A stretch of DNA of 44,661 nt from Synechococcus sp. UW140 (GTDB lineage Bacteria > Cyanobacteriota > Cyanobacteriia > PCC-6307 > Cyanobiaceae), in NCBI GenBank assembly GCA_945877115.1, contig CAMCQR010000008.1, positions 1 through 44,661 of the forward strand, in the 5' to 3' direction. The notes below the pieces were generated by a model, which was not told the DNA's origin, made no database searches, and saw only the letters and a list, made by a program, of their open reading frames with translations. Both the position numbers and the translations under genes were made by a program. Below, in pieces: positions 1 through 44,661 of this stretch. Within the stretch, counting starts at the first letter, position 1; every line of letters begins with the position of its first letter.

Positions 1-212
1 GGCTGTGTGCATCCCATCTGAATCACTTCGACTCCGAATGAACGCGCTATCGAGACTGAACCGTCTATTGAATTATTATCAAGGACGCAAATGGATATAT
101 CTTGCCCTTTGGTAGTTTCTTGAAGAGATCGAAGACAATGGGGAAGGAATAGTTGGCTATTCCAACTGGTTATCCCAACAAAAATAGACTTCCCTGAATA
201 ATGCATCATCAT
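1..212 (-). CDS. Glycosyltransferase family 2, N-terminal part (cut by window edge)
   Basis: This open frame starts at an ATG (three ATGs in a row at 212-204) and runs off the left edge, so only about 70 residues are visible. After a short lead it reads IFVGITSWNSQLFLPHCLRSL, followed by ISICVLDNNSIDGSV. This is the usual beginning of a GT-A fold family 2 glycosyltransferase: a first beta strand, a helix, then a D-N-x-S nucleotide-sugar binding strand. The start codon overlaps the stop of the upstream glycosyltransferase in an ATGA, which implies translational coupling in one operon. The likely role is sugar transfer in surface polysaccharide synthesis. Donor and acceptor cannot be told from this fragment. 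Confidence 0.75.
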   Translation of the reverse strand, partial: MMMHYSGKSIFVGITSWNSQLFLPHCLRSLQETTKGQDISICVLDNNSIDGSVSIARSFGVEVIQMGCTQ

Positions 213-1141
213 CTAGCGGTGATCGATCGGGAAAAATAAAGTCGCTTAAGCAATCTGAAAGGAAGACTTGACTTGATAGCCCAGAGTTCAGACTCAAGAT
301 CTAAGTTTTGATCAACAAGAGAAGCGACCAATTCTCTGAGTTCGTCATAAAGACCATACTTAGCATATACATAAGCAAGTTCTTGGTTCGTCTTGCTTCG
401 AAACTTAACAGTCTTGGCTTCAGGATAATATCGCATAATACCTAGCTTCTGATCCACCGCAGCGGGTTGGCAAATGGATGAAAACCTAAACCATAGATCG
501 TAATCCATCAAGAGGCCCAAGCTTTCGTCGACCCCACCGACTCGATGCCATAAGGATGATCGCCAAAAACAGGATTGCTGCATAATCCAGCGATCATTCT
601 TCCAATCAATCAAAGCCTCCCGATTCAAAATGCGCTCAGGAACGAAACGCAAAAACTTATGGTCAATTGAAATGACGTCTCCAGCCCCAACCATAAACTC
701 AATGCTTGGATCAGAAAAAGCTTCGATTACTTTAGTTAGTGCACCTGGCAAATAATAATCATCTGAATTAAGCCAAGCAAAAATATCACCAGTAGCCCAT
801 TCAAATCCCCGATTGATGGCTTGTGACTGCCCCTTATCAGGTGCTGAGGTGACATGAGCTAAATAAGGCCTATAACGATCAATCACTTCAAGAGTAGAAT
901 CAACGCTACCGCCATCCATAATTATAATTTCATAATAGGGATAATTTTGATTAATAATTGAGCAAATTGTATCTTCTATCGTATTTCCTTGATTCAAAGT
1001 TGGTATCACTATAGATATTTTTAATTCAGGAGTGGGGCCTGAATTAAATATTTCTTTTGGCAGTGGTGGTTTTAGCGCAGATAGTGGCAAAGACCATCCA
1101 TAAAGGGGCTGTCTTGTTAGACTTTTTTGACTAGATTTCAT
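209..1141 (-). CDS. Glycosyltransferase family 2 (GT-A fold)
   Basis: A 310-residue protein. The N-terminal domain reads ISIVIPTLNQGNTIEDTI, then EIIIMDGGSVDST and later FAWLNSDDYYLPGAL. These are the classic family 2 elements: nucleotide-binding strand, DGGS loop and DxD-like NSDD metal site. I see no membrane segment, so it probably acts at the cytoplasmic face. The frame extends to a TTG at 1183 that would overlap the upstream asparagine-synthase-like gene by 34 bases. The ATG at 1141 leaves an 8-base gap and is preferred. It sits between that gene and the next glycosyltransferase, to which it is coupled by an ATGA overlap. The substrate is unknown. AT-rich codon use sets it apart from the genes beyond 6.4 kb. 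Confidence 0.88.
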   Translation of the reverse strand: MKSSQKSLTRQPLYGWSLPLSALKPPLPKEIFNSGPTPELKISIVIPTLNQGNTIEDTICSIINQNYPYYEIIIMDGGSVDSTLEVIDRYRPYLAHVTSAPDKGQSQAINRGFEWATGDIFAWLNSDDYYLPGALTKVIEAFSDPSIEFMVGAGDVISIDHKFLRFVPERILNREALIDWKNDRWIMQQSCFWRSSLWHRVGGVDESLGLLMDYDLWFRFSSICQPAAVDQKLGIMRYYPEAKTVKFRSKTNQELAYVYAKYGLYDELRELVASLVDQNLDLESELWAIKSSLPFRLLKRLYFSRSITAR

Positions 1142-1149
1142 TATATATT

Positions 1150-2712
1150 TTATAAGTTCTGTTGATGAAGATTTAGCTTCCAATAAATCATAGTAAGCAG
1201 AAATGCAAGGGTGCGTGTTCGGTCATTACCCGATTTATGGTTTGCAAGAATTGACACAACTAATGATGGATCAATTAGATCGTCTATTGATTGTCGATTG
1301 GCATAAATAAAATCTTGCAGCATAGGATCACGATACCACTCTGAACTTAAATCATAACTAATATAAGGTGTTCTTCTCATTAAAGATGTCCAGTACAATG
1401 GAGGTGCCTTTGCTAGCATTCGGTTACGAACAAAACCATTTTCTTCTGGAAATTCTAATAAATAGGGCATATTTTTGCCGATAGCGAATCTATGCCAATT
1501 AGAACCTAGTTTCCAAGATGCGGGCAGATTCCAGATTTGATCAATCCAGCGACGACTATGAAACGGAGAGCGCCATTGACTTGAATCCATGTACATTTTT
1601 ATACCATTAGCATAAAAGTTAGGTACTCTTTGTTCAAAGTAATAACGGGTTAAACCTGGCAGAAATTGCTGCTTACAATAACCAGTTAGCCTGTCCGCAC
1701 GAGAATTAATGCCAGCTGGGCTGAGTTGTTCGGCAAATTGACTATTTAATGATGATAACTCATTGGTCAGAAATGTCGGATGACGGATAAGTTTCATATT
1801 CCAGAACTGATGGAGTGCCCAACTAGGATTTAGCTCTGCCAATCGACCGACTTGTCCTTTGTCAAAATAATATGAACGGGCAAATTCTCCTAGCGTACCA
1901 ACGAAGAAACTGCTATCAGTTGGAATCCTGGCTTTTAAAGGATAGAGATAAGTATGCCAATGCCATGCTGTTTTAGTTCCGTTGGTTAAACGTGAGATTT
2001 TGGGGGCATATTCAAAAAAATCATTTATGTTAATTCGTATTAAGTCATGAGCTAGACTATACTTAGATGCAATTGCTTTGGCTGTTCTGACATCAGAACA
2101 CTGATCATTACCCATTGTGACTAAATGGGGTTGAATTCCTTGCTGCAACATCGATCCCAGTATCACCCTGGAATCAAAGCCGCCAGACAGGGAGAGATAG
2201 GGATTATTTCCCGACCAAGTCGCCACTTCTTGATTCATCGCTTCTACCGCCGCGTTCGGATCTGAACGGAGCGGGGGAATAGAATCTAGGTAGCATTTGG
2301 CATCAATATTAAGCTGACCATTTCTATAGTAAATCCAGGCTCCGGGTGGCACTCGCTTAATTGCCGGATGCAATGTGTGGTTGTTAGTAAGATTTTCAAG
2401 TTGACATAAGTCGCCCAAAGCAGACCAATCCCATTGCCAAGGTATGGATGCTTGTTGGAGAATATCAATGATTTTATCGCCATGGCAAAAACGATTCCGA
2501 TTCCTATCGTAAAAATAATAATAATGCATTGCCCCTACTGGCGAAGTGATTAAAGCCACTTCATTATCACCTTCTAAAATCAAGATGTATTCGCCGCCTA
2601 CATCTCTTAAGGACTGGTGCCCTTGGCTATAAAATAAATCAATTAGCTGCTGATCAGAGTAGTTTGTATATCCAATTTGGCGCAAACGATTTATGGTAGT
2701 ATTATTCTGCAT
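1150..2712 (-). CDS. Asparagine synthase-like protein lacking the glutaminase cysteine
   Basis: A 520-residue protein with the PP-loop ATP-pyrophosphatase motif LSLSGGFDSRVILG (about residues 173-186), the hallmark of the asparagine synthase C-terminal domain. The first ~140 residues resemble only the latter part of a class II glutamine amidotransferase domain (GGEYILI, then PVGAMHYYYF). There is no Cys at position 2, which AsnB enzymes need as nucleophile, so glutamine hydrolysis is unlikely. Such homologues are common in capsule and exopolysaccharide loci, where they are thought to amidate or otherwise modify a sugar or peptide carboxyl group. Here the gene is first in a minus-strand operon with two glycosyltransferases. 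Free asparagine synthesis is therefore an unlikely main role. The true acceptor is unknown. Confidence 0.8.
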   Translation of the reverse strand: MQNNTTINRLRQIGYTNYSDQQLIDLFYSQGHQSLRDVGGEYILILEGDNEVALITSPVGAMHYYYFYDRNRNRFCHGDKIIDILQQASIPWQWDWSALGDLCQLENLTNNHTLHPAIKRVPPGAWIYYRNGQLNIDAKCYLDSIPPLRSDPNAAVEAMNQEVATWSGNNPYLSLSGGFDSRVILGSMLQQGIQPHLVTMGNDQCSDVRTAKAIASKYSLAHDLIRININDFFEYAPKISRLTNGTKTAWHWHTYLYPLKARIPTDSSFFVGTLGEFARSYYFDKGQVGRLAELNPSWALHQFWNMKLIRHPTFLTNELSSLNSQFAEQLSPAGINSRADRLTGYCKQQFLPGLTRYYFEQRVPNFYANGIKMYMDSSQWRSPFHSRRWIDQIWNLPASWKLGSNWHRFAIGKNMPYLLEFPEENGFVRNRMLAKAPPLYWTSLMRRTPYISYDLSSEWYRDPMLQDFIYANRQSIDDLIDPSLVVSILANHKSGNDRTRTLAFLLTMIYWKLNLHQQNL

Positions 2713-3031
2713 GACTTGGTTGATAATCTTTGCGAAAGCTGGGAGTTGTGGATCTTTAGAACAAATTAAGTAGTCTCAAGCATCAGAGTGTATACTTGAT
2801 TTTAGCAGCATTGACTTTGAAGCATGACTTACTCAAGTTCAACACCCCCATAAAGTTGACTCATTATACCATGAAACTTTTCAGTGGGCGGCTTAAGCGG
2901 CTTTCAAGGAAGCCATAAGATAACACCTTAACGTTGAGGCACAGGGCCTGAGGGCACTAGAATCATTCAATTACACTGCTGGCATGGGTGAGTAAAAGCG
3001 ATATGATTTTACAGTGCAATAGAACTCGTTA
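2713..3031. other. Divergent intergenic region, 319 bp
   Basis: This AT-rich gap lies between the divergent asparagine-synthase-like gene (minus) and the TIGR03790 gene (plus), so it should hold promoters for both. A TATGAT hexamer at 3002-3007 could be a -10 element for the plus gene, but I find no good -35 at the right distance. No open frame, tRNA or strong inverted repeat is visible. Confidence 0.4.
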
Positions 3032-4222
3032 ATGCTTGTGTCCAAACCGTTGAAATATGCCCTGAGGCAAAGTGTATGGCTCTTGCTAACAGGCTTGCTA
3101 TTTATCAACTCAGATCTAGGTCTATATCGCAAGCCTATGATATCTGAATCAATGCCAGCTGATGGAATTGATTCCAACAATCTGGCCGTAGTTGTCAATG
3201 ATAATGATCCTTTGAGCCTGGAAATTGGAGCCTTATATGTCAAAGAAAGATTAATACCTGCCAACAACGTGATTCATCTATCCTTGCCCACTGGAGTCAG
3301 TGAATTACCTGTATCTCAATTTCGTTGGATCCTTCGAGATGTTAATAAACGAACGCCCAGGCACATTCAAGCCTTTGCACTAGTATGGACAACACCCTAT
3401 CGCGTTGGTTGCCAATCGATAACCAGTGCCTTTGCCTACGGGATAGAACCCGGACTTTGCCAACGCTCATGTCAAACAACCCGGTTAAATCCATATTATG
3501 CAAGGGGTGATATTGATAGACCGTGGGACCAATTAAAACTTCGTCCAACAATGTTGCTGGCTGCCAGCAACATTGATCAGGGCAAGGCGTTGATTCATAG
3601 GGGATTAGCTTCTGACGGGACTGCCCCGAAGGGTACCGGCTATTTAATGAGTACAAGTGATCCCGTGAGAAACAGCAGGGGGTCTTTATACCAAGAATCT
3701 GTACGAAGCGTTGGGAACAGGTTCAAGATAAAAATTATTTACTCTGATACTCTCTCTAATGCAAAGAATGTAATGGCCTATTTCACAGGCTTAGCCTGGG
3801 TAAGTAAGATCAATACAAATCATTTTTTGCCCGGTGCTGTTGCCGATCATCTTACATCTTTCGGAGGGAAACTGACAGACAGTGGACAAATGAGTGCCTT
3901 AAGGTGGCTGGACGCTGGCGCAACTGGCAGCTATGGCACCGTTGTAGAACCCTGTAATTATGCCGCCAAGTTTACCCATCCAGGTCTATTGCTTACTTAC
4001 TACTTGAGGGGAGATACCCTCATTGAGGCTTACTGGCGCAGCGTAGCTATGCCTGGGCAGGGACTTTTTATTGGCGAACCACTAGCCCGTCCTTGGGGCC
4101 CTCAAACCTCCAAAAAGTCTCCACTCAAGAGTGACGCTTTTGGTGCCAAGCCCATGCATGGGCCAAAATCGTCTCAAGATCCGGATAGCGGGGACGCCAG
4201 CCAAGCTCCTGATGGGCCTTAA
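3032..4222 (+). CDS. TIGR03790 family protein (exosortase-associated, function unknown)
   Basis: A 396-residue protein with an N-terminal hydrophobic stretch (about residues 14-27, VWLLLTGLLFINSD), likely a signal peptide or anchor. It then reads LAVVVNDNDPLSLEIGALYVKERLIPANNVIHLSLP, shown here in pieces that match the start of family TIGR03790 as I recall it: a strand, a 'surviving time and place' phrase and a conserved I-P-x-x-N. The family has no known activity and occurs almost only in genomes with exosortase/PEP-CTERM protein sorting. The neighbours are polysaccharide genes, as expected for such loci. The last 98 bases overlap the 3' end of galE on the other strand. The C-terminus (about residues 355-396) is Pro/Ser-rich and looks disordered. 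Family assignment is from memory. Confidence 0.7.
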   Translation: MLVSKPLKYALRQSVWLLLTGLLFINSDLGLYRKPMISESMPADGIDSNNLAVVVNDNDPLSLEIGALYVKERLIPANNVIHLSLPTGVSELPVSQFRWILRDVNKRTPRHIQAFALVWTTPYRVGCQSITSAFAYGIEPGLCQRSCQTTRLNPYYARGDIDRPWDQLKLRPTMLLAASNIDQGKALIHRGLASDGTAPKGTGYLMSTSDPVRNSRGSLYQESVRSVGNRFKIKIIYSDTLSNAKNVMAYFTGLAWVSKINTNHFLPGAVADHLTSFGGKLTDSGQMSALRWLDAGATGSYGTVVEPCNYAAKFTHPGLLLTYYLRGDTLIEAYWRSVAMPGQGLFIGEPLARPWGPQTSKKSPLKSDAFGAKPMHGPKSSQDPDSGDASQAPDGP

Positions 4223-5183
4223 TTGAACTGGCGACAAGTTGGGCCGGATCACCGTCTCTTCTCTTGGCCACATGGGCAAGCAATCCACGACCGGTGACTT
4301 TCTTGGCGGTTTCAATTACTTGCTGGACAGAGTATCCCGTGCCGTTACCAAGATTATAGATTAGTGGTTTAGAAATTATTTCCTCCTTTTCTTGTAAGCG
4401 CCAGATCCTTTCAAGGCCAAGGACATGCGCATCCGCAAGATCAGAAACGTGTATATAATCTCTAATGCACGTACCGTCGGGTGTGGGATAATCATCGCCA
4501 AAGATCTGAAGGTAGGGCTCACGGCCACTCATAGCGTCAAGGACCCTGGGGATTAGGTGAGTTTCCGGGTCATGATCTTCGCCGATGTCCGCCGATGGAT
4601 CGGCACCAGCTGCATTAAAATAACGAAAGATAACGCTAGGTAGCTGATAGGCGCTTGCAAAATCAATTAATAGTTTTTCAACCATTAACTTGCTTTGGCC
4701 ATAAGGATTGATGGGATTTTGTTCATGATCCTCTGTCATTGGAATCTGTTTAGGTGGCCCATAGGTTGCACATGTAGACGAGAAAACAATGGGTATGGGA
4801 AATTTTTCTTGTTCTTTGGCCATGGCAAGCATGACTTCAAGTAGCGTGAGTGTATCACCAAGATTATTTCGATAGTATTTGGCCGGGTCACTCACCGATT
4901 CGCCAACATAAGCATAAGCTGCAAAGTGAATCACCGCCTCAATGGGCTTAGCTTCCATGTTTGTGCCTTGAAGACAAGGGTGTTGCCCCCGCAACAAAGC
5001 ATCAAGCATAGGCCGATCTCCGAGCTGGCCAGAAGCAAGGGGGACCTTCAAGACCTGCTCAACGATCTCAGCATGTCCGTAGACAAGATTATCTAAAACT
5101 ACCGGTTCATGGCCGGCTTGGGTCAAGGCTCGAACGGCATGACTGCCGATGTAACCAGCTCCACCAGTAACCAGAATTCTCAT
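4125..5183 (-). CDS. galE: UDP-glucose 4-epimerase
   Basis: A 352-residue extended short-chain dehydrogenase. It opens with MRILVTGGAGYIGSHAVRAL, the NAD-binding TGxxGxxG fingerprint. FSSTCATYG supplies the catalytic Ser/Thr, and NPYGQSKLMVE supplies the Tyr-x-x-x-Lys pair. FNAAGAD and the C-terminal GxGYSVxxVI are typical of GalE. It interconverts UDP-glucose and UDP-galactose, providing galactose for surface polysaccharide or galactolipid. Its ATG overlaps the stop of the fucose synthase gene in an ATGA, so the two are co-translated. The 3' end overlaps the convergent TIGR03790 gene by 98 bases. The length is normal and all key residues are present. Confidence 0.95.
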   Translation of the reverse strand: MRILVTGGAGYIGSHAVRALTQAGHEPVVLDNLVYGHAEIVEQVLKVPLASGQLGDRPMLDALLRGQHPCLQGTNMEAKPIEAVIHFAAYAYVGESVSDPAKYYRNNLGDTLTLLEVMLAMAKEQEKFPIPIVFSSTCATYGPPKQIPMTEDHEQNPINPYGQSKLMVEKLLIDFASAYQLPSVIFRYFNAAGADPSADIGEDHDPETHLIPRVLDAMSGREPYLQIFGDDYPTPDGTCIRDYIHVSDLADAHVLGLERIWRLQEKEEIISKPLIYNLGNGTGYSVQQVIETAKKVTGRGLLAHVAKRRDGDPAQLVASSIKAHQELGWRPRYPDLETILAHAWAWHQKRHS

Positions 5184-6154
5184 AGACGTAGATCCTCTCC
5201 GCTATTCAGGCTAGCAACATAATCCATTACGGTTTGCTTGAGACCGTCCTCCAAGGGAATCGAAGCTTTCCAGCCGAGAGAAGCCAATCGTGAAATATCA
5301 AGCAACTTGCGTGGCGTGCCATCTGGCTTGCTGGAATCCCAGCTAATAGTTCCGGCAAAACCAACCGCCGAGGCCACTGTTTCAGCCAATTCCTTGATCG
5401 TCACATCAGTGCCCGTGCCGACATTCATAAACTGAATTTCATGGGGATTAGGTCGCCAGTGCTCAAGGCAGAACAAGACAGCATCAGCAAGGTCATCCAC
5501 ATGGAGAAATTCACGAAGCGGCGTACCACTTCCCCAGCACTCCACTGTGGGCGCAGCCATGATATGGGCCTCTTGAAAGCGCCGAATCAAAGCTGGCAGA
5601 ACATGACTGTTGGTAGGGTGATAATTATCGCCTGGTCCATAAAGATTGGTCGGCATCAAACTGATGGCATCAAATCCATACTGAATGCGCATTGCATGGC
5701 ACAACTGAATTCCCGTAATTTTGGCTATGGCATACCATTCATTAGTGGGCTCAAGAGATCCGGTTAAAAGTGACTCCTCGCGAATAGGCTGATCAGCTAA
5801 CTTTGGGTAAATACAACTACTTCCCAAGAATAACAGCCTTCGCGAGCCACCCCGCCAGGCGGATTCGATAACATTGTTTTGTATTTTTAGATTTTCAAGA
5901 AGAAAATCAGCTGGATAGGTATTGTTGGCCATAATTCCCCCGACTTTAGCCGCTGCAAGCACAACGACATCGGGGCGATAAGACTGAAACCAGTGTGAAA
6001 CAGCTACAGCATCAACAAGATCAACATCTTGGCGGGTAGCTGTGAGGATATTGCCGTAGCCCCGTTTCTGGAGGCAACGAACGATAGCCGAACCAGCCAT
6101 TCCCCTATGACCAGCTACAAAGATTCTGTCTTCGGGACGAATGAGAGCTGTCAT
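5180..6154 (-). CDS. fcl: GDP-L-fucose synthase
   Basis: A 324-residue extended short-chain dehydrogenase of the Fcl/WcaG family. RIFVAGHRGMAGSAIVR is the dinucleotide-binding loop in its family-specific form. LFLGSSCIYPK carries the catalytic Ser and Cys, EWYAIAKITG the Tyr-x-x-x-Lys pair, and NLYGPGDNYHPTNSHVLPAL the substrate-binding His. The enzyme epimerises and reduces GDP-4-keto-6-deoxymannose to GDP-L-fucose. Its partner GDP-mannose dehydratase (Gmd) is not in the window. The frame extends upstream to a TTG at 6172, but the ATG at 6154 matches the usual start and is preferred. It forms a coupled pair with galE and supplies nucleotide sugars for the polysaccharide block. Confidence 0.95.
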   Translation of the reverse strand: MTALIRPEDRIFVAGHRGMAGSAIVRCLQKRGYGNILTATRQDVDLVDAVAVSHWFQSYRPDVVVLAAAKVGGIMANNTYPADFLLENLKIQNNVIESAWRGGSRRLLFLGSSCIYPKLADQPIREESLLTGSLEPTNEWYAIAKITGIQLCHAMRIQYGFDAISLMPTNLYGPGDNYHPTNSHVLPALIRRFQEAHIMAAPTVECWGSGTPLREFLHVDDLADAVLFCLEHWRPNPHEIQFMNVGTGTDVTIKELAETVASAVGFAGTISWDSSKPDGTPRKLLDISRLASLGWKASIPLEDGLKQTVMDYVASLNSGEDLRL

Positions 6155-6399
6155 GGGTTGAGCATCTGCCAAAAGCGGGCCCTAAGACCAATGCAATTGT
6201 ACCCGCCGCATAGGGGAATCCCTGCAGCAGTGAGGTTCCGGACTCGATTCGCTCCTTCCCCCATAGGCCATGCTTGCCCCAACGATCTGACTTTCAGTTT
6301 CACCGTGCGCTGAATCGAACCCCAAGCGGATCGACTTTGATCCATGGATCGCTCATTCCGGCGTGCGCTTCCTGGGGCGGGTTCCCTGTTCGGACCATT
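6155..6399. other. Gene-free spacer at the edge of the AT-rich block
   Basis: About 245 bases upstream of the fucose synthase gene with no convincing open frame. It must hold the promoter for the minus-strand fcl-galE pair. Base composition shifts here from the AT-rich sugar genes to the GC-rich genes that follow. I see no repeats or insertion-sequence ends apart from the long hairpin that begins at 6400. Confidence 0.4.
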
Positions 6400-6451
6400 C
6401 CATGACCTTGGGCGAACCAGGCCATGGAGGCTGGTTCGCCCAAGGTCATGG
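6400..6451. terminator. Perfect 21-bp inverted repeat, probable terminator
   Basis: The arm 6400-6420 is the exact reverse complement of 6431-6451, with a 10-base loop. The right arm contains the stop codon (6446-6448) of the LpxB-related gene, so this is very probably its transcription terminator. There is no T-run on either side. It is unusually long and perfect for an intrinsic terminator and also marks the composition boundary, so a transferred or regulatory element is possible. Confidence 0.7.
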
Positions 6452-7738
6452 AGCCTGATTCGGTTGAATCGTTCCTGGCGGCACTAGCTCCATGACCATT
6501 TCAGCCAGGGATTTCACGGCCCCAGGCCTGCCCCGTAGGGAGCGAAGGTCCTCCCGCATGCCTGTCAGCTTTTCCGGATGGGCCAGCCACTGGGCCGCCT
6601 CAGCGGCGATGCCACCAGGTGTTATGGAGCCCACATGCTCTGGAACCACGGAGCGACCCGCTGAAATGTTGGGCCAGGCGAGAAAACCCCGATAGCGCAG
6701 ACGCCAGGCTGTCAAGGCAACACCCACGAGCCGCCGCAACAACGGCAGGCGCGCCACCAACCCCATCCAACCGTCCCAAGCCTGCATGACCTCCAGGTGC
6801 TGGGTGGGAAGAAGCACCAACATTGGCAACCCCAGGGCCCCCAGTTCCGCTGTATTTGCCCCCACCGTGGTCAAGGCCAGCGAGCATTGACTCAAGAGAG
6901 CATGGGCCGGGTGTTCCTGCACCAAAACAATGGCTTGACCCCCGGCTGTGCGAAGAACATCACGACCGATGGAGTTTTCGCAGCGCTCCAGGCTGGGTTC
7001 GCCGCCACCAAAATGGGCCGCGATCGGATTGGCGGATCCGGAAAAAGCCATCAACTCAGCCACGGAGGTGGTTGGGGCCACCGGCAACAAAAAACGGCAC
7101 CCTGGGCGCAAGCGGGCTAGGCAATCGGCTGTCTCCAGCAGAAACGGCATCCCCACTTGCAGCTTGGCCCGCTTCGAACCAGGTAATAGGGCGACCCATT
7201 CGCCCTCGGGCAAGACGGAATCGTTACTCTGACCATCGGCAAGATCCGCCATCAAGTCACCGACCACCCGGGCTCGACCTCGCCAGCGGGGGGCCAACCG
7301 GGAGGAGGCCACGGAGCCCATCAGGGCAAGGCGATCATTCCAACGGGGCCAGCGGGCCACCCATTCGGCGTAGGTGAGATGGCGATAACCGAGGCGTGCC
7401 GCCAGCAAAACGGTCCAGAATTGATCACCACCCATAAACACCACAACCCCTTGCCGCGGCCAAGGACCGTGGCGATCGGGCCGCAACAGCAACCACCAGA
7501 AGCGGGCGGCAGGCAGAACCCGATCGAACAGCTCCCAACGCCTAGCAACCCAAGCTTCCTGGCCCGTCCCATTGGGACAGGGAACGAGTACTAGGTGTAG
7601 GGAGCAACTGGCATGGGGATGGCAAGGGCGCAGGTCCCATTGATCATGGAGCTTGACTGCAAGGGGTCTGACCCAGGTGGTCAGCTCACCAGGCCCATTA
7701 CTCACCAAAATAATGGCGGCCTCTGCCTGAGAAGACAC
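6446..7738 (-). CDS. Lipid-A-disaccharide synthase-related protein (TIGR03492-like)
   Basis: A 430-residue protein from the GTG at 7738. A TTG at 7765 would add nine residues, and neither start has a clear ribosome site. The beginning, ILVSNGPGELTTWVRPLA, resembles the GxGE loop of LpxB. The C-terminal half has ALLPGSKRAKL, then ALTTVGANTAELGALGLPML, the GT-B nucleotide-sugar binding region of the LpxB/MurG type. It fits the family TIGR03492, which I recall as restricted to cyanobacteria and Deinococcus with unknown function. It is too different from LpxB to call it lipid A synthase. It is high-GC, unlike the sugar genes to its left, and looks like a core gene. It ends in the 21-bp hairpin and begins close to the tRNA-Leu gene. 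Confidence 0.82.
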   Translation of the reverse strand: MSSQAEAAIILVSNGPGELTTWVRPLAVKLHDQWDLRPCHPHASCSLHLVLVPCPNGTGQEAWVARRWELFDRVLPAARFWWLLLRPDRHGPWPRQGVVVFMGGDQFWTVLLAARLGYRHLTYAEWVARWPRWNDRLALMGSVASSRLAPRWRGRARVVGDLMADLADGQSNDSVLPEGEWVALLPGSKRAKLQVGMPFLLETADCLARLRPGCRFLLPVAPTTSVAELMAFSGSANPIAAHFGGGEPSLERCENSIGRDVLRTAGGQAIVLVQEHPAHALLSQCSLALTTVGANTAELGALGLPMLVLLPTQHLEVMQAWDGWMGLVARLPLLRRLVGVALTAWRLRYRGFLAWPNISAGRSVVPEHVGSITPGGIAAEAAQWLAHPEKLTGMREDLRSLRGRPGAVKSLAEMVMELVPPGTIQPNQAP

Positions 7739-7777
7739 AGAAACTTCGCGCCGTGGGAGCTTCAAGTCGGAAAATTA

Positions 7778-7859
7778 TGCGGATGGCGAGACTTGAACTC
7801 GCAAGGCCGAAGCCACACGCCCCTCAAACGTGCGTGTCTACCGATTCCACCACATCCGC
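7778..7859 (-). tRNA. tRNA-Leu (GAG)
   Basis: On the minus strand the sequence folds into a full class II tRNA. The acceptor stem GCGGATG/CATCCGC is perfect. The D arm contains GGTGGAATCGGTAGAC, and the anticodon stem CACGT/GCGTG closes the loop TTGAGGG, giving anticodon GAG. A variable arm follows (TGGCTTCGGCCTT), then the T arm GCGAG-TTCAAGT-CTCGC. The discriminator base is A and CCA is not encoded, as is usual in cyanobacteria. It lies just upstream of the LpxB-related gene on the same strand. Confidence 0.95.
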
Positions 7860-8044
7860 AATAATAACTCGAAGACCAGAGGACCTGGTGAGCGAGCTCT
7901 CCGGGCTCGGGCAGAGCCTCAAGCCATACGAAATATACCCGTCCACCGGACCGACTCCAGCAACTGACCCTGCCTGGGCCCAAGCCGGGGCAGGGTGAGC
8001 GCTGATAAAGTCATGTATGGCCTGCCACGCCGGACGCAAAAGGG

Positions 8045-9394
8045 ATGCCCATCGGCAAACTGCTGATCGCCAACCGCGGCGAGATTGCCCTAAGGATTCT
8101 GCGCACCTGCCGCGAGATGGGCATTGCGACGGTGGCCGTTCACAGCACCGTGGATCGCAACGCCCTGCATGTCCAGCTGGCCGACGAAGCCGTGTGCGTG
8201 GGGGAAGCCCCGAGCAGTCGGAGCTATCTGAACATCCCCAACATCCTTGCGGCCGCCACATCCCGGGGAGCCGATGCCATTCACCCGGGATACGGTTTTC
8301 TTGCCGAGAACGCCAATTTCGCTGAAATTTGCCAGGCCCACTCCATCACCTTTGTCGGTCCCTCCCCGGAATCGATCCGGGCCATGGGGGACAAATCCAC
8401 CGCAAAGCACACGATGCAGCGGGTAGGGGTGCCCACCATCCCAGGCAGTGAGGGTCTGCTGGACACCCCTGAAGCCGCGGCCCGACTCGCCGAAGCGATG
8501 GGATTTCCGGTGATGATCAAGGCCACGGCCGGTGGCGGTGGACGGGGTATGCGCCTGGTTACCACGGCAGACCAGCTGGAATCCCTGTATCGGGCTGCCC
8601 AAGGCGAGGCTGAGGCCGCCTTCGGGAACCCGGGCCTCTACATGGAAAAATTCATCGACCGCCCCCGCCACGTCGAAGTACAGATCCTGGCCGATCGCCA
8701 TGGGAACGTGGTGCACCTCGGTGAGCGGGACTGCTCGGTGCAGCGGCGCCACCAGAAATTGCTGGAGGAGGCCCCCAGCCCAGGACTCTCGGCCGATCTG
8801 CGTCAGCGGATGGGAGATGCGGCGGTGGCAGCAGCCCGCAGCATCGGCTACGAGGGGGCGGGCACGGTGGAGTTTCTGCTGGACCGCAGTGGACATTTTT
8901 ATTTCATGGAAATGAACACCCGCATTCAAGTGGAGCATCCCGTCACAGAAATGGTGACAGGCATAGATCTAATTGCCGAGCAACTGCGGATTGCTGGTGG
9001 CGAACCAATCAGTGTGCACCAAGAAGAGATTCATATCCATGGTCATGCCATTGAATGTCGTATCAATGCCGAAGATCCAAGTCAAAATTTTCGGCCCACA
9101 CCTGGTCGCATCACTGGATGGTTGCCACCTGGCGGCCCTGGGGTAAGGGTCGACAGTCATGTTTACACAGGTTATGAAATCCCACCCTTCTACGATTCTT
9201 TGATCGGCAAATTAATTGTCTGGGGGATTGACCGCGATGCCGCCTTGCGGCGCCTGCGGCGGGCCCTATCGGAATGTGCCATCACCGGCATTCCAACCAC
9301 CATCGAATTCCACCTCGCCCTGCTCGATCGACCGGAATTCCAGCGCGGTGAAATCCATACCAAGTTCGTTGAGCAGGAAATGCTCTCCCCCTGA
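8045..9394 (+). CDS. accC: Acetyl-CoA carboxylase, biotin carboxylase subunit
   Basis: A 449-residue ATP-grasp enzyme, the same length as E. coli AccC. It begins [19 protein letters not shown]. The glycine-rich ATP loop [11 protein letters not shown] starts at Lys159, matching the E. coli numbering, and [14 protein letters not shown] near residue 288 holds the metal and carboxylation residues. It carboxylates the biotin on AccB with bicarbonate and ATP, the first half of the malonyl-CoA reaction for fatty acids. The other subunits are not in the window. It converges on the YggT gene, and both stop codons sit inside one hairpin (9390-9416). It is complete, with no oddities. Confidence 0.97.
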
Positions 9395-9416
9395 GGGGCC
9401 GCCACGGCCCCTCAGG
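9390..9416. terminator. Bidirectional hairpin shared by accC and the YggT gene
   Basis: A perfect 12-bp stem (9390-9401 with 9405-9416) and a 3-base loop. The left arm contains the accC stop (9392-9394) and the right arm contains the YggT-gene stop (9412-9414). No T-run follows on either strand. It is best read as a shared terminator for two convergent genes. Confidence 0.75.
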
Positions 9417-9732
9417 CAAGGTGCTCGCTGGCTTGTCTCACCAACTGGGTGACAAGGCCCTGCTGGCCCACCAGCAGCTCCCGGAGAAGACTGGTGAGGC
9501 CAACCCAAATCACGGGTGCCACATCCACACCGCCGATTGGCTGGATCCACCGGCGAGTCGGGGCCAACAACGGCTCCGTCGGCACCCGAATCCACCGCAG
9601 GACGCCCCGTTCGAGGTCGAGCTGGGGATACCAGGTGAGAACAATGCGGAATAAAAACAACAGGGTCAAGAGCCCGAGCCCAGCACCGAGACCGAATTGG
9701 AGCCATTGCAGCGCCGCGGGAGAGGCCGTCAC
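9412..9732 (-). CDS. YggT/Ycf19 family membrane protein
   Basis: A 106-residue protein with a GTG start. The first membrane segment is about residues 10-30 ([24 protein letters not shown]), and R-I-x-x-x-P-T-E-P-L-L-x-P-x-R follows, the family signature. A second hydrophobic part is [14 protein letters not shown]. In plants and cyanobacteria this family (Ycf19, CCB3) is linked to thylakoid membrane organisation and cytochrome b6 assembly, while bacterial YggT has no firm function. It converges on accC and is divergent from psbX with about 84 bases between them. The assignment to the family is firm, the role is inferred. Confidence 0.88.
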
Positions 9733-9816
9733 AAAGCTCTAAGCGAACAGATTCAGATCGTAGGAAGTCACCGGGCACTGCCTAGGATCACGGCCGTTCG
9801 CAGCGGCCTCACTGCC

Positions 9817-9939
9817 ATGACCCCTTCCCTGGGCAATTTCCTCAACAGCCTCGTCTTGGGCGGCTTGATCGTAGTCATTCCCATCTCGATCGCCCTCTTC
9901 TTCATCAGCCAGAACGACCGCGTGGATCGGCGCCTCTGA
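9817..9939 (+). CDS. psbX: Photosystem II protein PsbX
   Basis: A 40-residue single-span protein. The lead [15 protein letters not shown] is followed by a hydrophobic helix (about residues 15-30) and the polar tail SQNDRVDRR. This is the PsbX pattern, in which the SQxDRVxR tail is characteristic. PsbX is a small peripheral subunit near cytochrome b559 that affects plastoquinone turnover at the QB site. The frame is open for about 40 codons upstream, but the ATG at 9817 gives the normal PsbX length. It lies 73 bases before ycf66, so the two may be transcribed together. Confidence 0.93.
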
Positions 9940-10012
9940 GCCCGACCCGGCAGAAAAGTCGTCCTGACATTGCCTAGAGTGCTAACAACCTGGAGTCTCG
10001 AGAGATCCGACC

Positions 10013-10963
10013 TTGGTCAACGCCAGCCTTAACTGGGCCAGCATCGTCGGCATCGTGCTGGCGGTAGGTGGAGCATTCCTCTATTTCATGAGGAACTTCA
10101 AGCCGGCTCTTGCCAGGGACTACGACGTTTTTTTTGCCGCCGTAGGCCTGCTCTGCGGCGGAATTTTGTTCTTCCAAGGTTGGCGACTCGACCCGATCCT
10201 TCAGTTTGGTCAGTTCCTTTTGGCTGGCACCACTGTTTTCTTCGCCTACGAAAGCGTCAGGTTGCGAGGGATTACGACGGAACAGGCACGCCGCTCTTCC
10301 TTCTTTGATGATGAAGAGCCCCAGCCCTTACGCGCTCGCGGTGGCGGCGAGTTCGGGCGGGACTGGGATCGAGAACGGGACATCGACCGTTTCGACGCCC
10401 AGGAAGCCAGCCGCCGCCGGATTCCCTCGCGGGAAGAAGAGGAGGACTTTTACAGGCCCCGCCGCTCCAGCCGGGCCGCCATTCCTGAACAGGCCGCCAG
10501 TCGCCTGGGCGGACGCTCCGAAGACTTTGATCCGGAACCCAGGCAGGGTGCGATGGCGGATCCCCGAGACGCCAGTCGCTATCGTCCCGCACCCAGCTCC
10601 CGCAGCGGCAGCCAGGAATTCGGAGATCGCCGCCGCGACCGAGACGGCCAACAGGAGACCAGGCGCGGTAGCCGTCCCGTGCCGGCCAGCGATCCAGCCG
10701 CCCGATCCAGCCGACGGCCCAGTCCTGCCAGCTCGCCAAGCTCCACCGGTCTTTCCCCAAGCGGCGTTCCGGAAGGAACACCCCTGCGCAGCAAATCCAA
10801 GGCAACCAACGACGTGAGTGACGCCGATTACTCACCCCTTTCTGGCCCCCCAAGCCCCCGCAGCCGTCCCGAGAGCCCCGGCGCTTCGTCTTCGGCCAGC
10901 AGGGAAACCCGACCTTCCCGCGCGCCCAGCAGCAGGGACAACAGTTCCCGCTTTGACGATTGA
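10013..10963 (+). CDS. ycf66: Ycf66 family protein with a long charged tail
   Basis: A 316-residue protein. The first ~90 residues are the Ycf66 domain: a membrane segment (WASIVGIVLAVGGAFLYFM), the phrase ARDYDVFFAAVGLLCGGILFFQGW containing a second segment, then DPILQFGQFLLAG and a third span. The remaining ~220 residues are low-complexity, rich in Arg, Ser, Pro and Glu, and probably disordered in the cytoplasm. The start is a TTG at 10013. It is chosen because homologues begin M-V-N just before the first span, and no ATG lies nearby. The function is unknown, though the family is conserved in cyanobacteria and some plastids. Its stop overlaps the start of the next lipoprotein gene. Confidence 0.88.
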   Translation: MVNASLNWASIVGIVLAVGGAFLYFMRNFKPALARDYDVFFAAVGLLCGGILFFQGWRLDPILQFGQFLLAGTTVFFAYESVRLRGITTEQARRSSFFDDEEPQPLRARGGGEFGRDWDRERDIDRFDAQEASRRRIPSREEEEDFYRPRRSSRAAIPEQAASRLGGRSEDFDPEPRQGAMADPRDASRYRPAPSSRSGSQEFGDRRRDRDGQQETRRGSRPVPASDPAARSSRRPSPASSPSSTGLSPSGVPEGTPLRSKSKATNDVSDADYSPLSGPPSPRSRPESPGASSSASRETRPSRAPSSRDNSSRFDD

Positions 10964-11517
10964 AATTCTGGGTAGCGCCCCTGGCTGTCCTGGCGATCAA
11001 CCTTCTCCTTGGGGGCTGCGGCGATCTGGGCTTGCATCGGCGACGGGCCAGTCCCAATGGCATTGCCTTGGGTGGCCAGGACCGAGAGCAGCCCGCCCTC
11101 AGCGGCCAGGGTGAATGGCTGGCCAGTGTTGTCGAGCGCAACGGTCGTCAGACCCTAATGATGCAGGCCCAGCCCTCTGGTATTGAGGTGCCGCTGCAGT
11201 CCCTGCGCCGATTCCAACCCCATGATTCCCCCTCGTTAAGCTGGAACGGCCGCTACGTGGCTCTGGTGGGCCAGGAGCGTGGCCGCCGCCGTGTGCTGAT
11301 TCTGGATCGGGCCAGCGGCCGCCTGATGCCTTTGCAGCTCCCCAGAGATCTCCAACCGGAACAACTGAGCCTGGCCCCGGATGGACGCCGTTTGGCCCTT
11401 GCAGGCATCAGCCGGGGCCGCCGACTCGTCCAAGTGTTTGACCTGGCCAACCTTATCGAACCCGATCTTCCTCGCGGGCTGGCCATCGGCAGCATGGCTA
11501 ATCCCACGCTGCCATGA
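10960..11517 (+). CDS. Lipoprotein with TolB-like repeats (first of a pair)
   Basis: A 185-residue protein starting at a TTG (10960) that overlaps the ycf66 stop. A lipoprotein signal is clear: hydrophobic residues 5-17 and the lipobox LLGGC with Cys20. The rest carries repeats of the WD40-like/TolB type, such as SLSWNGRYVALVG and SLAPDGRRLALAG, each with the S-x-x-G-R-x-x-A-L core. It would be membrane-anchored outside the cytoplasm. With under 170 mature residues it is too short for a closed six-blade propeller, so it may pair with the next gene product, which has the same design. The role is unknown. Confidence 0.8.
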   Translation: MKFWVAPLAVLAINLLLGGCGDLGLHRRRASPNGIALGGQDREQPALSGQGEWLASVVERNGRQTLMMQAQPSGIEVPLQSLRRFQPHDSPSLSWNGRYVALVGQERGRRRVLILDRASGRLMPLQLPRDLQPEQLSLAPDGRRLALAGISRGRRLVQVFDLANLIEPDLPRGLAIGSMANPTLP

Positions 11518-12026
11518 TGAAGGGGAGTGGGAAGCGCCAAGGTTTGCGGCTGGGGTTATTGGCTGGGGGGCTTGGGGCACTGACCAGCCTGAATGGCTGC
11601 ATGGGGACCGTGCCCCAACCGGTCTTCCCCCTAGATCGACGACTGGAAGAGCTGGGCCCCAGCCGTGCCCCGAGCCTGGTGGGGCCCTGGCTGGCCCTGA
11701 TCTCCAACCGGGGTGGCCGTGACCAGGTGGTGCTGCTGAATCTGGAAGATCAGCGGCCGGTGCCCCTACCGGGTCTCAACCGACCGGATGCCCAGCCGCT
11801 GAGTGTGGGGGTGGAGGCGAAGGGCGAACGGTTGGCGGTGGTGAGGCAGTTGGAGGGAAGAACCGAATTGCTGCTCTACCGGCGCCGTCTAATGAGCAGC
11901 CAAATCATCACCATGAATCCCCAAGGTGTGCCCAGGCGGGTGATGCTGCGGGCCGATGGTCGGGAATTGGCCGTCGAAGTCAGCCGGGATGGCCACTGGC
12001 AAGTCGACCTGATCGAACTTCCCTGA
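11514..12026 (+). CDS. Lipoprotein with TolB-like repeats (second of a pair)
   Basis: A 170-residue protein whose ATG overlaps the stop of the preceding lipoprotein, so the two are translationally coupled. The signal peptide (about residues 12-28) ends at SLNGC with Cys29, a plausible lipobox though less typical. Repeats such as GPWLALISNRGGRDQVVLLN, GERLAVVRQLEGRTELLLY and GRELAVEVSRDGHWQVDLI resemble TolB blades and those of its neighbour. The pair looks like a tandem duplication that has diverged. It converges on the Hlip gene, and the stop lies in a hairpin shared with it. Partner and function are unknown. Confidence 0.78.
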   Translation: MMKGSGKRQGLRLGLLAGGLGALTSLNGCMGTVPQPVFPLDRRLEELGPSRAPSLVGPWLALISNRGGRDQVVLLNLEDQRPVPLPGLNRPDAQPLSVGVEAKGERLAVVRQLEGRTELLLYRRRLMSSQIITMNPQGVPRRVMLRADGRELAVEVSRDGHWQVDLIELP

Positions 12027-12052
12027 GCGGACCCCACCCGAGCCTCAGGGAA
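12019..12052. terminator. Bidirectional hairpin between the lipoprotein and Hlip genes
   Basis: A perfect 9-bp stem (12019-12027 with 12044-12052) around a 16-base loop. The left arm holds the lipoprotein stop (12024-12026) and the right arm the Hlip stop (12045-12047). The layout is the same as between accC and the YggT gene. It is a likely shared terminator without a T-run. Confidence 0.65.
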
Positions 12053-12296
12053 CCAGGCCAGCCCAATGCAGAAAGGTGTCGCGGCAAAGGGTTTCGATCA
12101 GTACTACTGCTGAAAAGCCAACCATGGCGAAACGGCCATTCACCCTTTCGGCGTAGGTGCTCCAGCCGAATTCGGGCACATCCCCGGTGGTTGCACTTGT
12201 GGCCGGGGGCACCGGCCCAGCGTCCTCCTTGGGCTTCGTGTCGACGTTTTTGGCGTTGACGTTGTCGGCGCGTTCTAAGGGAGTGGGGGGAGTCAT
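12045..12296 (-). CDS. High-light-inducible / chlorophyll a/b-binding-like protein
   Basis: An 83-residue protein. The first ~40 residues are polar and Thr/Pro-rich. Then comes FGWSTYAERVNGRFAMVGF, the single-helix chlorophyll-binding motif (E-x-x-N-x-R-x-A-M-x-G) of the Hlip family, continuing into one membrane helix. Hlips bind chlorophyll and carotenoid and quench excess energy, usually with PSII assembly factors. It begins 8 bases after the ABC transporter stop and is therefore probably co-transcribed with it, an unusual pairing. Light-stress control is expected from the family and not visible in the sequence. Confidence 0.92.
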   Translation of the reverse strand: MTPPTPLERADNVNAKNVDTKPKEDAGPVPPATSATTGDVPEFGWSTYAERVNGRFAMVGFSAVVLIETLCRDTFLHWAGLVP

Positions 12297-12304
12297 CAGG
12301 GGCT

Positions 12305-14305
12305 TCAGCGACCGAATTGATAGCTGGAGGATGGCATCAGACGCCAGGAACCGGTGCCATCTAACTCCAGCACGGTGTCGTGATAATCGCGCAGGGAGGG
12401 GCGATGGCCGACGCTGACAAAACCCATGTCCAGACCGACGAGCATCCCATAGAGCGCCTGTTCTGTAGCCACATCCAGGGCACTGGTGGCCTCATCCAGC
12501 ACGACAAAGCGCGGCGAGTTGAGCAGCAACCTGGCAAAACCCAGGCGTTGTTGCTCGCCCAGGGAAAGCAGCCGCGGCCAGTCCTGCTTGATGTCGAGAT
12601 CGGGATAACGGCGCACCAGATCGGGAAGACGCACCTGTTCGAGAACATGGCGCAACTGATCGTTGCTGAACTTATCAGGAGACTGGGGGTAACAAAGCTG
12701 CTCCCGCAGGCTGCCCAGCAACATGTAGGGCTTCTGCGGGATGAACATCAGTTCACCCACCGGCGGCCGCTCGACCTCGCCTGCCGCCGGGGGCCAGAGT
12801 CCACTGACCAAGCGCAAAAAGGAGGTCTTGCCACAACCCGAAGGCCCCACCACCAGCAGGCGATCACCGGGGCCAATCGTCAAGTTCAGATCGCGGATCA
12901 GTTGGCGCCCACTGCGGGGAGGCACCAGATCGACATGACGCAGCACAATCGCGTCGCTGGACTGACGGACTTCAAACGCCGGTGTGGCGCCAGGTGTTGG
13001 GTCTAGGAGAGCGCGCGCCCCAGCTAAAGAATCAATCTTGCTTTGGAACCCTTCCAAGCGGCTGATGGAAGCAGAGAACGCCGCCAATCGATCGACATTG
13101 TTAACGATATAACTAACGGAAAAGAGAACCTGGGAAAATGCAATGCTGGCCTGGCCAAAAACACCAAAATCAACTTGCTTAGCAAAGTAGATTGGGGCAA
13201 TGACCAACCAGGGTAGAAAACGGGAGAAATAATCGTAGGAACGCTGAATCACACTGATGAAAGCCTCCCAGACAATCAAACGGTTGTAATTACTGATCGC
13301 TCCTCCTAAGCGCCTCTGGGCCTCCTTACCTTCCTGAGCTTCACCGCGATAAAAAGCGATCGACTCAGCATTGTCGCGTATATGGACAAGTCCGTAGCGG
13401 AAATCCGCCTCCAGCTTGAGCTGTTGATAATTCAGTGCCACCAGACGCCGGCTGGCGAACACAATCAAAGCCGTACCAGTTACCGCATATACAAGCAACA
13501 GCATGGCCAACTTAGTGTTGATACTCCAAAGCACCAGGACGAAACTAACAAATGTAAGAAGGGCAGAGAGGATCTCCACCGAGACACTTAGGCTTGTACT
13601 TGTGAAACTGGCTGTGTCCTGGGAGATGCGTTGGTCAGGATTGTCAATCTCCTCAGAGCTTTCGTCATTGGGATTGAGCTCGTAATAGGCACGATTACTC
13701 AAGTAACGTCCCAAAAGGCGGCCGCTTAACCATTCACGCCACAACAGCCCAAGGCGGGGAATCAGATAGGCCTGCAACGCCCTGATGGGCAGGGCCAGCA
13801 TCAGGCAGAACGCATAGATGGCAACTGTTTTCCAGAAACCATCCCGGTCGTAAGCCACCAGGGAGTTATCGACATTGCGGGCTACGAAGCTGATGCCGAC
13901 GTTGATGCCATTGATCACCAGGATCAACAGGGCGATCACCCCAAGCAACACCCAGGGGACCCAACGCCCCTGTCGCAACTGGCCGCGATAGAGCCAGAAA
14001 CAGAAGACGCCTGCCGCCATCAAGGCCATGAGCGCCCAACCGATCGGGCTTGCCCACAGGGCAGCAACCTGCTGGGGAACGCCCGGCAGAAACCGACCCT
14101 GCAGCTTGGGAATCAGGGCACCACTGAGGGCGACGGCCCCGGTCAGCAACACCAGGGTCAAGCCGACCACGATCGCCAGCAAGGCCGCCAGCAACAGGAG
14201 AAAGGACCCCCCTCCGGTCCTTCCCTCTTCCAGGGGAAGGAAGTAGGGCTGGGCGAGCCGCTGCAGCTTGCCCAGCTGCTCTCCCAGGGCCTTGGCGGGA
14301 TTCAT
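12305..14305 (-). CDS. ABC transporter, fused membrane and ATPase domains (SbmA/BacA/ABCD-like)
   Basis: A 666-residue half-transporter starting at the ATG at 14305. The frame is open to 14383, but that part looks non-coding. Membrane segments lie in the first ~330 residues, including LLLLAALLAIVVGLTLVLL and WVLLGVIALLILVI. NPDQRISQD is typical of the SbmA/BacA and peroxisomal ABCD group. The ATPase domain follows: VVGPSGCGKTSFLRL (Walker A, about residue 490), LSLGEQQRLGFARLLL (signature) and FVVLDEATSALD (Walker B). It works as a dimer. The cargo is unknown; relatives move peptides, cobalamin or acyl groups. Gene order is HIT - ABC - Hlip on one strand. Confidence 0.9.
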   Translation of the reverse strand: MNPAKALGEQLGKLQRLAQPYFLPLEEGRTGGGSFLLLLAALLAIVVGLTLVLLTGAVALSGALIPKLQGRFLPGVPQQVAALWASPIGWALMALMAAGVFCFWLYRGQLRQGRWVPWVLLGVIALLILVINGINVGISFVARNVDNSLVAYDRDGFWKTVAIYAFCLMLALPIRALQAYLIPRLGLLWREWLSGRLLGRYLSNRAYYELNPNDESSEEIDNPDQRISQDTASFTSTSLSVSVEILSALLTFVSFVLVLWSINTKLAMLLLVYAVTGTALIVFASRRLVALNYQQLKLEADFRYGLVHIRDNAESIAFYRGEAQEGKEAQRRLGGAISNYNRLIVWEAFISVIQRSYDYFSRFLPWLVIAPIYFAKQVDFGVFGQASIAFSQVLFSVSYIVNNVDRLAAFSASISRLEGFQSKIDSLAGARALLDPTPGATPAFEVRQSSDAIVLRHVDLVPPRSGRQLIRDLNLTIGPGDRLLVVGPSGCGKTSFLRLVSGLWPPAAGEVERPPVGELMFIPQKPYMLLGSLREQLCYPQSPDKFSNDQLRHVLEQVRLPDLVRRYPDLDIKQDWPRLLSLGEQQRLGFARLLLNSPRFVVLDEATSALDVATEQALYGMLVGLDMGFVSVGHRPSLRDYHDTVLELDGTGSWRLMPSSSYQFGR

Positions 14306-14432
14306 GGACAACGTCGATTTCTGCCATTGTTGCTGGCCGCACGGAAGCCGGTCGATCCCGGGGCGCGGATCATGGGGCGGCACTCTGGCCCAGGGGCCCT
14401 GCTGGCAACCTCCCGCAAGAGGTGTTCAGGGA

Positions 14433-14780
14433 TCAGCCCGGGGGCCAGTTCAGGGCGCGCCCACCGATGACATGGACATGGAGGTGGAAAACGGTCTGGC
14501 CCGCCTCGGCACCGCTGTTGATCACCGTGCGCCAACTATCGAGACCCTCCTGACGGGCCACCTTGGCGGCCACCAAAAGGAGGTGGCCCAGCAGAGCCTG
14601 ATCCCCAGGACCCGCATCAGCCAACTGGGCGATCGGCTGGCGGGGAATCACCAGGGCATGCACCGGCGCCTGGGGATTCACATCGCGAAAGGCCAGGCAG
14701 AGATCGTCGCTGTATAGGGCTTCGCAGGGTATTTCGCCCCGCAGGATGCGCCCGAAAATCGTGTCCGCACTGGCACTCAT
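14433..14780 (-). CDS. HIT family protein (HinT-like nucleotide hydrolase)
   Basis: A 115-residue protein of normal HinT length. It begins with DTIFGRILRGEIP and later has FRDVNPQAPVHALVIPR. The histidine triad is HLHVHV (His99, His101, His103), preceded by the NSG-x-x-AGQTVFHLH block. It hydrolyses phosphoramidates such as aminoacyl-AMP in the cytoplasm. It is followed after about 127 bases by the ABC transporter on the same strand and diverges from comM. The family assignment is firm, the physiological substrate open. Confidence 0.93.
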   Translation of the reverse strand: MSASADTIFGRILRGEIPCEALYSDDLCLAFRDVNPQAPVHALVIPRQPIAQLADAGPGDQALLGHLLLVAAKVARQEGLDSWRTVINSGAEAGQTVFHLHVHVIGGRALNWPPG

Positions 14781-14900
14781 GGAAGGGGAACTCCGCGCTC
14801 AAGGCAATCGCCAGGACCCTGGCAAGAGGCCCATTCTGCCCCTGATGCCAGAAGGGACAGGGGTGGCACTAACAAGGCAGAGAGACTTTGCCCCTCCCCC

Positions 14901-16469
14901 ATGGCCCTGGCCCACTGCCACAGCGGCGCCCTGCGGGGAGTGGAGGCGGTGGCCGTGCGGGTAGAAGTGGACATTGGTCCCGGCCTGCCTGGGCTGCAGA
15001 TGGTGGGCCTGGCCGATGCGGCGGTCCAGGAATCGCGGGAACGGGTGCGGGCGGCCCTGCGCAACAGTGGCCTACGGATGCCGCTGACACGGGTGATCGT
15101 CAGTCTGGCCCCAGCAGACCTGCGCAAGGAGGGCCCCGCCTTCGACCTTCCCATCGCCCTCGGACTTCTGCTGGCCAGCGACCAGCTGCCAGCAGAACGA
15201 ATGGAGGGGATCTGGAGTGCGGCAGAGCTTGGACTGGACGGCCGACTGCGGCCGATTCGTGGGGTGCTGGCCCTGGCCCTAGCGGCCAGGCGCCTGGGGG
15301 CCCGGGGGCTGCTGGTTGCCGCTGGTAATGCCGCCGAGGCCGCTTTAGTGGAAGGACTGCGGGTGTGGGGGGCCCACGATCTGCCTGGAGCCCTGGAGCA
15401 ACTGGCCCATCCGGAACGCCCCCTTTGCCTCCCCCATCCCACAACAGTGCACCCAGCCCCGGCGGGCCTGGACCTGGCGGACGTATGGGGCCAGAGTCAT
15501 GGCCGGCGAGCCTTGGAAATCGCCGCCGCGGGAGGCCACCACCTGCTGCTGGTAGGCCCCCCCGGCAGCGGCAAAACCATGCTGGCCCGACGGTTGGCTG
15601 GGCTGCTGCCGGCGCTGCCCCGGGAAGAAGCCCTGGAACTGACCCAACTCCATTCCGTGGCCGGTCTGTTGGGGGAGGGCGGAAGCCTGATACGCCAGCG
15701 CCCTTTCCGCAGTCCCCACCACAGTTGTTCGGCAGCGGCGCTGGTGGGCGGCGGCAGCAGGCCGCGGCCAGGGGAGCTCAGCCTGGCCCATCGAGGCGTG
15801 CTCTTTCTCGACGAACTGACGGAATTCCGCCGGGAGGTTCTCGACCAGCTCAGGCAGCCGTTGGAAGCAAGGGAGGTGTGGATCTGCCGGGCGAGGGAGC
15901 GCTGTCGCTTCCCCTGCGCAATCACCCTTGTGGCCGCCACCAACCCCTGTCCTTGCGGCTGGTGGGGGGATCGGGAGAGGCAATGCCGCTGCCCCGAAGG
16001 AGTCCGGCGGCGCTATTGGGGGCGGCTCTCTGGGCCGCTCCTGGATCGCATCGACCTGCAGGTGGTGATGCAACGGGCCCAGCCCAGGGAGCTCGTTTCC
16101 GCCCTAGAGGTCAGGGGGGAGGAAGGGCCCCGGGGTAAATCTGGAGCAGGCCGACCGGAAACAACGGCCCAGGTGGCAAGGCGGGTGAAGACGGCTCGTG
16201 CGCGGATGGTGCGTCGTAACCCTGGGGGCTTATCCAACGGTGATCTGCCTGCAGGAGCCCTCAAGGAGGTTTTGGGGCTGGATCAAGCCTGCGTCAACCT
16301 CTGGGAAACCATCCTGACGCAACGGCGTCTTTCAGCCCGTAGCGCCGATCGCATCTTGCGAGTGTCGCGCACCCTGGCTGACTTGAAGGGGTCGAAGACG
16401 GTGGGCACCGGCGAGATCTCCGAAGCCCTGGGGTACCGCAGTTTTGACCTGGCGACCTTGGAAGGTTGA
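14901..16469 (+). CDS. comM: ComM / YifB family Mg-chelatase-like AAA ATPase
   Basis: A 522-residue protein. The N-terminal Lon-protease-like domain reads VDIGPGLPGLQMVGLADAAVQESRERV in pieces. A central AAA ATPase follows with GPPGSGKTMLARRLAGLLP (Walker A, about residue 220) and GVLFLDELTEF (Walker B). NPCPCGWW then QCRC forms a Cys4 zinc site, and a C-terminal helical domain closes the protein. ComM is a hexameric DNA helicase that drives branch migration during natural transformation. Its presence therefore suggests, without proving, DNA-uptake competence. It is complete. A small hairpin (16482-16499) lies 13 bases after the stop. Confidence 0.95.
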   Translation: MALAHCHSGALRGVEAVAVRVEVDIGPGLPGLQMVGLADAAVQESRERVRAALRNSGLRMPLTRVIVSLAPADLRKEGPAFDLPIALGLLLASDQLPAERMEGIWSAAELGLDGRLRPIRGVLALALAARRLGARGLLVAAGNAAEAALVEGLRVWGAHDLPGALEQLAHPERPLCLPHPTTVHPAPAGLDLADVWGQSHGRRALEIAAAGGHHLLLVGPPGSGKTMLARRLAGLLPALPREEALELTQLHSVAGLLGEGGSLIRQRPFRSPHHSCSAAALVGGGSRPRPGELSLAHRGVLFLDELTEFRREVLDQLRQPLEAREVWICRARERCRFPCAITLVAATNPCPCGWWGDRERQCRCPEGVRRRYWGRLSGPLLDRIDLQVVMQRAQPRELVSALEVRGEEGPRGKSGAGRPETTAQVARRVKTARARMVRRNPGGLSNGDLPAGALKEVLGLDQACVNLWETILTQRRLSARSADRILRVSRTLADLKGSKTVGTGEISEALGYRSFDLATLEG

Positions 16470-16481
16470 AAGAGAGCCTCA

Positions 16482-16499
16482 GGTTGGAAGAGTCCAACC
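16482..16499 (+). terminator. Hairpin after comM
   Basis: A 7-bp stem GGTTGGA/TCCAACC with a 4-base loop, starting 13 bases after the comM stop. No T-run follows. It is a probable weak terminator. Confidence 0.45.
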
Positions 16500-16650
16500 A
16501 AGGGGAAACCTGGGCGAACGCTGGATAATCAAGAGTGGGAAAAACCGGAAATCAACATCTCTGGGCTGCATGGTTTGCCGCTTGAAAGGGGTGATTGGGG
16601 GCCGATGCTTCTAAGCTGATGGAGGCTCCACGCAGAACATTCATCGGCAT

Positions 16651-16676
16651 AAAAAATTCCGGAGATCGAATCTCCG
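16651..16676 (-). terminator. Intrinsic terminator of rpsU
   Basis: Read on the minus strand, the stem CGGAGAT/ATCTCCG (16676-16660) with a TCG loop is followed by GAA and six T's (16656-16651). It lies 70 bases beyond the rpsU stop and is a normal Rho-independent terminator. Confidence 0.75.
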
Positions 16677-16745
16677 TAAAAAATCATCCCAAGTCCGTCA
16701 AAAGCCTATGCAAAATGCCCAGACCAAAGGAGTACGGATGCAAAC

Positions 16746-16916
16746 TCAACGGCGGCGACGTCGCTGTTGCGCTTTGCGCTTGTATTTCTCGGTAGGGGTC
16801 TCGTGGTGGCGCAGCCGCTTGAGGTCGGCGAAGATGCCGGCCTTGGAGACCTGGCGCTTGAAGCGGCGTAGGGCCGATTCGATCCCTTCGTTTTCGCCGA
16901 CGGTGACCTGGGTCAT
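16746..16916 (-). CDS. rpsU: 30S ribosomal protein S21
   Basis: A 56-residue protein starting at the ATG at 16916. It begins [20 protein letters not shown], continues [15 protein letters not shown] and [14 protein letters not shown], and ends in an Arg-rich tail. This is the standard S21 layout. S21 joins the 30S platform near the anti-Shine-Dalgarno end of 16S rRNA and helps select start sites. The gene is monocistronic or last in its unit, with an intrinsic terminator 70 bases downstream. The DUF3747 gene lies 51 bases upstream on the same strand. Confidence 0.95.
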
Positions 16917-16967
16917 GAAAGGCTGTGCGAACGCAAACAGCTAGTTAGCCTAGCAAGGGAGGTGTCC

Positions 16968-17573
16968 TTAAGGGAGGGCTGCGGCGCCGCTGCTCGTCGC
17001 CGAGGGCCAGGCGGGGCTGTACAGGTAGACGTGGCCGAGGTTGCGTCCCTTGAACTGGCGGCGCATCAGGCGCCAACCCGGCTCCAGCTCAAACTTGAGG
17101 AAACCGCCGGCGCTGCCGAAGGTGCGGGCCACCATCATCTCGGGCCCCGCTGCCGCCTGGGTCGGCATGGCCATCAGGTAGGTGTCATTGGGACTGCGCA
17201 CCACCGTGAGCCGATAGCTGGAAGATAGGTCGCGATCGGCAACCCGCAGCGAATAGCCATTGGCATCGATGTAGCGGGCGCAAACACCGGTGAAATCAAA
17301 ACTGGCCAGCAGGGGATTCACCGCCGCCGGTCGGCCCTCAGCCACGGCGAAGCAGGGACGGCCGCCCCGCATTTGTTCGTAGATGTTGAGCTGGTAACGG
17401 CTGCCGCTGCCAATCGGCGCTGCCACCACCAGGAAACGGCCCTGGTCCAGCTCCCCAGCCCCAAACAGGGACTGGCTGCGCGAAGGCAAGCCACCGCCAA
17501 GGGACGCGATCAGGAGCAGGGACGCTAGGCCCAGGGCAGGCAAGCGGGCGGGAGTAAGGGCCGAGGGGAGCAT
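16968..17573 (-). CDS. DUF3747-like exported protein
   Basis: A 201-residue protein from the ATG at 17573; another ATG at 17612 would add 13 residues. A signal peptide is visible (ALGLASLLLIASLGGG, about residues 14-29, then a Ser-rich site). The mature part has FLVVAAPIGSGSRYQLNIYEQ, CFAVAEG, FDFTGVCARYIDANGYSLR and a C-terminal LGHVYLYSP, which I recognise as the cyanobacterial DUF3747 family. Two conserved cysteines (in RPCFAV and GVCARY) could form a disulfide outside the cytoplasm. The function is unknown. It follows def and a small membrane protein gene on the same strand and precedes rpsU. Confidence 0.75.
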   Translation of the reverse strand: MLPSALTPARLPALGLASLLLIASLGGGLPSRSQSLFGAGELDQGRFLVVAAPIGSGSRYQLNIYEQMRGGRPCFAVAEGRPAAVNPLLASFDFTGVCARYIDANGYSLRVADRDLSSSYRLTVVRSPNDTYLMAMPTQAAAGPEMMVARTFGSAGGFLKFELEPGWRLMRRQFKGRNLGHVYLYSPAWPSATSSGAAALP

Positions 17574-17650
17574 GGAGGCAAGCGGGGAAAAACGAGTCGG
17601 AAGGGGCCGCATTAGGGGAGCCTGGCCTGGCGGGACCAGGGCCGCAGTGC

Positions 17651-17848
17651 TCAGGCCTGCTGATTGCTGCGGATGGCGAACAACAAAGCCAGGAGACAAC
17701 CGGGGATACTGGCCGCCAAAATGAGGCGCGTTGTAGCCACCCCGAGATCGGGTTCGCCGTAGGCCAGCTCAAATACCGACCCGGTGGCAGCGATGCCGAG
17801 CACACAGGCCAAGGCGAGCAAAACGCCAGCCAGGGGTTTCATCGGCAT
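17651..17848 (-). CDS. Small two-span membrane protein
   Basis: A 65-residue protein (or 63 from the second ATG at 17842). Two hydrophobic segments are visible: LAGVLLALACVLGIAATGSVFEL (about residues 6-28) and LILAASIPGCLLALLFAI (about 42-59), with a short polar loop GEPDLGVATT between. I do not recognise a named family. It begins 9 bases after the def stop, so it is almost certainly co-transcribed with def. The gap to the DUF3747 gene is short too. It is GC-rich like its neighbours, supporting a real gene. Confidence 0.65.
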   Translation of the reverse strand: MPMKPLAGVLLALACVLGIAATGSVFELAYGEPDLGVATTRLILAASIPGCLLALLFAIRSNQQA

Positions 17849-17857
17849 AGCGAAGGA

Positions 17858-18463
17858 TCAGGAAAGCGACTGGACGTGATTGGGTTCAAAACCATGCTGC
17901 AGCAACTCGGTGCTGAGGCTGGCGGTATCGGTGACCCGATCCACGAACAACACACCCTTGAGATGATCCATCTCGTGCTGGATGCACCGAGCCAACAGGC
18001 CATCGGCCTTCAGGCGGCGGGCGCGGCCCATGTCATCGCGGAAACTGACTTCAACCACGGACGGGCGCACCACCTGCAGATAGACCCCAGGGATGCTGAG
18101 ACAACCCTCTTCATAGGTATTACAGGAGGCCCCGGCGGCGGTGATTTCCGGGTTGATCAGAACCAGCGGCGGGGTAGCCGCCTCTTCCAGATCAAGGTCG
18201 ATGACCAATAACTGCTGGTGCACCCCTACCTGGGGAGCCGCCAGGCCAATGCCTCGGGCGGTATACATACTGCGAAGCATGTCCCTGGCCAGCTCGCGCA
18301 CCGCCTCATCCACCTTGCCAATACGGCGCGCTGTCTGGCGAAGCTCCAGTTCCCCCAGGGTGTGGATCCGCCGGGAAGGGGAATCGGAGGGCTCCTTGGG
18401 CACCAGCATGGACGTGTTGCCCTGCTCGGCATGGCGGGCCATCTGGGCGAAGCTGCGCGCCAA
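17858..18463 (-). CDS. def: Peptide deformylase
   Basis: A 201-residue protein with all three family motifs: GIGLAAPQ (residues 71-78), EGCLS with metal ligand Cys121, and HEMDH with His163, Glu164 and His167. It removes the formyl group from nascent proteins using Fe2+ or Zn2+. The start is a TTG at 18463, supported by an AGGTG ribosome site five bases upstream and by the MARSFAQ beginning common in cyanobacterial homologues. The ATG at 18442 is a weaker alternative. It diverges from the S9 peptidase gene with 54 bases between the starts. Confidence 0.95.
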   Translation of the reverse strand: MARSFAQMARHAEQGNTSMLVPKEPSDSPSRRIHTLGELELRQTARRIGKVDEAVRELARDMLRSMYTARGIGLAAPQVGVHQQLLVIDLDLEEAATPPLVLINPEITAAGASCNTYEEGCLSIPGVYLQVVRPSVVEVSFRDDMGRARRLKADGLLARCIQHEMDHLKGVLFVDRVTDTASLSTELLQHGFEPNHVQSLS

Positions 18464-18517
18464 AGAGACACCTAAAACATCGTTGTTGATTCTAGGGTCC
18501 AGAAGTCGGAGGCACTG

Positions 18518-20473
18518 GTGACAGCAAGGGGTAAGGGGGCACCGCTCTCAGCGGCCATGGCCGTGGGGTCCGTTCCGCTGCCAAAGGAACCGCTGCTGGC
18601 CCAGGGGCGCCTGTTCTGGTTGGAGCAGCGTCCCCAGGAGAATGGACGCACCACCTTGATGGGCCGCGGGGCCCAGGGCACGCCCCCCCAGGACCTCACC
18701 CCCGGCCCCTGGAACCTGCGCAGCCGCATGCATGGCTACGGCGGCGGCGCATACACGGTGGACGGGACGATCGCGGTATTCGTGCATGACGCTGATCGCT
18801 GCCTTTGGCGACTGGATCTGGCGGCGGGACTTCAGCCAGGGCAGCAGGTGGTGGCAGTCGCTCCGCCACGCCGGCTGACAGCGCCCTGGGAGCAGGGGTC
18901 AAGGGCCTTCAGCGACGGGCTGATCGAACGGGCCCGGGATCGCTGGATCGGCGTGATGGAGCAAGGGGGAGAGGACTTTTTGGTCGCGGTCCCCCTGGAG
19001 GGCGGCGAACCCCAGACCCTGCATCGCCCCGCTGACTTCTGCGGCTATCCGGTGCTCAGTCCCTCGGGAACCCATCTGGCCTGGGTCGAATGGCAACAGC
19101 CCCACATGGGTTGGGAGCGGAGCCGCCTCTGGCTAGGGCGACTAGATGCCCAGGGTGACCTTGCCGACGTTCGCCCGATCGCCGGTTCTGATGCCAGCTC
19201 AGCCCTGGGGATTTCGGTGTTTCAACCCCTATGGGCGGGCAAGGATCTGGTGGTGGCCAACGACCGCAACGGTTGGTGGAACCTGGAGGTTCTGGGGGAC
19301 GCCGAGCACCTGGCCAGCGGCGCCGATCCCCACTGGCAACCCCTGCTGCCCCTGGAGGCCGAATTCGGGGTGCCCCAGTGGGTCCATGGGCTGCGCACCA
19401 GTGCCTGGGACGGCCAGCAATTGGTCGCCGCGGCCTGCCGCCAGGGCCTGTGGGAAGTGGGCCAGGTGCCCCTGGGGCCCGATGTGTCCCCGGGTCAGGG
19501 CCACGGGCCCGAAGTCCCTGCGGTCTGGCAGCCCCTGACCCTCCCCTTGGATGACGTGGCGGGCCTCTGCGCCGAGAACGGCACCCTGGTGGCCATCGCC
19601 AGCGGTCCCACCGCGACGGCCGGGCTTCTGGAGGTGAACCTCAACGACCGGAGCTGGATCCATACCCCGGCAGCGTCCGTCGTCGGTCCCCGTGGGGACC
19701 AGCAACCGCCGGAAGCGCTCTGGTTTGAGGGAGCTTCCGGCCGGCCCACCCACGCCTGGTTCCACCCACCCGAGGGGGGCCGTCACCCGGGAGCGCCCCT
19801 GCTGGTGAAGGGGCACAGCGGACCCACCGGCATGGCCCGCACCGGGCTTAGTACGGCGATTCAGTTCTGGACCAGTCGGGGTTGGGGCGTTCTGGATGTC
19901 AATTACGGCGGCTCTACGGGCTTCGGCCGCGCCTATCGGCAGCGACTCGATCGTCAGTGGGGCGTGGTGGATGTAGAAGACCTCTTCGCTGCGGCCCAGG
20001 CCGTGCTGGCCCAGGGCTGGGCTGATCCGCAGCGGGTGGCTACAGAAGGGGGCAGTGCCGCGGGCTTCACCGTGCTGTCAGCGCTTTGCCAAACGGACAC
20101 CTTCAAGGCGGGGGCGTGTCGCTACCCCGTCACCGACCTGGCCGATCTGGTGAAGGTTGGCCACCGCTTCGAGGCCCACTACCTCGATGGGCTGGTGGGC
20201 CCCTGGCCCCAAGCGCAGGATCTCTATGCGGCCCGGTCGCCCCTCAACCAGGTGGAGCGGCTCCACACGCCCCTGATTCTTTTTCACGGCCTGCAAGATG
20301 AGGTGGTGCCCGCATCCCAGAGCGAACGACTGGCCCTGGAACTGGCGCGGCGGGGGGTGCCTGTCGAACTGCATCTCTTTGCCGAAGAAGGCCATGGCTT
20401 TCGCGCCAACGCCGTGCAGGTGCAGGTGCTGGAGGCGACGGAGGCCTTCTTCCGCCGCCACCTGAAACTTTGA
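18518..20473 (+). CDS. S9 family prolyl oligopeptidase / acylaminoacyl peptidase-like
   Basis: A 651-residue protein. The first ~390 residues form a beta-propeller with repeated short strands (for example SPSGTHLAWVEW). The last ~250 are an alpha/beta hydrolase. The catalytic residues can be placed: Ser513 in EGGSAAGF, Asp594 in GLQDEVVPA and His626 in EEGHGF. The nucleophile elbow reads GGSAAG in place of the common GGSYGG. It probably cleaves short peptides in the cytoplasm, since no signal peptide is seen. The GTG start at 18518 has a GGAGG site upstream. Its stop overlaps the TTG start of the GltS-like transporter, so the two are coupled. Confidence 0.92.
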   Translation: MTARGKGAPLSAAMAVGSVPLPKEPLLAQGRLFWLEQRPQENGRTTLMGRGAQGTPPQDLTPGPWNLRSRMHGYGGGAYTVDGTIAVFVHDADRCLWRLDLAAGLQPGQQVVAVAPPRRLTAPWEQGSRAFSDGLIERARDRWIGVMEQGGEDFLVAVPLEGGEPQTLHRPADFCGYPVLSPSGTHLAWVEWQQPHMGWERSRLWLGRLDAQGDLADVRPIAGSDASSALGISVFQPLWAGKDLVVANDRNGWWNLEVLGDAEHLASGADPHWQPLLPLEAEFGVPQWVHGLRTSAWDGQQLVAAACRQGLWEVGQVPLGPDVSPGQGHGPEVPAVWQPLTLPLDDVAGLCAENGTLVAIASGPTATAGLLEVNLNDRSWIHTPAASVVGPRGDQQPPEALWFEGASGRPTHAWFHPPEGGRHPGAPLLVKGHSGPTGMARTGLSTAIQFWTSRGWGVLDVNYGGSTGFGRAYRQRLDRQWGVVDVEDLFAAAQAVLAQGWADPQRVATEGGSAAGFTVLSALCQTDTFKAGACRYPVTDLADLVKVGHRFEAHYLDGLVGPWPQAQDLYAARSPLNQVERLHTPLILFHGLQDEVVPASQSERLALELARRGVPVELHLFAEEGHGFRANAVQVQVLEATEAFFRRHLKL

Positions 20474-21927
20474 TATCCCTCCTGGAACGGCCCGAAACCG
20501 GCCCGGTCCTCGCGGGCCTGACATGGCAGCTGTTGCCCCTGGCACTGCTGGCCGCCCTGCTGGTGGTGGGCCGCTGGATCGGCAAGGCCATCCAGATGAA
20601 GCGCCTGGGCCTGCCCGAGTCCCTGTTGGCCGGGGGCCTCGGGCTGCTCCTGGCCCCGGGCGGCCCCCTGCCGCTGCTGCCGCCGGCGGTGGTCTCCTTC
20701 TGGGCCGATCTACCCCTGGCCCTGTTGACCCTTGTCTTCGGCTCTTTGCTGGTGGCCAAACCCCTGCCCAAGTTCGGGTCCCTCTGGCGACCGCTGCGGG
20801 CCCAGATCCTGCTGGCCCTGATCATGGCCTTCGGCCAGTTCCTGGTGGGGGCGCTGGTGGTGGGGCTGGTGCTGCAACCGTGGCTGGGGGTGAGTCCGGT
20901 GATGGCCTGTCTGATCGAGGTGGCCTTCGAAGGGGGCCATGGCTCGGCGGCAGCCATGGGGCCCACCTATGAGCGTCTCGGGCTGGAGGGGGGCCAGGAC
21001 CTGGGCCTGGCCATGGCGACGGTGGGTCTTTTGACAGCCAGCCTGGTGGGAGGGCTCCTGGTGGTGTGGGGTCGCGGGCGCGGCTGGCTGGCGACCCCAT
21101 CCCCTGGTGAAGCCCAGCAGGTGGAAACACTGACGGTGCTGGGCGCCCTGGACAACCCGGGCGCAAGTCCTGACAAAAGCGCGCCCGCTCCTGATAGCGC
21201 ACCCGCCTCCCCGGCACCCGCCTTGGCCGCCGAGCCTGGGCCCCAGGCGGCCGTCGCCCGCTGGCTGGTCAATCTGGGCCTGGCGGGGGTGGCCGTGGCC
21301 CTGGGCTGGGGGGCCCAGCTACTGCTTGGACTGGCGGCCAATCGCCTGGGGGGAGGCGTGGCCGTTGTGGTGAGCGTCCTGCCGGTGTTTCCTCTGGCCC
21401 TGCTCGCTTCCCTGCTGGTGCGCTGGGTGCTCGAACGGTGGAACCTGACGGCCTGGGCCTCGGCACCGGTGCAACAACGCGTCGGCACCTTGGCGGCCGA
21501 TCTGCTGATCGTGGCCGCCACCGCATCCCTGGACCTGGGCCTCCTGGCCCGGGGCTGGCAGCCGCTGCTGGCCCTGTCAATAGCGGGGCTGGCCTGGAAT
21601 CTGGGGGTGGTGGTCCTGTTGGCGCACCGCCTGATGCCGACGCCCTGGTTTGAACGCAGCCTGGTGGAATTTGGCCAGGCGACCGGGGTGCTGGCCAGTG
21701 GCCTGCTGCTGTTGCAGATGGCCGAAGCGGAGGGCCGAACCGAGGTGCTGACGCCGTTTTCGATCAAACAATTGCTACTGCAGCCCCTGCTGGCGGGCGG
21801 CCTGATCACAGTGGCGGCACCCCTGGCGGTGGACAGCTGGGGACTGCCGGTCTGGGGGGGCCTTTGCTTAGCGGTAGTGGTTGGGGCCGGGGGCCTGGGA
21901 TTATGGCTGGCCAGGTCCGAAACCTGA
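20470..21927 (+). CDS. GltS-like sodium/glutamate symporter family protein
   Basis: A 485-residue polytopic membrane protein with about ten hydrophobic segments and a polar Pro/Ala-rich loop near residues 215-255 that divides two halves. FEGGHGSAAAMG, followed by GLAMATVGLL, is the conserved pore-loop signature of the ESS/GltS family; the second half repeats the fold. It likely imports an acidic amino acid with sodium. The start is a TTG that overlaps the peptidase stop (TTGA), which suggests peptide breakdown coupled to amino-acid transport, an inference. It is longer than E. coli GltS (about 400 residues), mainly through the central loop. Confidence 0.82.
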   Translation: MISLLERPETGPVLAGLTWQLLPLALLAALLVVGRWIGKAIQMKRLGLPESLLAGGLGLLLAPGGPLPLLPPAVVSFWADLPLALLTLVFGSLLVAKPLPKFGSLWRPLRAQILLALIMAFGQFLVGALVVGLVLQPWLGVSPVMACLIEVAFEGGHGSAAAMGPTYERLGLEGGQDLGLAMATVGLLTASLVGGLLVVWGRGRGWLATPSPGEAQQVETLTVLGALDNPGASPDKSAPAPDSAPASPAPALAAEPGPQAAVARWLVNLGLAGVAVALGWGAQLLLGLAANRLGGGVAVVVSVLPVFPLALLASLLVRWVLERWNLTAWASAPVQQRVGTLAADLLIVAATASLDLGLLARGWQPLLALSIAGLAWNLGVVVLLAHRLMPTPWFERSLVEFGQATGVLASGLLLLQMAEAEGRTEVLTPFSIKQLLLQPLLAGGLITVAAPLAVDSWGLPVWGGLCLAVVVGAGGLGLWLARSET

Positions 21928-21940
21928 GGCCAGGGACCCC

Positions 21941-24100
21941 TTAGCGCACCATGGCGGGCACATTGCCGCCATCGACCGTAAGCACGGCGCCGGTGGTGCG
22001 TTCCATGCGGGCCAGGGCGACAAAGGCAGCGGCCACATCGGCAGCCCGCACCTCGGCACCGAGCAAGTTGCCGCCCATATAGGCGGCCTCGCTGATGCCA
22101 CGGGCGGCGGCCCGATCCCTAATCATGGCGTCATCCAGGAGGCCAGAGCGGATGCGATCGGCATTAATAGCGTTAACGCGCACACCGGCATCGCCGCCCT
22201 CAAGGGCGTATTGGCGCATGAGGGCAAGCAGGGCGGCCTTGCTGGTGCCATAGGCGCCGAAGTTGGCACCGGGGTTGAGGGCCTGCTTACTGACGTTGAA
22301 GAGCAGCTGGCCGCCCAGCCGGCCGCTGGGCGCGGTTTGGCCGTTGGTAACACCAGAAGACCGGTCCTGGGCTCGGAACACAGCCATCGCCGCCTGGGCG
22401 ACGGACTGGTGGGAGAAGAAATTGAGCTCGAAGCTGGTGCGCAGCACCGCGTCGGGCAGATCGGCCATGGCGCCGGTCCAGGCGGCGCCGGCATTGCTGA
22501 CGATGATGTCAACGCCACCGAAATGGGCACAGCAACGATCGAAGGCGACACGCACCGCAGCGGAGTCGGTGACATCGCAGCGCAAGGCCAGGGCGCGCGG
22601 GCCGCAGGCGGCGGCCACGGCGGCGGCCCGCTCGCCATCGAGGTCGATCACGGCCAGGTCGGCGCCGGCGGCAGCAAAGGCCCGAGCCGTGGCTTCGCCG
22701 ATGGCCCCACCACCGCCGGTGACCAGCACCACCTGACGGGCCAGGGGTTTCTCGGCGGCCTTACCGAGCTTGGCCTGCTCCAGGCTCCAGTACTCCATAT
22801 CAAACGTGTCGTCCTCATTGACGGGCTGGAAGCGGCCGATGCTCTCGGCCGCCAGCAGGGTGGTGGCCCAAGCTTCAGCGATGTCGGCGGTGACCGCGGC
22901 ATCGGCGGCGGAGCGGCCCACACCGATCAGGCCATGGCCAGGCAGGGCCAGCAGGCGCGGCAGGGGATCAAGGGGGGTTTTGCCGCCGCCGACGCGCTGG
23001 TTCTGGCGGGTGAAATAGGCCCTGTAGTTGGCCAGATAAGTTGCCAGTGCAGCCTCCACCTGGGTTCCCCAAGCGACCAGGGCCCCGGGATCAACGGCGG
23101 CCCGGTCGGCAGCGGCGGGGGGAGGGGGCAGCACCAGAGGCCAGGCCTTGGTGCGGATGACATGGTCCGGGGTGGCCACGCCCCGACTGGCCCAGTCCGG
23201 CAAACGGGCGTCATCCACGACGGAGCGGGTTAGGGGGGTGTCGCGCAGCGCCAAAATCCAATGGGCGGGACAACCAACGATGACGGCGGCCCGGCCCAGG
23301 GCCCCCCGCAGAATTGGCAGCAACGCCGCCGCAGGCGCCTGGGGCTCCGGCAGGACCACCGGCTGGAGCGTGTGCTGACCCTGGCCAAGACGTTCTTCGG
23401 CCCTCCGCACCAGCTCGATCATGCGGCTATAGCTCTGCTCGGCGGTGGCACCAAACGAAAAAAGACCGTGCTGCAGCAGCACCATGCCCTCCAGCTCAGG
23501 GCCCCCCTGGGCGAGGCGCTGGGCCTCGGCGGCTTCCCAGGCAGCGGCGCAGGCCTTGGCAAGGGCAAAACCAGGCATCACGTAGGGCACCAGGGCGACC
23601 CGCTCGCCAAACACCTCACGGCACACCTGGGCCGCATCGCTCTGGTCGGCGAGGGCCAGCAGGGCGGTGGAGTGGGTGTGATCGACAAAGGTATGGGGCA
23701 GGAAGGCATGCAACAGGGCCTCCACCGAGGGGTTAGGGGCTGCCGGATCGATCAGGTTCTGGCGTTGGGCAGCCACCATCGCCTCATCACTGAGAGCATC
23801 AAGGGCCCGCAGGGCGCGCAGGGGTTCAAGACGAACCGCCGGATGCCCCTGGGGCTCAATGGTGCCCAGGTCCCAGCCACTGCCCTTGACGCAGAGCACG
23901 GAGATCGGCTCGCCGAGCAGGCCCACAACGGTTGTCTTAACGGAAGTATTGCCACCGCCATGGAGCACCAGCTGGGGATCCGCCCCGAGCAGACGGGCGC
24001 TGTAGGTACGCAGGGCCAGATCGACACCCACTCCCTGGGCCCCATAGCTGGCGATCGCCTCCTGGGCGTCGCTATCCGACCAGCGGTTTTGGACGGGCAT
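21941..24100 (-). CDS. Bifunctional class II aldolase / short-chain dehydrogenase
   Basis: A 719-residue fusion. The N-terminal ~400 residues are a class II aldolase domain: LVLHGGGNTSVK, FVDHTHSTAL (metal His pair) and LLQHGLFSFG (third His). From about residue 455 comes a short-chain dehydrogenase: VLVTGGGGAIGEATARAF, then NAGAAW, and the Tyr-x-x-x-Lys in AYGTSKAAL. This matches the RhaD-type rhamnulose-1-phosphate aldolase / lactaldehyde dehydrogenase fusion. A role in deoxysugar catabolism is suggested but the substrate is unproven. The frame is open to 24652, but the ATG at 24100 begins the recognisable protein. It converges on the GltS-like gene with 13 bases between stops. Confidence 0.88.
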   Translation of the reverse strand: MPVQNRWSDSDAQEAIASYGAQGVGVDLALRTYSARLLGADPQLVLHGGGNTSVKTTVVGLLGEPISVLCVKGSGWDLGTIEPQGHPAVRLEPLRALRALDALSDEAMVAAQRQNLIDPAAPNPSVEALLHAFLPHTFVDHTHSTALLALADQSDAAQVCREVFGERVALVPYVMPGFALAKACAAAWEAAEAQRLAQGGPELEGMVLLQHGLFSFGATAEQSYSRMIELVRRAEERLGQGQHTLQPVVLPEPQAPAAALLPILRGALGRAAVIVGCPAHWILALRDTPLTRSVVDDARLPDWASRGVATPDHVIRTKAWPLVLPPPPAAADRAAVDPGALVAWGTQVEAALATYLANYRAYFTRQNQRVGGGKTPLDPLPRLLALPGHGLIGVGRSAADAAVTADIAEAWATTLLAAESIGRFQPVNEDDTFDMEYWSLEQAKLGKAAEKPLARQVVLVTGGGGAIGEATARAFAAAGADLAVIDLDGERAAAVAAACGPRALALRCDVTDSAAVRVAFDRCCAHFGGVDIIVSNAGAAWTGAMADLPDAVLRTSFELNFFSHQSVAQAAMAVFRAQDRSSGVTNGQTAPSGRLGGQLLFNVSKQALNPGANFGAYGTSKAALLALMRQYALEGGDAGVRVNAINADRIRSGLLDDAMIRDRAAARGISEAAYMGGNLLGAEVRAADVAAAFVALARMERTTGAVLTVDGGNVPAMVR

Positions 24101-24392
24101 GGTGGGGAAGCTGCTGGTGCAAGAGGCTAGGGGGCAGGGGGGCTGGCATCTCCCTGGGCCACCACCCACCGCAAGGGCTCGATTAGCGTTGATTGGGGCT
24201 CTTACAGTTCGCTGAGGTGGCACAGGGCCTATGCATTTGGCTACTGCAGGGTGCATGGGCCAACCGAGCAGGCGCAGGGTCGGCAAGCCAACGCAAAAAA
24301 CAGGGTTTAGGAAAGGAAGAAGTCTGTTTAATCTGAGAGCGGAGTCCTTATCTCCTACCGGCCAAAAGTCCCCAGATTCTTCACACCGTTCC

Positions 24393-25292
24393 ATGGCGCT
24401 GCGCACGCTGCTATTTCTGCTCACCAACCTGGCGGTGATGCTCACGATCTCGTTGATCTTGAGTGTGCTCACCGGCATTGGCTTACTCCCTCCGGATCTG
24501 CCCTTATTGCCGCTGCTGATCGGTTCATTTTTCTGGGGCGTGGTGGGGGCTTGGATCTCCCTGCAGTTTTCCGCCGAATCGGCCAAGCGGATGATGGGCA
24601 TCCAGCTGGTCGGCCAAGGCGGAGGCTCCACCGAACGCTGGCTCAACGACACGGTGGCGGGGCTGGCCCAGCGGGCCGGCGTGCCGATGCCCGAGGTGGG
24701 TATCTATGAATCTCCCGAGTGGAACGCCTTCGCCACCGGCCCCTCACCCGGTCGGGCGTTGGTGGCGGTGTCCACCGGCATCCTGCAGGGCATGCCCCAG
24801 CCAGAACTGGAAGCGGTGTTGGCCCATGAAATGACCCATGTCAGCAATGGTGACATGGTGACGATGACCCTGCTGCAGGGGGTGATCAACGCCTTCGTGA
24901 TGTTCCTGTCGCGGGCGGTGGTCTATCTGCTGCCCAATCGCTCTGACCAGGACGGGCGTCAATACGGACCACCCCCAACGATGCTGCTGGTGTGGCCGCT
25001 GGAACTTCTATTGGGAGTGTTGGGTTCCCTGGTGACGGCTTGGTTCTCCAGACACCGGGAATACCGGGCCGATGCCGGAGCCGCCCGCCTGACGGACTCC
25101 GAAACAATGGCCAGTGCCCTGGCCCGGCTCGGCAACATGGAAAATCTTCAAGATCCCCGCGACGAACCCGCCCTGGCGACCCTGAAAATCAACGAGCCGC
25201 CAGGGTTCCTGAGGCTGTTCGCCAGCCACCCACCGATCGAAAACCGTATCCGGGCCCTGCGCCAGATCACCCCCAAATCAACCTTTTTCTGA
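24393..25292 (+). CDS. htpX: Zinc metalloprotease HtpX
   Basis: A 299-residue M48 family membrane protease. Two N-terminal membrane segments (LLFLLTNLAVMLTISLIL and LPLLPLLIGSFFWGVVGAWI) are followed by the catalytic AHEMTHVSNGD (HExxH) and a third and fourth hydrophobic part. The downstream EYRADAGAARL supplies the third metal ligand Glu. HtpX degrades damaged membrane proteins under stress. The ATG at 24393 is chosen because the open frame upstream is polar and looks non-coding. The gap of 292 bases to the divergent aldolase gene must hold promoters, and I recognise no site in it. A short open frame begins within its stop codon. Confidence 0.95.
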   Translation: MALRTLLFLLTNLAVMLTISLILSVLTGIGLLPPDLPLLPLLIGSFFWGVVGAWISLQFSAESAKRMMGIQLVGQGGGSTERWLNDTVAGLAQRAGVPMPEVGIYESPEWNAFATGPSPGRALVAVSTGILQGMPQPELEAVLAHEMTHVSNGDMVTMTLLQGVINAFVMFLSRAVVYLLPNRSDQDGRQYGPPPTMLLVWPLELLLGVLGSLVTAWFSRHREYRADAGAARLTDSETMASALARLGNMENLQDPRDEPALATLKINEPPGFLRLFASHPPIENRIRALRQITPKSTFF

Positions 25293-25654
25293 TGCCCATC
25301 CCCCCTCCCCTCTACTGCCCCATCTTTTGGGCTCTGGTGGCGGGGGGGGGGGCTGGAAGGATTGTTCTTACAACGATGTCGTCATCAGCCTGCATCGATC
25401 AACAACGGCCCCAAGGGCTGCAGATCGACTGGAAAGATGGGCTTTACATGGTGTATTCGGAAACCGCCGCCCTCAGACCGGACGATCCACCCCTGTTACG
25501 AGACAACCTGGGTGGCCTCTGGGGCCGAGAACTGTTGTTGCAAGGAAATAGCCTTTCTGGTCAAACAACGCAATGGCAACCGCATTCTAATTCCCCTGCG
25601 CCACCCCATGCAGGGAGAAGTGGGGCACTGCCGCTATTAAGCGCTAACAGCTAG
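25292..25654 (+). CDS. Possible 120-aa protein with G11 tract (doubtful)
   Basis: The ATG overlaps the htpX stop (TGATG) and the frame stays open for 120 codons. A run of 11 G's lies at 25342-25352, early in the frame, so slippage would switch the reading frame. The later part is soluble-looking (QIDWKDGLYMVYSETAALRP). GC at third positions is clearly lower than in neighbouring genes, and a second frame (25362-25640) also reads like a protein near its end. A decayed or frameshifted gene is therefore as likely as an intact one. I recognise no family. Confidence 0.25.
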   Translation: MPIPPPLYCPIFWALVAGGGAGRIVLTTMSSSACIDQQRPQGLQIDWKDGLYMVYSETAALRPDDPPLLRDNLGGLWGRELLLQGNSLSGQTTQWQPHSNSPAPPHAGRSGALPLLSANS

Positions 25655-25667
25655 TGATTTTAGTTGG

Positions 25668-26339
25668 CTAGAGAAGATAAATAATCCCGAATAGAACAAC
25701 CCAGATGCCATCAACAAAATGCCAGTACAACTCAGCAGCTTCGAGGCCGAAATGGGATTCACTGTTGATCGAACCACCAGCCCTGGCCTGCCACCAGACA
25801 ATCAAAATCATCATGACCCCAAGGGTCACATGCAGGCCGTGAAATCCAGTTAATACATAGAAGGTACTGGCAAAGAGATTGGATGTGAGTCCAAAGGGCA
25901 ACTTGAAGTATTCCAGCATCTGGCTCGCCAAAAATGCTGCCCCCAGAGCGGCGGTGATCAATAACCACAGGCGGCAGCCAAAACCTTCGCCCTGGCGCAG
26001 TTGGCTGGCCGCCCGGTGGAAGGTGAAGCTACTGATGACTAACAGGGCCGTGTTGATGGTGGGCAACAAGAGCTCGAGGTCATAAACACCGCCGGAGGGC
26101 AGGGGATTGACGGCCCGAAAGGTGAGATAGGCAGCAAACAACCCGGCAAAGGTCATGCCGTCGCCGACGAGAAATAGAACCAAACCGAACATCCGGAAAT
26201 CGCCGTGATGCTCTTCGTGATCACCCGATAGATGATGGTCGCTGGAGGGGTGCAGCTCGGGGGTGGAGTCGGTCGCCGAGGTTGTGGCCGGGGCTGTCGA
26301 TGCGGTGGTGCTGCTAGAAGCAGAAGAAAGACTGGTCAT
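25668..26339 (-). CDS. ctaE: Cytochrome c oxidase subunit III
   Basis: A 223-residue membrane protein. After a polar, His-rich lead of ~45 residues come five hydrophobic segments: FGLVLFLVGDGMTFAGLFAAYL, LLLPTINTALLVISSFTFH, LWLLITAALGAAFLASQMLEY, a span with FYVLTGFHGLHVTLGVMMILIVW, and VDGIWVVLFGIIYLL. The phrase LTGFHGLHV and the ending W-x-V-D-x-x-W-x-x-x-F are family hallmarks. Subunit III stabilises proton uptake in the oxidase. The ATG at 26339 overlaps the ctaD stop (ATGA). It is the last gene of ctaC-ctaD-ctaE. Confidence 0.95.
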   Translation of the reverse strand: MTSLSSASSSTTASTAPATTSATDSTPELHPSSDHHLSGDHEEHHGDFRMFGLVLFLVGDGMTFAGLFAAYLTFRAVNPLPSGGVYDLELLLPTINTALLVISSFTFHRAASQLRQGEGFGCRLWLLITAALGAAFLASQMLEYFKLPFGLTSNLFASTFYVLTGFHGLHVTLGVMMILIVWWQARAGGSINSESHFGLEAAELYWHFVDGIWVVLFGIIYLL

Positions 26340-27952
26340 GGGTTTGTCTCCACAAGTCCATAGCCGTAGGGATGTTCCACATGGGGGGCCTGTCCTTTCC
26401 AATTCTCTACCGGCGGCGGTGAGCTGGTGAGCCACTCCGGCGTCAAAGCACGCCAAGGATTGTCACCAGCCACCCGGCCATGCCAGGCGCTGTGGAAGAC
26501 GTTGATGAGAAACGGCAAGGTGCTGAGTGCCATCAGCAGGGCCCCCACACTGCTGATTTGGTTCATCAGGGTGAACTGCGGGTCATACTCGGAAACGCGA
26601 CGGGGCATGCCATTCATACCCAACCAATGCTGGGGCCCAAAGCAAAGATTGAAGCCGACAAATGTGAACACAAAGTGGATTATGCCCAAAGGTTCGTTCA
26701 GCATCCGACCCGTTATTTTGGGATACCAGTGGTAGATTGAGCTGAAGATGATGAAGACAGTTCCACCGTAAACAATGTAATGGAAATGGGCAACGACAAA
26801 ATAGGTGTCATGCACATGAATATCGAATGGCACCTGGGCTAGTGCCACACCGGTGATGCCACCGAGAACAAAGTTAACGATGAAAGCACAGGCAAACAGC
26901 ATGGAGCTGTTCAGGGCAATCTTGCCCCCCCAGAGGGTGGCCAACCAATTAAAAAATTTGATACCGGTGGGAACGGCAATGAAGGAAGTGGCGATCGTGA
27001 AAAAGAGGCGCATCCAGGGCGGCGTGCCACTGGTGAACATGTGATGGGCCCAGACAATAAGACCCAGAAACACAATGGCCAAGATCGAATACACCATGGT
27101 GGTGTAGCCAAACAAGGGCTTGCGGGCATGGACTGGCAGAATCTCACTCACCAAGCCAAAGGCTGGCAGAACCATGATATAGACAGCCGGATGGGAGTAA
27201 AACCAGAAAAGGTGTTGATAAACGACCGCATTACCGCCGATGGCCGGATTAAAAAATCCCGTATGGGCCACAATATCGAAGGCCAACATCACCAGGGTTC
27301 CGGCCAGAACGGGGGTGGAAAGCACCACCAAAATACTGGTACCCAACATGGCCCAGCAATACATCGGTAATTGCATCATCTTCAAACCGGGCCGCCGCAA
27401 TTTCAAGATCGTCACAATGAAATTGATGCCCCCCAGGATCGAACTGCCGCCCAATAGCAAGACACTGAAGATCCAGATCAACTGACCTAATGCCGGTGTC
27501 CTCAGGCTTAGGGGGGGATAGGCGGTCCAACCGGACTGGGAAGCCCCACCGATGAAAAAGCTGGCGATCAAGAGAAGCCCAGCGGGGGGAATCATCCAGA
27601 ACGCGACGGCATTGAGCCGGGGGAACGCCATGTCTCGGGCGCCGACATAAAAAGGAATCAGATAATTACCAAAGGCACCATTGACCACGGGGACGATCCA
27701 GAGAAAAATCATGATCGTGCCATGCATCGTCAAGACTTCGTTATAGACTTCACGGCTCAAATAATCGGAAATGGGGGTGGCCAATTCCGTGCGGATCATG
27801 CCCGCCAAGGCCCCACCGACCAAATAGAACAAAAATCCAGTAACCAGATACTGAATTCCGACGACCTTGTGATCGAGGCTGAAACTCAGATAACGCAGCC
27901 AACTGCCATGGTTGGGAATCAGGGAAACGGGCAGTTCTGAAGTGGATTCCAT
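26336..27952 (-). CDS. ctaD: Cytochrome c oxidase subunit I (A2-type)
   Basis: A 538-residue protein with about 12 membrane helices. The heme-copper centre is clear: FYSHPAVY (His and Tyr of the CuB site), AHHMFTSG (two CuB His), and FVVAHFHYIVYGG (heme a3 and heme a ligands). A Tyr-Ser pair stands in place of the Glu of GHPEVY at the end of the D channel, which defines the A2 subfamily of heme-copper oxidases and is usual in cyanobacterial CtaD. It reduces oxygen in respiration and takes electrons from soluble cytochrome c6 or plastocyanin. It begins 18 bases after ctaC and overlaps ctaE by four. Confidence 0.97.
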   Translation of the reverse strand: MESTSELPVSLIPNHGSWLRYLSFSLDHKVVGIQYLVTGFLFYLVGGALAGMIRTELATPISDYLSREVYNEVLTMHGTIMIFLWIVPVVNGAFGNYLIPFYVGARDMAFPRLNAVAFWMIPPAGLLLIASFFIGGASQSGWTAYPPLSLRTPALGQLIWIFSVLLLGGSSILGGINFIVTILKLRRPGLKMMQLPMYCWAMLGTSILVVLSTPVLAGTLVMLAFDIVAHTGFFNPAIGGNAVVYQHLFWFYSHPAVYIMVLPAFGLVSEILPVHARKPLFGYTTMVYSILAIVFLGLIVWAHHMFTSGTPPWMRLFFTIATSFIAVPTGIKFFNWLATLWGGKIALNSSMLFACAFIVNFVLGGITGVALAQVPFDIHVHDTYFVVAHFHYIVYGGTVFIIFSSIYHWYPKITGRMLNEPLGIIHFVFTFVGFNLCFGPQHWLGMNGMPRRVSEYDPQFTLMNQISSVGALLMALSTLPFLINVFHSAWHGRVAGDNPWRALTPEWLTSSPPPVENWKGQAPHVEHPYGYGLVETNP

Positions 27953-27970
27953 GGCCGAATGGTTGGTGGT

Positions 27971-28801
27971 TTAGGCGACAGGGGGGGTGTTTTTCGTGAG
28001 CCACTGATCAAAGGCCCCGCGGTCGTGGACCACCACGGAAGTGCGCATCCCCCCGTGATACGGACCGCAGAGCTCGGCGCAGATAATCGGATAGGTGCCA
28101 GGCCGATTGGCGGTGAAGGTAAGAACCGTAGGCTGTCCGGGAATGATGTCCTGCTTAATGCGGAACTGGGGCACCCAAAAGGCATGGATGACATCGTTGG
28201 CCTTCATCCGTAACTCCACCCGCTCGCCTTCGGGGACATGGAGTTCACCTGTGGTGATATTGCCCTCGGGATAGTGAAAAATGAAGGCGAACTGGAGGGC
28301 GGTGACATCCACCGTCAAATCAGCAGTTTCGCCGGAGATCGTGCTGATGCCACCCCAGACGCGATCGTCGGAGCCCGGATCGCTCGCGGGCATAGCATGC
28401 ATAACACTGTGGTCAGCTAGGGGTGCCATGCCTCCCATCCGCTCATAGATGTTGTAGCTATAAAGGCCCACAAACAGGACCACCACGGCGGGAATGGCGG
28501 TCCAGACAATTTCTAAGGGCAGATTGCCTTCGATTGCCGCTCCATCGCCAAAATCCTCGGGTTGGCGGCGAAAACGCACCAAGCTGTAGACCAACAATCC
28601 GCAGATTCCCAGGAACAGCATCGTGCCGATGCTGAACAGAACCCGAAACAGTTCGTCATAAACGGGGGCATTGATACTGGCTTGTACCGGCAACATGTCG
28701 ACCCTTTGGCCCACCGCCAGACCCACCAAGATGAGCCCAACGGAGACCAAAACGGTGATCACCGAGGCGCGCAAGGTCAAGATTGTAAGCCAATCCAGCA
28801 C
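27971..28801 (-). CDS. ctaC: Cytochrome c oxidase subunit II
   Basis: A 276-residue protein with a GTG start; an in-frame TAA precedes it directly, so no longer form is possible. Two membrane helices are visible: residues 11-31 and about 55-75. The CuA domain follows with VIHAFWVPQF, then CAELCGPYHGGM, which carries both bridging Cys, the His and the Met ligands. It accepts electrons from a soluble donor and passes them to subunit I. It leads the ctaC-ctaD-ctaE operon. No ctaA or ctaB is in the window. A small membrane peptide may be encoded 87 bases upstream on the same strand. Confidence 0.96.
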   Translation of the reverse strand: MLDWLTILTLRASVITVLVSVGLILVGLAVGQRVDMLPVQASINAPVYDELFRVLFSIGTMLFLGICGLLVYSLVRFRRQPEDFGDGAAIEGNLPLEIVWTAIPAVVVLFVGLYSYNIYERMGGMAPLADHSVMHAMPASDPGSDDRVWGGISTISGETADLTVDVTALQFAFIFHYPEGNITTGELHVPEGERVELRMKANDVIHAFWVPQFRIKQDIIPGQPTVLTFTANRPGTYPIICAELCGPYHGGMRTSVVVHDRGAFDQWLTKNTPPVA

Positions 28802-28888
28802 TTACCCTATGCAGAAGGGAACCCGACCGCTGGGCTGGGCGCAAATTATGTGGGAAAGCAGATCGGAAGGGAGTCCTCCAAGGCCAAC

Positions 28889-28984
28889 TCAGCCGCCTGC
28901 GGCAAAGGTGAATAACAGGACGACCGAGAGGACCATGCCCGGCAAGAGCAAAAGCACCAACTGGCCCAAGTCGTGAAGAGTCAT
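28889..28984 (-). CDS. Possible 31-aa membrane peptide upstream of ctaC
   Basis: A short frame from the ATG at 28984: MTLHDLGQLV, then a hydrophobic helix (about residues 9-27) and the end TFAAGG. It looks like a single-span subunit of the kind found in photosynthetic and respiratory complexes, but it matches none that I know (PsbM, PsbT, PetL, PetN, PsaI, PsaM compared from memory). It sits between the ctaC start and a divergent gene, on the ctaC strand. Its length alone would allow chance, so it is a candidate only. Confidence 0.35.
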   Translation of the reverse strand: MTLHDLGQLVLLLLPGMVLSVVLLFTFAAGG

Positions 28985-29105
28985 GGCCGGAGGGCAGGGG
29001 ACACCAAGAGTAATCAAAGCGCCGTCCTGAGAATAGATGTTGATTTCTTGGCCCAAGGGGACCGAACCTTCCTTAGCTGGGGGGGTTCCCCAGCCGATCT
29101 CCGCC

Positions 29106-29369
29106 ATGGAGCGCCCGCAGCCCTACCAGTTCCGTTGCACCCTCACCTTTGGGGACATCTACGCCCAGATCATCGTCTGGCTGCTGGTGATTTTCGTCAG
29201 CCTGGCGGCCGGTCTGGCCCTGATGGGGGCCAACAACCCCATTTTTGCCCTGGTGGTGGTGGGCATGATTTTCGTGTTGTCGCTGCCCTTCCTGCTCTTC
29301 GCCTTCATCACCACCCTGCTCAACCACATCGCCCTGGACCCCGCCCCCAACCAGGAACAGCCCTCCTGA
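29106..29369 (+). CDS. Small two-span membrane protein
   Basis: An 87-residue protein starting at the ATG at 29106. A polar lead (MERPQPYQFRCTLTFGD) precedes two adjacent hydrophobic segments, IIVWLLVIFVSLAAGLALM (about residues 21-39) and FALVVVGMIFVLSLPFLLF (about 46-64), and a short polar tail. I think similar proteins occur in marine picocyanobacteria, but I cannot name a family. It diverges from the ctaC side and is followed by a near-palindromic hairpin 75 bases after the stop. It is GC-rich like real genes here. Confidence 0.65.
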   Translation: MERPQPYQFRCTLTFGDIYAQIIVWLLVIFVSLAAGLALMGANNPIFALVVVGMIFVLSLPFLLFAFITTLLNHIALDPAPNQEQPS

Positions 29370-29834
29370 GGTCTGGCCTCTCCCCTCGGCCTTGGGACGC
29401 GCCGACCTTTTCGCTGCAGAAGGGTCCATGCCATGGCTTCTCTCGGCACGCTACCGGTAACGTGCCGTTGGGGTTGGGTCAAGGAATGACCCCTAAGAGA
29501 ACCAGAAACAAACGCCAAAGGCCAAGCTTTCGATTGCCAACCAGGGGATCAGACCGGACACGCCCAATCCCTTGCTGCCCCCTTAGGCAGCAGGCGAACA
29601 GAGATCCTGACGACATCGGAGATGCCTATTAGCAAGGGATTCTCCCCGCAGCCGCGAGGCCATTTTTAGCCCTGCACCCTTGGGCGCAAAGTCCAATCCC
29701 TGATTGGGCAACAACGCTTACCGTAAAAAATCCTCACCGGGGCTACCCCCCTAAAAAGGGGGGTGTTTGCGGCCAGCCTGTTTTCGAGAGGTTTTTTGTG
29801 GCAAAAGTGTCAAGGTTGGCCAATTTTCCTCCCC
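29370..29834 (+). other. 465-bp gene-free stretch with several inverted repeats
   Basis: No convincing open frame is present. Four structures are visible. The near-palindrome 29444-29467 (7-bp stem, then inner TACC/GGTA) is a likely terminator of the preceding gene. An 11-bp perfect pair joins 29566-29576 with 29631-29641, and a 7-bp hairpin spans 29573-29579 with 29586-29592. These two share bases 29573-29576, so they exclude each other. Further on come CCAATC/GATTGG at 29693-29707 and ACCCCCC/GGGGGGT at 29745-29764. This could be a small RNA or a leader controlling the next gene. I recognise no known RNA family. Confidence 0.5.
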
Positions 29835-30116
29835 ATGGGCCGCTTGTTTGCCGAAAGTTTTGCAAAGAATTTGAGCTGCGTCGGTACGCTTGGCCTTGGT
29901 GCAAGCGCCCTCTTGGCCGTTGTCGCCCTGAGCCCATTAGCAGCCTTGGCCTTGCCAGTAGGCCCATTGAATAAGGCGAATGATGATTCAGCGCCTCAAC
30001 TTTCCTATCAAGAATCACGCATTGGTGTCAGCTACAAATACAAATCCATCAAAACCACTTCCTTTAGTGATTCTGGTGTCTTGGAGCGGCCTGCCTTGAC
30101 CGTGCCGGTTCAGTAA
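29835..30116 (+). CDS. Small exported protein of unknown function
   Basis: A 93-residue protein from the ATG at 29835; the frame is open upstream to 29763 but without a signal-like start. It has a long signal peptide (hydrophobic core LGLGASALLAVVALSPLAALA, about residues 19-39, with cleavage after ALA). The mature ~54 residues are polar and contain SYQESRIGVSYKYKSIK, with no cysteine. I recognise no family. The long upstream stretch with competing hairpins suggests regulated expression. It lies 63 bases before the dehydrogenase gene on the same strand. Confidence 0.55.
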   Translation: MGRLFAESFAKNLSCVGTLGLGASALLAVVALSPLAALALPVGPLNKANDDSAPQLSYQESRIGVSYKYKSIKTTSFSDSGVLERPALTVPVQ

Positions 30117-30179
30117 CTCCACGATCACCGCACCGCCAGCGACGGGGCCCAGGATGGGGGCCAGCCCCGACACCCCTCC

Positions 30180-31199
30180 ATGCGCGCCATCGTCGCCACC
30201 CGCGCCCTGCCCAGCAGCGACCCCCTTGCCTTTGAACCACGGGAGCTGCCCGATCCCAGCCCAGGCGACCAGGACCTGCTGATCCGCGTTGAGGCAGTGG
30301 CGGTGAACCCGGTGGACGCCAAGGTGCGGGCCTCCCTGCCCCATGAGCCAGGTACCCCCAGGATTCTGGGCTGGGATGGGGCCGGGGTGGTGGAGGCGGT
30401 GGGTGGGGCGGTCCGTGATTTTTCCCCGGGTGACGCGGTCTTTTTTGCCGGTGACATCACCCGTCCCGGCTGTTACGCCGAAAAGGTGCTGGTGGATGGA
30501 CGTCTGTGTGGCCCCAAACCCGCCATTCTTTCATTTGCTGAAGCGGCCGCCCTGCCCCTCACGTCCCTCACCGCCTGGGAGGCCCTGTTTGAGCGCATCG
30601 GCCTTGACAGCGAAGGCGCGGATGCCGGTCGCAGTCTGTTGATTCTCGGTGGTGCCGGCGGCGTCGGCTCGATTGCCATCCAGCTGGCCCGCCGCGCCGG
30701 CCTGGAGGTTATCGCCACGGCCTCGCGGCCGGAGAGCCGGGCCTGGTGCCTTGACCTGGGCGCCAGCCACGTGGTCGACCACCACCAACCCCTGGCGCCC
30801 CAATTGGCGGCCCTGGGCTACGGCGAAGTGGACGCCATCGCCAATTTCAGCGACACCGACGCCTACTGGAACGTGATGGCGGAGTTGATCAAACCCCAGG
30901 GGGCGATCGTATGCATCGTGGGCAACCGCAGCCCCCTCGATCTCAACGTGCTCAAGAGCAAAAGTGTGCGCTTGGCCTGGGAGTTCATGTTCACCCGACC
31001 CCAATACCGCACCGCCGACATGGCCCAGCAAGGGGTAATCCTGGGCATCATCAGCAAGTTGGTGGACAGTGGCGGCCTGCGCAGCACCTGCCACGACCGC
31101 CTCAGCCCCATCAACGCCGACACCCTTGGCCAGGCCCATGGCCGGCTGGAAAGCGGCCAGGCTATCGGCAAGCTGGTGCTGGTGGGGTGGCTTGCATGA
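30180..31199 (+). CDS. Medium-chain dehydrogenase, quinone-oxidoreductase-like
   Basis: A 339-residue protein of the zinc-type alcohol dehydrogenase superfamily. The GroES-like half has VNPVDAKVRA and GWDGAGVVEAVG. The Rossmann half has LLILGGAGGVGSIAIQLAR (about residues 150-168), the NADPH loop AxGGVGxxAxQxA. The Cys and His zinc ligands of alcohol dehydrogenases are absent, as in quinone reductases. It resembles family TIGR02817. It probably reduces an enone or quinone with NADPH in the cytoplasm. It is followed by a 250-base AT-rich gap. Confidence 0.9.
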   Translation: MRAIVATRALPSSDPLAFEPRELPDPSPGDQDLLIRVEAVAVNPVDAKVRASLPHEPGTPRILGWDGAGVVEAVGGAVRDFSPGDAVFFAGDITRPGCYAEKVLVDGRLCGPKPAILSFAEAAALPLTSLTAWEALFERIGLDSEGADAGRSLLILGGAGGVGSIAIQLARRAGLEVIATASRPESRAWCLDLGASHVVDHHQPLAPQLAALGYGEVDAIANFSDTDAYWNVMAELIKPQGAIVCIVGNRSPLDLNVLKSKSVRLAWEFMFTRPQYRTADMAQQGVILGIISKLVDSGGLRSTCHDRLSPINADTLGQAHGRLESGQAIGKLVLVGWLA

Positions 31200-31450
31200 G
31201 TAAAAATACAACCATTGCCGATTCCATCACCTAATAATTCTGCCGACATATGGCAATTAAAAGAATGCGTTAATAATTCTTAGTTTTGCTGTAAATAACT
31301 GCAATGAAAGGGTTTTAACTGAGAAAGGAAATCCCCAAATGCTTCCGGAGGCCGCTCCAAGGTCGGGTGCAACATGAAATGAATAGGATTAAAAGAGACC
31401 CACCCATCCGAGGCTTAATGGACATTCGTGTCAGTCAATTTGTCGCCATC

Positions 31451-31792
31451 ATGAAAAACTCAACGGTGAAGCTATTAACAGGTTTGCTATGCGTGGCTGC
31501 CTGGATGCTGATGCCATTACCTGCGATGGCCATGGCCAACAATCATGCAATGAACCCCCAGGTCATCGCAACCATGGGCCAGAAAATGGATGCGAAAACC
31601 AAGGAGGCAGAGGGCAAAGCACAATCGGCCTACGGTGAAATAACCGGCAAGCCTGGCGAGCAAATCAAAGGCAAAGTCAAGCAGGTTCAGGGGTCGGCCA
31701 TGGGAGCCAAGGAAGACATCAAGAAAGGGACCAAATCCATGGCCAATAAAGTATCTGATGCCGCCGGAAATCTGGCCGACAAACTTAGCTGA
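31451..31792 (+). CDS. Exported CsbD-like protein
   Basis: A 113-residue protein from the ATG at 31451. A signal peptide is clear (MKNSTVKLLTGLLCVAAWML, then PLPAMA as the likely cleavage site). The mature part has KEAEGKAQSAYGEITGKPGEQIKGKVKQVQG, the CsbD repeat of Lys, Gly and amphipathic helix, given here in short form. CsbD proteins are small stress-response proteins of unknown action and are normally cytoplasmic, so an exported form is notable. The frame opens at 31367, but the upstream codons precede the signal peptide. A 48-aa lmo0937-type membrane protein follows after 95 bases, a pairing also seen elsewhere as stress-induced genes. Confidence 0.82.
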   Translation: MKNSTVKLLTGLLCVAAWMLMPLPAMAMANNHAMNPQVIATMGQKMDAKTKEAEGKAQSAYGEITGKPGEQIKGKVKQVQGSAMGAKEDIKKGTKSMANKVSDAAGNLADKLS

Positions 31793-31887
31793 GCTTCTGT
31801 ATCAGGGTCCTGAGGTGGGCCCTCGAAGTCACCTTCGGCGCAAAGCAACGTCGTTGATTGGCCTTAATCACCATTCCGGTAAAAATC

Positions 31888-32034
31888 ATGCTTGAATCCC
31901 TTGCCATTGTCCTAGTCGTTCTCTGGGTTCTTGGGTTGGTCACCTCCTACACAATGGGAGGACTGATTCATATCCTGCTGGTTATTGCTGTCATTTCTAT
32001 CTTACTAAGATTGATTAGTGGTCGGCGGGTCTAA
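31888..32034 (+). CDS. lmo0937-type small membrane protein (48 aa)
   Basis: A 48-residue protein with two hydrophobic spans: LESLAIVLVVLWVLGLV (residues 2-18) and HILLVIAVISILLRLI (about 28-43), separated by TSYTMGGLI. It ends SGRRV. The phrase W-x-L-G-L-V-T-S-Y-T-x-G-G matches the lmo0937 family (DUF5670) as I recall it. These tiny proteins are widespread stress-linked membrane proteins. The 3' end overlaps mtnA on the other strand by 20 bases. It probably shares a transcript with the CsbD-like gene. Confidence 0.82.
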   Translation: MLESLAIVLVVLWVLGLVTSYTMGGLIHILLVIAVISILLRLISGRRV

Positions 32035-33151
32035 GGTCCTCAAACAACCCCTTTAGTCCAGCTTCACTCGCCGCTGAGGCCCCCCGCTCTGTGATCAGGG
32101 CTGTGACCAGCCGGGCCGGGGTGACATCAAAGGCGGGGTTGAAGCCGGCGCTGCCATCGGGGCTCAACTGCACACTGGCCAGGCCGCCCGCAGCGAGGTC
32201 GTTAGCTTCGCCGTCGCGGCGACCTTGGATATGGGTCACCTCCCTTTCGGAGCGGGCCTCGATCGGGATTTCGGCCACGCCATCATCCAGGTTCCAGTCG
32301 ATGGTTGAACTGGGCAGGGCCACATAGAAGGGCACGCCATTGTCGTGGGCGGCCAAGGCCTTGAGATAGGTGCCGATCTTGTTGCAGACATCGCCGCTGC
32401 GGGTGGTGCGGTCGGTGCCGACGATCACCGCATCCACCTCGCCGTGTTGCATCAGGTGGCCGCCGGCGTTATCGACGATGACGGTGTGGGGAACGCCCTC
32501 CCGACCCAATTCAAAGGCGGTGAGGCTGGCCCCCTGGTTGCGGGGTCGGGTCTCATCCACCCAGACATGGATGGCCATGCCGGAGCGGTGCGCCTTGTAG
32601 ATCGGCGCCAGGGCCGTACCCCAGTCCACCGTCGCCAACCAGCCGGCATTGCAGTGGGTCAACACATTCAAGGGGCGATTCTGCCGCTGGGCCGGCCGCG
32701 CCGCCGCCAGCTCCTGGAACAGGCGCAGACCGTGGTCGCCGATGGCCTCGCACATGGCCACGTCCTCCTCGGCGATGGCACCAGCTTCCACCTGGGCAGC
32801 CTCGGCCCGTTCCGCCTGCGGCAGGGGGGCCACCCGCTCCCGCACCCGATCCAGGGCCCAGCGCAGATTCACGGCCGTGGGCCGGGTGGCATTGAGTCGC
32901 TCGAAGGCCGCCGCCAGGGCCGCATCGGCTGAGTCCTGCTGCAGGGCCAACATCAAGCCGTAGGCCCCCGCCACGCCGATCAACGGCGCCCCCCGCACCA
33001 CCATCGTGCTGATCGCCTCGGCCGCCTGCTCCATGGTGGCCAGGGATCGGGTTTCAAAGCGATGGGGTAAGAGGGTTTGGTCAATGACTCCGACCGACCG
33101 CCCCCCGTCCTCCAGCCAGATCGTCCGCCAGGCCTTGCCGTCAATGTTCAT
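32015..33151 (-). CDS. mtnA: Methylthioribose-1-phosphate isomerase
   Basis: A 378-residue protein from the ATG at 33151, the start of the recognisable MtnA sequence (MNIDGKAWRTIWLED). The frame is open further upstream, but that part is antisense to the amine oxidase gene. Key motifs are VVRGAPLIGVAGAYG (substrate loop), THCNAGWLATVDWGTALAP (catalytic Cys), VDETRPRNQGA and VGTDRTTRSGD (catalytic Asp). It converts methylthioribose-1-phosphate to the ribulose form in methionine salvage after polyamine synthesis. It diverges from an amine oxidase gene with 85 bases between their starts. Its 3' end overlaps the lmo0937-type gene. Confidence 0.95.
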   Translation of the reverse strand: MNIDGKAWRTIWLEDGGRSVGVIDQTLLPHRFETRSLATMEQAAEAISTMVVRGAPLIGVAGAYGLMLALQQDSADAALAAAFERLNATRPTAVNLRWALDRVRERVAPLPQAERAEAAQVEAGAIAEEDVAMCEAIGDHGLRLFQELAAARPAQRQNRPLNVLTHCNAGWLATVDWGTALAPIYKAHRSGMAIHVWVDETRPRNQGASLTAFELGREGVPHTVIVDNAGGHLMQHGEVDAVIVGTDRTTRSGDVCNKIGTYLKALAAHDNGVPFYVALPSSTIDWNLDDGVAEIPIEARSEREVTHIQGRRDGEANDLAAGGLASVQLSPDGSAGFNPAFDVTPARLVTALITERGASAASEAGLKGLFEDLRPADH

Positions 33152-33236
33152 GGTCGCGGGCGGGCGCCCAAAGGGAAACTCTGGCCTGAAGAGTATCCGC
33201 CCCAAGATGGCCTTGGCTCCTCGTACCCCAAAGCCC

Positions 33237-34631
33237 ATGGCCGTCCCCTCGCCTGAACCCATCGATGTGGTGGTCGTCGGCGCCGGCCTCTCGGGGCTGG
33301 TGGCGGCCCAGCGGCTGCGGGACCAGGGCCTGCAGGTGCGGGTGCTTGAGGCCCGGGACCGGGTCGGTGGTCGCCTTGTGACAGCCATGACTCCCTCCGG
33401 TGCCACGGTGGATCTGGGGGGGCAGTGGGGCGGCGCCAGCCACCACCGCTTGGCCGCCTTGGTGCAGGAGCTGGGCCTGGTCACCTTCCCAAGCCATTAC
33501 GACGGCCTCGGCCTCTTTCACTGGCACGGAAAGGCCTGCAGAGCCCCCATCGCCAGCGACCTGCGCCAAAGCTTCCTGTTTTTCGAGCCAGAGGCCCTGC
33601 CCCTGGAGCGGGTCGCCATCGACGCCGCCCGCCGCCTTAAGCAGGAGTTCGATGGCTTGGTGGCGCAGATCCCACCACTGGCCCCCTGGACCATGGAGGG
33701 CGCCGAACGGCTCGACCACCAGACGATCGCCAGCTGGATGGAGGCCCGCAGTGACGACCCCATCGCCCAGCTGCCCCTGCGCTGGTTGGCCCTGGTGGGG
33801 GGATCGGGGGGCTTTGGGCCGGCGGAAAGCTCGATCCTGCACCTGGCCTGGACCCAGGCCGTGGCACCCCAGGACGAAAACCCGGAAAGTTGGTTGATCC
33901 ACGGCGGCATGGGCCAGGTGCCCCAACGCCTGGCCCAATACCTGGGCGAATCGATCGTGCAAAAGCGCAATCCCGTCGTTGCCATCAGCCAGGACGCCAG
34001 CGCAGTGTGGGTACATGGGGCCGATGGCCGCAGCCATCAGGCGGCCGTGGCCATCGTGGCCATTCCGCCCCCGCTGCGCAGCGGCATTCGCTTCGAACCG
34101 GACCTGCCCCCGACGCAGCGCGCCCTGCTGCAGCGCTCGCCGATGGGCTGCATGGTCAAGTGGCTGGCCGTTTACGCCAGACCCTTCTGGCGCGAACGGG
34201 GCCAGAACGGCCTGGCCCTAGGTGATCTGCCCTGTCTTGATTTGGTTGCCGACAGTTCGCCCCCATCCGGCTCCCCGGCGATCCTGGCAGGCTTCGTAGC
34301 TGGCCCTCGGGCCATCCGCCTGGGCCAGCTGGCCCCCGCCCAAAGACGGGCCGCCGTCCTGGCGGACCTGGAGGCCTGCTGGGGCCCGGAGGCGGCCCGG
34401 CCCCTCGATTTGATCGAACAGGACTGGACCCAGGAAACCTGGAGCACCGGCGCCTTTACCACCTACCTGAGCCCAGGGGCCTGGACTGCCTTTGGCCCAT
34501 CCTGGCGCCAAGGCCACGGCCGGGTGCTCTGGGCTGGCACCGAAATGGCGACCCTCTGGCCCGGCTACGGCGAGGGGGCCATCCTGGCGGGCGAAGAGGC
34601 GGCCGATCAGGCCCTGGCCTTGGTGGGCTGA
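33237..34631 (+). CDS. FAD-dependent flavin amine oxidase
   Basis: A 464-residue protein from the ATG at 33237; an ATG at 33207 would add 10 residues. VVVVGAGLSGLVAAQRL is the FAD-binding GxGxxG loop, followed by VLEARDRVGGRL. GGQWGGASHHRL is the substrate-side signature of monoamine-oxidase-type enzymes. The C-terminus has GRVLWAGTEMATLWPGYGEGAILAGEEAA, the second FAD contact, given here in pieces. Oxidation of a primary or polyamine is likely. The neighbouring mtnA acts on a by-product of polyamine synthesis, which fits but is circumstantial. No signal peptide is obvious. It ends before a hairpin shared with the next gene. Confidence 0.9.
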   Translation: MAVPSPEPIDVVVVGAGLSGLVAAQRLRDQGLQVRVLEARDRVGGRLVTAMTPSGATVDLGGQWGGASHHRLAALVQELGLVTFPSHYDGLGLFHWHGKACRAPIASDLRQSFLFFEPEALPLERVAIDAARRLKQEFDGLVAQIPPLAPWTMEGAERLDHQTIASWMEARSDDPIAQLPLRWLALVGGSGGFGPAESSILHLAWTQAVAPQDENPESWLIHGGMGQVPQRLAQYLGESIVQKRNPVVAISQDASAVWVHGADGRSHQAAVAIVAIPPPLRSGIRFEPDLPPTQRALLQRSPMGCMVKWLAVYARPFWRERGQNGLALGDLPCLDLVADSSPPSGSPAILAGFVAGPRAIRLGQLAPAQRRAAVLADLEACWGPEAARPLDLIEQDWTQETWSTGAFTTYLSPGAWTAFGPSWRQGHGRVLWAGTEMATLWPGYGEGAILAGEEAADQALALVG

Positions 34632-34659
34632 AAAAGCACTGGCCCCCTAAGGCTCCCTT

Positions 34660-34679
34660 GGTGGCCCCAATAGGCCACC
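34660..34679. terminator. Hairpin between the amine oxidase and Pro/Gly-rich genes
   Basis: A 7-bp stem GGTGGCC/GGCCACC with a 6-base loop lies between two convergent genes. It has no T-run and probably serves both. Confidence 0.5.
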
Positions 34680-34712
34680 CGAGATGGCCGCCCACTCGGG
34701 GCGGAACTGAAG

Positions 34713-35726
34713 TCAATCCGTCTTCTCCCGAGTCTCAATGCGGCCCGAAGACCCATTCTTGCGTCCCTCCGCGCCGATCGGCAAGCGGTCTGGCGACCCG
34801 CTGGCGAAACGGCGCCTGGCCAGGATGGCCAGCAACACACCGGCCCCCACAAGGCCCAGGGTGGCCAGCAGCGACGGCCATGGCGACCATTTTGCGGAAG
34901 ATATGGCCCCAGCCGCTGGTGACCTAAGTGAAGATGCATCCGGGGCCTGGACCCCAGGGGGAACGCCCCCGGGGGGGGTGGCCCCGGGGGGCATCATTTC
35001 CGCAGGCCCAGCTCCTGGAGGGACCATCCCGGGGGGAACGGCACCAGGGGGAGACATCATTCCCCCTGGCATGGGGCTTTGGGATCCGCCAAGGGAGCCA
35101 GGGCCAGGGGGCATCGGCATGCCATTGGGCCCCTGCCTGAGACGTTGTTGGGGCCCTGCACCTGGTCCCCCCCCAGCCGGGATCCTCCGCCCGCCCATCC
35201 GCCTCGGATCCATCCCGGAAGCTCCCGGGCCCTGGGGCGCCATGCCTGGCAAAAAGGGATTGATCCCAGCCCCTGGTCCCATCGGTGCAAAGGGATCCAC
35301 GAGCCCATTGGGGCGGTTGGGGCCACCAGCAGGACGGCCAGCCCCTCCCGGAGGGCCGCCCGGCCGGGGGGCAAGGGGGCTGGAAGGGGGTTTGGCTGAA
35401 GCCGACCTGGGGGTCGTGGAGCCCTCGGGCTGCCAAAGAATCAACGGTTCGACCGATACCTGGGGGGCCAAGCCAGCCGGGGCCGATCGGGCCGGGGGCG
35501 CCGGGGCCAGCAAGCCTTTGATGGGCCCCACCGCTGGCTGGGACAAAGTAGTGGCCGGGGCGGGACCTGGGGCCATAACCGCCGGAGGCCCCTTGGAGGC
35601 CAGGGGCTGGCTGGGCAGTCCACCAGAGCCTGTGGCCGGTGGAGTCGGCGTCTGGGCCAGGACAGGTGCAGCCAGCAAGGCCATCACCGCCGCAGCCCCA
35701 AGGGTGATCGGCTGGTTTTGGCCCAT
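34713..35726 (-). CDS. Pro/Gly-rich exported protein with C-terminal membrane anchor
   Basis: A 337-residue protein from the ATG at 35726. It has a signal peptide (TLGAAAVMALLAAPVLAQ, cleavage after VLA), a long low-complexity region rich in Pro, Gly, Ala and Met, a membrane helix near residues 283-304 (LLATLGLVGAGVLLAIL), then ARRR and a polar tail. The layout (signal, Pro/Gly region, helix, Arg cluster) resembles surface proteins anchored in the membrane. PPGAxPPG-type repeats lie about 34940-35060. An antisense frame of almost the same length (34738-35751) exists but has no hydrophobic or signal features. I recognise no family, and the function is unknown. Confidence 0.6.
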   Translation of the reverse strand: MGQNQPITLGAAAVMALLAAPVLAQTPTPPATGSGGLPSQPLASKGPPAVMAPGPAPATTLSQPAVGPIKGLLAPAPPARSAPAGLAPQVSVEPLILWQPEGSTTPRSASAKPPSSPLAPRPGGPPGGAGRPAGGPNRPNGLVDPFAPMGPGAGINPFLPGMAPQGPGASGMDPRRMGGRRIPAGGGPGAGPQQRLRQGPNGMPMPPGPGSLGGSQSPMPGGMMSPPGAVPPGMVPPGAGPAEMMPPGATPPGGVPPGVQAPDASSLRSPAAGAISSAKWSPWPSLLATLGLVGAGVLLAILARRRFASGSPDRLPIGAEGRKNGSSGRIETREKTD

Positions 35727-35793
35727 GGTTGCACTGCCGCTTTGCCGGTAGAACCTAGCCACCAAAGCCGAAAAGAACACAACACAGACAGTC

Positions 35794-35820
35794 CCATGGG
35801 GAGGCCGGGCCTCCCCATGG
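35794..35820 (-). terminator. Terminator hairpin after sufS
   Basis: A 27-base perfect palindrome: 13-bp arms (35794-35806 with 35808-35820) around one centre base, so about 11 pairs can form in practice. It begins 6 bases after the sufS stop. On the minus strand the following bases are T-rich but not a T-run. It likely ends the suf operon transcript. Confidence 0.7.
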
Positions 35821-35825
35821 CCAAC

Positions 35826-37166
35826 TCAGGCGTGCTCCCGCAGGAAGCCGATGGCCCCAACCAGCTCAGCGGCGAAATGGTCGATTTCCGCCTCCGTGGT
35901 CGTGAAGGCCAGACTGGCCCGGGCCGAGCCACTGAGGCCGTAATGGCGATGCAACGGTTGTGTGCAATGGTGGCCGCTGCGGATGCAGATCCCCGCCGAA
36001 TCCAGCAGGGAGGCCAGGTCGTTCGCATGCAGCCCCTCCACCGCAAAGGCAGCCAGGGCGCCACGATCAGGCTGTTGTTCGGGGGTGGGTCCAAGGATTC
36101 TCAACCCTTCGATGGCTTGAAGCCTCATAAACAGTCGCTGGGTTAGGTGCTTCTCCCAGGCATGGATCCGGTCCATGCCGAGGACTGAGAGATAGTCCAG
36201 GGCGGCCCCCATGCCGATAGCCTCGCCGATAGCTGGGGTGCCGGCCTCGAACTTGTGGGGTAATTCGGCCCAAGTGCAGCGATCCAGAAAGACGTCCTGA
36301 ATCATCTCGCCACCGCCCAGAAAGGGGGGCATCGCCTCCAGCAGGGCCTCCCGGGCCCAGAGGAACCCCATCCCCGTTGGACCGCAGAGCTTATGGGACG
36401 AACCCACCAAGAAATCACAGTCGAGCTGGGCCACCGAAAGGCTCTGGTGGGGCAGGCTCTGGCAGGCGTCCACCAAAATCAAGGCACCCGCGCTGTGGGC
36501 CAGTTCGGCAAGACGGGCCACCGGATTGCAAGCCCCGAGGGTATTGCTGACATGCACCACGCTCACCAAGCGGGTGCGCTCGTTCAGCTTGCTGATCCAA
36601 TCGTCGACATCCAGCTCGCCACTCTCGGTGACTCCGGCATGGCGAAGTACGCAGCCGGTGCGCTGGGCCAGCAACTGCCATGGCACGAGATTGCTGTGGT
36701 GCTCCATTAACGTAAGCAACACCTCATCGCCATGCCGGAGGAAGGAATCCCCCCAGCTGCGTGCCACCAGATTGATCGCCTCACTGGCGTTGCGGGTATA
36801 AACAATCTCGCGGGAGCTGGCGGCACCGATGAAACGGGCGACCGTCTCCCGGGCCCCCTCAAAGGCCTCGGTGGCCCTGACACTCAATTGGTGGGCCCCC
36901 CGGTGCACGTTGGCGTTGTCATGGCCGTAATAGTGGTTGATGGCCTCAAGCACTTGATGCGGCTTCTGGCTGGTGGCGGCGTAATCGAGATAGACCAAGG
37001 GCTCGCCAAGACAGGCAATTTGATCCAACAGGGGAAAATCAGGCCGTGTCAGCACCGCCAGGTCTTCAACGGTGGGCACCGAATTGCCTGGATCAATCCC
37101 AAAAAGAGTTGGCGCCGCATCGGCGGGCAGTGGCCCGTGGGATGCGAGGGGGCTGACCATGGTCAT
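35826..37166 (-). CDS. sufS: Cysteine desulfurase SufS
   Basis: A 446-residue PLP enzyme with a ~45-residue N-terminal extension. Lys259 in GSSHKLCGPTG binds PLP, ANVHRGAH is the SufS signature and Cys401 in RSGHHCTQPL is the active-site cysteine. It takes sulfur from cysteine as a persulfide for Fe-S cluster assembly. The ATG overlaps the sufD stop (ATGA). It is the last gene of ftrC-sufB-sufC-sufD-sufS, and a palindromic terminator follows. The usual partner sufE is not in the window. Confidence 0.96.
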   Translation of the reverse strand: MTMVSPLASHGPLPADAAPTLFGIDPGNSVPTVEDLAVLTRPDFPLLDQIACLGEPLVYLDYAATSQKPHQVLEAINHYYGHDNANVHRGAHQLSVRATEAFEGARETVARFIGAASSREIVYTRNASEAINLVARSWGDSFLRHGDEVLLTLMEHHSNLVPWQLLAQRTGCVLRHAGVTESGELDVDDWISKLNERTRLVSVVHVSNTLGACNPVARLAELAHSAGALILVDACQSLPHQSLSVAQLDCDFLVGSSHKLCGPTGMGFLWAREALLEAMPPFLGGGEMIQDVFLDRCTWAELPHKFEAGTPAIGEAIGMGAALDYLSVLGMDRIHAWEKHLTQRLFMRLQAIEGLRILGPTPEQQPDRGALAAFAVEGLHANDLASLLDSAGICIRSGHHCTQPLHRHYGLSGSARASLAFTTTEAEIDHFAAELVGAIGFLREHA

Positions 37167-38464
37167 CGGGGCAAGGCTTGACGCAGCAAGGCATTGGCAG
37201 GCTCCCAGCGGGAGGCGGACTTCGGCAAGCTGGCCAGGATCTCGTCGCAGAACCCGTCCAGGAGCAAACGCGCGGCCTGATCGGCACCCAGGCCGCGACT
37301 ACGAAGATAAAAGAGCTCTTCCTGCTGCAACCGGGTCACGGTGGCCCCGTGGGTACAGCGCACGTCATCAGCAACGATCTCCAGCTGGGGAATGGCGTCT
37401 ACCCTGGCCCGGTCGGAAAGCAGCAGGTTGCGGCTCAACTGGGAAGCACTGGTGCGCTGGGCCGCCTGGGGGACCTGCACTGCCCCATGGAAAACGCTGC
37501 GACCGGCATCGTCGACCACGGCTTTCTGCAGTTGGTCGAGCTGACCATTCGGTCCTTCAAAACGCACAAGGCTATGGAGGTCGGCGATCTGCCGATCGCG
37601 TGACACCTGCAATCCCCGCAGCCGAGTGGCCGCGGACCCCTGCACCTGAATAATGGCTGGCTCCAGTCGCACCAGCCCCCAGCCGCCCGCCGCCGTGGTC
37701 AGGTCCAGTTCGCTGGCGGGGGCCTGAGAAACGGCCAAGTGGGCGAGCAAACAACTCGACTCCGTACCTTGGGCTAGGACGCCGTAGCGCAGTCGGGCCC
37801 GGGGTGCGAGCTGGGCCTCCACCAGCACCGAGGTGAGGCTGGTGCCCGCAGCACGATGGACCTCCAACAAATCCAGGCTGGCGTCCTCCTCCATCACTAA
37901 CAGCAGTCGCAGGGGCCGCACGCCGCTCCCCTGGCCGCAATCACTCACCAGCTCCAGGGGCACAGCCACATTTCCCCGCACCCGCAAAGCCAATACCTGG
38001 CCGGCAAGGGCGGTGTTGAAGCGCACCAACCAGGAACCTGTGGTGCCGGCCACCTCAAGCACCGTGCCCAGAAGGCTGTCCTGGAGCCCGGTTTCCAGGC
38101 GAGAAAGGCCTTCCGGCAGGTCCATCCCAGCCAAAGGATCCCGGTCACCATCCCAGTACAGCCTCAGGGCCCCGCTGGCAGGGGGATGGTCCGGCTTAGG
38201 CCCCAGCAGCTCGGGCACTGGCAAAACCTGGGGGGGCACGGCGATCAGGGGGGCCAGGCTCGTGAACCGCCAGGCCTCCTGGCGGGTTGGGGGCAGACCT
38301 GTGCGCCGAAGCTCGTCCCGGGCCGCGGACCGTCTCCGGGGCAGGCCCCCTAAGGATGCGCCGGGGGCGGGCAGGGACGGCTCGAACGCCTTCAAAACGG
38401 ACTCCAGCCAGGCCGTTGAGGCCGATCCTGGGGCCGTAACTGGTGACATTGCGAGGGAGACCAT
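37163..38464 (-). CDS. sufD: Fe-S assembly scaffold protein SufD
   Basis: A 433-residue protein starting at the ATG at 38464, one base past the sufC stop. The N-terminal half is poorly conserved, but TRQEAWRFTSLAPL (about residues 60-73) is a SufD mark. The C-terminal core has the SufB/D beta-helix pattern, with FHGAVQVPQAAQRTSASQLSRNLLLSD, then CTHGATVTRLQQEELFYLRSRGL, shown in short pieces. It pairs with SufB and SufC in the BC2D scaffold that builds Fe-S clusters. It overlaps sufS by four bases. Confidence 0.93.
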   Translation of the reverse strand: MVSLAMSPVTAPGSASTAWLESVLKAFEPSLPAPGASLGGLPRRRSAARDELRRTGLPPTRQEAWRFTSLAPLIAVPPQVLPVPELLGPKPDHPPASGALRLYWDGDRDPLAGMDLPEGLSRLETGLQDSLLGTVLEVAGTTGSWLVRFNTALAGQVLALRVRGNVAVPLELVSDCGQGSGVRPLRLLLVMEEDASLDLLEVHRAAGTSLTSVLVEAQLAPRARLRYGVLAQGTESSCLLAHLAVSQAPASELDLTTAAGGWGLVRLEPAIIQVQGSAATRLRGLQVSRDRQIADLHSLVRFEGPNGQLDQLQKAVVDDAGRSVFHGAVQVPQAAQRTSASQLSRNLLLSDRARVDAIPQLEIVADDVRCTHGATVTRLQQEELFYLRSRGLGADQAARLLLDGFCDEILASLPKSASRWEPANALLRQALPR

Positions 38465-38465
38465 T

Positions 38466-39284
38466 TCAGGCCACCTCAAGGGCCGTAGCGTCAGCCTCGG
38501 CATGATCTGACGATGCAAGACCCTCGTCGACCCAGTCGTAACCGCGGCGTTCGAGTTCTAGGGCCAGTTCTTTGCCAGCGGTGCGCAGGATGCGACCCGC
38601 AGCCATCACGTGCACGAAATCAGGGGTAATTTCATCCAGCAACCGCTGGTAATGGGTAATCAACAGGATGCAGTTGTCAGGGGTGGCCAACTGATTGACC
38701 CCGGCCGAAACAATGCGCAGCGCATCGATATCGAGTCCAGAATCAGTCTCATCGAGGATGGCCACCAAGGGATCCAGCAGGGCCATCTGCAGGATTTCGT
38801 TGCGTTTTTTTTCGCCACCGGAAAAGCCCTCATTGACGCTTCGTTCCAGGAAGGCCGGATCCATTTGCACCACCTTCAAGCGCTCGCATACCAGATCTTC
38901 AAAGGCGAAGGTATCTAGCTCTTCGCCCCCTTGGGCCAGGCGACGGGCATTGGTGGCGACCCTGAGAAATTCAAGGTTGCTCACCCCAGGAATCTCGACG
39001 GGATATTGGAATCCCAGGAAGACGCCAGCGCGGGCCCTCTCCTCTGGTGCCAGCGCCAACAAATCGTCCCCTCTGTAGCGAACCGTACCCGCCGTGACGG
39101 TGTAAGCCGGATGGCCTGCCAAGAGTTTGGAGAGGGTACTTTTTCCGCTGCCATTGCGACCCATCACGGCATGAATCTCGCCGGCCCGCAAGGTCAGATC
39201 AACCCCTTTGAGGATGGGTTGATCGCCCACCGTGGCATGGAGATTACGGATCTCAAGAAGGACGGGGGCGTCGGGTCGGATCAC
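38466..39284 (-). CDS. sufC: Fe-S assembly ATPase SufC
   Basis: A 272-residue ABC-type ATPase. It has [16 protein letters not shown] (Walker A, residues 42 on), [15 protein letters not shown] (the SufC-specific Q-loop), [13 protein letters not shown] (signature) and [12 protein letters not shown] (Walker B). It starts at a GTG (39284); no ATG lies before the Walker A region. SufC binds SufB and SufD and uses ATP to open the scaffold. The gap to sufB is 83 bases, and sufD starts one base after its stop. Confidence 0.96.
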
Positions 39285-39367
39285 GGGAAACGAAAATAGA
39301 ACAAGAGCTGACTGGTGGAACAGGCCAGGCCGAACGACCTAGAAGGGAGTTTGCAAGACCGCAAGTC

Positions 39368-40810
39368 CTACCCGACGGAGCCCTCGAGCTTGAGAGCAAG
39401 TAGCTTATCGGCCTCAGCCGCAAATTCCATTGGCAACTGATTAAAGACATCGCGACAAAAACCACTCACCATCATCGATACAGATTCCTCCAGTCCAATG
39501 CCACGGCTCTGCAAATAGAAGAGCTGATCTTCTGAAATTCGGCAGGTGCTGGCTTCGTGCTCGATACTGGCGTCAGGCTGCTGAGATCGCAGGTAAGGGA
39601 AGGTGTTTGCGGCGGCCGTATCGCCAATCAACATCGAATCGCACTGACTGTAGTTGCGTGCCCCGACCGCCTTAGCGCCGATCTGCACAAGACCGCGATA
39701 ACTATTGCTTGAACGGCCGGCACTAATGCCCTTACTGATGATGGTGGAGCGAGTCCCTGGGCCGACATGGATCATTTTGGTTCCAGTGTCAGCCTGCTGA
39801 AGGTTATTGGTGAGAGCTACGGAATAGAACTCTCCACTGGAATCTTCACCCTGCAAAACGCAGCTTGGATATTTCCAGGTGATGGCCGACCCTGTCTCCA
39901 CCTGGGTCCAACTGATGTGGCTGCGAGCGCCACGGCAATGGCCACGCTTTGTAACAAAGTTATAGATACCTCCAACACCTTTCGCGTCACCAGCATACCA
40001 ATTCTGAACGGTCGAATACTTAATATTGGCATCATCAAGCGCTACCAATTCAACCACAGCAGCGTGGAGCTGATTGGTGTCGAACATCGGGGCCGTGCAG
40101 CCCTCAAGATAGCTGACACTAGCGGCTTCTTCCGCAACAATCAGCGTGCGCTCAAACTGGCCCGTATCGCCAGAGTTAATGCGAAAATAGGTGGAAAGTT
40201 CCATGGGGCAGGAGACACCCTTGGGAATAAAAACGAATGAACCGTCACTAAAAACCGCTGAATTCAAAGCCGCAAAAAAATTATCATTAATGGGTACAAC
40301 TGTGCCCATATAGCGCTCTATCAAGTCAGGATGGTCTTTGACGGCCTCACTGATGGAACAAAATATGACGCCATGTTCAGCCAACTTTTCCCGATAGGTT
40401 GTAGCAATAGAAACACTATCAAAGACCGCATCGACAGCGACATTACTCAGGCGCTTTTGCTCACTTAGAGGTATGCCCAACTTATCAAATGTCTCTAAAA
40501 GTTTTGGATCAACCTCATCCAGGCTGGCCTTTTTGGCTTGCTGCTTGGGAGCAGCATAATAAATCATCTCTTGATAATCAATCGGCCCATGGCCCAAAGA
40601 GGCCCAGTCGGGCTCTTCCATCTGCAACCACTGGGCATAGGCCCTGAGTCGAAAATTCAGCAAAAAGAGAGGCTCATGCTTTTTGGCTGAAATCAGCCTC
40701 ACCACGTCTTCGTTGAGGCCCTTGGCGATCTTCTCAGTCTCGATATCAGTGACGAAGCCGTAGCGATACGGCTGACTCACCAAATCTCCAACAGAAGCGG
40801 TGCTGGTCAT
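39368..40810 (-). CDS. sufB: Fe-S assembly scaffold protein SufB
   Basis: A 480-residue protein from the ATG at 40810; an in-frame TTG at 40828 overlaps the ftrC stop but is less likely. It is very conserved: [16 protein letters not shown] at the start, [41 protein letters not shown], then [14 protein letters not shown] with the assembly Cys and [18 protein letters not shown] near the end. It is the core scaffold on which Fe-S clusters form, and part of the SufBC2D complex. It is followed by sufC, sufD and sufS. Confidence 0.97.
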
Positions 40811-40824
40811 GGTGATGGGGGGAA

Positions 40825-41214
40825 TCAACCGCTAGTTAGGGACTTAACCTCAGCAAGGCTGATGGTCTGCTGATCACCGCGGAAAGGATTGTCTTCGGTC
40901 AAAAAGAGCATGCAATGACATTCCTTTCGCTCACGCATGGGCACGCAAGGACAGTTCCAAAAGGCCTGGGCCACCTCGGCCTTCTTGTCCTCGTAGTGCC
41001 GACAGGGACATAGGGCCCCACCCAGCTCATCTTTGTTCCGCGCCAACCCCTCTAGGACGACAGCCGTGACGCCTGGATCACTGCAAAAATAGGTTCCGGT
41101 GCGCTGGGCGTAGGTTTCGGCAAAGCGACGAATGACTTCCAGGCTGTTATCGGTTCCGCCCGGGCCTGTAGCGCTGCTGGGAGCCGTAGGGACAGAAGCG
41201 TCGGAAGCAGGCAC
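40825..41214 (-). CDS. ftrC: Ferredoxin-thioredoxin reductase, catalytic beta chain
   Basis: A 129-residue protein from the GTG at 41214. The frame stays open to 41472, but the added part would run through the divergent promoter and is not conserved. Three Cys pairs are present: Cys69/71 (CPC), Cys88/90 (CPC) and Cys99/101 (CHC). These give the four ligands of the [4Fe-4S] cluster and the redox disulfide, which takes electrons from ferredoxin and reduces thioredoxin in the light. Flanking text [12 protein letters not shown] and [19 protein letters not shown] is typical. It is the first gene of the suf operon and itself depends on an Fe-S cluster. The stop nearly abuts sufB. Confidence 0.92.
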
Positions 41215-41273
41215 GGCAAGCAGCGGCGAGGACAGGGAAGGGGTAGAACGAACGGAGAAAACCAGCCGTCCAA

Positions 41274-41301
41274 ACTTGCGAAACCTCAGAGTTTCGTAAG
41301 T
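41274..41301. promoter_or_regulatory. Candidate SufR operator
   Basis: An inverted repeat: 41274-41284 (ACTTGCGAAAC) and 41291-41301 (GTTTCGTAAGT) match as reverse complements except for one base, with a 6-base spacer. The inner core AAAC-N6-GTTT closely resembles the published SufR site CAAC-N6-GTTG of Synechocystis. It lies 60 bases before the ftrC start and 144 before sufR, in the divergent promoter region. It would repress both directions when Fe-S supply is sufficient. Confidence 0.7.
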
Positions 41302-41444
41302 CGGGAGCCTAGGGCACTGGGCGATGGTCTGGGGCCGTTCCTTCAAGATCACCCATTGTGCTCCCTTAGGGATGGGATCGCGGGCCCAGGACCCCCAACG
41401 AAGCGCCGAAATGCGTGGCATGGTGGTCAAGCTCGCTGCCAGCC

Positions 41445-42173
41445 ATGGAGCCCCAACCCCGCAACAGATCAAGTGTCACAGCCGTGGCACCGCCCACCCG
41501 GGAGGCCGCCCTGGCCGTGCTGTTGCGTCAAGGGGAATGCACCGCCGCCGAACTTGCTGAGCGACTAGCGGTTTCCGTCCAAGTGATGCGGCGCCACCTG
41601 CGCGGCCTGGAGGAAGATCAGCTAGTCGAAGCCAGTAGTTCCCAAGCCGGACCGGGACGCCCTAGCAATCGCTGGCGGCTCACGGAGATCGGCCATGGCC
41701 GCTTTCCCGATGGCAATGAGGCCTTTGCTATGGGCCTGCTCAAGTCCATGGCAGCCACCCTGCCCCCCGAGATCCAGGCAGCACTATTACAACAGCAGGC
41801 AGTGGTCAAAGCAGCCAACTACCGCCACCAGATCGGCGAGGGCCCCCTGCAACAGCGACTGCAGCGACTGGCCGAACTGCGCTGCAGCGAGGGTTACGTC
41901 ACCGAATATCAACGCGAGGCGACCGGCACCCTCCCGGCCGATGGCCCCAACCAGGCCTGGCTGATCAGCGAGCACCATTGTTCGGTCATGCGCATCGCCG
42001 AAGCGTTCCCCGTGATCTGTGACCAGGAACTTCTGCTGATCCGCCAGGCCTTCCCCGATTGTGAGGTTGAAAGGGTCCACTGGCGTCTGGAAGCTGGCCA
42101 CGCCTGTGGCTTCCGGCTCATGCCCCTGGCTGCCCCTCCAGCGACACCGACCCTCTCCCAGCCGTCGTGCTGA
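41445..42173 (+). CDS. sufR: Fe-S cluster-dependent transcription repressor SufR
   Basis: A 242-residue protein from the ATG at 41445; the ATG at 41415 would add ten residues. The N-terminal DNA-binding domain (AALAVLLRQGECTAAELAERLAVSVQVMRRHLRGLEE, in pieces) is a winged helix of the DeoR/ArsR type. Four cysteines at 179, 192, 206 and 221 are spaced exactly C-x12-C-x13-C-x14-C, the SufR cluster signature. It carries a [4Fe-4S] cluster and represses the suf genes and itself when clusters are plentiful. It diverges from ftrC-sufBCDS, with the candidate operator between. Its stop lies within the start of the next gene. Confidence 0.94.
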   Translation: MEPQPRNRSSVTAVAPPTREAALAVLLRQGECTAAELAERLAVSVQVMRRHLRGLEEDQLVEASSSQAGPGRPSNRWRLTEIGHGRFPDGNEAFAMGLLKSMAATLPPEIQAALLQQQAVVKAANYRHQIGEGPLQQRLQRLAELRCSEGYVTEYQREATGTLPADGPNQAWLISEHHCSVMRIAEAFPVICDQELLLIRQAFPDCEVERVHWRLEAGHACGFRLMPLAAPPATPTLSQPSC

Positions 42174-42565
42174 GCCCGGACGATCAGTATTGGATCGAAG
42201 TCCTTGGCCTGCCCGCCATGGAGGAGCACAAGTTGCGACTCTTAGCCCACGGACTACGAACCCTCCAGACCATCGCCGCTCGCCGTCAAGGCCCGACACC
42301 GGCCAGAGTCAGCATCGAATCCTGGGTCCTAGGGCAGCCCCTGATCGCTGAAGATACGGGTTTTGTCCAAGCCTTTGTGCGCGAGCTGGTGGGGCTAGGC
42401 GGCCAGTTGGATCGGCTCGCCATGAACCGATCCATGACCCCACTCAGCCTTGAACTGCCCGATCTGCTGGCCTGGATCGAAGAACACCGATCCCCCAACC
42501 CCAACATCACGGAGCCGGACCCTGGCTGCGATCATCGTGACCGAATCTCCGCGCCGTCCCCGTGA
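42167..42565 (+). CDS. Unknown 132-aa protein coupled to sufR and the lyase gene
   Basis: A 132-residue soluble protein with a GTG start that overlaps the sufR stop by 7 bases. Its own stop overlaps the next gene's GTG in a GTGA. The first ~105 residues look well ordered: DQYWIEVLGLPAMEEHKLRLLAHGLRTL and IESWVLGQPLIAEDTGFVQAFVREL, mostly helical and with no cysteine. The last ~25 residues are polar and may be dispensable. There is no membrane segment or signal peptide. I recognise no family. Both neighbours suggest a link with Fe-S-regulated expression or phycobilin attachment, but nothing in the sequence states a function. Confidence 0.75.
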   Translation: MLSPDDQYWIEVLGLPAMEEHKLRLLAHGLRTLQTIAARRQGPTPARVSIESWVLGQPLIAEDTGFVQAFVRELVGLGGQLDRLAMNRSMTPLSLELPDLLAWIEEHRSPNPNITEPDPGCDHRDRISAPSP

Positions 42566-43209
42566 CCGCTTCCCCAACTGATGCCCTGGCCTTCTTCCGC
42601 CAGAGCTGCGGCCGCTGGCGATCCCGCCGCAGCAGCCATCACCTGCTGCATCGCCGGGCCGAAGCGGGGAGTTCGTTCATTGAAGTGGTGGCCCTAGAGC
42701 CGGAGGACCCCCGTCTGATCGCGATCGCGACCCTGCACGGTCAGGATCCAACCGGGCTGGTCGGAGGCTGCCAAGTGCGCTGGAGTGGCTCGATGGCCTG
42801 GGACAAAGCCGGCGAAGCCCACGAAGGCGAAAGCGTGTTCGGATTGATCCCGACCGATGACCGGGGTCGCGAAGGGCTGCTGCTGCGGGATCGGGGCTAC
42901 GCAGAAACGGCACCCGTCGCCGGCCGCTTTGCCATGGACACCCACGACGAGCTGCTCCTGACCACGAACTACGAAACCATGAACAGCGTCGAACGCTTCA
43001 GCTTCCTTGGCCCCAACGTGCGGCTGCGGAGCAGCACCGTCGAAGGGCTTTCCAACACCGCCTCCTTCTGCATCGAAACCCGCCTGGCCGAGGACGAAGC
43101 CGGGGCGGAGCCCCTGGCCAGCTCCATCGCTACGACACCAGGATCGGCGCCAGACCCCACGGCGCCGCCATCACCACCCAACCGGCCCCTCTCGCCCCTG
43201 GGTTGGTAA
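42562..43209 (+). CDS. CpcS/CpeS family phycobilin lyase
   Basis: A 215-residue protein with a GTG start in a GTGA overlap. The N-terminus DALAFFRQSCGRWRSRRSSHHLLHRRAE, then RWSGSMAWDK, HEGESVF, GLLLRDRGYAETAPVAGRFAMD and FLGPNVRLRSSTVEG match the S-type lyase fold (fatty-acid-binding-protein-like barrel), in short pieces. These enzymes attach phycobilin to Cys84-type sites of phycocyanin or phycoerythrin. The C-terminal ~35 residues are Pro-rich and probably disordered. CpcS, CpeS and CpcU cannot be told apart from sequence alone. The cpcG gene follows after about 125 bases, consistent with phycobilisome assembly. Confidence 0.87.
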   Translation: MTASPTDALAFFRQSCGRWRSRRSSHHLLHRRAEAGSSFIEVVALEPEDPRLIAIATLHGQDPTGLVGGCQVRWSGSMAWDKAGEAHEGESVFGLIPTDDRGREGLLLRDRGYAETAPVAGRFAMDTHDELLLTTNYETMNSVERFSFLGPNVRLRSSTVEGLSNTASFCIETRLAEDEAGAEPLASSIATTPGSAPDPTAPPSPPNRPLSPLGW

Positions 43210-43334
43210 TCCCAGTTGATGCTGGCGGCTAGGCAAGGTTGCCAACGTTACGGTCTGTGAGTCCTGCGTTCCCCAGCCGAGACCAGCGGGGGGGGGACAC
43301 TTCTAAGATTCTTGCCACGGTTGCCAGACCCCGC

Positions 43335-44096
43335 GTGGCTCTTCCCCTCCTCAACTACCCCCCCACCACCAAAAACTCCAGGGTGACTACCTTCCGGGTG
43401 GGCTCTGATGAGGATCCCAAGGCCGCGTCCATGGATAAATCCATGGACCGGGAAGATCAGAATTTCTTAATTGAATCGGCCTATCGCCAAATCTTTTTCC
43501 ACGCCTTCAAGGTGGATCGGGATCGCACTCTAGAAAGCCAACTGCGGGATGGCCAGATCACCGTGCGTGATTTCATCCGATCCCTTTGCCTCTCGGACAC
43601 CTTCAACCGCAGTTTCTATACTCTCAACAATAATTATAAGGTGGCGCGTCACCTTGTCGAAAAGTTGCTCGGACGCACCGTTCACGGCAAGTCGGAAGAG
43701 ATCGCCTGGTCTGCCGTACTGATGACTCGGGGCGTCAAGGGCATGGTCGACGACATCCTGAATTCAGAAGAATATCTAGATAATTTCGGTTATGACACGG
43801 TTCCCTACCACCGCAACCGGGTCGTAGGCTCCCGCCGGATCGGCGAAACCCCCTTCAACATCACCTCGCCCCGCTACGACGCCTACCACCGCAACATTCT
43901 TGGGTTCCCCCAGATCGTCTACACCGGAACGGCCAAGACCTATCCCCCTCGCGCCCAGCAACGACGTGGCGGCTACCCCGAGGACTATCTCACCTGGGTA
44001 CGCAGTCTGCCCGCCTTGCGCGGCGTGGGCGCCCCTGCCGGCAACACAGCGATGGACTATCTCGCCAAAGTCCCCTACCGCAGCATCGGCCGCTGA
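43335..44096 (+). CDS. cpcG: Phycobilisome rod-core linker CpcG
   Basis: A 253-residue protein from the GTG at 43335. This start gives the known beginning (M)ALPLLNYPPTTKNSRV and a normal CpcG length, while the longer frame from 43239 does not. The PBS-linker domain (about residues 12-165) has IESAYRQIFFHAFKVDRDRTLESQLRDG, then TVRDFIRSLCLSDTFNRSFY and AEEIAW-like SEEIAWSAVL, in pieces. The C-terminal part links the rod to the allophycocyanin core. A G9 run lies in the leader (43288-43296). A clear intrinsic terminator follows the stop. It supports a phycobilisome-bearing host rather than Prochlorococcus. Confidence 0.95.
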   Translation: MALPLLNYPPTTKNSRVTTFRVGSDEDPKAASMDKSMDREDQNFLIESAYRQIFFHAFKVDRDRTLESQLRDGQITVRDFIRSLCLSDTFNRSFYTLNNNYKVARHLVEKLLGRTVHGKSEEIAWSAVLMTRGVKGMVDDILNSEEYLDNFGYDTVPYHRNRVVGSRRIGETPFNITSPRYDAYHRNILGFPQIVYTGTAKTYPPRAQQRRGGYPEDYLTWVRSLPALRGVGAPAGNTAMDYLAKVPYRSIGR

Positions 44097-44120
44097 AACG
44101 CTTAGATTTCAAATCATTCC

Positions 44121-44151
44121 AAAAGCCAGGGAAGTTCCCCTGGCTTTTTTT
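44121..44151 (+). terminator. Intrinsic terminator of cpcG
   Basis: An 11-bp stem (44121-44131 with 44138-44148) with the loop AAGTTC is followed by a T-run (44145-44151). It is the most canonical terminator in the window and lies 25 bases after the cpcG stop. Confidence 0.93.
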
Positions 44152-44269
44152 GTGCCCTCCATTGCTCAAGGGGCTTGGGGCGAGGGTCAGTGGATGCTGA
44201 CGGCCCAACCGCTCACGCAACAGAACGGCAGTGATCAGTGCAGACTGTTTAAGACCCAATTTGATTGCT

Positions 44270-44661
44270 GTGAGCGAACTCACCTCCTTGGCCATGTTGA
44301 CGCTGCTTCAATTGCGTCAAATCGCCAAGCAGGTTGGGGTCAACCAATACAACCTCAAATCTAAGGAAGAGCTGCTGGAATCCATCGGTTCCATCCCTGA
44401 CCTTCCCGACCTGGCGCCCATCATCACGGCCGCCATGGCCGTGGACGTAGAGGTTGAACCAACCACCCAGCCTGGGCATGAAACCCGAGTCGTCTTCCTC
44501 CCCCGCGATCCCCAGTGGGCTTACGTCTGCTGGGAAATCGCTGAAAGCGATCGCCAGCTCGCCCTTGAAGCTGGGGCTTCCCAGCTGGCCCTGCGCGTCG
44601 CCGACGTCACCGGCCTCCAGGGCGGCTCCTCCCACCCCCACACCCTCCAAGAGGTGGTCGT
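44270..44661 (+). CDS. DUF4912-type protein, N-terminal part (cut by window edge)
   Basis: About 130 residues of an open frame that runs off the right edge. It starts at a GTG (44270); an ATG at 44294 is possible. The beginning, LTLLQLRQIAKQVGVNQYNLKSKEELLESI in pieces, is a Rho-N/SAP-like helical motif. A middle part has VVFLPRDPQWAYVCWEI, the mark of the DUF4912 family: a beta-rich domain with W-x-Y-x-x-W-E. The family occurs in cyanobacteria and firmicutes with unknown function. The upstream 118 bases after the cpcG terminator should hold its promoter. Confidence 0.8.
   Translation, partial: MSELTSLAMLTLLQLRQIAKQVGVNQYNLKSKEELLESIGSIPDLPDLAPIITAAMAVDVEVEPTTQPGHETRVVFLPRDPQWAYVCWEIAESDRQLALEAGASQLALRVADVTGLQGGSSHPHTLQEVV

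Follow-up and report, generated by a model that had tools for sequence, protein, structure and literature searches.

The interval between the divergent ftrC-suf and sufR genes of this cyanobacterial contig raises the question of whether the inverted repeat that it contains is an operator of the Fe-S cluster repressor SufR, and how a core that departs from the known site should then be read. In Synechocystis PCC 6803 the SufR operator is CAAC-N6-GTTG (Wang 2004 and Shen 2007, via the reviews PMC8593673 and PMC13421787), and the same reviews describe SufR as regulating suf (and ftrC) through a site of this type conserved in cyanobacteria.

In the window, that is, the whole stretch of 44,661 nucleotides analysed, the minus strand carries ftrC (40825-41214, GTG start at 41214; PF02943, 143.6 bits), encoding the catalytic chain of ferredoxin-thioredoxin reductase, sufB (39368-40828; NF008773, 876.7 bits), sufC (38466-39284; TIGR01978, 350.5 bits), sufD (37163-38518; TIGR01981, 216.6 bits, just below the cut-off of 222, the frame being an upper limit with the start probably further in) and the cysteine desulfurase gene sufS (35826-37166), a 446-aa open frame that is SufS-like by eye. 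On the plus strand, adjacent to and divergent from this operon, lies sufR (41445-42173, with a possible in-frame GTG start at 41415), whose product scores 194.7 bits against the equivalog model TIGR02702, above its cut-off of 178.8. Its cysteines 179, 192, 206 and 221 form the pattern C-X12-C-X13-C-X14-C, which is the published cluster-ligand pattern of SufR (PMC8593673). Past sufR (42167-44096) there is a 132-aa frame without a family match that overlaps its neighbours by a few bases, followed by frames for a phycobilin lyase of CpeS type and a rod-core linker resembling CpcG.

The repeat, ACTTGCGAAAC-CTCAGA-GTTTCGTAAGT, is placed at 41274-41301 in the 230-bp gap between the GTG of ftrC and the ATG of sufR (41445), with the left arm ACTTGCGAAAC at 41274-41284, a 6-bp spacer at 41285-41290 and the right arm GTTTCGTAAGT at 41291-41301. 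The preliminary description of an 11-bp inverted repeat with one mismatch and a six-base spacer, located between the two divergent units, was borne out, as 10 of the 11 pairs match; a repeat search of the window recovered the same repeat in an extended form, with 16-nt arms at 81%. When taken alone, without comparison, the repeat is weak and only suggestive evidence, given that an 11-bp repeat with 10 or more pairs arose in 3.7% of first-order Markov shuffles of the interval when any spacer of 0-20 nt was allowed, and in 0.3% with a spacer of 6 nt, and that 57 repeats of equal quality (spacers 0-20) occur across the window. Scans for consensus promoters and terminators gave no matches.

The repeat is beyond chance because it is conserved. 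In sufR loci gathered across many genera of the Cyanobiaceae (n = 104; assigned by record names, including Cyanobium, Synechococcus WH 5701, RCC307, SynAce01 and others, Vulcanococcus and similar), a weight matrix that was itself built from 99 of the tested loci gave scores of 15 bits or more upstream of sufR in 102 cases. Of the two exceptions, one (L161) lies on a contig masked with 792 N and the other (L110) has no clear site. A more independent check is offered by named genome records, where the site was present in 79 of 79, many of them of the same species. Thus, the alignment of this interval from related strains, proposed earlier as a test, revealed a conserved repeat. In the window, the matrix built from relatives scored 27.0 bits at 41274-41301, the runner-up anywhere reaching -3.3, which upholds the claim of a single copy in the interval. 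This is general in the family, in which a weak second site (5.0 bits) was detected in only 1 of 99 loci.

The family form of the putative operator is ACGAAAC-N6-GTTTC(G/C)T, the second arm being frequently GTTTCCT in marine genera, and the conserved half-site extends over approximately nine bases, (T/A)(T/A)ACGAAAC. An exact GAAAC/GTTTC core was found in 95 of 99 sites, with 81 different spacers among them; such constant arms around variable spacers are those of a protein dimer site. The view that the core is close to CAAC-N6-GTTG has to be modified accordingly: the window core GAAAC-N6-GTTTC is indeed a variant of it, but the replacement of CAAC by GAAAC amounts to a new binding code throughout the family and not to a slight deviation. 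The outer ACTT/AAGT pair, described before as longer arms of the site, could not be maintained as a feature of it, since among 99 sites only three have it, namely those of the window genome and of the two genomes closest to it.

The state in other families was assessed with 22 sufR loci from cyanobacteria outside the Cyanobiaceae. Twenty of them carry at least two sites of CAAC-N6-GTTG type, mostly 38-49 bp apart, in agreement with the published Synechocystis site. Read towards suf, TTGACA lies within the first site and the second site directly follows a TAnnnT, which is located exactly 18 nt past TTGACA in 19 of 21 loci, so that the pair of sites embraces the core promoter; a TACAAT-like sequence overlaps TAnnnT in these promoters, and either could be the -10 element. 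With two sites in 20 of 22 outside loci and one in the Cyanobiaceae, the latter would have lost one site and changed the core of the other. The distance of the retained site to the -10 element indicates that it most likely corresponds to the start-proximal member of the ancestral pair. The ACTT/AAGT arms had suggested homology with the -35-proximal site instead, but this was rejected because only three genomes have these arms and because the -10 distance matches that of the start-proximal member.

On the suf side of the operator, a TAnnnT ends 0-8 nt upstream of it in all 98 Cyanobiaceae loci measured, compared with just 8 occurrences on the sufR side in the same 98 loci. In the window this sequence is TAGGCT (41306-41311, minus strand, at a family-conserved position), the probable -10 element of the ftrC-suf promoter, in which case transcription would start inside the operator. 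No conserved -10-like element was found on the sufR side among the 98 family loci. In the window, 143 bp separate the operator from the start codon of sufR, and control of sufR by its own product through this one site is no more than a possibility. A separate block, CCATTGTG at 41353-41360, lying to the right of the operator at a distance of approximately 40-55 bp, is conserved in most close relatives and could be part of the sufR promoter or leader.

An alignment of 126 SufR proteins (the 104 from Cyanobiaceae and the 22 from other families) revealed that Cys 179, 192 and 221 are invariant in all 126 and Cys 206 is present in 123, whereas the recognition helix differs, reading S-V-Q-(A/V)-M-R-R-H-L-R in Cyanobiaceae and S-P-Q-A-I-R-R-H-L-K elsewhere. 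At residue 45, all 104 Cyanobiaceae proteins have V and 19 of the 22 others have P; at residue 53, all 104 have R and 20 of the 22 others have K. In the wing, P70 and W77 of the Cyanobiaceae replace M70 and Y77. The window protein carries V45 and R53. A locus outside the family that has V45 (L052) shows degenerate sites, AAAC-N6-GTTG and CAAC-N6-GTTA. The occurrence of the site change and the helix change on the same branch is suggestive of a link between them, although each happened approximately once on the tree, so that this link is the correlation of one event. Residues 45, 53, 70 and 77 are thus candidate specificity residues for two natural binding codes; the PDB copy searched contained no structure of a protein closely related to SufR.

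When exact ACGAAAC-N6-GTTTCGT was searched genome-wide, at most two sites per genome were detected, with almost no matches for the reversed control. The additional, non-suf site precedes a sigma-70 gene belonging to cyanobacterial group 2 (TIGR02997), which is divergent from an rsuA-type pseudouridine synthase gene in freshwater genera or from a response regulator gene in some marine ones. A further 20 regions from a family-wide scan were opened: 4 are suf loci, and the remaining 16 adjoin either the sigma gene itself or, at a contig edge, the gene that normally flanks it, the contigs breaking there because the sigma copies are near-identical. With a matrix made from suf sites only, the sigma-gene sites scored 20-36 bits and the near-identical second sigma copy below -9. 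An extended -10 element, TGnTAnnnT, overlaps the operator edge at the sigma gene in 56 of 58 cases. In the window genome, the sigma site is CGAAACACCTTTGTTTCG (contig C26 of G000, 229-246; 20.3 bits), and the gene runs off the contig end. It is the only conserved one of three extra close matches in this genome, the others scoring 12.1 and -6.7 bits; matches with two mismatches are meaningless, as their 86 per strand fall below the 109 of the control.

In a tree of the sigma copies, those with and without the site are not separated and the copies of one genome often pair, probably as a consequence of gene conversion. Therefore, the operator distinguishes these copies by their control and not by their protein, and the idea that the regulated sigma factor is a separate ortholog was discarded on the same tree. 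In the near-identical sigma pairs L142/L249, L147/L248, L221/L244, L241/L225 and L242/L226, the operator is on one copy only. A role of the site for the divergent rsuA was also rejected, given that in other genera the neighbour is the response regulator while the sigma gene stays, and that the -10-like element points to sigma.

The dependence of the motif on the regulator was assessed in 251 family genomes, 183 with sufR and 68 without it. The pattern TACGAAACN6GTTTCSTW was found in 136 of the 183 genomes with sufR versus 0 of the 68 without it (Fisher 1.7e-30, a value that is overstated, as relatives are not independent), with one match for the reversed-pattern control. Many of the genomes lacking sufR are related streamlined ones, so that the number of independent cases behind 0 of 68 is much smaller than 68. 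The 47 sufR genomes without an exact match are explained in part by the strictness of the pattern, under which the window genome itself scores 0. In four searched genomes without sufR (G068, G075, G097 and G114), a single close sigma copy was detected, without the site; the regulated copy may have been lost there together with sufR.

The ancestral motif, TTGACAAC-N6-GTTGYTAA, was scanned in 116 genomes of the class, yielding 46 sites, of which 30 were opened: 22 are at suf, 7 are before a group-2 sigma gene and 1 (L390) was not assigned. The seven (L395-L401) belong to seven genomes of genus g16, family f16, where a complete two-site cassette of suf type lies directly upstream of the sigma gene. 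Two distant families thus have a SufR-type operator ahead of a group-2 sigma gene, each in its local spelling, and this evidence, independent of the counts above, is difficult to account for with any factor other than SufR. The link between SufR and sigma shared with f16 is either ancient or evolved twice.

The above comparisons make it very probable that the repeat is the SufR operator in its Cyanobiaceae form, blocking ftrC-sufBCDS and, likely, the sigma gene, and that code and helix changed together. The earlier proposal of a strong candidate SufR operator gains from the identity of sufR, the family conservation and the loss of the motif where sufR is missing; the site has what SufR operators have in general, being an N6 inverted repeat at the suf promoter, conserved and tied to the presence of sufR. 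Another conserved regulator might instead bind the repeat, having acquired suf and the sigma gene as targets, with SufR acting at other sites or being inactive, as would fit a core unlike the proven CAAC-N6-GTTG and the frequent control of sigma factor genes by several regulators. We regard this as improbable, since the N6 spacing, the place and the arm geometry equal those of ancestral SufR sites, sufR still adjoins the site, the motif is missing from all 68 genomes without sufR, a second family has the SufR-type cassette before its sigma gene and the SufR recognition helix itself differs in Cyanobiaceae.

It is even harder to defend the repeat as an RNA hairpin in the ftrC leader rather than a protein site on DNA. 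A start at the operator edge would place it within the first approximately 30 nt of the transcript, and 11-bp arms could pair, but the spacer is fixed at 6 nt where an RNA loop could vary, the arms show no compensatory changes (GAAAC/GTTTC being kept in 95 of 99) and the repeat at the sigma gene overlaps the -10-like element, so that only part of it would be transcribed. As for a functionless chance repeat, to which the 57 equals in the window and the shuffle rate of 3.7% would lend themselves, it can be practically dismissed, refuted by conservation with free spacers in the 102 of 104 family loci and the 79 of 79 named records.

Returning to SufR as the factor, we also consider it likely that in this family it is a two-promoter repressor with a rewritten code, acting on ftrC-sufBCDS and on one copy of a duplicated group-2 sigma gene, through which Fe-S status would reach RNA polymerase and many promoters; this reading covers Cyanobium, marine Synechococcus and the Prochlorococcus that bear sufR. 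A SufR dimer would place one winged helix on each GAAAC half-site, across the transcription start of ftrC-sufBCDS, and with intact Fe-S clusters would exclude RNA polymerase from this promoter. Loss or reduction of the clusters would free it, allowing more Fe-S assembly and more of the thioredoxin-reductase chain. In the Cyanobiaceae, one of two ancestral sites would have been lost and the other, together with the helix, would have gone from CAAC-N6-GTTG to GAAAC-N6-GTTTC, while one sigma copy would have retained or acquired the same operator at its promoter. The start site of this copy would likewise be occluded, so that Fe-S status would set the dose of that sigma factor. From sequence comparison we infer SufR binding, repression and response to cluster state; in Synechocystis, oxidised, cluster-loaded SufR represses sufBCDS and sufR, and reduction or cluster loss derepresses them, and ftrC has been tied to SufR in PCC 7942 (PMC8593673, PMC13421787).

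The predicted operator is thus a new variant, its single copy a real trait of the family, and the sigma link, by which SufR probably also controls a sigma factor, the surprising part. On these data, the family to which the most abundant picocyanobacteria belong has a different site, which a search with the textbook motif overlooks. Control of sigma by SufR, if true, would mean that in picocyanobacteria a switch of global transcription is coupled to iron stress, oxidative stress and photosystem-I acceptor stress. No description of the SufR-sigma link or the changed site was found in the literature searched, RegPrecise and subscription papers being outside that search, and priority is uncertain.

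Among known systems, IscR of proteobacterial suf and isc promoters is alike in being an Fe-S cluster regulator that adjusts cluster assembly, but it belongs to the Rrf2 protein family, different from SufR; family scans of the window regulator returned SufR and ArsR/MarR-type helices only. The SufR proteins of Actinobacteria (Rv1460 of M. tuberculosis and that of Streptomyces avermitilis) are also suf repressors with a winged helix and Fe-S cysteines (PMC6034842, PMC8593673), although their genes head the suf operon whereas cyanobacterial sufR is divergent. With Synechocystis PCC 6803, the Cyanobiaceae have in common the divergent sufR/suf interval, the N6 inverted repeat, its AAC-N6-GTT heart, the repressor family and the suf target. 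They differ in a GAAAC half-site with a conserved CG and an A/T-rich extension instead of CAAC, in having one site, as in the window interval, instead of two, and in the extra conserved site at a group-2 sigma gene.
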